Part shown: piece after piece, positions 1-35,600 of the stretch
Numbering within the stretch: position 1 is the stretch's first letter
How the letters are laid out: each line of letters begins with the position of its first letter
DNA from: Clostridiales bacterium
Lineage (GTDB): Bacteria > Bacillota > Limnochordia > Darwinibacteriales > B1SED10-159
Assembly: GCA_003551965.1 (NCBI GenBank)
Contig: PUOC01000154.1
Span: forward strand, 1 to 35,600
DNA length: 35,600 nucleotides
Direction of reading: 5' to 3'
Translations under genes and position numbers: made by a program
Notes under the pieces: generated by a model
Told to the model about the DNA's origin: nothing
What the model saw: the letters and a program-made list of their open reading frames with translations, nothing else
The model's database searches: none

Positions 1-839
1 GCTTCAGCACAGTGGATGTGGGCTTCAATGCGCTGCTGTCCGGTTTGGAGCCCGGCCGTGCCAAACGGGCTGTGCACTGGCTTCATTTTTCCTTCAGTTC
101 CGGCGCTCTCATCGGGCCAATTATCTTGGCGCAACTCTACAATCTTTCGGGGCATTGGGGCACCATGTATTTCTTCGGAGCTGTGCTATTGCTGCTGTTT
201 TCTGTGATTTGGAGCCGGCGTACTCTTCCCCAAGATTGGTTGGACCAGGAACAGGGCAATCGAGAAAGCTTGCAGGATCTGTACCGTTCCCCGTACTTTT
301 GGCTGCTCTTGGCGGCCATGTTCATCTACTGCGGAACGGAGTTTGCCATGGCCGGTTGGCTTGCCACATACCTGGTAACCGATGTAGGTGTGGGGTCGAA
401 CACAGCGGCCCTGGGTGTGTCGCTGTTTTGGGGCGGCCTCACCATTGGACGGGCCCTGGCGGGAAGGATCACGGTCCGCCTGGGCGTCCGTACGTTTCTG
501 CTGACCCTTTTGGCCGGAGCAGCAGCGGCTACCACTGTGTTAGCCTCCGTTGGCCTTCCATGGTTGGTTATGCTGCTCGTGCCGTTTTCCGGCCTGTTTT
601 ATTCGGCCGTATTTCCGTCGATCGTGCTCTTTGGTTCAGCCCTTTTTCCTACGCGTACCGGTGCCGTGTCGGGAGGATTGGTGACGGCGGCTGGCTTGGG
701 CGCCATGGCTGTACCGAGTCTTCTCGGTGTGGTGGGTGAATACTTGTCACTGACCGCGGGCCTGTATCTGCTGGTTGTATGTCTTCTGATGGCGGCGGCC
801 TTGGTGGTTTCGGTGCCTAAACGGTTCCTGGAGTCGTGA
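1..839 (+). CDS. MFS transporter, 5'-truncated
   Basis: This is the C-terminal part of a major facilitator superfamily permease in the cytoplasmic membrane. The frame is open to the window edge, and the GTG at base 12 that begins the tracked ORF lies inside a run (FST-VDVGFNALL) typical of an internal MFS helix, so the true start is upstream. About seven to eight hydrophobic helices are visible, with the central hydrophilic linker (SRRTLPQDWLDQEQ) and a family-like segment (GLTIGRALAGRITVRLG) in the second half. This second half resembles the FucP/sugar-transporter-like branch of MFS, but the substrate cannot be read from the sequence. The downstream gene converges from the minus strand. Confidence 0.85.
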   Translation, partial: FSTVDVGFNALLSGLEPGRAKRAVHWLHFSFSSGALIGPIILAQLYNLSGHWGTMYFFGAVLLLLFSVIWSRRTLPQDWLDQEQGNRESLQDLYRSPYFWLLLAAMFIYCGTEFAMAGWLATYLVTDVGVGSNTAALGVSLFWGGLTIGRALAGRITVRLGVRTFLLTLLAGAAAATTVLASVGLPWLVMLLVPFSGLFYSAVFPSIVLFGSALFPTRTGAVSGGLVTAAGLGAMAVPSLLGVVGEYLSLTAGLYLLVVCLLMAAALVVSVPKRFLES

Positions 840-963
840 TGGCTGCCGCTGGGAAAGAGCAAAACAACGGCGGCGGAGGGAGCAGGGCTTGAAGAAGGGC
901 ATTTGGGTGCTAGTATTGGACTCGTTTGGTGAATAAGCCGGCACTGGCGTCCGCCGTAGGGAG

Positions 964-985
964 GAGAGCCGGACTCTCGTTTTAC
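964..985 (+). terminator. possible weak terminator between convergent genes
   Basis: GAGAG-CCGGA-CTCTC forms a 5-bp stem followed by GTTTTA, in the gap between the MFS gene and the convergent yhfC-like pseudogene. The stem is short and lies about 125 bases after the MFS stop, so support is weak. Confidence 0.3.
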
Positions 986-1008
986 GCGAGGAGCGATCGT
1001 GTGCCGTT

Positions 1009-1758
1009 TTAGCCCCATAGCTTAATCCCCAGCAATCCCGCGGCAGCCAGGGCCGCGAAGATCCCTTGGTAGCTCCAGTGACGTCTGGGATCGGTTTCTT
1101 CTCGGATGTCTTTTTCCAGGTGCAGCCAACCAGCGATGCCGTCAATGAAGGTTTTGCAGAAGAAGGCTAGCCAGAAGAAGACCATGGCGTTTCTTTGGAC
1201 AGCAGCGAATAACAACCAGCAGGACACGCCATGTATAATCACGGTGGAGGCCCGTTAGGTCATAGGTATTAACAAGACCTTTTGTTCGCTGGCATCCATG
1301 GGTCGATCCACTGGTTGTTCTCCATCTGGGGTGTAGACGCCCATACATTGGGCTGCCAAGCTTACCTGTTGAACCAACCGCAGCACGGCGGCTTCGGCAC
1401 CGCCAAAGCCCAAGCCAAAGGCGACAACGGCTCCGGGAGCGGCTTGCGTTAAGGGCGGCCAAAGCAGGATGGCACCGTAGACCAAAGCGCATTCGAAGAG
1501 TCCCGTGATACCACCGATGTAGATCCAAGAAGCCGGTCCGGACCATCGGGAAGGAAGGTTCGTCTCCAGCCAAGCCAATATCCGTTGGTTGGTGGGAAGC
1601 GTTCAAGCCAACTTCAAGGCCGCGGACACAACCCAAGCCAAGGCTCCCCACCACCAATAGAACAAGGTTCCGTCCCAGCGGTGGGTCAAGACGGCGGTTA
1701 TCACGGCAACGGACATCATACCGATGGGCGGAATCCAGCGGAGCGGGTGGATGCTCAT
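1009..1758 (-). pseudogene. YhfC-like intramembrane protease homologue, two in-frame stops
   Basis: Reading the minus strand from the ATG at 1758 to the TAA at 1009-1011 gives one continuous frame of about 249 codons, close to the roughly 250-260 residues usual for the YhfC family. It is interrupted by TGA at 1603-1605 (codon 52) and TAA at 1255-1257 (codon 168), with no frameshift. The ORF track shows only the pieces 1255-1578 and 1009-1242. Family-like features are a hydrophobic N-terminus, GITGLFE, a GLGFGGAEAAVL segment resembling the family's GLGxGGxEA, and a later xRASTVIIHG segment. The TAA sits where I would expect the Glu of an ER motif, so a single GAA-to-TAA change would explain it. 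It is probably dead unless the stops are read through or are sequencing errors. The family assignment is from memory of motifs. Confidence 0.65.
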
Positions 1759-2141
1759 TGGCGGTGCCTGCCGGCAACCAATCTGTAACAGGCCGATGTG
1801 CGACGGTCATAGAGTTCAACGGGAGAGCAGCCTTTCCCTCCAGAATGTTCCATTGCCTGTGTAACAGCACAAGCCACAGAGCGCCGCATCGCACCTACAC
1901 GAACATATGGTGCGGAAGGTTCCCGCTCTGCTGTGGTTTTGGGGCGCCCGAGACATAATTGCTACTGCACCGGAACGATTGGACGGCAGATTCGATTCCT
2001 ATACGGCGCAGGGATCCGGACGCGGGCCTCGAAGGGGTCCTGGGAGCGAATATGCACTGGCGACGGTACCGGATGGCACATGGCTCACCAGCGTTCTTTC
2101 ACTGTGTTTTAGAAAGAGAACGTGTCGACACGGAGGTGGCG
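1759..2141. other. gene-free divergent intergenic region
   Basis: This stretch of 383 bases lies between the divergent yhfC-like pseudogene and the membrane protein gene. The tracked ORFs here have no recognisable protein character. A weak promoter-like pair TTGGAC (1979-1984) and TATACG (2000-2005), with a short 15-base spacer, could serve the membrane protein gene. I see no RNA gene or repeat. Confidence 0.4.
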
Positions 2142-2954
2142 ATGGTGACAAAGGGCTGGAGAACGCATCCACTGGCGGTGGTTCTGGCTGCAGTATCGAT
2201 GGTGTACGTTGTTGGCAGTTGGACCGCAAGCTTTCTCATCGATTTTCGCAATGTGGCGCAACTGCGGGATGCAGTGTTTGTATCGCACTTCGAGCCGCCT
2301 TTTTTGTGGGTGCACCTTTTTACGGAGGGTTCGCCGGTGGAAATACTGCAGTGGTTTAGTCTGGGTATGGCGCTCGTATTCGCCTCCGTCAGTCTTGGCC
2401 GGCTACAGCCGCAGGGACGACGACGGACAGCCATCACGTTCCTTGTCGTGGGTCTGTTAGTGATGGTTTTGGAAGATGCCGGGAATTTGCGGCATCAAGT
2501 GACCCATTATTACTGGCTTTTTGTGGAGGCCGGGGCCGACCACTACGGATGGCTGCGCAGCATGACGCGCTCCGTGCTGGAAGTGGCGGTGTACGCCGTT
2601 GTGGGGGTTGTGATGACGCTGGGCTGTGGGCTGATGGTGAAGGACAAAGCCGTTCCTGTGCCCGTTCGGGGCTTTCTGGCCGCCGGATATGTAGTGTACT
2701 TTGTTGCGGCATTGTTCTCGGCTACTCGGAACGTGGGGGCATGGTATATCCACGTCGGCAATGACCTTTTGGGTCGCTTGACGGGGTCGCCGCAGTGGGT
2801 GGCTTCGGTGGATCCCATGTTGGGTGGCAAAGAGCTGGGGTTTTGGTTTATGGACTATGCGGTAGAAGAGCCCTTGGAGCTTATCGGCGCCACCCTGCTG
2901 TGTTTGGCCATGGGTTCCTTGGTCCGCTGGACTCCAAAGGCCAACGACAGGTGA
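2142..2954 (+). CDS. polytopic membrane protein of unknown function
   Basis: I do not recognise this 270-residue protein. The tracked ORF starts at 1959, but its first 61 residues look non-coding, while the ATG at 2142 is preceded by GGAGG with a 5-base gap and opens directly into a membrane segment (HPLAVVLAAVSMVYVV). Roughly six transmembrane helices are visible, with charged conserved-looking positions buried near them: LEDAGNLRHQ after the third helix and YAVEEPLELIG before the last. Such acidic and His residues within or next to helices suggest a metal, cofactor or proton role, but that is inference. It stands alone: the pseudogene upstream is divergent, and about 470 bases without a gene follow. 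Confidence 0.75.
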   Translation: MVTKGWRTHPLAVVLAAVSMVYVVGSWTASFLIDFRNVAQLRDAVFVSHFEPPFLWVHLFTEGSPVEILQWFSLGMALVFASVSLGRLQPQGRRRTAITFLVVGLLVMVLEDAGNLRHQVTHYYWLFVEAGADHYGWLRSMTRSVLEVAVYAVVGVVMTLGCGLMVKDKAVPVPVRGFLAAGYVVYFVAALFSATRNVGAWYIHVGNDLLGRLTGSPQWVASVDPMLGGKELGFWFMDYAVEEPLELIGATLLCLAMGSLVRWTPKANDR

Positions 2955-3424
2955 TCTGTACCCGTATCCCGGGACAGCCTGATCCCGCGCCGTATCTATG
3001 TTATGTGAACATAGTTTGGGTGATGCCGTTAGCGGACAGCGATTTCGTCAGCTGGCCATCCCATGAAACCCAATGGCTATGTGAAAGTGCATGAATGCTA
3101 AAAGTGGCGCTGTCCTAATGCCTCCGGCAACAGCAATTCGTGTGCGCAACCGTGTTCCCAGGCGAAGTATGGCAGGACCTTTCACTCTGAGAGGCGATTT
3201 CAAAGCGGGGACTTCCCGCGGCTCTTGGCTGAAGTTCCCTTGGATTGGATAGCTGCCGGCGGGCAAAGGGTTAAGAATATCATAGGATAATTTTGATTGA
3301 ATTGAAAATAAAATTCACTTCTTTTAGATTACAGAACATTAGACTGAACCATAGAAAGACCGCAGAGACGGAACTCTGCGGCCCGGACGCCGGATAACCG
3401 GCCAAGGCTTGTTGCGGCACGGGG
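2955..3424. other. gene-free region with AT-rich patch
   Basis: There are 470 bases between the membrane protein gene and the end of the minus-strand LiaF-like gene. Bases about 3265-3358 are strikingly AT-rich compared with the rest of the window. The tracked 3048-3266 ORF has no protein-like features. Apart from the hairpin at 3360-3381, which belongs to the minus-strand gene, I see no RNA gene, tandem repeat or transposon end here. A decayed gene or mobile remnant is possible. Confidence 0.4.
3360..3381 (-). terminator. hairpin terminator after LiaF-like gene
   Basis: On the minus strand, CCGCAGAG-TTCCGT-CTCTGCGG forms a perfect 8-bp stem with a 6-base loop, followed by the T-rich TCTTTCT. 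It lies about 45 bases after the stop of the LiaF-like gene. Confidence 0.6.
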
Positions 3425-3907
3425 TTATACCAATAGACCCAACAGCCAGACAATCAAGATGATAGGGGCGGCCAAAATGGCCAGGGGAATCAGAAGGGCC
3501 AAGAAGGGAATGCCTAAGGCAATGATGGCCGCCACCGCGACCACGGCAAAGACGACAATTAAAATCGGTCCGACAATCCCGAACAAAACCAGTCCTGTTA
3601 TAATAAGTCCTATCACGGCCCCGAATATGCCCGCCATTGTTTTCACCACCGGATCATCGATTTCGTATTCTTTTTCTCCCACATGGACACGCATAGTAAA
3701 ATCATCCTGGCCGCTGATCCAGTCGACACGCATATCGCGATCCCGGAGATAAACCAGCAGGTATATGCCGGCTGCAATCAGCAATAGCGGCCAGATGACG
3801 GGCATTGCACGGTACCAAACCGCAGGAAGAAGTCCTAGGTTCTGCAGTAGGAAAATGACGCCTATGCCGATAATGAGAATATAGAGCCATTGATTGTGCT
3901 GCCGCAT
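3425..3907 (-). CDS. LiaF/LiaI-type transmembrane-domain protein
   Basis: This 160-residue membrane protein begins with a short segment (NQWLYILIIGIGVIFLLQNL) characteristic of the LiaI/LiaF-like TM1 region (DUF5668). A second helix pair, a charged middle (residues about 55-85, with DRDMRVDW and VGEKEYEIDD) and a very hydrophobic C-terminal half made of Ile, Val, Ala and Leu follow. LiaF-type proteins act in cell-envelope stress control with two-component systems, but no kinase or regulator is adjacent, so a signalling role is not established. The tracked ORF starts at 4066; the ATG at 3907 is preferred because the upstream extension is non-hydrophobic and runs into the divergent SDR gene. 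Its upstream region carries inverted repeats that could be operators. Confidence 0.75.
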   Translation of the reverse strand: MRQHNQWLYILIIGIGVIFLLQNLGLLPAVWYRAMPVIWPLLLIAAGIYLLVYLRDRDMRVDWISGQDDFTMRVHVGEKEYEIDDPVVKTMAGIFGAVIGLIITGLVLFGIVGPILIVVFAVVAVAAIIALGIPFLALLIPLAILAAPIILIVWLLGLLV

Positions 3908-3924
3908 GGCCGTCTCACCCTTTC

Positions 3925-3940
3925 TGGAACTGTAATTCCA
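3925..3940. repeat. inverted repeat upstream of LiaF-like gene
   Basis: TGGAA-CTGTAA-TTCCA is a perfect 5-bp inverted repeat located between a minus-strand -10-like TACAAT (reading from about 3946) and the LiaF-like start. It lies close to the expected transcription start and could be an operator. Confidence 0.4.
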
Positions 3941-3955
3941 TTGTAGCAGTCCCAT

Positions 3956-3975
3956 GGGCGGGCATACACCCGCCC
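3956..3975. repeat. GC-rich inverted repeat in divergent promoter region
   Basis: GGGCGGG-N6-CCCGCCC is a perfect 7-bp inverted repeat between the divergent LiaF-like and SDR genes. It would overlap the -35 region of the minus-strand promoter if TACAAT near 3941-3946 is the -10. It could be an operator or a barrier to transcription. Confidence 0.45.
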
Positions 3976-4054
3976 TGGAAGGAATCATGGATCCGTCTTG
4001 AGGCGGAGCCGGACGTACAATCGGGCCCGAAAAATCACAGTGAGGTGATACACC

Positions 4055-4882
4055 GTGGATGTACAAGGTAAGGTTGCGCTGGTGACCGGTGCCGGAACGG
4101 GTATCGGCCGCCGCATGGCCGTGGAGCTTGCCAAGGCTGGGGCCGCGGTCGTCTGCGGCGGCCGCAGGCAGTCGTTTTTAGAGGCAACTGTCGAGGAGAT
4201 CCAAGGGTGCGGCGGGCAGGGCATGCCCGTGTCGGTGGATGTCAGGGATGCAGAAAGTGTCAGGGAGATGGTCGACGCCGCTTTGAAACGGTTCGGGCCC
4301 ATCGATATTCTGGTGAACAATGCTGGGCGCCATGGCGGGATTGGGCCCCTGTGGGAGCAGGATCCGGTGGATTGGTGGACTGATCTCGAGGTGAACCTGC
4401 TCGGTACTATGCTCTGCTGCCGGGCGGTCATTCCGGCGATGGCCGCGCAGGGGGAAGGGTTCATTCTCAATATCAGCGGCGGGGGCGCCGTGGATCCCCG
4501 TCCCTTTGGTTCATCCTACGGATGTTCCAAGGCGGCGGTTCTGCGCTTGACAGATTCCTTGGCCGAGGAGCTGCAGCAGGCGGGCCATGGCAGTGTCGTA
4601 GCCTTGGCCTTTAACCCCGGCCTGACCAGAACTTCCATGACGGAGGCCATCGGTGACAGTGCCGAAGCGGCACGCTGGATGCCCTTCTTTCCGCGCATGA
4701 TGGAAGAGGGTAGGGCCAGGCAGCCGCAAGAGGTGGCCAAAACGGCTGTCATGATCATCCGCGGCGCCGGCTCGGCACTGGCCGGACGGATGCTGCACAT
4801 GGATGACGCCATCGCCGACATTATTTCGGGTCAAGAGGCGCTGGCCGGTACCGATCACTACTTCCTGAAGCGTATGCCCTAG
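4055..4882 (+). CDS. SDR-family NAD(P)-dependent oxidoreductase
   Basis: This is a cytoplasmic short-chain dehydrogenase/reductase of 275 residues, the usual length of the classical family. The Rossmann nucleotide motif TGAGTGIG is at residues 11-18, LVNNAG near 86-91, the catalytic Ser in NISGGG at about 141, and the YGCSK motif at 155-159 supplies the Tyr and Lys. The substrate is unknown; the C-terminal part (PGLTRTSM and later) is typical of many SDRs with broad alcohol or ketone substrates. Translation starts at GTG 4055, with GAGGTGAT six bases upstream. The gene is divergent from the LiaF-like gene and converges on the RNA methyltransferase gene. Confidence 0.9.
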   Translation: MDVQGKVALVTGAGTGIGRRMAVELAKAGAAVVCGGRRQSFLEATVEEIQGCGGQGMPVSVDVRDAESVREMVDAALKRFGPIDILVNNAGRHGGIGPLWEQDPVDWWTDLEVNLLGTMLCCRAVIPAMAAQGEGFILNISGGGAVDPRPFGSSYGCSKAAVLRLTDSLAEELQQAGHGSVVALAFNPGLTRTSMTEAIGDSAEAARWMPFFPRMMEEGRARQPQEVAKTAVMIIRGAGSALAGRMLHMDDAIADIISGQEALAGTDHYFLKRMP

Positions 4883-4917
4883 GGCATTTGGCACGGCCTC
4901 GGCGCGGTGTCAGAGGC

Positions 4918-4931
4918 ACCCGCCCGCGGGT
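4918..4931. terminator. possible hairpin between convergent genes
   Basis: ACCCGC-CC-GCGGGT is a short perfect inverted repeat in the 63-base gap between the convergent SDR and methyltransferase genes. The 2-base loop is tight and there is no T-run, so support is weak. Confidence 0.25.
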
Positions 4932-4945
4932 TGCGAGCACCTTGG

Positions 4946-6049
4946 TCAGTGGGAAGCCTCCTTCTTGATTACCATCGCCTGGGCCCAGGACCCCAAAACT
5001 TTCATCTTAAGGCGGTCTTCCCCCGCGAGCCCCAGTTGTTCGCAGGCCCGGGAGAGGGCGCTCGCTTCCGCCGTCAAGAGGACCATCGTTCCGGAGGCCG
5101 TTACTACTCGGTCGAATTCGGTAAGCAGCTGCCGGTACAGCCGCTCGTTAGGCCGCTGCCCCTGGAGATTGTACTGCTTTCCCCAGGGAAGGTTGGCGAC
5201 TAGCGTGTCAATGCAGCCTGCATCCAAGTCAAGGCGCCGGGCATCGCATTGGCGTATGGTGACATTGTCCCGTTTTTCCCTGCGCAGACAGGCCTCCACT
5301 GCTCTCTGCGTCACCCGCACGGCCTCCTGATCCAGGTCACAGCCATAGAGGTGCGAGAAGGGGCCGTACCCAATGCGCTCGGCCACGATGGTGCCCGAAC
5401 CGCACATGGGATCCAGGAAGACATCGCCGGGGCCGGTGTGACTGAGGGCAACCAGCGCCGCAGCCAGTGTGGGCCGCAGAGAGCCCGAGCGTTCCTCGGA
5501 GCGGTAACTGCGCTGGCGGAAGCTGTTGTCTGTCAAGCGCAGGCAGGTGGTGAGGGTGTCATCCTTGAGGAAACCCCAGACCTCAATATCAGCGGGATCC
5601 CGGGGTTTCCAGCGCCGAAAGGCTCCCAGTTTATCTGCGATGGCTGCGGCCGCTTGCTTACGGTGGAGCGCATGATCGCGGTCCTGTTTGACAAACACGG
5701 CAAAGCCGATGTTTTTATTGGGTTTGGCCCCGGGAAAAAGTTCGTTTTTCAGGTGCAGCCCGGCAAAGAGCTGCTCTTGATTCCACCATTTCCCTTTCCT
5801 CTGCAGATCTTTCTCTGCAGCTGCCGGTGCTTTCTCTGCCACGGGAAAGAAAAGGTCTTCCACCGTGCGCAGCCCCAGCAGCTTTGGCACGGCAGCTCTT
5901 TCTATGTCCACAAGGATTAAATCGTGGTTCCGCAGGGTGATGCTATCGCGGACGTGAAACGAAATGCCGCGCTGGCTGAGTTCTTCTAGTGAGGCCCTTT
6001 GGAGGCCGGCAAAACACAAAAGACCGATCCGCTGCTGTGATGGGTTCAT
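4946..6049 (-). CDS. THUMP-domain class I RNA methyltransferase (TrmN/RlmL-like)
   Basis: This 367-residue SAM-dependent methyltransferase probably makes N2-methylguanosine in tRNA or rRNA. The N-terminal half (about 1-175) looks like a ferredoxin-like plus THUMP RNA-binding region (LRTVEDLFFPV; GFAVFVKQDRDHALHRKQ). The Rossmann half follows, with LDPMCGSGT near residue 215 for SAM binding and the catalytic NLPWG near 285, the N-x-P-W/Y form used for exocyclic amino groups. The THUMP plus NLPWG arrangement fits the TrmN/Trm14 or RlmL-like (UPF0020) families; the exact target base is not decidable here. I chose ATG 6049 (MNPSQQR), preceded by AAGGGG, over the tracked 6175 start, whose extension overlaps the divergent promoter. 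It is a single gene on the minus strand. Confidence 0.85.
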   Translation of the reverse strand: MNPSQQRIGLLCFAGLQRASLEELSQRGISFHVRDSITLRNHDLILVDIERAAVPKLLGLRTVEDLFFPVAEKAPAAAEKDLQRKGKWWNQEQLFAGLHLKNELFPGAKPNKNIGFAVFVKQDRDHALHRKQAAAAIADKLGAFRRWKPRDPADIEVWGFLKDDTLTTCLRLTDNSFRQRSYRSEERSGSLRPTLAAALVALSHTGPGDVFLDPMCGSGTIVAERIGYGPFSHLYGCDLDQEAVRVTQRAVEACLRREKRDNVTIRQCDARRLDLDAGCIDTLVANLPWGKQYNLQGQRPNERLYRQLLTEFDRVVTASGTMVLLTAEASALSRACEQLGLAGEDRLKMKVLGSWAQAMVIKKEASH

Positions 6050-6154
6050 GACAAGTCCCCTTCCATACTGTGCACTGTTTTCGTCACGGCCGGCCATATC
6101 CCTGCCCGCCGCTTGCCCTGCCCCACACTGCCTGTCTTTGACGGCTGCGTGGTC

Positions 6155-6184
6155 TTGACAATCCTCGAAGCGCACGGGTATAGT
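6155..6184 (+). promoter_or_regulatory. sigma-A-type promoter for flavodoxin-tetR operon
   Basis: A perfect -35 TTGACA (6155-6160) and -10 TATAGT (6179-6184) are separated by 18 bases, about 30 bases before the flavodoxin start. The downstream TetR regulator may act here, but no clear palindrome was seen. Confidence 0.75.
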
Positions 6185-6215
6185 GAAGTTATGACCAGAA
6201 ACGCTGGGAGGATGG

Positions 6216-6722
6216 ATGTCCGTGAAGACGTTAATAGCCTACGGTACCCGATACGGAGCGGCCGCAGAATGCGCCGCTGCGCTCAAAGAGCGGCTGCCGG
6301 GTGATGTGGATGTGATTCATTTGGCAGAGGGAAGTGCGGAAGCGTCGGAGTATGACCAGGTTATCGTGGGCGGGTCGATCTACATGGGCCAAATCCAATC
6401 CCATGTCAAGAAATTCGTTCAAGGACAGCAGGAAGCACTGCTCTCCCGTCCTTTGGGTTTGTTTCTCTGCTGCGGCCGAACGGATGCATTCGCCGAACAG
6501 TTCCAGAATGCGTTCCCGGAGTCAATGCGGCAGCATGCCCGGCGAGCGGAATGTTTCGGCTATGCCTATTCCCTGGAACGTATGAAGTTCCTGGATCGCT
6601 GGATCTTAAAAGTGGTGGCCAAGGTGGCAAGAAGCGAGCGCAGCCTGGATTTCGGCGCCATAGGCTCCATGGCTGCTCAGTTCTCGTCACAGGGGGGAGG
6701 AACCCATGACAGCACAGCTTGA
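6216..6722 (+). CDS. flavodoxin-domain protein (HemG-like)
   Basis: This 168-residue protein is a flavodoxin-like FMN protein. It opens with the FMN-phosphate loop region TLIAYGTRYGAAAE, followed by DQVIVGGSIYMGQIQSHVKKF, a pattern shared with the flavodoxin-type protoporphyrinogen oxidase/menaquinone-dependent HemG group. It could be a quinone-linked oxidoreductase or a simple electron carrier; no haem gene is nearby, so the protoporphyrinogen role is not supported. The ATG at 6216 follows GGGAGGATGG. The 3' end overlaps the tetR gene by 17 bases, so the two are translationally coupled and probably co-regulated. Confidence 0.8.
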   Translation: MSVKTLIAYGTRYGAAAECAAALKERLPGDVDVIHLAEGSAEASEYDQVIVGGSIYMGQIQSHVKKFVQGQQEALLSRPLGLFLCCGRTDAFAEQFQNAFPESMRQHARRAECFGYAYSLERMKFLDRWILKVVAKVARSERSLDFGAIGSMAAQFSSQGGGTHDSTA

Positions 6723-7320
6723 CCGCGGGCAGATAAGGGAACAGTTTATTGCCAGCGCCAAGCGGATTATGGACAATAGAGGGCCGCAGGCGGTCAGCGT
6801 GCGCTCTGTGGCCAAAGAGGCGGGGTACTCCTATGCTACGATTTATAACTATTTCGCCGATATCTACCATCTTTTGTGGCATGTCAGTCTGCAGTACCGC
6901 CAGGAAATAGCGGCTTACATGCAGGACTGGGAGCGGCATCTCAAGGCCGAATATGATGGCCCTGCCCTGATAGGAGAGCTCTTTGCCGTCTACGCCGATT
7001 ACTTTCTGCGGCATCCCGCCGTATTTCAGTTCCTTTTTCTGTGTTCCATCGCACAGTCTCCGGAGGAGCAGCGTCCGCAGACGACGCGTCCATCGCTTTT
7101 GCAGCAGCTGACGAGACTCTTGGATGACTGTGCCGAAAAGGGCTATGTGCCGAAAACAGACGTGGAGATGATGGCCAGCTGTTTGGACAATATGCTGCAG
7201 GGCATCCTTACGTCGTATTTTGCCAACAGCCATGTCATGGATGCTAAACATCTTTTCCAACAGGTGCGGAGCCATACCGCGTACCTGTTCCGAAAAACGG
7301 CTTCGCAAGGAGTCTTATGA
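6706..7320 (+). CDS. TetR/AcrR-family transcriptional regulator
   Basis: This 204-residue protein has the TetR layout: an N-terminal helix-turn-helix at about residues 9-55 (VSVRSVAKEAGYSYATIYNYF is the recognition core), then an all-helical ligand and dimer domain. It is a DNA-binding repressor, probably of its own operon with the flavodoxin gene, because the two genes overlap by 17 bases and share the promoter at 6155-6184. The ATG at 6706 lies inside the flavodoxin gene and is preceded by GGGGGGAGG. The inducer is unknown. Confidence 0.88.
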   Translation: MTAQLDRGQIREQFIASAKRIMDNRGPQAVSVRSVAKEAGYSYATIYNYFADIYHLLWHVSLQYRQEIAAYMQDWERHLKAEYDGPALIGELFAVYADYFLRHPAVFQFLFLCSIAQSPEEQRPQTTRPSLLQQLTRLLDDCAEKGYVPKTDVEMMASCLDNMLQGILTSYFANSHVMDAKHLFQQVRSHTAYLFRKTASQGVL

Positions 7321-7444
7321 TGGCGCCTGCGGACCTGCCCACTGTTTGACGGACCGGAGAACCGTTCTGTGCGGGCCGCGTCCGGGGTTTTCTACTTGTT
7401 GTTGCCTTGGGCGGCAGGGGTCTTTGGTTTGCGGGCGAAACGGC

Positions 7445-7482
7445 CGACGCGGACGGGTGTATAAAACGCCCTGTCCGCGTCG
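7445..7482. terminator. strong bidirectional hairpin
   Basis: CGACGCGGAC and GTCCGCGTCG form a perfect 10-bp outer stem that can continue inward through GGG and CCC around a TATAAAA loop. It sits between the convergent tetR gene and the last gene of the ECF sigma operon, so it can end transcription from both sides, although the T-run is poor. Confidence 0.6.
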
Positions 7483-7493
7483 TTCTATCGCTG

Positions 7494-7739
7494 CTACTGC
7501 TTGGTTTTGTGCCGCCGTTTGGTCAGATGAACACCGCCGGCGGTCCAGTTTTTGCCTATTTCCCTATAGGTCTGGGCCAACTCCCGGGCGTGGCCTGGTT
7601 TGATACCGCTCTGCCGCAGCTCTCGGTAGAAGGCCCTTTGGCCGCTTCTGCCGAGAAAGCGCAGTTTGGCCAGTTCGGAGCCAACGCGCAGGGCAGCCCG
7701 GGATGACTGATGGATGATCCGCCATCCTGTGTGCAGCAT
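7494..7739 (-). CDS. small basic protein, last gene of ECF sigma operon
   Basis: This 81-residue protein is rich in Arg and Lys, with no membrane segment or signal peptide. I do not recognise a named family. Its middle, RAFYRELRQSGIKPGHARELAQTY, closely matches a segment of the gene just upstream (GAFYKELLANDMDPEEAVALTKAY), so the two small proteins appear related. Its ATG overlaps the upstream stop as TAATG (7737-7741), which implies translational coupling. The family and its function are unknown; a role linked to the sigma factor is inferred only from the operon. Confidence 0.7.
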   Translation of the reverse strand: MLHTGWRIIHQSSRAALRVGSELAKLRFLGRSGQRAFYRELRQSGIKPGHARELAQTYREIGKNWTAGGVHLTKRRHKTKQ

Positions 7740-8008
7740 TATCGATCACTCTTGATGTTCATGTTATGCGGAATCTGCTGCAGGGTGTTCATGTAAGCTT
7801 TCGTCAGTGCAACGGCTTCTTCGGGGTCCATGTCATTGGCCAAAAGCTCTTTGTAAAACGCACCGACAGCCTGACCCATTTCTTGTCCTGCTTCTTTGGT
7901 GTAAAAGACGTCCCGGATTCCTTTCAGCAGCGCGGGAATTTTCTCTGCCACTGCATCAAGCAGTTCCGGAATCTGTTCCAGTTCTGGGTCGCGATGTTTC
8001 TCTGTCAT
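7739..8008 (-). CDS. small helical protein in ECF sigma operon
   Basis: This 89-residue acidic, alpha-helical protein has no transmembrane segment. Residues about 45-72 carry the motif GAFYKELLANDMDPEEAVALTKAY, which is repeated in related form in the next gene. The ATG at 8008 is preceded by AAGGAGG with a gap of about 10 bases. It lies 24 bases after the anti-sigma gene and overlaps the next start by one base. No function is recognised; its place in the operon suggests it is co-produced with the ECF sigma factor. Confidence 0.75.
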   Translation of the reverse strand: MTEKHRDPELEQIPELLDAVAEKIPALLKGIRDVFYTKEAGQEMGQAVGAFYKELLANDMDPEEAVALTKAYMNTLQQIPHNMNIKSDR

Positions 8009-8032
8009 CCCAGCCTTACCTCCTTGTCTTTC

Positions 8033-8347
8033 CTAGTCGAAAATTTTAACCGGCAGCCACTGCCGCAATTGGCTGTAGATCAGGCTATACACTTGGTCAC
8101 GTACTCCGGCTTTGACCGCGTCTAGGATGGTTTCCCTGCGGATCTGCCGTTCTAGGCTCTGGTAGGTGCGCTGCAGCGAAACCGGAGCTTCCCGGGACAG
8201 TTCCCGGCGCAGCGCCCTTATTTCGCAAAGGTCTTCGCTGCACACGCCGCAGTGAACAATGTGTGCTTTGACCAATTTTGCTTCATCAGCGGCAAGCCCA
8301 TGGGGGTACCAGGGCAGCAGTTCTTGGACGGTCTCACAGGCCGGCAT
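8033..8347 (-). CDS. zinc-finger (ZAS) anti-sigma factor, soluble
   Basis: This 104-residue protein binds and probably inhibits the ECF sigma factor encoded just upstream. It has the N-terminal zinc anti-sigma motif H-x3-C-x2-C (HIVHCGVC, near residues 29-36), preceded by a helix that typically contacts sigma. There is no transmembrane helix, unlike many membrane-anchored anti-sigmas, so it is expected to be cytosolic and might sense redox or metal state as RsrA does; that is inference. The ATG at 8347 is preferred over the tracked GTG at 8356, because GAGG lies 8 bases upstream of it. It overlaps the sigma gene by 14 bases. Confidence 0.85.
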   Translation of the reverse strand: MPACETVQELLPWYPHGLAADEAKLVKAHIVHCGVCSEDLCEIRALRRELSREAPVSLQRTYQSLERQIRRETILDAVKAGVRDQVYSLIYSQLRQWLPVKIFD

Positions 8348-8861
8348 AATGGTCACCTCGCTTCCATGCCTGCTGCAGCACTCTGCGGCAGTGGTACATC
8401 CTGCTTTTGACAGTGCCCACGGGAATCTCCATGACCTGGCTTATCTCACGATAAGAAAGGCCGCATATGAATGTGAGCAGGAATACGTCCCTTTGAGACG
8501 AAGGAAGCTTGGCAAGCTCTTGTTCCAAGAACGGATGCTGCCACGGTTCTTCGCTGCAGCCAACCTGCTGCAGCTGATCATCGGTCACCAGCGGCTGCTG
8601 CTTCCTCAAGGCATCGATGAGTTTGTTGCGGGCTACCGTGAAAAGCCAGGCTTTGATGGAGCCTTCCCGCAGCGTAGGTGCTTGGCGCCAAAGGGCAAAG
8701 AACGTTTCTTGGATGATGTCTTCGATCAGCGCCGGGTCCTTCAGTTTCGCTGCGCACCACTTCGCTAAGGAAGGAGCGTGGCGGTGGAACAGCACATTGA
8801 AGGCGGCATCATCCCCGGCTGCTGCCTGTGCTGTCAGGTACAGATCGTCGCTTGTCTCCAT
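8334..8861 (-). CDS. ECF-type RNA polymerase sigma factor
   Basis: This 175-residue sigma-70 family protein has only regions 2 and 4, as expected for the extracytoplasmic-function group. Region 2 holds DIIQETFFALWRQ (residues about 48-60) and a following RNKLIDALRK. Region 4 holds LPSSQRDVFLLTFICGLSYREISQVMEIPVGTVKSR, the -35 recognition helix-turn-helix. It directs RNA polymerase to a small regulon. It heads a four-gene minus-strand operon with its anti-sigma and two small proteins. The ATG at 8861 is preceded by GGGAGG. A candidate self-recognised promoter lies just upstream. Confidence 0.93.
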   Translation of the reverse strand: METSDDLYLTAQAAAGDDAAFNVLFHRHAPSLAKWCAAKLKDPALIEDIIQETFFALWRQAPTLREGSIKAWLFTVARNKLIDALRKQQPLVTDDQLQQVGCSEEPWQHPFLEQELAKLPSSQRDVFLLTFICGLSYREISQVMEIPVGTVKSRMYHCRRVLQQAWKRGDHYAGL

Positions 8862-8887
8862 CGCTCCAACCTCCCTTCACTCATTGT

Positions 8888-8913
8888 ATCGTGCAAGGCC
8901 GGGATTCGGTTCA
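8888..8913 (-). promoter_or_regulatory. candidate ECF autoregulatory promoter
   Basis: On the minus strand, TGAACC (8913-8908), a 16-base spacer and CGAT (8891-8888) resemble the ECF sigma promoter form TGAAAC-N16-CGT. It would start transcription about 20 bases before the sigma ribosome binding region. Both elements are imperfect. Confidence 0.4.
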
Positions 8914-8973
8914 AAGAAAAATGCCTTTTGACCAAAACCATGTTCCAGTGAACAAACGAAAGGATGTGCTTTT

Positions 8974-9816
8974 ATGCGCTCGGTAAGACGAATGGTGCGC
9001 GGCCGTGAAATACGAGAAGGCGCTGGGGTGAAGCTGAGACGGCTCTTCGCCGATGCATTGGCCGAGGAGTTTGATCCGTTTCTTCTGTTCGATGCCTTTG
9101 ACTCCACCGATCCCGAGGAGTATCTGCCGGGCTTTCCCTGGCATCCCCATCGGGGCATTGAAACGGTCACCTATCTGCTGTCCGGTGTGGTGGAGCACGG
9201 AGACAGCCTCGGCAACCGGGGGACGATCGCCTCTGGGTGCTGCCAGTGGATGACCGCGGGCCGGGGAATCGTGCATCAAGAGATGCCCCAGGCCCACGAA
9301 CACCTGCACGGCATTCAGCTGTGGGTGAACCTTCCCGCAGACAAGAAGATGACAGAACCGGTATACCGGGATCTGCAGCCGGAGGACATGCCGCTGGCAA
9401 ATACCGCCGCCGCATCCGTTCGGGTGTTGGCCGGGAGCTTTGCGGACACGCACGGGCCTGTGGAAGGCATAGCCGTGGCGCCCACCTTTCTTGATGTGAA
9501 CGTAGAGCCGCATGGCTCCTTTGTCTTTGACCCTGAAGACCGTATGACTGTCTTTGCCTATGTCTTTTCCGGGAATGGCTGCTTTGCAGCGGACCAGGAT
9601 CGGGGTGAAAAGGGCGATATCGTCCTTTGGGACCAGCAGCAGGGGGAGATTGCCATTGAAGCAGGCGCATCGGGCCTCCGGTTTCTGCTCTGCGCCGGAC
9701 GGCCGCTGCGTGAACCGATTGTGTGGGGCGGACCCATTGTCATGAATACGCGGAAACAGATTGAAGAAGCCTTTGCCCAACTGGACGAAGGTACGTTTCT
9801 CGAACAGCGCCCGTGA
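8974..9816 (+). CDS. pirin-family cupin protein
   Basis: This 280-residue protein is a pirin, a bicupin whose N-terminal barrel binds one metal. The hallmark segment HPHRGIETVTY (near residues 57-67) provides metal ligands, followed by the HGD and AGRGIVHQEMP motifs with further His and Glu ligands. Pirins are reported as quercetin dioxygenases, stress proteins or transcription cofactors; which applies is unknown. The ATG at 8974 follows AAAGGATG at a reasonable distance. It is divergent from the ECF sigma operon and precedes the radical SAM gene by 60 bases, with no terminator between them. Confidence 0.9.
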   Translation: MRSVRRMVRGREIREGAGVKLRRLFADALAEEFDPFLLFDAFDSTDPEEYLPGFPWHPHRGIETVTYLLSGVVEHGDSLGNRGTIASGCCQWMTAGRGIVHQEMPQAHEHLHGIQLWVNLPADKKMTEPVYRDLQPEDMPLANTAAASVRVLAGSFADTHGPVEGIAVAPTFLDVNVEPHGSFVFDPEDRMTVFAYVFSGNGCFAADQDRGEKGDIVLWDQQQGEIAIEAGASGLRFLLCAGRPLREPIVWGGPIVMNTRKQIEEAFAQLDEGTFLEQRP

Positions 9817-9876
9817 GGGCGGCCGGTAGGGCAGCTGCTTGGGTGCATGGATTTTTTGCCGAATGGAGTGCCGGAC

Positions 9877-11001
9877 ATGGCTGAAGTATATGACAACAGC
9901 ATATCGGTGGCCTTCGACATGGCAGGCTGCCCGCAGCGCTGCCGCCACTGCTATCTGGGCCATCCCGCCCATCAGCCGATGGACGCGCAAGAAGTGATGG
10001 CTGCCTTTGAACAGATCCAGAGTTGGGGGCGGAGCAGCGGCATTGACATTGGCTTTCTGCAGCCCCATTTCCGCGAACCCCATGAAGCGCCAGACTACCA
10101 GGAATTGTATTCGTGCTGCGACCGAGTAAACGGCCAGGTCGTCGAAGTGGAGCGGCAGTTCGAGCTGCTCAATCTGGAGCGGATATCCTCGGATCCGCAG
10201 TATCTGCCCTGGGTAAAGCAGCGCGGGATCCAACGCTGCCAGTTGAAGCTGTTTGGCATGGAGGCAGTCAACAACTTCTTCTATGGACGGGCAGATGCCC
10301 ATGATTTGATCTTGGCCGCAGTGGAAGGCCTCTTGGCCCACGAAATCGTGCCTCGCTGGCAGATATATCTTAACACCGAAGGTGCTGCTGCACTGGACGA
10401 AGTCTGGCAGCTGGCCCTCGACATGTGCCTGTTTGAGCGGGTGGAGGCGCTGGGTGAGGAGTTCAATATCCATTGCATGCCCTATGACGCCGATGGAAGC
10501 GGCTACTGCAATCGCCGCTTCCGCATGCGGGCCGGACAGGAATGCTTCATTCCTAAGCCTCTCGATGCCGCTACCCAAAGGCACTTTCAGCAGACCATGG
10601 GCACCGATTTCCGCTTGGATACGGAAGCGGAGTTATACAGGAAATTTCTGCACTGCCGCTCAGCGGGTGGGACGGCGCCGGCCAGCCACTGGCTGTGGTT
10701 TTTCGTGACCTCCGATTGGAATGTATACCCCAATCTGATGGGACCGGCACCGTGGTGGCGCTTGGGCAATCTCCAGGAAGAACCGTTCGGCCGTATCGTG
10801 GACCGCTATGTCCATGACGAGTGTCTGGGACTGCAGGTGTTGAACCAATGGAGCCCGGCGGAACTGGCCCGGAACTACGGTGATCCCCAAGGAAGACAGC
10901 TGTTTTTTCCTCCCGGCCAAGTTCTGGATTATTGGATCGGCCGAGCCTGCCGCGACCTGTACCAGCGGGGAGCGGGTCCGCAGCCGCCCCTGCCGCGATG
11001 A
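9877..11001 (+). CDS. radical SAM protein of unknown function
   Basis: This 374-residue protein carries a CPQRCRHCYLG motif near its N-terminus (Cys 18, 22 and 25), the C-x3-C-x2-C site that holds a 4Fe-4S cluster and cleaves S-adenosylmethionine. The segment after it (PMDAQEVMAAFEQIQSWG) fits the TIM-barrel fold. The C-terminal region has further Cys residues (ECFIPK, HCRSAGG, DECLGLQ) and a conserved-looking WNVYPNLMGPAPWWRLGNL stretch reminiscent of SPASM-type substrate regions, but I do not recognise the subfamily. No obvious peptide substrate gene is adjacent. I chose ATG 9877 over 9847 because GGAGTG lies six bases upstream. A strong hairpin follows the stop. Confidence 0.82.
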   Translation: MAEVYDNSISVAFDMAGCPQRCRHCYLGHPAHQPMDAQEVMAAFEQIQSWGRSSGIDIGFLQPHFREPHEAPDYQELYSCCDRVNGQVVEVERQFELLNLERISSDPQYLPWVKQRGIQRCQLKLFGMEAVNNFFYGRADAHDLILAAVEGLLAHEIVPRWQIYLNTEGAAALDEVWQLALDMCLFERVEALGEEFNIHCMPYDADGSGYCNRRFRMRAGQECFIPKPLDAATQRHFQQTMGTDFRLDTEAELYRKFLHCRSAGGTAPASHWLWFFVTSDWNVYPNLMGPAPWWRLGNLQEEPFGRIVDRYVHDECLGLQVLNQWSPAELARNYGDPQGRQLFFPPGQVLDYWIGRACRDLYQRGAGPQPPLPR

Positions 11002-11038
11002 AGAAAGCTCTCAGGTTTAGTCTGCCTGAGAGCTTTCT
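11002..11038. terminator. strong bidirectional hairpin
   Basis: AGAAAGCTCTCAGG and CCTGAGAGCTTTCT form a perfect 14-bp stem with a 9-base loop, right after the radical SAM stop and just beyond the end of the convergent cyclophilin gene. It likely ends transcription from both sides. Confidence 0.75.
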
Positions 11039-11050
11039 AGTGCGCCTGGC

Positions 11051-11647
11051 TTAGAGTGTGTCAGGTTCCGGATACGTCTCGCCGAAGGTGTCGGCGGTGA
11101 CGCGCTCCATGACCTGGTCTTCATCGGGCCGATCCATGCGGTCACGGGGCTTTTCCACAATTTCGTCGACGATGTCCATGCCGTCGATGACGCGGCCGAA
11201 TGCAGCATAGCCGCCGTCTAGGTGCGAGGCCTCACCGACGACGATGAAAAATTGCGAACCTGCAGAGTCCGGGTCCTGGGCCCGGGCCATGGAGACGGTG
11301 CCGCGCTCGTGTTCTAGGGGGTTATCATAGCCATTGTCCTGAAACTCTCCCGGGATCGTGTATCCCGGGCCGCCGGTACCGGTTCCTTCCGGACAGCCCC
11401 CCTGAACCATGAAGTTGGGAATGACCCGGTGAAAGATAGTGCCGTCGTAGAACTCTTTTTCCACTAGATGGAGGAAATTGTTGACAGTGTTAGGCGCGGC
11501 ATCGGGGTCTAGCTCCATGACGATCTCACCGCCGCCGGCCATTTCAATGGTCACCTGGGGCTTCGGAGCTTCTTCAGCCGCGGCCGGCAGAGATAGGCCT
11601 AGGATAAGCAGCGCAGTCAGCAGAAATATGGTGGCAGTGTAGAACAT
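11051..11647 (-). CDS. exported cyclophilin-type peptidyl-prolyl isomerase
   Basis: This 198-residue protein catalyses cis-trans isomerisation of Xaa-Pro bonds, helping secreted proteins fold. It starts with a signal peptide (MFYTATIFLLTALLILGLSL, with AAA-EE near residue 24 as the cut). The cyclophilin domain follows, with FHRVIPNFMVQGG (residues 72-84, Arg 74 catalytic), GSQFFI near 130-135 and HLDGGYAAFG. It therefore acts outside the membrane. The tracked TTG start at 11665 and the ATG at 11656 sit too close to the GGAAAGG site; ATG 11647 has the right 9-base spacing. It lies 36 bases after galM and may be read through from it. Confidence 0.9.
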   Translation of the reverse strand: MFYTATIFLLTALLILGLSLPAAAEEAPKPQVTIEMAGGGEIVMELDPDAAPNTVNNFLHLVEKEFYDGTIFHRVIPNFMVQGGCPEGTGTGGPGYTIPGEFQDNGYDNPLEHERGTVSMARAQDPDSAGSQFFIVVGEASHLDGGYAAFGRVIDGMDIVDEIVEKPRDRMDRPDEDQVMERVTADTFGETYPEPDTL

Positions 11648-11683
11648 TGCATTCATCCTTTCCAAGAGATGTTTTAAGGGACG

Positions 11684-12739
11684 TCAGTCACTGTCTGTCC
11701 GGAAGCGATATTCCGTGACATGCTGGTATTTTTCGTCCGCCCGCAGAATGGGCGACGGAAAATGGCTGTGCCGGAGGGCATTGGGAAAATATTGGGTTTC
11801 CAAGCAGAAGCCTGCCCTCGGCGGGTAAGAGGCGCCGTCCTTGCCTGTCTGCCCCTTGAGGGAATTGCCGGAGTAAAATTGGATCCCTGGTTTGGTGGTA
11901 TAGACGTCCATAATCCGTCCCGATTCCGGGTCGAAGACCGCTGCTGCTTTGTCGAACGCACGCCCGCTGTCGAGGATCCAATTATGGTCGAATCCGCCGC
12001 CCTTTTGAATCTGTTCATGGCTGCTGTTGATATTGGCACCGATGAACGTCGGCGTGGTGAAATCCAGCGGTGTGCCCTGCACGGGCCGTACCTCGCCCGT
12101 GGGAATGGACTCCTCGTCGATGGGAGTGTAGCGTTCAGCAAATAACTGCAGAGTGTGGCGGGTGATGTCCCCGAAATCGTGGCCCGAGAGGTTGAAGTAT
12201 GCATGGTTGGTCAAGTTGACCACCGTATCGCGATCGGATACAGCTTCATAGTCGATTTTGAGAATGCCGCTGTCATCAAAGCTGTAAAACACCGTTACCT
12301 CCAGACGGCCCGGATAGTTTTCTTCGCCGTCTTCACTGATGTACTGCAGTTTCAGCCGCTCCTGCCCGTCCTGGTGGTCGGTGTCCGCCGTCCAGATTTT
12401 GCTGCCGAATCCTTTCCAGCCCCCATGAAGGTGGTTTTTGCCGTCATTCTGGGCCAGTTTGTATACCGTGCCGTTTAGTTCAAACTCGGCATTTTCGATG
12501 CGGTTGGCATGCCGCCCCACGAGAACACCCAAATGGCCGCTGCCGTTGACATAGCCTTCCAGGTCGTCATATCCCAATGTAACGTCCCCCAACTGGCCGC
12601 TGCGGTCCGGTACTAGTATTCGGCGAATGGCGCCGCCATAGGTCAGAATTTCCGCGAGGGCGCCCTGGGTGTTTGTCAATGTGTATGCATAGATTTCGCG
12701 GCCGTCGATATGGCCAAAACGTGCTTCCTGAATGGACAT
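11684..12739 (-). CDS. galM: aldose 1-epimerase (mutarotase)
   Basis: This 351-residue cytoplasmic enzyme interconverts the alpha and beta anomers of galactose or glucose. The family length and motifs fit GalM: NRIENAEFELNG near residue 80, NDGKNHLHGG with His 103/105, the catalytic NLTNHAYFNL with His 179, and GFCLETQYFPNA near the C-terminus supplying the catalytic Glu. It provides the sugar form needed by galactose kinases, and the lacZ-type gene about 6 kb away suggests beta-galactoside use, although no galK/galT/galE is visible. The ATG at 12739 follows AAAGGAG with an 8-base gap. The cyclophilin gene follows on the same strand. Confidence 0.92.
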   Translation of the reverse strand: MSIQEARFGHIDGREIYAYTLTNTQGALAEILTYGGAIRRILVPDRSGQLGDVTLGYDDLEGYVNGSGHLGVLVGRHANRIENAEFELNGTVYKLAQNDGKNHLHGGWKGFGSKIWTADTDHQDGQERLKLQYISEDGEENYPGRLEVTVFYSFDDSGILKIDYEAVSDRDTVVNLTNHAYFNLSGHDFGDITRHTLQLFAERYTPIDEESIPTGEVRPVQGTPLDFTTPTFIGANINSSHEQIQKGGGFDHNWILDSGRAFDKAAAVFDPESGRIMDVYTTKPGIQFYSGNSLKGQTGKDGASYPPRAGFCLETQYFPNALRHSHFPSPILRADEKYQHVTEYRFRTDSD

Positions 12740-12937
12740 CGCATCATCTCCTTTCTTTATTGGTCTTGTCGTTCCTTCTTGGTATTTTCGCCCAAATCCT
12801 GCTTGGAATTACAGCGAGGGCAAAAGAAGGCAGCGAATGCTTTTCTTGGCCTTCTGCCGGTGGCGGAACAGAGAGCAGATATTCCAGGAAGCACATCATG
12901 GGGCGAGACGACCGCTCTATCTGCAGGAAAACGGTCG

Positions 12938-13438
12938 CTACAGGCAGCCACGCGGTCCTTCGTGCTTTCCCTTGGCCCAGGCCATTCTTTTTTTGTGAGA
13001 GCGCACCTGTGCAGAAATGGACGCCTCGACCTTCTCGGGGCTATTTTGCCAGAGGATTGGCATCTTGTCCTTCAAATAGGCGATAAGCGTCTCCTTCTCC
13101 GACACGGTGGGAAGAACCGGAGGCATCGGCAGGGTGATGGGACCAGACGGATCGCTATCGCCGAGGACATCACGAACCGCGAATTCCATCCAGTTAGAGG
13201 CTCTGTAGTTCTCCATCTGTTCGTCAGCCGCGGCTTCTCCGGCGCTGTCGATTTCCAGTCTGCTGAAATCCACGCGAATCAACTTCCACGGCTTACGGTC
13301 CCTTGTCTCATAGTACAGCGTCACCTCTAAAACGTGTCGCCCGGCCAGGGCGGGAACCGGCTGCCGCATGCCCTTGGCGGGCTGCCTAACTCGATATGCT
13401 TTCTGTTGGGAAATATACAACCACCGTGATCCACCCAT
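12938..13438 (-). CDS. hypothetical protein
   Basis: I do not recognise this 166-residue protein. It has no signal peptide or transmembrane segment. The first half looks beta-rich (HVLEVTLYYETRDRKPWKLIRVDFSRLEID), the C-terminal half helical and basic (KKRMAWAKGKHEGPRG). The ATG at 13438 has AAAGGGGG about 13 bases upstream, which is a long spacing, so a later start such as TTG 13417 is possible. It ends about 200 bases before galM on the same strand; that gap holds no gene I can support. The codon pattern and residue composition look protein-like. Confidence 0.55.
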   Translation of the reverse strand: MGGSRWLYISQQKAYRVRQPAKGMRQPVPALAGRHVLEVTLYYETRDRKPWKLIRVDFSRLEIDSAGEAAADEQMENYRASNWMEFAVRDVLGDSDPSGPITLPMPPVLPTVSEKETLIAYLKDKMPILWQNSPEKVEASISAQVRSHKKRMAWAKGKHEGPRGCL

Positions 13439-13581
13439 GGCGGCACGGCCCCCTTTCGCTGCAGCGTGATGAGAACATCCGCATCAGTGGTGCCCATGCC
13501 CTGACAGCTGCTCTCCAGTGCCTGCGGGTTTTGCCGTCTCCCGGGATCTTCCGCCGGTTGAAGGTGGTCCCAGCGGCCGAA

Positions 13582-13611
13582 AAAGGAATCTCTGCTGTTT
13601 GCAGGGAATAG
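13582..13611 (+). promoter_or_regulatory. sigma-H-like promoter upstream of MFS transporter
   Basis: AAAGGAATC, a 12-base spacer and AGGGAATAG match the Bacillus sigma-H consensus form RnAGGAWWW-N11/12-RnnGAATWW closely. It lies about 27 bases upstream of the MFS start. Two related sequences occur elsewhere in this window upstream of other genes. Confidence 0.5.
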
Positions 13612-13637
13612 ATCTAGGATAGAAGGGATGAAGTACC

Positions 13638-14786
13638 ATGGGATCTGTCCTCACTAAAGACGTAGTATTCGTTCTACTGGCCACATTTTCCTTTTTTGCC
13701 AGCTTCAACCTCTTGATACCTACATTTCCTGTTTATATTTCCTTCTTAGGCGGGTCGGAATTGGTCGTGGGGTTGTTGGGTGGTTTGATGACATTCGGTG
13801 CCGTCCTGACCCGGCCTTCGCTGGCGAGACTGTCCGACCGCATTGGACGCAAGAATTTGCTGCTCCTCTCCGGTTTCTTTTCCGTAACGGGGCCGCTTTT
13901 GTATCTCGTCAGTGAAGCGTTTTGGTTCCTGACCTTGGCAAGGCTGTACCATTCCATGTGTTTGGGCGGGTTTATCACGGCCGGCCAGACTTTGCTGGCT
14001 GATTTGGCACCGTCGAACCGCCGCGGTACCATCATGGGTATGTTTGGCCTCATGGGCGGGTTGTCATTGGCCATGTTTCCTGCCATAGGATTTGCCATCA
14101 TCGAACACTTGGGCTTTACATGGCTGTTTATGATCGGATCGGTTATGGGATTGGCTATCATCGTCGTCGGCCTGTTCGTTAAGGAGCCGGAAGCATCCCC
14201 AGTCCGCACCGGTGATCGGCCGACGGAGAAGTTGCCCCTGCGGGGCCCTATTCTGCTGTCCTGTGCCGCGGCAGCGTCGGTCACCGCCATCATGGGCGGC
14301 GTCAACGCATTTCTGCCTTTGTACGGCATGACATTGGAGATCAGCAATGTGGGCTTGTATTTCACCACCTTTGCGGTTTTCCATATGGTCGGCGGCGTGA
14401 CGGCCGGTGATCTTTCCGATAAATTCGGACGCCTGCGGGTGGCCATGCCCGCATTTTTGCTGGCGGCGTCGGGCATGGTCGTCCTGCCCTTTGCCGGCGG
14501 CTACGGCCTGTTTCTGCTGTCGGCCGCCTTGGTGGGGGCCGGTGTCGCCAGTGTCGGTGCAGTGATGCTCTCCCATGTGATGGACCGGGTGACCTCCAAA
14601 CAGCGATCGCAGGTAGTTTCCTATTACAACAATGCCTTTGATATCGGCCTCTCCGCCGGCGCCATGGCCCTGGGAAGGGTGGCCGGATTGTCTTTCACTG
14701 CGCTGTGGCTGATTCTTGGCGGATCGGCCCTGACTGGATTTGCCATGACCTATATGCAGAAGAGGAGCATGGGAAAACCTCGTTAA
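13638..14786 (+). CDS. MFS transporter (drug/efflux-like)
   Basis: This 382-residue permease has about 12 hydrophobic helices. The classic loop-2-3 motif is seen as GGLMTFGAVLTRPSLARLSDRIGRKNLLLL (the R-x-x-D-R-x-G-R-K signature near residue 65-75), and a matching DLSDKFGRLR loop occurs in the second half. It exports or imports a small molecule by proton exchange; the substrate is unknown, although the short length suggests the efflux-type branch. The ATG at 13638 follows AGAAGGGATG. It is the first gene of a plus-strand run through the protease, nicotinamidase, DUF2164 and phosphorylase genes, with 13 bases to the protease start. Confidence 0.9.
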   Translation: MGSVLTKDVVFVLLATFSFFASFNLLIPTFPVYISFLGGSELVVGLLGGLMTFGAVLTRPSLARLSDRIGRKNLLLLSGFFSVTGPLLYLVSEAFWFLTLARLYHSMCLGGFITAGQTLLADLAPSNRRGTIMGMFGLMGGLSLAMFPAIGFAIIEHLGFTWLFMIGSVMGLAIIVVGLFVKEPEASPVRTGDRPTEKLPLRGPILLSCAAAASVTAIMGGVNAFLPLYGMTLEISNVGLYFTTFAVFHMVGGVTAGDLSDKFGRLRVAMPAFLLAASGMVVLPFAGGYGLFLLSAALVGAGVASVGAVMLSHVMDRVTSKQRSQVVSYYNNAFDIGLSAGAMALGRVAGLSFTALWLILGGSALTGFAMTYMQKRSMGKPR

Positions 14787-14799
14787 GGGGATGATACCT

Positions 14800-15636
14800 G
14801 TGGCACCTAAGTACCGCAGACCTTCGCCTCGGGATGACCATCTTTCCCCGGTTGAACTTCCCGATGCCGAAGATATGGAGACCTTCAATCGTTCAGACGC
14901 CGATGAGTATGAACAGGTAGGCGGCGGGCAGGAGCCCGGGGGCCGGCATTGGGGCTGGCGGCTGGTGGCCCTGGTGGTGGTGGGGATCTTCCTGGGCTAT
15001 CTGCTCAATCACTGGATGTCTTTCTGGACATGGCCGTCCCTGGAGTTTGTCTATGAATCGCCCCGTGTCAAAGAAGAGCGTATGCTGCAAGAAGTGGACG
15101 AAGCGATCGTGGAAATCCAGGCATACAGCCGATCCCATGCCACCGGAACACGGCGGGGAACGGGATTCAACGTTATGTCCGAGGGCCTGATTGTGACCAA
15201 TCGGCATGTGGTCGATGGCGCCTGGAGATCCGACGTGTCCTTCGACGACGGAACGCGCTATGTGGTTGAGGAATGGACGCTTCATCCCACGGCGGATTTG
15301 GCCGTGGCGCAGCTCGATGCCGCTGACCTGCCGATACTGCCGGTGCAGTTAGCCGACGTTCCCCGGCCCGGCGATGCCTTGACTGTGGTAGGCAACCCGC
15401 TGGGTTTTCCCAGGGTTGCCGTGGAGGCGAAGATGTTAAGAACGGCTGTCTTAGATCAGGGCAATGAACCGGTTATGGTGATTGAAGGGCATATTCATCC
15501 GGGCAGCAGCGGCAGTCCGGTGTTGAACAAGGATGGCCAGGTTGTGGCAGTGGTCTTTGCCACCTTGGGTTCTTCCGGCAGCGGTCGCATCCGGGGTGTG
15601 GCCGTGCCCATTGAGCAGGTGACAGACATTTGGTAG
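14800..15636 (+). CDS. membrane-anchored trypsin-like serine protease
   Basis: This 278-residue protein has a cytoplasmic N-terminal tail rich in charged residues, one transmembrane helix near residues 55-72 (LVALVVVGIFLGYLLNHW), then a trypsin-fold domain outside the membrane. The catalytic triad is seen as NRHVV (His near 133), TADLAV (Asp near 166) and GHIHPGSSGSPV (Ser near 238). It is of DegP/HtrA type but ends without a PDZ domain, so it is a short form. I use GTG 14800 as start because GGGG lies 9 bases before it, whereas ATG 14791 touches that site. It follows the MFS gene closely and its stop overlaps the next gene's ribosome binding region. Confidence 0.85.
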   Translation: MAPKYRRPSPRDDHLSPVELPDAEDMETFNRSDADEYEQVGGGQEPGGRHWGWRLVALVVVGIFLGYLLNHWMSFWTWPSLEFVYESPRVKEERMLQEVDEAIVEIQAYSRSHATGTRRGTGFNVMSEGLIVTNRHVVDGAWRSDVSFDDGTRYVVEEWTLHPTADLAVAQLDAADLPILPVQLADVPRPGDALTVVGNPLGFPRVAVEAKMLRTAVLDQGNEPVMVIEGHIHPGSSGSPVLNKDGQVVAVVFATLGSSGSGRIRGVAVPIEQVTDIW

Positions 15637-15647
15637 GAGGGATTGCA

Positions 15648-16220
15648 TTGGGCGAAACCCTGATTGTCGTTGATTACACGGTGGATTTTGTGGCTGATGA
15701 CGGCGCGCTGACCTGCGGCCGGCCCGGGCAGGCCATTGAAGGCCGTATTTCTGCACTGGCCTCGGCGTGGCTGGAGGCGGGCTGCTTCACGGTCATGGCT
15801 CTGGACCGTCATGACCCTGAGGACAGCTTTCATCCGGAGAACCAGCTGTTTCCGCCGCATAACGTGGCCGGAACACCCGGAAGATCTCTGTATGGCCGTC
15901 TGGAAGATGCGGTCCGGCAGCACCGGGACAAGGCCCACTTATATGAAATGGATAAGACCCGTTACAGTGCCTTTGCCGGCACGGACTTGGATATGCGCCT
16001 GCGGGAACGCCGGATCGACACCATTCACCTGGCCGGCGTCTGTACGGATATCTGCGTCCTCCATACGGCCGTGGAAGCATATAACCTGGGATATTCCCTG
16101 GTGGTCCACGCCGATGCCGTGCAGAGCTTTGATCCCCAGGGCCATCAATGGGCCCTGGGCCATTTTCAGAATGTATTGGGTGCAGAGATACGCGAGCAGA
16201 ATGAGAAGGTCGAAGTCTAG
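15648..16220 (+). CDS. isochorismatase-family hydrolase, probable nicotinamidase
   Basis: This 190-residue enzyme has the cysteine-hydrolase layout: the catalytic Asp in IVVDYTVDF, the Lys in MDKTRYSAF and the nucleophile Cys in GVCTDICVLHTA with its preceding cis-peptide region. These three residues together fit nicotinamidase, which turns nicotinamide to nicotinic acid for NAD salvage. I would put nicotinamidase first and another isochorismatase-family amidase second. The TTG at 15648 is chosen because AGGAGGG sits six bases upstream; the tracked TTG at 15630 has no site. It follows the protease gene in the same operon. Confidence 0.85.
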   Translation: MGETLIVVDYTVDFVADDGALTCGRPGQAIEGRISALASAWLEAGCFTVMALDRHDPEDSFHPENQLFPPHNVAGTPGRSLYGRLEDAVRQHRDKAHLYEMDKTRYSAFAGTDLDMRLRERRIDTIHLAGVCTDICVLHTAVEAYNLGYSLVVHADAVQSFDPQGHQWALGHFQNVLGAEIREQNEKVEV

Positions 16221-16255
16221 TCTAAAGGCCCTGCCTGGTGGAAGGAGAATCATCG

Positions 16256-16510
16256 TTGAAAAAACGCCTGCAGCTGCCCGCGGCCGTTCGCCGACAGCTG
16301 GTCAGCGACATGCAGAGTTACTTTTTGGAGGAGCGGGATGAAGAAATCGGTGATCTGGCAGCATCGCTGCTCTTGGACTTCATGATTGCACGACTGGGGC
16401 CTGTTATCTACAACAGGGGCATAGCAGACTGTGCTGCCTGGCTTCAGGACAGTGTCGATGATCTTTACAGCCTGCAGCTGCCTGCCGATCTGGAAGATTC
16501 GAAGTTTTAG
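16256..16510 (+). CDS. DUF2164 family protein
   Basis: This 84-residue protein matches the DUF2164 pattern, including RRQLVSDMQSYFLEER, LLLDFMIARLGPVIYNRGIADC and the C-terminal VDDLYSLQ. These small alpha-helical proteins have no established function. The TTG at 16256 is used because AAGGAGAA lies eight bases upstream; the tracked ATG at 16238 lies upstream of that site. It is in the plus-strand run between the nicotinamidase and phosphorylase genes, 35 bases after the nicotinamidase stop. Confidence 0.75.
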   Translation: MKKRLQLPAAVRRQLVSDMQSYFLEERDEEIGDLAASLLLDFMIARLGPVIYNRGIADCAAWLQDSVDDLYSLQLPADLEDSKF

Positions 16511-16646
16511 CGCCGGGCGCCGGAGTTCGTGATACCGCCGGAACTCGCTGCGATCGCCGGCGCAGGTCCGGCCGGCGCGGTCCTTGGCTCCAATGGCAGA
16601 CGAGCCAGCCCATTCTCGGAGCTGGCCGTATTGGGAGGAGATATAT

Positions 16647-17414
16647 TTGCAGCAGGTGCCGATTCTCGAATGCGATCCGTCCCGTCGGGCGATCATTGAA
16701 CCTGAGCAGCGTCCGCCGTCCGATGCCGTGCCGCGCGCTTGTGTGATGTGCTTCTTTCGCGACGTACTGGATCAGCTGCAGCGGGAAGGCAGCGCCGAGG
16801 TGGCAGCGGAACTGCGCAGCGAAATGGGAATCAATCCCGTCTATCGTGTGGAAGTGGACGGCCAAGCGGTGGCAGCGGTCCATCCCGGTATTGGAGCCCC
16901 ACTGGCGGCGGGGCATATGGAAGAGATGATTGCCCTCGGCGCCCGGGCATTCACGGCCTGCGGAGGGGCCGGAGTGCTGGACCCCCGCATGGAAGTGGGA
17001 CATGTCTTCGTTGTCCGGCGGGCCCTGCGGGATGAGGGGACTTCGTACCATTATCTGCCGCCTTCCCGGGAAGTGGAGCTGGATCCGATGGCCGCGGAAA
17101 CACTGGAGAAGGTATTGCAAAAGGCCGGTGTGCCCTACTCCGCCGGCAAGGTGTGGACGACCGATGCCTATTATCGGGAAACGTACGGCAGGGTGCAGAA
17201 ACGGCGGGCTGAGGGCTGTATGATGGTGGAGATGGAATGCGCTGCCTTTGCCGCCGTGGCCCGGTTCCGCGGCGTGCCCTTCGGCCAGCTTCTGTATGGC
17301 GGCGATGATGTCAGTGCCGAGACCTGGGATTCCCGGCAGTGGACGGAGCGTTCCGACGTCCGCGAAAAGCTCTTTTGGCTGGCTGCCCAGGGCGCCTTAG
17401 CCTTGGAAAGATAA
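16647..17414 (+). CDS. nucleoside phosphorylase (uridine phosphorylase-like)
   Basis: This 255-residue enzyme is of the PNP/UDP family and splits a nucleoside with phosphate into base and ribose-1-phosphate. The segment VHPGIGAPLAAGHMEEMIALGA provides the phosphate-binding GxGxP-like region, FTACGGAGVLD follows, and MVEMECAAFAAVARFRG carries the substrate-binding Met-Glu-x-Glu motif near residue 195. The base preference is not certain; the layout suggests the uridine phosphorylase branch. The TTG at 16647 has GGAGGAG six bases upstream and is preferred to the tracked 16584. Its stop lies within the left arm of the following terminator. Confidence 0.88.
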   Translation: MQQVPILECDPSRRAIIEPEQRPPSDAVPRACVMCFFRDVLDQLQREGSAEVAAELRSEMGINPVYRVEVDGQAVAAVHPGIGAPLAAGHMEEMIALGARAFTACGGAGVLDPRMEVGHVFVVRRALRDEGTSYHYLPPSREVELDPMAAETLEKVLQKAGVPYSAGKVWTTDAYYRETYGRVQKRRAEGCMMVEMECAAFAAVARFRGVPFGQLLYGGDDVSAETWDSRQWTERSDVREKLFWLAAQGALALER

Positions 17415-17442
17415 GAGCCGGATGCATGGCATCCGGCTCTTA
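17412..17442. terminator. strong bidirectional terminator
   Basis: TAAGAGCCGGATGC-ATG-GCATCCGGCTCTTA is a perfect 14-bp stem with a tight loop, containing the phosphorylase stop codon. It ends the plus-strand operon and, from the other side, the lacZ-lysO operon. Confidence 0.85.
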
Positions 17443-17447
17443 CTTGA

Positions 17448-18044
17448 TCAAATCGGGAGCAGAATCGGAACTAAGATAGGAACCAACGCCGATAGAACAA
17501 TGCCGGATACAAAGGCGATCATTGTCATTTCTTTGGTGGTGCTCTTGGCTACCAAAGGCAGCGTGACGTCCATGGTCGTGGCGCCTCCAGGTGCCACGGA
17601 AGCCAGGTGTCCGATGCGGGCCGCTACCACGGGGATAATGATGATCGCCAGAACTTCCCGGAACACATTGGTCAAGAACGCCACCGCCCCCAGGGAAACA
17701 TCATAGCTCTGGGATATGATCACCGCCGACAGCGAATACCAGCCGAATCCGGCACCGACGGCAGCCCCTTCCCGCAGGGTCAGGCCCATCAGGACCGCGG
17801 CGGCCGCCGCGCCGGCAATAGAACCAACAGCCACGACCATTGGCACGCACAAACAGTGCAGGCCCAGCCCCTTGATGCGGGCAAGGAGGCCGCTGGTGCG
17901 TCCCAAGTCCAGGCCGATGCCCAAGAGCAGTATCCACAGCGCGATGGTGACCAGTGTGCCCAGGAGCTCCAAATGGACCGGCTGCAGGAAGAAATAGCCC
18001 AAGAGAATACCGCCGCCGATGGACGCTAATGCGATTTTCGTCAT
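17448..18044 (-). CDS. LysO-like exporter, C-terminal half
   Basis: This 198-residue membrane protein resembles the C-terminal portion of the LysO (DUF340) lysine exporter: successive helices, GFGWYSLSAVIISQSYDVSLGAVAFL, then FREVLAIIIIPVVAARIGHLASVAPGGATTMDVTLP, the family's conserved core. It starts at ATG 18044, overlapping the stop of the upstream gene as ATGA, so the two are coupled and should be made in equal amounts. It probably joins the other half to form a transporter. The tracked start at 18263 is an upstream extension with no protein character. Confidence 0.82.
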   Translation of the reverse strand: MTKIALASIGGGILLGYFFLQPVHLELLGTLVTIALWILLLGIGLDLGRTSGLLARIKGLGLHCLCVPMVVAVGSIAGAAAAAVLMGLTLREGAAVGAGFGWYSLSAVIISQSYDVSLGAVAFLTNVFREVLAIIIIPVVAARIGHLASVAPGGATTMDVTLPLVAKSTTKEMTMIAFVSGIVLSALVPILVPILLPI

Positions 18045-18331
18045 TGGCTGCGCCTCTGGCGGTATTTCCGGTACCAAATTATCTCCAAAAGATGCAGAAG
18101 GCCTACGCTTGCTGCGGTGGCGGCCAACGCCAGACCGGCGGCCTGTCCCCCTAAGAGGCCGATCTGCTCCAGCAGTTCTGGATTGGCTCCCAGCTGTGCT
18201 CCCATGACAACCAGCAGAAACACAAGGCCGCCTGTGGTCAAATGGCTGGGTATGTTGGCCCACCTATCCTGCAGGCGAATTGTCCGGCCCAATACCATGC
18301 CTAGAACAAGAAACATGATCAGCCAATGCAT
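18041..18331 (-). CDS. LysO-like exporter, N-terminal half
   Basis: This 96-residue membrane protein has three hydrophobic helices and matches the N-terminal part of LysO-type proteins (GMVLGRTIRL; GLVFLLVVMGAQLGANPELLEQIGLLGGQA). It ends at ATGA, where the C-terminal half begins. I use ATG 18331, seven bases after AGGAGG; the tracked GTG at 18337 is too close to that site. It follows lacZ by about 21 bases on the same strand. A known two-gene form or a split of one ancestral gene are both possible; full-length LysO is about 300 residues, close to the sum. Confidence 0.8.
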   Translation of the reverse strand: MHWLIMFLVLGMVLGRTIRLQDRWANIPSHLTTGGLVFLLVVMGAQLGANPELLEQIGLLGGQAAGLALAATAASVGLLHLLEIIWYRKYRQRRSQ

Positions 18332-18352
18332 GGGCACCCCTCCTGTAGCGTA

Positions 18353-21511
<3,159 letters not shown>

Positions 21512-21539
21512 TTAGGCATCGGCAGGGTCGCGGACGGGC

Positions 21540-21567
21540 AAGGGAATACCGGCGGGGTGTGGAATAT
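21540..21567 (+). promoter_or_regulatory. sigma-H-like promoter upstream of GNAT-NTF2 gene
   Basis: AAGGGAAT, an 11-base spacer and GTGGAATAT match the sigma-H form with one -35 mismatch (AGGG for AGGA). It is about 97 bases before the GNAT-NTF2 start. The whole block is similar to the one at 30195-30224. Confidence 0.42.
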
Positions 21568-21664
21568 AAGGATCATGAATCTGCTTCCCTGGACAGTGCG
21601 GCCGCAACAGCCACACAGCGCCCGGCCCTGCCAGGAAGGAAGAAAGCAGAAGGGTGGCTATACC

Positions 21665-22594
21665 ATGGCCTTAGACGACCGCTTCCGGCTGCGCCCCTTA
21701 GAGGAGAAGGATCTAGAGTTGCTGCAGAAATGGAACAAACCGGAGGTGCGGGGACCCTACCAGGAATTTCATTTCCAATCCCCGCGCCAGCTGCGGCGGG
21801 AGTTCGAGGAACACGGGTTTTGTACGGATTCCCGTGCCGTACTCATGATCGACGGGCGCAATTTAGGGCCCGTTGGCGTGGTCTACATGACGCGCATCCG
21901 AGAAGGTGTCTATGCCCTGGGCCTTGTACTCGGGGAACAGGAACACCACAACCAGGGCATTGGCACCGCGGCCTTGCGCCTGGCGGTGGATCACATTTTT
22001 TGCAATTACCCGGCCATGCGCATTGAGGCAGAAACGGATCAGGATAACCGGCCGGCCCAAAGGGTTTTGGAAAAGGCAGGCTTCAGCCGAGAAGCGCAGC
22101 TGCGCAGCTGGCGCTTCCACCACGGGCAGTGGCGGGACTTCTGGCTGTTCAGTGTTCTCCGTTGGCAGTGGGAGCAGGACGGCGCTGCAGATCCCAGGGA
22201 ACAAGCGGTCCGATCCTTCTGGGATGCCTTTGGCCGCGGAGACTATGCCGAGGCCGGGCAATACGCCGCGGCTGATTTGGAAGTGGCGTGGCCCAATACG
22301 GGCGAAATGCTGCGGGGACGCGACGCCTTTGTCACCGTCAACACCCACTATCCCGGTCAATGGCGGGCGGCTTTAGAAACGCTGCGGTGGTGCGGCAGCG
22401 ATATCGTTACTGTGAGCAGGATCGTTTCGGAGCAGCAAAGCCTGCGGGTGATCAGCTGGTTTACCTTCCAAGGAGACAAGATTAAGGGCATGGTGGAGTA
22501 CTTTGCCGATGACGGCCCTCCTCCACAGTGGCGCATCGACATGGATATAGCAGACCCGCTCCCGGACGGGGAACGGGCAGCCAAGGAGTTGTGA
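21665..22594 (+). CDS. GNAT acetyltransferase fused to NTF2/SnoaL-like domain
   Basis: This 309-residue protein joins two domains. Residues about 5-165 are a GNAT N-acetyltransferase of the RimJ/RimL type, with the acetyl-CoA loop in EHHNQGIGTAALRLA and the later ENxxxxxVLEKAGF pattern as DQDNRPAQRVLEKAGF. Residues about 178-300 look like an NTF2/SnoaL-like cone (AVRSFWDAFGRGDYAEAGQYAA, then TGEMLRGRDAFVTVN and GDKIKGMVEYFADDGPPP). The second domain could bind a small ligand; the acceptor of the acetyl group is unknown. ATG 21665 is used, with a GGTGG-type site upstream; the tracked 21383 start lies inside lacZ. The stop overlaps the next start as TGATG. Confidence 0.8.
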   Translation: MALDDRFRLRPLEEKDLELLQKWNKPEVRGPYQEFHFQSPRQLRREFEEHGFCTDSRAVLMIDGRNLGPVGVVYMTRIREGVYALGLVLGEQEHHNQGIGTAALRLAVDHIFCNYPAMRIEAETDQDNRPAQRVLEKAGFSREAQLRSWRFHHGQWRDFWLFSVLRWQWEQDGAADPREQAVRSFWDAFGRGDYAEAGQYAAADLEVAWPNTGEMLRGRDAFVTVNTHYPGQWRAALETLRWCGSDIVTVSRIVSEQQSLRVISWFTFQGDKIKGMVEYFADDGPPPQWRIDMDIADPLPDGERAAKEL

Positions 22595-25221
22595 TGATCA
22601 TGGAACGTTGGTTGACTGTGCTCATTCTACTGGCCGCAGGGGTATGGTTGGCAGGGGCTGCCATGGCTGCGGAGAAAGACGCGGAAAAGATCACGGATTT
22701 TGCCGGAGACCACAGCGACTGGCAGGTTTCGGGCAACCAGTATCGAGAGATCAGCCTTTCCCGTATTGCAGGGGGCAGTTACCGGGCCAGAGGGAGAACA
22801 CCGGTACTGGAGGTGGAGTATGACTTCCGCGGTTTGCCCGGCACGTCGGGCGTGTACTTAAAGCCCCAGCAGCCCCTGCCCCTGGAAGGCTATCCAAAGG
22901 CCTTAGGCTTGTGGCTCCATGGCGACGGCCAGGGGCACTGGCTTCGGGGCGAGATCACCGATGCCGCGGGCCAGCGTTACCCCATCAACTTCACGGCTTC
23001 TTCGCCGGCGGGGCTGGACTGGACCGGCTGGGGTTATGTGGAAGCGGATCTGCCCCAGGGGCTCGAACCTCCGCTGGCGATTACCGCCCCCATTCGCTAT
23101 ATGGCCTTGGACGGCTCCGAAAAGGGCCGAGGAACATTGTTAATCGATGAGGTATGGGCGATATATTCCCGGGATGGGTCAGAGGACCGGGATCCCCCCG
23201 TGGTATCTGATGCCACGCCCCAGGGCCGTACGGCCTCACAAAGGCCGCGGATTGCTGCCAAGATAGCCGATGGACCGGAGGGTACCGGCGTCAACCCGGA
23301 GGCCCTGCGCGGTTATGTCCAAGGGCAGGCGGTGGAGGTCGTGTGGAACGAGGACTTGCAAGAAGCCGTATTTGATCTGCAGGATTTTGTCCTCGGCGGG
23401 GGTACCCATGAAGCAGCGGTGTACGCAGAAGACCATGCCGGCAACCCGGTCTGGCACCGCTGGCAGTTGCGTGTGGAGAATGGCCGCCTAGAACTGCCTT
23501 CCGTTTCCGTTCCGGAAACGGCGGAATGGATGCAGCCGTGGGAGGCCTCTGTATCCCTGCCTGATATGGAGGGAAAAGCCGAAATACATTTGCAGCATGA
23601 CCCCGCCGTTGCCGTTAAAGAGGCACGGGGGGCCGAGATTTTCGGCGATGGCGAGCCAGGGAGAACGTCTCTGCGTGCCTCTGCGGGTAGCGGCGAACTG
23701 ACGCTCTGGTTTCGATGGCGGGAGCCGGTCTCGGGCACAATTCAATTGCAGTTGTCCGGCGGTACTGTCGAATTGCAGGACGGCACCAGACTGTTGGGGA
23801 CTGTGATAACCGAAACCCAGGTTAGCGCCGGTTTGGAACTTTCCTGGTCTCTTGTGCCGGAGCCGTACGGCCTGGAAGTTACCGTGCTGGACAATGGCGG
23901 CCAACCGGTCTCCGGGGCGCTGCTCCGCGTCGGGCGGGACAAGGCAGTGCCCCGGTTTTGGGAAAAGGAACCGGCCGCAGTCAGCGGGGAAGACGGACAG
24001 GTTGTTTTCGATCTGCAGGAGTATAAGGATGCGCGGCAGATCGTGGCGGCCGCAGAGCACGACGGCCGTTTCAGCCATTGGGAGGAAATAGCCCTGCCCC
24101 GTCCCCGGGGCGGCAGCGACCCCGACTGGGTATCCCATTCCTGGGCCGGTGATCCTGCCGTCACCCAGGCGGTGGCGTTTGGCACGGGCCCCCATGTCTC
24201 CAGTGCCCAAGTGCGCTTCCGGCCGGCTGCTTCCGATGCCGAGGACGGGCCTTGGGTGGAGCAGGCTGCCGAGAGCCGCTGGGTGAAGGACGGCCAGCAA
24301 TGGAGCACGATCCACTGGGCACTGCTGGACGGGCTGGAGCCCGGCATCGAGTATGCCTACGCCATTCGGACAACGGGCGACTGGATCCCCCAGGGGCAGT
24401 TCCGGACCGCTCCCGACAGTCCCGAGCCGTTTTCGTTCTTGTTTGCCGCCGATACCCAGGATCACCGGTTCCCCGTTTGGCGGGAAACCCTGCAGGCGGC
24501 CGCGGGCCGCTCCGATGACATGGCCTTTATCTTGCACGGCGGGGATATCGTTGATGACGGGCACCAGTTGAACCAGTGGCTCAATTTTCTGGAAGCTTCG
24601 CAGCCCTTTCTCCGCTCGACGCCCTTTGTGCCCGCCATGGGCAATCATGACGTCTACGGACAAGGGCGGAACTGGTTTGGCCAGTTCTTCCCGTACCCAC
24701 AGGAAGGCGCTCCCGAAACGGCAGTCTACAGCCTCGGCTATGGCAGTCTGCGGCTGTTTGTGCTCAATTCAGAGGCAGACCGCAGCAGTATGGAGCGCCA
24801 GGCAGCGTGGCTTCGGGAGGAAGTGAAAGCGGCAGAGGAACCGTGGCTGGCCGCCGTGCTCCACCGGGCGCCGTACAACAGCAACCCGCTTCGCAGTCCC
24901 GATGCATCAGCCGCGGTTTTTGCGCCGGTATTGGAAGAACTGGGAATGGATCTTGTGCTGACGGCCCACGACCATGTGTATATGCGGACAAAGCCCATGT
25001 ATGAAGGGGAACCGGCTTCCGGCCAACCCGGCACCGTCTATGTCACAGGGGGTGTCGCGGGGAAGAAGTTCTATCCGGGGCAGTCTTTTTCTTACACCGA
25101 TGTCCTCTACGCCGAAGACGTTCCTACGTATGTGATGATTACAGCAGCGGAATCCCGCTTGGAGGGTACGGCCTGGAATCTCGACGGGGAGAAGGTTGAC
25201 TCCTGGTCTTTGACAAAATAG
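22594..25221 (+). CDS. large exported metallophosphoesterase
   Basis: This 875-residue protein has an N-terminal signal peptide (RWLTVLILLAAGVWLAGAAMAAE). A jelly-roll-like region (about 30-185), Ig-like and other beta domains follow, then a FnIII/purple-acid-phosphatase-like N-domain before the catalytic part. The calcineurin-like phosphoesterase domain (from about 610) has AADTQDH near 619, HGGDIVDDG near 648, PAMGNHDV near 682, VLHRAPYN near 756 and TAHDHVYM near 790. It would cleave a phosphate ester outside the membrane using two metals. The first motif is D-T-Q in place of D-x-H. The ATG at 22594 overlaps the GNAT gene by one base and follows AAGGAG. The substrate is unknown. Confidence 0.85.
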   Translation: MIMERWLTVLILLAAGVWLAGAAMAAEKDAEKITDFAGDHSDWQVSGNQYREISLSRIAGGSYRARGRTPVLEVEYDFRGLPGTSGVYLKPQQPLPLEGYPKALGLWLHGDGQGHWLRGEITDAAGQRYPINFTASSPAGLDWTGWGYVEADLPQGLEPPLAITAPIRYMALDGSEKGRGTLLIDEVWAIYSRDGSEDRDPPVVSDATPQGRTASQRPRIAAKIADGPEGTGVNPEALRGYVQGQAVEVVWNEDLQEAVFDLQDFVLGGGTHEAAVYAEDHAGNPVWHRWQLRVENGRLELPSVSVPETAEWMQPWEASVSLPDMEGKAEIHLQHDPAVAVKEARGAEIFGDGEPGRTSLRASAGSGELTLWFRWREPVSGTIQLQLSGGTVELQDGTRLLGTVITETQVSAGLELSWSLVPEPYGLEVTVLDNGGQPVSGALLRVGRDKAVPRFWEKEPAAVSGEDGQVVFDLQEYKDARQIVAAAEHDGRFSHWEEIALPRPRGGSDPDWVSHSWAGDPAVTQAVAFGTGPHVSSAQVRFRPAASDAEDGPWVEQAAESRWVKDGQQWSTIHWALLDGLEPGIEYAYAIRTTGDWIPQGQFRTAPDSPEPFSFLFAADTQDHRFPVWRETLQAAAGRSDDMAFILHGGDIVDDGHQLNQWLNFLEASQPFLRSTPFVPAMGNHDVYGQGRNWFGQFFPYPQEGAPETAVYSLGYGSLRLFVLNSEADRSSMERQAAWLREEVKAAEEPWLAAVLHRAPYNSNPLRSPDASAAVFAPVLEELGMDLVLTAHDHVYMRTKPMYEGEPASGQPGTVYVTGGVAGKKFYPGQSFSYTDVLYAEDVPTYVMITAAESRLEGTAWNLDGEKVDSWSLTK

Positions 25222-25362
25222 GCGCTTCCGACTGGCGGCGGAGGCCAATACCCGCTTGAGGCGGTTATGCGGGGGGTGGGATCTGTGGTAGGATGATCGG
25301 TAATCGGTGGGTTGCTCTCATCGTGTGCGGCGCAGTGCCGACATTAACGGGAGGTGTGCATA

Positions 25363-26082
25363 ATGGCTGACATGACAAAGGACCGGCAGAAGAAGAGCTT
25401 TCGTTTTTCGGAGGTCAAGCATCTATCGGTGGAACTGGGTTCGGCAGAATGCTATGTATTGCCCGCCGATGGCGAACCGCGGGTAGACGTGGAAGGAACG
25501 CCGGAGTTCTTGGACGATTTCGAGGCCCACTGTGAGGAGGGGCGTCTGGAAGTGCGATCGAGCCTCAGGCACCAAGGTGCCGGCATTGCGGTCCAATTGA
25601 CCAAGGCCGCATTGGGACTGCGCAGTTCCCGCCGGGAGCCGAGTACGGTGCGCGTGTATGTTCCGCCCAACATTCACGGAGATATCCAGATCCACGGCGG
25701 CGGAGACGCATACGTACGTCTGCCCATGGAGACCTTGATCGCCAATGTCTACGGCTCCGGTGATATCCATGCCCAGGAAGCGCAGGAGCTGCGTGTCCAT
25801 GTCAGCGGCAGCGGCGATGTGACAGTGGATGCGGTGGGCCGCTGGGCCGATCTTTCTGTCCATGGCTCTGGTGACATCGTATTGGTGTCCGGCGATCTGC
25901 GCTGGCTGCGGGCGGACATACACGGCTCCGGGGACATTAAGGCAGGTGTCCGTTGCGGTGAAGCCGAACTGAACATCCACGGCAGCGGTGACATTGCCGT
26001 GGACGAAGTCCAGGGTGAGGTGCAGCGCAAGGTACACGGTTCCGGCAGCATTGTGGTGCACCGGGAACGGGCGGATGATTGA
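25363..26082 (+). CDS. DUF4097/DUF2807-like repeat protein
   Basis: This 239-residue protein has a beta-rich N-terminus (residues 1-100) then a repeat region in which the motif [HYS]GSGDI recurs every roughly 18-22 residues: HGGGDAYV, YGSGDIHA, SGSGDVTV, HGSGDIVL, HGSGDIKA, HGSGDIAV, HGSGSIVV. This is the pattern of DUF4097/DUF2807 right-handed beta-helix proteins. Despite the adhesin name often given to these, it has no signal peptide, so it is probably cytosolic or membrane-associated. ATG 25363 follows GGGAGG with an 8-base gap. The stop overlaps the next gene's start as TGATG. Confidence 0.8.
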   Translation: MADMTKDRQKKSFRFSEVKHLSVELGSAECYVLPADGEPRVDVEGTPEFLDDFEAHCEEGRLEVRSSLRHQGAGIAVQLTKAALGLRSSRREPSTVRVYVPPNIHGDIQIHGGGDAYVRLPMETLIANVYGSGDIHAQEAQELRVHVSGSGDVTVDAVGRWADLSVHGSGDIVLVSGDLRWLRADIHGSGDIKAGVRCGEAELNIHGSGDIAVDEVQGEVQRKVHGSGSIVVHRERADD

Positions 26083-26867
26083 TGCCCCACAATACCTTTG
26101 CGGACACGGCTTGGCTCTATGATCTGGACCGGGAGGCCCGCGGGTCCGATTACCTTTTCTATCGCCGCTGGGCGGAGCGCACGGGCTCTCCGGTCTTGGA
26201 GCTGGCCTGCGGCACCGGGCGCCTGACCCTGCCTTTGGCCGCGGACGGTTTTGAGGTCCGGGGCCTGGATTTGTCCCCGTCTATGCTGCAGGTGCTGCAC
26301 GGCAAAGCCGAAAATTTGGCGCCTGGCGCCCGGGGACGGCTGCAGGTGGTTGAAGGAGACATGAGCGACTTTTCGCTTCCGGAAACTTTTTCCCTGATAT
26401 TCATCCCGGACCGCTCTTTTCAGGGCCTCATCCACAGCCAACAGCAGGAAGGCTGTCTGCGCTGCGCAAAAAGGCACCTTCGGCCCGGAGGATACTTCAT
26501 CATTGACGTCTTCAAACCCTATGCCCAGCTGGACCAGTCTTGGGTCGCGGAGACGGCCGTGGATTGGGAGATCGTTGATCCCGAAACGTGCCGCTTGTTT
26601 CGGCGCAGTCACAACCGGCGTTTCATTGACAGCCAGCGTCAGATCATCTATCCCGAACTGCACTACGAAGTGTGGCGGGACGGGCGGTGGTGCTTGGTCG
26701 GCGAGGAGAAGCTCCAGCTGAGCTATTTCTATGAAGAACAGCTTCGGGAACTGCTGCAGCGTCATGGATTCGTGGTCGAAGAGGAATGGGGAAATTACGA
26801 CGGCACGCCCATGGGCTGTGGTCCTGAGCTGATTTTCGTGTGCCGGTACAATGGGGAGGATCACTGA
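26082..26867 (+). CDS. class I SAM-dependent methyltransferase
   Basis: This 261-residue protein has the methyltransferase fold: motif I VLELACGTGRLTLPLA near residues 38-53, the acidic loop GLDLSPSMLQVLH and the VEGDMSDFSLPE motif III region. The later half (SFQGLIHSQQQEGCLRCAKRHLRPGG) is typical of small-molecule methyltransferases. The substrate is unknown. The ATG at 26082 overlaps the stop of the DUF4097-like gene, so the two are coupled; the tracked TTG at 26079 is three bases earlier. The NUDIX gene begins at the base after its stop. Confidence 0.88.
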   Translation: MPHNTFADTAWLYDLDREARGSDYLFYRRWAERTGSPVLELACGTGRLTLPLAADGFEVRGLDLSPSMLQVLHGKAENLAPGARGRLQVVEGDMSDFSLPETFSLIFIPDRSFQGLIHSQQQEGCLRCAKRHLRPGGYFIIDVFKPYAQLDQSWVAETAVDWEIVDPETCRLFRRSHNRRFIDSQRQIIYPELHYEVWRDGRWCLVGEEKLQLSYFYEEQLRELLQRHGFVVEEEWGNYDGTPMGCGPELIFVCRYNGEDH

Positions 26868-27359
26868 ATGGCAGACATTGAATTTCGCAGCGTGACGGCG
26901 GCCATCCACGGCCGCCAAAGGGAATACAAGGTTGTAAACCACCCAGGAGGTGCCGGAGTTCTGGCAATCCGGGACGGGAAGGCTGTCTTGGTAGAGCAGT
27001 ACCGGCCGGCCGTAGGACGCAATGTGCTGGAGGTGCCGGCAGGCATGCTGGAAGGGAAGGAAGATCCGCTGATCTGTGCCCAGCGTGAACTGCAAGAGGA
27101 AACGGGCTTGACTGCCCGAATTTGGTATTCCATGGGCAGCATGCTGGTTTCGCCCGGTTATACAACGGAGGAGCTGTTTCTTTTCGTGGCTGAAGATGTG
27201 GCCGACGGTGAGCAGAACCTTGATGAGGGGGAGGACATCGCTGTGCACTGGATGGACCTCAGTGAAGCCCGGCGCAAGGTCGAAAGCGGAGAGCTCAATG
27301 ACAGCAAGACGGCCATGCTTCTGCAGCGTTACTGGCTGGGCATGGCCCGACGGTTGTGA
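26868..27359 (+). CDS. NUDIX hydrolase, ADP-ribose pyrophosphatase-like
   Basis: This 163-residue enzyme has a complete Nudix box, GMLEGKEDPLICAQRELQEETGL, matching G-x5-E-x7-REU-x-EE-x-G-U. The lead-in VLVEQYRPAVGRNVLEVPAG is typical of ADP-ribose pyrophosphatases, which cleave ADP-ribose into AMP and ribose-5-phosphate. It is cytoplasmic. The ATG at 26868 follows the methyltransferase stop directly, with GGGGAGG upstream. It is the last gene of the operon and is followed by an intrinsic terminator. Confidence 0.9.
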   Translation: MADIEFRSVTAAIHGRQREYKVVNHPGGAGVLAIRDGKAVLVEQYRPAVGRNVLEVPAGMLEGKEDPLICAQRELQEETGLTARIWYSMGSMLVSPGYTTEELFLFVAEDVADGEQNLDEGEDIAVHWMDLSEARRKVESGELNDSKTAMLLQRYWLGMARRL

Positions 27360-27375
27360 GTGAGCGGTTGATGGC

Positions 27376-27410
27376 GGGCGGGAACTGCGGCCAGTTCCCA
27401 CCCGTTTTTT
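27376..27410 (+). terminator. intrinsic terminator after NUDIX operon
   Basis: GGGCGGGAACTG-CGGC-CAGTTCCCACCC is a 12-bp stem (one mismatch) followed by GTTTTTT. It lies in the gap between the NUDIX gene and the convergent M16 gene and can serve both strands, but the T-run favours the plus strand. Confidence 0.88.
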
Positions 27411-27420
27411 GTGATGGCAG

Positions 27421-28731
27421 CTAGGGCGTAATGAACACTTCCACTGGATCGGTGAAGAACTCTTTTGCTGTTTCTTGGATATCTTCGGCGGTTACGGTGC
27501 GCAGATCCTCTTGGAGGCGGTCTCGCCAATCATAGCCGCCGTGAAGCACTTCACCGGCGGCCAAGCTTAAGGCTTGGGAACTGGTGGTTTCCAAATTCAT
27601 CAATTCCCGCCCCAATGCCCGGCTGCGCATGGTTTCCAATTCGTCTTCTTCCATGGGCTCTTCTGCATAGTGCCGAAACCCTGCAATGGTCCTTTGGGCC
27701 ACTTCCTCCTCCTGGCCAGGCGCTGCAGCCGCCAACGACCAAAAATGGCCGCCTCGCAGGTCCGGCTGCACTGCAGTCTGGGTGATATAGACGAGGCCGT
27801 ATTCGTCCCGCAGGGTGCGGAAGAGGCGGCGCTGTATGGCGGCTTCCAGAATGTGCCCGGGAGCCCGCTTCGGATCATGGGAAGCCGGGCCCGGAAAGCC
27901 GACGCCCACCCAGGCTGCCTGCGTAATGCGCTCATGGGTGATGGTTTCCGGCCCTTGGTAATCCGGCAGGCCGGGATCGGTCGGTGCGTAGACAGGGTCC
28001 TTTTCCCAATCGATGCTGCCTAGGGTTTCGTCAACCGCGGGCTGCATTTCATCCATAGCCACCGGCCCGACCACAGCTACCGCCGTATGCTCTGGATGGA
28101 AGATGTACCGGGCCCAGCTGGTCATGTCTGCTGCAGCGGCTTGGTTGATGCCTTCTTCGGTTCCGGCCGGGAGACGGCCGTAGGGATGCTCTCCGAACAG
28201 TCCGTCCATCAGTTTGATCAGCGTCTGATTGCTGGGTTCATCTTCCATGGAGTCCAGTGTGTGCAGGGCCTGTTCCGCTTCATGCTGCCGCTCTTCTTCG
28301 AAAAACTGCGGCTCAAAGAGTACGGTCTGGAGCAGATCGAGGCCTTCTTCGATCTGGGCAGAAGTACCTTGCAGAAGCAGGCCGGAGTAGCTGTTGTGGA
28401 CAATCACTTCCATGTCCATGCCCTGTGACTCGAGGCGGTCAGCGAACGCCAGCGCGTCCATGTCCCCGGCACCCCGCTGCATGGTCCGCAGTGTCAAGTT
28501 TGTGAGGCCGCTCATTCCCTCGGGATCATGGGCGGCACCAACGGTGGAAAATATCACTACGGCTGTGAGATCCGTGGCCGGATTGTGCCGTACCAGAAGG
28601 GGGCTGCCGGAGCTGAGCTCGGCCGTTTCCACGCCTTCGCTGAGGGAAAAACCGATTTCCTCTCCCTGGACGGGTAAAGCGATTATGGCTGTCAGAATGA
28701 GGCTGAGAGCCAGTAAGGCAGAGGTACGCAT
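27421..28731 (-). CDS. M16-family peptidase-like protein lacking zinc motif
   Basis: This 436-residue exported protein (signal peptide ALLALSLILTAIIALPVQGEE) has the two-domain M16 fold. At the position of the HxxEH zinc motif it has GLTNLTLRT, so it cannot bind zinc in the usual way and is probably the structural partner of the M16 protein encoded just upstream. The later segments VVGPVAMDEM and FPGPASHDPKRAPGHILEAAIQRRLFRTLRDEYGLVY are typical of the M16 C-terminal domain. Its ATG at 28731 directly follows the stop of the upstream gene with no gap, so the two are co-translated. Confidence 0.88.
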   Translation of the reverse strand: MRTSALLALSLILTAIIALPVQGEEIGFSLSEGVETAELSSGSPLLVRHNPATDLTAVVIFSTVGAAHDPEGMSGLTNLTLRTMQRGAGDMDALAFADRLESQGMDMEVIVHNSYSGLLLQGTSAQIEEGLDLLQTVLFEPQFFEEERQHEAEQALHTLDSMEDEPSNQTLIKLMDGLFGEHPYGRLPAGTEEGINQAAAADMTSWARYIFHPEHTAVAVVGPVAMDEMQPAVDETLGSIDWEKDPVYAPTDPGLPDYQGPETITHERITQAAWVGVGFPGPASHDPKRAPGHILEAAIQRRLFRTLRDEYGLVYITQTAVQPDLRGGHFWSLAAAAPGQEEEVAQRTIAGFRHYAEEPMEEDELETMRSRALGRELMNLETTSSQALSLAAGEVLHGGYDWRDRLQEDLRTVTAEDIQETAKEFFTDPVEVFITP

Positions 28732-30066
28732 TTAATCCATTCCTCCTTGCGCCGGTTTGATGATGCTGCGGATATAGGCATCGGAATCCAGGTGCTGCAG
28801 GGCGGCCGTACGGATGTCATCGGCTGTGGCGGATTCCAGTGTCAGGATATGGTTGAGGCCATCCTGGAGCGAGCCCGACGTTTCGAACCGGCCGAGCAAG
28901 GTGCCCACATCGGCATTGGTTTCGGCGGAAAAGGCGAAGCTGGCCCGGGCCATCACTTGTGCCCGCTCTAGTTCTTCCTCGGCAACAGGTTCTTCCTGCA
29001 GGGAAACGATGGCGCTCTGCAGATATTCCTCGACTTCCTCCATGTTCTCTGCGTCGGCCTGAGCCTGCAGCAGAAAGATCCAGACATCTTCAAAGCCATT
29101 GAAGCTGGCAGAGACATCACGGGCCAGGCCGGTTTCCACGAGGTCCTGGTACAGCCGGGATGTCTGGCCTGTGCCTAGGATCAGTGCGGCCATTTCCAGG
29201 GCCGCGCCCTGGCCGTGGTCCAAGGCAGTACCGGATATTCCCACGGCGATCCGGGGAGTGTCTACGTCCAACTCCGTTTCTACTGTTTCGATTTCATCCA
29301 CAGGTTCTAATTCTCCCGGGTCCACGGGGGTTACGCGGCGGGGCTCTTCGCCGCCATACAGCCGCTCGGCTTTGGCGAGGATTTCTTCTCGATCAACGTC
29401 GCCGCTGACGACTAAGGTCATGTTGTTGGGGACATAGTACTCAGCTTTAAACTCGAACATGTCATCCCGGTCAATTTGGCGAACATGTTCTTCAGTGCCC
29501 AGGATGGGTCGTGCATAGGGCGTTCCTTCGAAGGCGGTCTGCAGTGTGCTGTCCAACAGTATTGAGCTGGGGCTGCTGGCCCGGGTGCGGATCTCTTCAA
29601 TGATGACGTCCCGCTCGATTTCCATGGGTTCCTCCGGGAAGTTGGCAGCCAATGCTGCATCGGCTTGGAGTTCCATGGCCTTTTCCCAATGCTGGGACGG
29701 CAGGTTGATAAAGTAGAAGGTGGTGTCCAGGGATGTGGCCGCGTTCCAGGAGCCGCCCAGCCCTTCAATGGTGTCAATCATCTCTCCGGCTTCCCTGGTT
29801 TCTGTACCCTGGAAGAGCATATGCTCAAAGAAATGGGCCAGGCCCGATGCGTCCTCAGGGTCGTGCTTGCTGCCCGCACCGACCCATAGGTTCAGGGACA
29901 CAGTGGGGAAATGCTCGTTTTCCCGTACGATGATCCGCATCCCATTGGACAGAACATCCAAAGACACCGGCAGAAATGGCGATTCGCCGTCCATGGGGGC
30001 CGCTGCCGCCGGTACGGCCAGCGACAGCACGATGAGGATTAGTATGCTTTTGTAAATCAAAGTCAT
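28732..30066 (-). CDS. M16-family zinc metallopeptidase, exported
   Basis: This 444-residue exported peptidase has a signal peptide (SILILIVLSLAVPAAAAP) and the inverted zinc motif HFFEH (His 78, Glu 81, His 82) in GLAHFFEHMLFQG, with the third ligand Glu near 157-158 in ERDVIIEE. It should degrade peptides outside the membrane, pairing with the inactive-looking M16 protein downstream to form a two-part chamber as in other M16 pairs. The ATG at 30066 is preceded by AAGGAAGGAG; the tracked 30096 start adds an unlikely leader. It is the first gene of a two-gene minus-strand operon. Confidence 0.9.
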   Translation of the reverse strand: MTLIYKSILILIVLSLAVPAAAAPMDGESPFLPVSLDVLSNGMRIIVRENEHFPTVSLNLWVGAGSKHDPEDASGLAHFFEHMLFQGTETREAGEMIDTIEGLGGSWNAATSLDTTFYFINLPSQHWEKAMELQADAALAANFPEEPMEIERDVIIEEIRTRASSPSSILLDSTLQTAFEGTPYARPILGTEEHVRQIDRDDMFEFKAEYYVPNNMTLVVSGDVDREEILAKAERLYGGEEPRRVTPVDPGELEPVDEIETVETELDVDTPRIAVGISGTALDHGQGAALEMAALILGTGQTSRLYQDLVETGLARDVSASFNGFEDVWIFLLQAQADAENMEEVEEYLQSAIVSLQEEPVAEEELERAQVMARASFAFSAETNADVGTLLGRFETSGSLQDGLNHILTLESATADDIRTAALQHLDSDAYIRSIIKPAQGGMD

Positions 30067-30194
30067 CTCTCCTTCCTTGCCGCCAGGGCAAAGCATTTAC
30101 AGAGGGCTGTTCAAAAAGCTGGCAGCGGATCCCTTCGATAGACGGACTGCAATGCCTGCAATTTTTTCGGCACCGCCGGTACGGCATGGCAGGG

Positions 30195-30224
30195 AAAGGG
30201 AATGGCCGGGCAGGTGGCGAATAG
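30195..30224 (+). promoter_or_regulatory. sigma-H-like promoter upstream of GNAT gene
   Basis: AAAGGGAAT, a 12-base spacer and GGCGAATAG follow the sigma-H form, with AGGG in place of AGGA in the -35. It lies about 35 bases before the GNAT start, a good position for a promoter. Confidence 0.45.
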
Positions 30225-30258
30225 AAGTCAGCAACGTTCGAAAAGGGAGGCCACTTCT

Positions 30259-30855
30259 ATGCAGCAAACATCCGTGACCATGGTTCACCAGGGTCCGCTG
30301 TCCCACAGGACATGCCCCGACCAGCCTTCGGGATTCCGCATCCGAGGCCTGCAGCCTCGGGAGGCCGAGGTCTGGGCCCAGATCGAGACGGCTGTCAATG
30401 AATTTGACACCGCCGACGGTGCCCGCCAGCGATTTAGCTGGGAGTTCCTTCCCTTTCCCCGCCAAATTCCCGAGCGCTGCCTGCTTGTGGAAACGGCCGA
30501 CGGCGAGCCCGTGGGAACGGCTTCGGCTTGGTATGACTGCCAGTTCCAAGGGCAGCTTTGGGGGCGTCTGCACTGGGTCGCCATTCTGCCGGATTATCAG
30601 GGGAAGGGCCTGGCGCGCCCGCTGCTGGGGCAGGCCATGAACCGCTTGGCTCTGTTCCATTCCCGCGCTTTCCTGGACACCGATACCAAAAGAATCAAAG
30701 CTATCAAGCTCTACTTGGATCACGGTTTTGTGCCGCATGTCCGCACCGAAAGAGACGAACAGGCATGGCAGTATATCCGGCAGCAGCTCAGCCATCCCGT
30801 GCTTGATTCAATGCCAAGTTCGCCAGGCGGTGAAGAACGGAGGACTGTCCAGTGA
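30259..30855 (+). CDS. GNAT-family N-acetyltransferase
   Basis: This 198-residue protein is a GNAT acetyltransferase. The acetyl-CoA-binding segment LHWVAILPDYQGKGLARPLL (Q-x-x-G-x-A) is near residues 96-115 and is followed by the KAIKLYLDHGFVP ending of the fold. The acceptor is unknown. ATG 30259 follows GGGAGG with an 8-base gap; the tracked 30202 start lies upstream of that site. The stop overlaps the next start as GTGA, so it is coupled with the M28 peptidase gene. Confidence 0.85.
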   Translation: MQQTSVTMVHQGPLSHRTCPDQPSGFRIRGLQPREAEVWAQIETAVNEFDTADGARQRFSWEFLPFPRQIPERCLLVETADGEPVGTASAWYDCQFQGQLWGRLHWVAILPDYQGKGLARPLLGQAMNRLALFHSRAFLDTDTKRIKAIKLYLDHGFVPHVRTERDEQAWQYIRQQLSHPVLDSMPSSPGGEERRTVQ

Positions 30856-33104
30856 ATATGCCATCGGCCCGGCGGGCAGCGGCGGCAGCTACCGCGGTCT
30901 TGGTCTTGGTGGTTGTCTGGAGTGCCTGGCAGATACAACCACCCCGGCCGCAGCGGGAGGACGGACGGCCTTCGCTTTTCTCTGTCCAGGCGGCCAAAGG
31001 CCACATGGAAGCTCTGGGGCAGAAGCCGCGTATTCCCGGGGCTCCATACCATCGCGTAGCCCGGGATTATCTCCTAGAGCAATTGGAAGCTCTGGAGATG
31101 GACGTGGAGCTGCAGTCGGCTACGGTCGTCGCCGAAGATCGGCAGGCAGTTCCCTTTCGGGCCGCGGCGGTCCAGAACATCGCTGCGCGTTTAGAGGGAG
31201 AGGATTCCACAGGCACGGTTCTCTTGGCCGCCCATTATGATTCGGTCCCGACGGGCCCTGGAGCAGGCGATGATCTGCTGGGAGTGGCAGCCCTGCTGGA
31301 AACGGCTCGGGCTCTGCGCCATGTGGGTATTCTGCGCAACGACATTGTCTTTCTTTTTACCGACGCCCACGAATACGGCCTTTTCGGCGCCAAGGCCTTT
31401 GCCCGCAAGCATCCGTGGACGGACGATGCCGCTGTGGTGTTCAACTTTGAAGCCCAGGGCCCCACGGGCCCGGTCTATATGTTTGAAGCGGAAGGGGCCC
31501 GGGCGGCGCTGGTCCGGGAGTTGGGGCGGGCGGTTCCCTATCCCCGTGCCGACTCGCTCAGTGCCCATGTCTATCCGCTGCTCAACTTCGACAATGATTT
31601 CCGCATCTTCCGGGAAGCCGGGCTGCCCGGTTTGGGGTTTGCTGCACTGGCTGACAGGGCCTATTACCATTCCGCCTTGGACAATCTCGACCGTCTCCAT
31701 CCGGGCAGCTTGCAGCATCAAGGATTCTATGCCATGGGTTTGGCCGAGCATTTCGGCCGCCTGGACCTGCGCGAACCGCTTCTGGATGAGGATATTGTCT
31801 ACTTTAATTGGGGTCCCTTCTTTGTGCATTACCCTGCGGCCTGGGCCCTTCCCCTTGCCGTTCTTTCCGCTGTGCTGGCAGCGGTTCTGGTGGTGTGGGG
31901 TGCTGCCGCGGGACAGCTGGCGCTCAGCCGGGTTTTGACAGCACTCCTGGTCCAGATCCTTATGCTGGCTGTGGGAATCGCGGCGGTATATGGCATCGCC
32001 GGGTGGTTGGAGCTCAGCCCCCGCAGTTACGGAAGTTCGTGGTACTATGCGGGATTTCTGCTCCTGGGACTGGCGGCTGCCTTGGCTGCCGCGTCCGTGC
32101 GGAAACTGGACACACGCCATCTTCTCGGCGGGGCCGTTGCGCTGTTGGGGCTGGGTGCGTTGAGCATGGCATTCCTGCTGCCTCTGGGCAGTCATCTGCT
32201 GACCTGGCCGGCCCTGGCCGGAGCGGCGGCGCTGTTGCTGACGCTCGGCATCGGGAACAGCGGCGGCGAGGCACTGCACCGGTCCGCGGCTGTGTTGGCG
32301 GTTCTGCCCGGGGTTCTGCTGGCGGCACCCTTGGTGTGGATTCTTTTTACGGCCATGACCCCTGCCTATCCGGTGCCGGGTATGGCCCTGGCAGGGACAG
32401 TGTGGGTATTGCTGCAGCCGCTCTTGCAGCCCCTTATGCGATGGGGGCGGTGGTGGCTGCCGGCGGCGGTTTTGTCTCTGGCCGCGGCCGCAATTGTGGT
32501 GGCCTACAGCGCAGGGCCCAGCCCCGAACGGCCGCAGCACTACGAGCTCTTTTATGTGGAGTCCAAAACGGAGGATACCGCCTACTGGGCCAGCAGCCAA
32601 CCTCCGGATCACCCGTGGCTGCAGCAGTATCTAGGCAGCGACCCGGAGCGGACGGTCCTAGAGCATGCCTTGCCCCACTGGGGCCCCTACTACCGAGCGG
32701 AAACGGAGCCCGTAGGCCTGGAAAGCTTCTCGGCTGCTGTGGTCGGTGAGCACAGTGAGGGCGGCCGGCGGACCTTGGACATTGAACTTTCGTCTAACCG
32801 CCAGGCCCACTCCTTTGCGGTGTATCTAGAGCCGGGCACGAAAGTCCATGGAACAGAAGTCAACGGAACCACGGTGACTGAAGGTTTTTCCGCCGACTGG
32901 ATCTGGGCCTTGGAGTGTATTGGCGTTGGCCGCGAGCCCCTGTCCCTGCGCTTTACCATTCCGGACCATGCCGAACTGGGACTGCTTGTCGTGGAACAGT
33001 CCCATACAGCACCGTTGGGTGATGTACCGCAGGATTGGATACCGCAGCCCGATTGGCCGTATTTGTCCGGTGCCGCTCTGGTTTCGCAGCAGTTTCGTTT
33101 TTAG
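30852..33104 (+). CDS. membrane-bound M28-family peptidase
   Basis: This 750-residue protein starts with one transmembrane helix (residues 8-25), followed by an M28 zinc-peptidase domain outside the membrane, then eight or nine further helices (about 325-560) and a C-terminal soluble beta-domain. It resembles the Fxna/ERMP1-like membrane aminopeptidases. Metal-ligand motifs are AAHYDSV near 128, GAGDDLLGVAALLE near 139, NFEAQGP near 200 and YYHSALDNLD near 275. At the DGEE site, where the first Glu is normally the general base, it reads FTDAHEYGLFGA, so that Glu appears to be His. It starts at GTG 30852, overlapping the GNAT stop, with GGAGG upstream. Confidence 0.85.
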   Translation: MNMPSARRAAAAATAVLVLVVVWSAWQIQPPRPQREDGRPSLFSVQAAKGHMEALGQKPRIPGAPYHRVARDYLLEQLEALEMDVELQSATVVAEDRQAVPFRAAAVQNIAARLEGEDSTGTVLLAAHYDSVPTGPGAGDDLLGVAALLETARALRHVGILRNDIVFLFTDAHEYGLFGAKAFARKHPWTDDAAVVFNFEAQGPTGPVYMFEAEGARAALVRELGRAVPYPRADSLSAHVYPLLNFDNDFRIFREAGLPGLGFAALADRAYYHSALDNLDRLHPGSLQHQGFYAMGLAEHFGRLDLREPLLDEDIVYFNWGPFFVHYPAAWALPLAVLSAVLAAVLVVWGAAAGQLALSRVLTALLVQILMLAVGIAAVYGIAGWLELSPRSYGSSWYYAGFLLLGLAAALAAASVRKLDTRHLLGGAVALLGLGALSMAFLLPLGSHLLTWPALAGAAALLLTLGIGNSGGEALHRSAAVLAVLPGVLLAAPLVWILFTAMTPAYPVPGMALAGTVWVLLQPLLQPLMRWGRWWLPAAVLSLAAAAIVVAYSAGPSPERPQHYELFYVESKTEDTAYWASSQPPDHPWLQQYLGSDPERTVLEHALPHWGPYYRAETEPVGLESFSAAVVGEHSEGGRRTLDIELSSNRQAHSFAVYLEPGTKVHGTEVNGTTVTEGFSADWIWALECIGVGREPLSLRFTIPDHAELGLLVVEQSHTAPLGDVPQDWIPQPDWPYLSGAALVSQQFRF

Positions 33105-33127
33105 ATGGAAGAAAGGACGTGGCGGCG

Positions 33128-33784
33128 ATGCTGTTTCTTCTGGAAAAGGTAAAAGTGAACGGTATTCTGGAACTGCCCCACATGGAGATCCCCGAACAGC
33201 AGGTCACCTGCATATTCGGGGAGAGCGGCGCGGGAAAGACGACACTGCTGCGGCTTTTGAACCACTTGATCTCACCGGATCAGGGCACAGTGTATTACCG
33301 CGGGCAGAACCTGTTCGATTATGATCCCGTCGAACTGCGGCGGGAAGTGGTGATGCTGTCGCAGACGCCTATTATGTTTCCAGGCAGCATAGCCGACAAC
33401 CTGCAGCTGGGACGGCGGCTGGCGGGAAAGCTGGATGCAGATCGCAACGAACTGGCGAAGACCCTGGAGTTGGTGCGGCTGCAAAAGGGTTTAGACGAAG
33501 GCGTCGATACCCTTTCGGGAGGAGAGAAGCAGCGCTTAACCCTAGGCCGGGTTTTGCTGATGGACCCTCCGGTACTGCTGCTGGATGAGCCGTCCTCATC
33601 CCTGGATGAAGACACAGAGCGGCTGATCTTCGACCGCCTCGCACAGTTTGCCAAAGAAAAGGAGCGTTCACTGATCATGGTGACCCATGCCCGCTGGGTG
33701 GTGAATGCCTACGGGGATCAAAAGGTTGAGTTGAACCAGGGCACAATCAAGGAACAGCCAGGGGAGGGTGTTGTGGATGAATAA
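33128..33784 (+). CDS. fetA: ABC transporter ATP-binding protein, FetA-like
   Basis: This 218-residue ATPase has the Walker A GESGAGKTT near residue 37, signature LSGGEKQRL near 135, Walker B VLLLDEPSSSLD and the switch His in VTHARW. With the FetB-like permease encoded next it forms a pair of the FetAB type, an ABC exporter reported to lower cell iron. The start is ATG 33128; the ribosome binding site (AAAGGA) is somewhat distant, so GTG 33119 is an alternative. It follows the M28 gene by 23 bases and overlaps fetB by 8 bases. Confidence 0.85.
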   Translation: MLFLLEKVKVNGILELPHMEIPEQQVTCIFGESGAGKTTLLRLLNHLISPDQGTVYYRGQNLFDYDPVELRREVVMLSQTPIMFPGSIADNLQLGRRLAGKLDADRNELAKTLELVRLQKGLDEGVDTLSGGEKQRLTLGRVLLMDPPVLLLDEPSSSLDEDTERLIFDRLAQFAKEKERSLIMVTHARWVVNAYGDQKVELNQGTIKEQPGEGVVDE

Positions 33785-34577
33785 CGGCATCATTGAACTG
33801 AGCCTATGGCAGATGATTGCTTCCTATATTTTTGTGGCAGCGCTGCTGATCATTGTCAGGCTGCGGGGCATTGCCCGAGAGAAAGAGATCGTGCTTTCGA
33901 GTGTGCGCATGACAATACAGTTGGTATTCGTGGGTTATCTGCTGGTGTACGTGTTTGAGCATCCCCATCCTGCGGTGACCGGCCTGATTTGGGCGGTTAT
34001 GCTCGGCTTCGCGATCTTCAACATTTTTCAGAGGGTGAAGGTGCCTTTGAGCAGCCGGCTCAAGAGGGCAGCGGCCGCGTCCATGATCTTCGGCACCGGC
34101 GTTTCCTTGGTATATTTCGTTACGGTGGTGGTGGGCTTGTTTCCCTGGTATGATCCGCGTTACTTCATACCCATTGCCGGCATGCTGATCGGCAATTCCA
34201 TGACCGGCATTTCTTTGGGCGTCAAGAGCCTCGTGGAAACCATGAGCGACCAGCGGGACCAGGTGGAGGCAGCGCTTATGCTCGGCGCAGCGCCGGCCGC
34301 TGCCGTGAAGCCCATAGCCAACAGCGCCTTCGATTCGGCCATTCTGCCTACCATCAACTCCATGATGGGCATGGGCATTGTCTTCCTTCCCGGTATGATG
34401 ACAGGACAAATCCTTTCCGGAGAATCTCCGGTGACCGCCATCCAGTACCAAATTGCCATTATGCTGGGCATTGTCGGCAGTGTTTCGCTGACAGTGATTG
34501 TCTTTCTTTATTTGGGCAGCCGCGTGTTTTTCAATGACCGGGCCCAATTGGTGCGCAGCGAAGTTCCAGATGCATGA
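33777..34577 (+). CDS. fetB: ABC transporter permease, FetB-like (UPF0014)
   Basis: This 266-residue permease has about six or seven transmembrane helices and the strong UPF0014/FetB signature: LSSVRMTIQLVFVGYLLVYVF, PIAGMLIGNSMTGISLG, the A-L-x-L-G-A coupling-type segment (EAALMLGAAPAAAVKP) and MMGMGIVFLPGMMTGQILSGESP. It forms the membrane channel of an ABC exporter with the ATPase encoded upstream, likely for iron. ATG 33777 is preceded by GGGGAGGG with an 8-base gap; the tracked GTG at 33768 overlaps that site. The last gene of a plus-strand operon that starts with GNAT. Confidence 0.9.
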   Translation: MNNGIIELSLWQMIASYIFVAALLIIVRLRGIAREKEIVLSSVRMTIQLVFVGYLLVYVFEHPHPAVTGLIWAVMLGFAIFNIFQRVKVPLSSRLKRAAAASMIFGTGVSLVYFVTVVVGLFPWYDPRYFIPIAGMLIGNSMTGISLGVKSLVETMSDQRDQVEAALMLGAAPAAAVKPIANSAFDSAILPTINSMMGMGIVFLPGMMTGQILSGESPVTAIQYQIAIMLGIVGSVSLTVIVFLYLGSRVFFNDRAQLVRSEVPDA

Positions 34578-34592
34578 CGGCACCCAACGCAT

Positions 34593-34617
34593 GGCTGCAT
34601 CAATGCCAGTTGCAGCC
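34593..34617 (+). terminator. hairpin after fetB
   Basis: GGCTGCA and TGCAGCC form a perfect 7-bp stem with an 11-base loop, starting 15 bases after the fetB stop. There is no T-run, so it may be only a structural or weak terminator. Confidence 0.35.
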
Positions 34618-34684
34618 AGGTACCGTCGCTGCCGTGGGGTTCTCTGCCGCGCCATGCCCGCCTCGTGAGCGGTAGCCCAGTGGT

Positions 34685-35263
34685 CTAGAACCGATTGTAG
34701 AAAACGATCTCGTCCAGTGACTTTTTCGGTGCCGGCTTCGCTTCTGTTTTCGGATAGCCAAAGGCGATGATCTCCGAGGGCAGGGTGCCCGCAGGCAGAC
34801 CCAAAAGCGCGGCGACCTCATCCACTGCAAAGAGCGATACCCAGCAGGAGCCGACTCCCTGCTCGAGGGCGGCTAGAACCATGTGGCTGCCGGGGATTTT
34901 CGTCTGGTGTTCTTCTTGGTGCAGTTTCCGGTACAGTTCGGTTTCGAGCTGTTCGATTTCTGCGCTCCGCTCGGGGAATCTGGCTTTCTGCACGTCTCGG
35001 CCGCCGCGACGGCCGGGCACCGCTGTGGTGCAGAGTACGATGAGAAAGCTAGCCCCGGCTATCCACGCTTGATCATAGGCTGCTTTGGAGATCGCTGCAA
35101 TCAAGGCTTTGTCGGTAATGACTCCGAATTTCCAAGGCTGTTCATTGCCGCCCGATGGCGATAACCGTCCGGCCTCCAAAATATGGCGTATGGTTTCCTT
35201 GGGAACGTTCTTCTCCGCAAAACTGCGCACGCTGCGCCGTTTTGCCAATAGATTGATGACCAA
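34685..35263 (-). CDS. nitroreductase-family FMN protein
   Basis: This 192-residue protein is a flavin-dependent NAD(P)H oxidoreductase of the nitroreductase fold. FMN-binding features are KRRSVRSF near residue 8, SPSGGNEQPWKF near 36-46 and GSCWVSLF with the following GLPAGTLPSEIIAFGYP. The natural substrate is unknown. The start is TTG 35263, with GGAGGG six bases upstream and no nearer ATG. It converges on fetB, and its upstream region faces the promoter region of the gene at the right edge. Confidence 0.88.
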   Translation of the reverse strand: MVINLLAKRRSVRSFAEKNVPKETIRHILEAGRLSPSGGNEQPWKFGVITDKALIAAISKAAYDQAWIAGASFLIVLCTTAVPGRRGGRDVQKARFPERSAEIEQLETELYRKLHQEEHQTKIPGSHMVLAALEQGVGSCWVSLFAVDEVAALLGLPAGTLPSEIIAFGYPKTEAKPAPKKSLDEIVFYNRF

Positions 35264-35436
35264 TGCTGTCCCTCCTCAGGATATGACTGCCGGGATAAGG
35301 GCGCGCAGACCTGCCGCCGGTGTTGTTCTCGGCCATCCAAACGAGTCTGTTTCACAGTTCCACGTCTCTGTCTTTTTTACCTGCAGCCCGGGGCGAGGAT
35401 TATGGTTGCGGAGGCGAGGCCGCGTTGTCCCGGTGC

Positions 35437-35461
35437 AAAACCCCGGGGCGTTTTCTTTTTT
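35437..35461 (+). terminator. possible terminator-like palindrome
   Basis: AAAACCCCGGGGCGTTTT is nearly self-complementary and is followed by CTTTTTT. The centre leaves little room for a loop, and no upstream plus-strand gene was found, so its role is uncertain. Confidence 0.3.
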
Positions 35462-35494
35462 ACGGACCCTTAACAAGAAAAATGGCAAAAGCCC

Positions 35495-35524
35495 TTGCAT
35501 AAAATTACGCAGGAGTAGTATAAT
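35495..35524 (+). promoter_or_regulatory. sigma-A-type promoter for gene beyond right edge
   Basis: TTGCAT (35495-35500), an 18-base spacer and a perfect TATAAT (35519-35524) are followed by a leader of about 70 bases and GGAGGTG at 35586-35592. The target start codon should lie within a few bases past the window. A near-palindrome TGCATAAAATTACGCA overlaps the -35 and spacer. Confidence 0.75.
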
Positions 35525-35600
35525 AAACCACAATGATGGATCAAGCCGCAACAACAGCGATAGCTGTTTAAGACAGTGCGCAGACGGAGGTGCATACAAA

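What the first reader, a model, noticed from the sequence alone, without database searches (positions are those of the whole stretch)
7494..8008. Two adjacent small proteins in an ECF sigma operon share a motif
The 89- and 81-residue proteins carry GAFYKELLANDMDPEEAVALTKAY and RAFYRELRQSGIKPGHARELAQTY, which align without gaps. One is acidic and the other strongly basic. They look like divergent copies that could pair with each other or act with the sigma/anti-sigma pair. I know of no described function for this arrangement.
Basis: partly seen in the sequence, partly recalled or inferred. Interest (0 to 1): 0.6.

Follow-up and report, generated by a model that had tools for sequence, protein, structure and literature searches.

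The report
Paired small proteins in ECF sigma operon
Two neighbouring small bacterial proteins, one acidic and one basic, prove to be related to each other and are always encoded together, usually behind a self-switching stress-type sigma factor and its inhibitor but also without it in Bathyarchaeota, so they look like an undescribed two-protein module whose job is still unknown.

Summary
The 89-aa acidic protein (A) and 81-aa basic protein (B) lie 3rd and 4th in a minus-strand operon: ECF sigma, zinc-finger anti-sigma, A, B. Neither has a Pfam, NCBIfam or PDB relative that stands up. A and B share a homologous ~30-residue helical hairpin (hhalign E about 1e-9; score 51 against at most 16 in 100 shuffles). 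In 12 of 12 whole genomes the B profile finds only B and the A beside it; in 399 phylum genomes the A set and the B set are the same 17. Sigma–anti-sigma–A–B holds in about 36 of 38 Bacillota loci. A–B also occurs in ~25 Bathyarchaeota loci with no sigma, usually beside a winged-helix-like gene. A conserved promoter, TGAACC-N16-CGAC, precedes the sigma gene in 16 of 19 loci, with no convincing second copy in the genomes searched. So the operon is probably self-regulated and A and B are its only detectable output. Most likely they form a heteromer at the membrane surface (B has an N-terminal hydrophobic or amphipathic helix) that is the sigma response's effector and/or feeds back on the anti-sigma. 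Pairing is well supported by inference; the biochemical function is not shown.

The parts
8887..8913 (-). ECF-type promoter TGAACC-N16-CGATA, probably autoregulatory
   Evidence: The same motif (TGAAC[CT]-N15/17-CGA[CT]) lies upstream of the sigma gene in 16 of 19 loci, shuffled mean 0.11; window coordinates
8334..8861 (-). ECF sigma factor, 175 aa
   Evidence: Pfam Sigma70_r2 and r4_2 above cut-off
8033..8356 (-). anti-sigma factor, 107 aa, zf-HC2 with Hx3Cx2C, no strong transmembrane segment
   Evidence: PF13490 above cut-off; maximum 19-residue hydropathy 0.87
7739..8008 (-). protein A, 89 aa, acidic, helical, soluble
   Evidence: A homologues in 19 of 61 genomes searched, third in the operon; no family match
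7793..7864 (-). shared hairpin motif of A (residues 49-72, GAFYKELLANDMDPEEAVALTKAY)
   Evidence: hhalign A against B; helices with pLDDT 96-98 in the homologous tandem model
7494..7739 (-). protein B, 81 aa, basic; N-terminal amphipathic segment then hairpin
   Evidence: B profile finds it in the window's genome at E 1.3e-18; relatives' B follow A directly
7566..7637 (-). shared hairpin motif of B (residues 35-58, RAFYRELRQSGIKPGHARELAQTY)
   Evidence: hhalign A against B
7446..7481 (.). G+C-rich inverted repeat just after B, a candidate terminator between the convergent TetR gene and the operon
   Evidence: read directly from the sequence; not scored with a terminator tool

Best explanation
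This is a four-gene, self-regulated ECF sigma operon: sigma, soluble class-I anti-sigma, A, B. Its last two genes encode homologous partners. A is acidic and soluble. B is basic and carries an N-terminal hydrophobic or amphipathic helix followed by arginines, so it should sit at the cytoplasmic face of the membrane. Each contributes the same helical hairpin, and the two hairpins most likely pack into an A–B heteromer. When the signal relieves the anti-sigma, sigma reads its own TGAACC-N16-CGAC promoter and makes more sigma, anti-sigma, A and B. Because no other copy of that promoter can be found in the genome above chance, A–B is the likely output of the switch: a membrane-surface complex that acts as the effector and probably damps or tunes the response through the anti-sigma. 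Shown: operon order, autoregulatory-type promoter, A–B homology, obligate pairing of the genes, presence without sigma elsewhere. Inferred: physical heteromer (about 0.7), membrane-surface site (about 0.6), effector rather than only a sensor (about 0.5), direct contact with the anti-sigma (about 0.3).
For: Operon order kept in about 36 of 38 Bacillota loci. A and B genome sets identical, 17 of 17 of 399 genomes. B profile hits only B and the neighbouring A in 12 of 12 genomes. A–B profile homology. Co-divergence r 0.72 against a permutation maximum of 0.22. Acidic A and basic B in all 19 order loci. B maximum hydropathy median 1.38 in the order and 1.82 in archaea. Tandem A–B model pTM 0.67, both hairpins pLDDT 96-98, against pTM 0.45 for anti-sigma–A. 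Promoter in 16 of 19 loci; exact promoter copies outside the operon are at chance level and mostly inside genes.
Against: The window's own B has a weakly hydrophobic N-terminus (0.22), so membrane contact may be lost here or rest on an amphipathic helix. The AlphaFold2 models are natural read-through chains from shallow alignments, with no coordinates or PAE available, so the interface itself was not seen. A degenerate regulon of sigma cannot be excluded with a strict motif. In two Bacillota loci (L085/L215, L186/L214) and in all archaea the pair is not under this sigma.
Confidence: 0.45

Rival explanations
1. A–B is the sensor rather than the effector: the complex sits at the membrane, binds the soluble anti-sigma and holds it on sigma until an envelope or redox signal changes it; making it from the sigma promoter gives negative feedback.
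For: The anti-sigma lacks a clear transmembrane segment (maximum hydropathy 0.44-1.8, median 1.13) and so needs some other input; the order relatives have lost the zinc motif, removing the usual redox input of soluble anti-sigmas; four-gene adjacency.
Against: The anti-sigma–A chain gave no confident joint fold (pTM 0.45), although its alignment had only four paired rows; A–B exists in archaea without any anti-sigma.
Confidence: 0.3
2. A–B is an independent two-protein module, e.g. a membrane-linked scaffold or chaperone, that is plugged into whichever regulator is at hand: ECF sigma in Bacillota, a winged-helix-like regulator in Bathyarchaeota. The sigma context is only its control.
For: About 25 Bathyarchaeota loci with A then B and no sigma, 22 of 25 beside a homologous gene of about 150 aa or a larger KaiC-domain version of it; a single, strongly supported archaeal clade; A–B behind a molybdopterin oxidoreductase in G655 and among amidohydrolase-like genes in G072.
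Against: In Bacillota nearly all loci keep the sigma pair, which suggests dependence rather than chance capture; the winged-helix assignment of the archaeal neighbour rests on sub-threshold Pfam hits. This reading overlaps with the best explanation rather than excluding it.
Confidence: 0.2
3. A and B are a toxin–antitoxin-like pair: acidic first gene, basic second gene, overlapping, autoregulated.
For: Small, overlapping, opposite charge, sporadic distribution (3 of 105 genomes in one family).
Against: The two proteins are homologous to each other, unlike typical toxin–antitoxin partners; no toxin, antitoxin or defence family matches; no match in the plasmid collection at E 0.01; stable association with a sigma/anti-sigma pair.
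Confidence: 0.05

Closest known systems
ECF sigma factor with class I anti-sigma domain (zf-HC2), e.g. B. subtilis SigW/RsiW-type systems
   Same: Sigma70_r2/r4 architecture, Hx3Cx2C anti-sigma encoded next, autoregulatory-type ECF promoter with a GAAC -35 and a CGAC -10 element (from general knowledge similar to B. subtilis SigX/SigW promoters)
   Different: The anti-sigma has no clear transmembrane helix; the operon continues with A and B, which belong to no named family; no regulon beyond the operon detected
DUF1641 (PF07849; YjgD/YrhD next to formate dehydrogenases)
   Same: Superficially similar helical motif; one A–B pair lies behind a molybdopterin oxidoreductase
   Different: Profile comparison gives score 15.7, below the best shuffle (20.7): not a member
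COMMD HN domain (human COMMD4; PF21672)
   Same: B profile matches 26 residues of COMMD4 (whole-sequence E 6e-6, best stretch i-E about 9e-4)
   Different: Only one hairpin is covered; the PF21672 profile finds neither A nor B in 19 genomes that carry them: probably convergent
RsbU N-terminal domain (PF08673)
   Same: Weak match over the hairpin of the window's A
   Different: E 0.18, below cut-off, in 1 of 18 family members only: not a member

Membership tests
ECF sigma / class I anti-sigma operon | sigma with regions 2 and 4 only | tested here: met
   Pfam hits to both regions above cut-off, 175 aa
ECF sigma / class I anti-sigma operon | adjacent anti-sigma with class I domain, Hx3Cx2C or zincless variant | tested here: met
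   PF13490 above cut-off in the window; zincless homologues in the order; Hx3Cx2C definition from PMC7406223
ECF sigma / class I anti-sigma operon | self-recognised promoter upstream of the sigma gene | tested here: inconclusive
   conserved bipartite ECF-type motif in 16 of 19 loci; that this sigma itself reads it was not tested
ECF sigma / class I anti-sigma operon | anti-sigma binds and inhibits the sigma | not testable with these tools
   needs biochemistry
DUF1641 | profile similarity to the DUF1641 core | tested here: not met
   hhalign 15.7 against a shuffle maximum of 20.7
COMM HN domain | match to the whole HN domain profile | tested here: not met
   no A or B locus among PF21672 matches in 19 genomes
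RsbU_N | PF08673 match above cut-off | tested here: not met
   12.5 bits against 25.5; 1 of 18 members
type II toxin–antitoxin | toxin or antitoxin family match | tested here: not met
   none in Pfam, NCBIfam, PHROGs or PADLOC

The most novel reading that the evidence does not exclude
A and B found a new two-subunit family, present in Bacteria and Archaea, in which two homologous hairpin proteins of opposite charge form a membrane-surface heteromer that is coupled to unrelated transcription regulators: an autoregulated ECF sigma/anti-sigma switch with no other target in Bacillota, and a winged-helix-like regulator in Bathyarchaeota.
Probability: 0.4. Interest if true: 0.75.

Novelty: new variant of a known kind. 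Interest (0 to 1): 0.56.

Why it matters
ECF sigma factors usually switch on a set of target genes. Here the only promoter of the right type found above chance is the operon's own, so two unnamed small proteins seem to be the whole point of the switch. The same pair occurs in Bathyarchaeota loci with no ECF sigma, so a compact test of what A–B does would explain an uncharacterised module shared by two domains of life and a class of ECF operon with no assigned output.

Tried and rejected
Single-sequence search with B found only the window; profiles were needed. DUF1641 kinship, suggested by a molybdopterin-oxidoreductase neighbour, failed the shuffle test. COMMD HN kinship, suggested by a PDB sequence match, failed in the whole-genome PF21672 search. 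RsbU_N was not shared by family members. Apparent fusion of A to the anti-sigma in L089 is most likely an ORF-start artefact: a separate ORF between sigma and A overlaps in another frame. Foldseek of the tandem model against PDB gave nothing significant. No Rfam match at 6000-10000. No plasmid-borne A. Regulon search with the strict promoter: 11 hits in the window's genome against 11 for the reversed control; in the order genomes the extra hits lie mostly inside genes. The alignment with anti-sigma-only rows (A6) was misaligned and was not used for folding. Papers: no description of this operon found in the searches made; the main ECF reclassification paper is not in the library.

Full report
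WHAT IS THERE. On the minus strand four genes follow one another: ECF sigma (8861-8334), anti-sigma (8356-8033, overlapping the sigma end), A (8008-7739) and B (7739-7494; its ATG shares a base with A's TAA). Sigma has regions 2 and 4 and the anti-sigma is a zf-HC2 protein with Hx3Cx2C. A and B match no Pfam or NCBIfam family, nothing convincing in PHROGs or PADLOC, and no solved structure that survives a test. A flavodoxin-like gene and a TetR gene lie on the other strand beyond B, a pirin gene upstream of sigma.

IS THE SHARED MOTIF REAL. In the window pair alone the match is 9 identical and 13 positive of 24, BLASTP E 8e-5. Family profiles settle it: 18 A proteins against 19 B proteins give hhalign E 6.8e-8, and against 37 B proteins score 50.8, E 1.6e-9, while 100 column-shuffled B profiles reach at most 16.4 and the reversed profile 10.0. 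Searched through 12 whole genomes, the B profile finds two places in each of 11, B and the A next to it, and four in the twelfth, which holds two copies of the operon. A and B are therefore homologous over the hairpin, not a coincidence of helix composition. Outside the hairpin they differ: A has an acidic N-terminal helix, B a hydrophobic or amphipathic N-terminal segment followed by basic residues.

CO-OCCURRENCE. A was found in 19 of 61 genomes, the window's own included. In these loci A is third behind sigma and anti-sigma and a B-like gene follows at once; the one weak match in another class (L026, a 903-aa frame) is taken as chance. Widening to the phylum, 17 of 399 genomes carry A and the same 17 carry B, from two separate searches (one further weak A hit in a 395-aa frame I take as chance). 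Together with Paenibacillaceae (3 of 105) about 36 of 38 Bacillota loci have sigma–anti-sigma–A–B; the exceptions are G655, where A–B follows a molybdopterin oxidoreductase, and G072, among amidohydrolase-like genes. The genome-contig scan also returned about 25 loci labelled Candidatus Bathyarchaeota or uncultured archaeon with A followed by B but no sigma; 22 of the 25 have next to them a homologous gene for a ~150-aa protein, coiled-coil then winged-helix-like, or a KaiC-domain relative of it. The winged-helix label rests on sub-threshold hits and reading by eye. The archaeal pairs form one clade with 100/98 support. These are mostly metagenome-assembled genomes, but the pattern recurs in several chromosomes labelled complete (CP0706xx-CP0708xx records).

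CONTROL. Upstream of the sigma gene a bipartite element TGAAC[CT]-N15/17-CGA[CT] is present in 16 of 19 loci, against 0.11 expected in shuffled sequence; 13 have the exact N16 CGAC form, against 0.004. Two of the three misses (L074, L079) are loci where the sigma ORF was probably called too far upstream. The window's copy is at 8913-8887. This is the anatomy of an autoregulated ECF operon. A strict search of 37 genomes of the order found the exact element at the operons; the other N16 copies lie mostly inside reading frames. In the window's own genome a slightly looser element has 11 hits against 11 for the reversed control. So no regulon beyond the operon can be seen; a degenerate one is not excluded.

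STRUCTURE. In several loci A and B happen to be in one frame, so the natural DNA read with stops as glycine gives A–B chains. AlphaFold2 on such an alignment gave mean pLDDT 77.6, pTM 0.67, with the A hairpin (about residues 36-80) and the B hairpin (111-149) at block pLDDT up to 96-98. The same approach for anti-sigma–A gave pTM 0.45. This contrast favours an A–B unit, but coordinates and PAE were not available, the second alignment was shallower, and a linked chain biases towards contact. Distances in A and B co-vary across 24 loci, r 0.72 against at most 0.22 after permutation; shared ancestry of the genomes contributes to that.

MECHANISM. The best reading is an A–B heteromer at the cytoplasmic face of the membrane, made as the output of a self-amplifying sigma switch held by a soluble anti-sigma. 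The order relatives of this anti-sigma have lost the zinc motif, so their signal is unlikely to be zinc-thiol redox; the window's own anti-sigma keeps it. Whether A–B mainly acts on the envelope (effector) or on the anti-sigma (sensor/feedback) is open, and I put them at about 0.45 and 0.30. That A–B stands without sigma in archaea argues that the pair has a function of its own.

NOVELTY. The sigma/anti-sigma half is a known kind of system. The A–B family and its place as the operon's only visible output are, as far as the libraries and papers available here show, undescribed. Subscription literature and the ECF reclassification paper could not be consulted, so an ECF group number may already exist for the sigma.

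Noticed in passing
L010 and L027 (same genome G019; L030 and L040 from the scan): One genome carries two complete copies of the sigma–anti-sigma–A–B operon, each with its own TGAACC-N16-CGAC promoter.
   Followed up: partly
L046:987-2261, L053:2314-3588, L069:5594-6829: Archaeal proteins of about 411-424 aa join the N-terminal part of the A–B neighbour protein to a KaiC-type ATPase domain (PF06745 E 7e-12 in L046).
   Followed up: partly
L086:201-701 and 1120-1404: Two B-like genes follow one A in genome G205, suggesting local duplication of B.
   Followed up: no
L214:5965-8529 (genome G655): A molybdopterin oxidoreductase appears split into two overlapping frames directly before a sigma-less A–B pair; it may be a frameshift or a sequencing error.
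   Followed up: no
window 9847-11001: A 384-aa protein with a CPQRCRHCYLGHP motif looks like a radical SAM enzyme but has no Pfam match at E 0.001.
   Followed up: no
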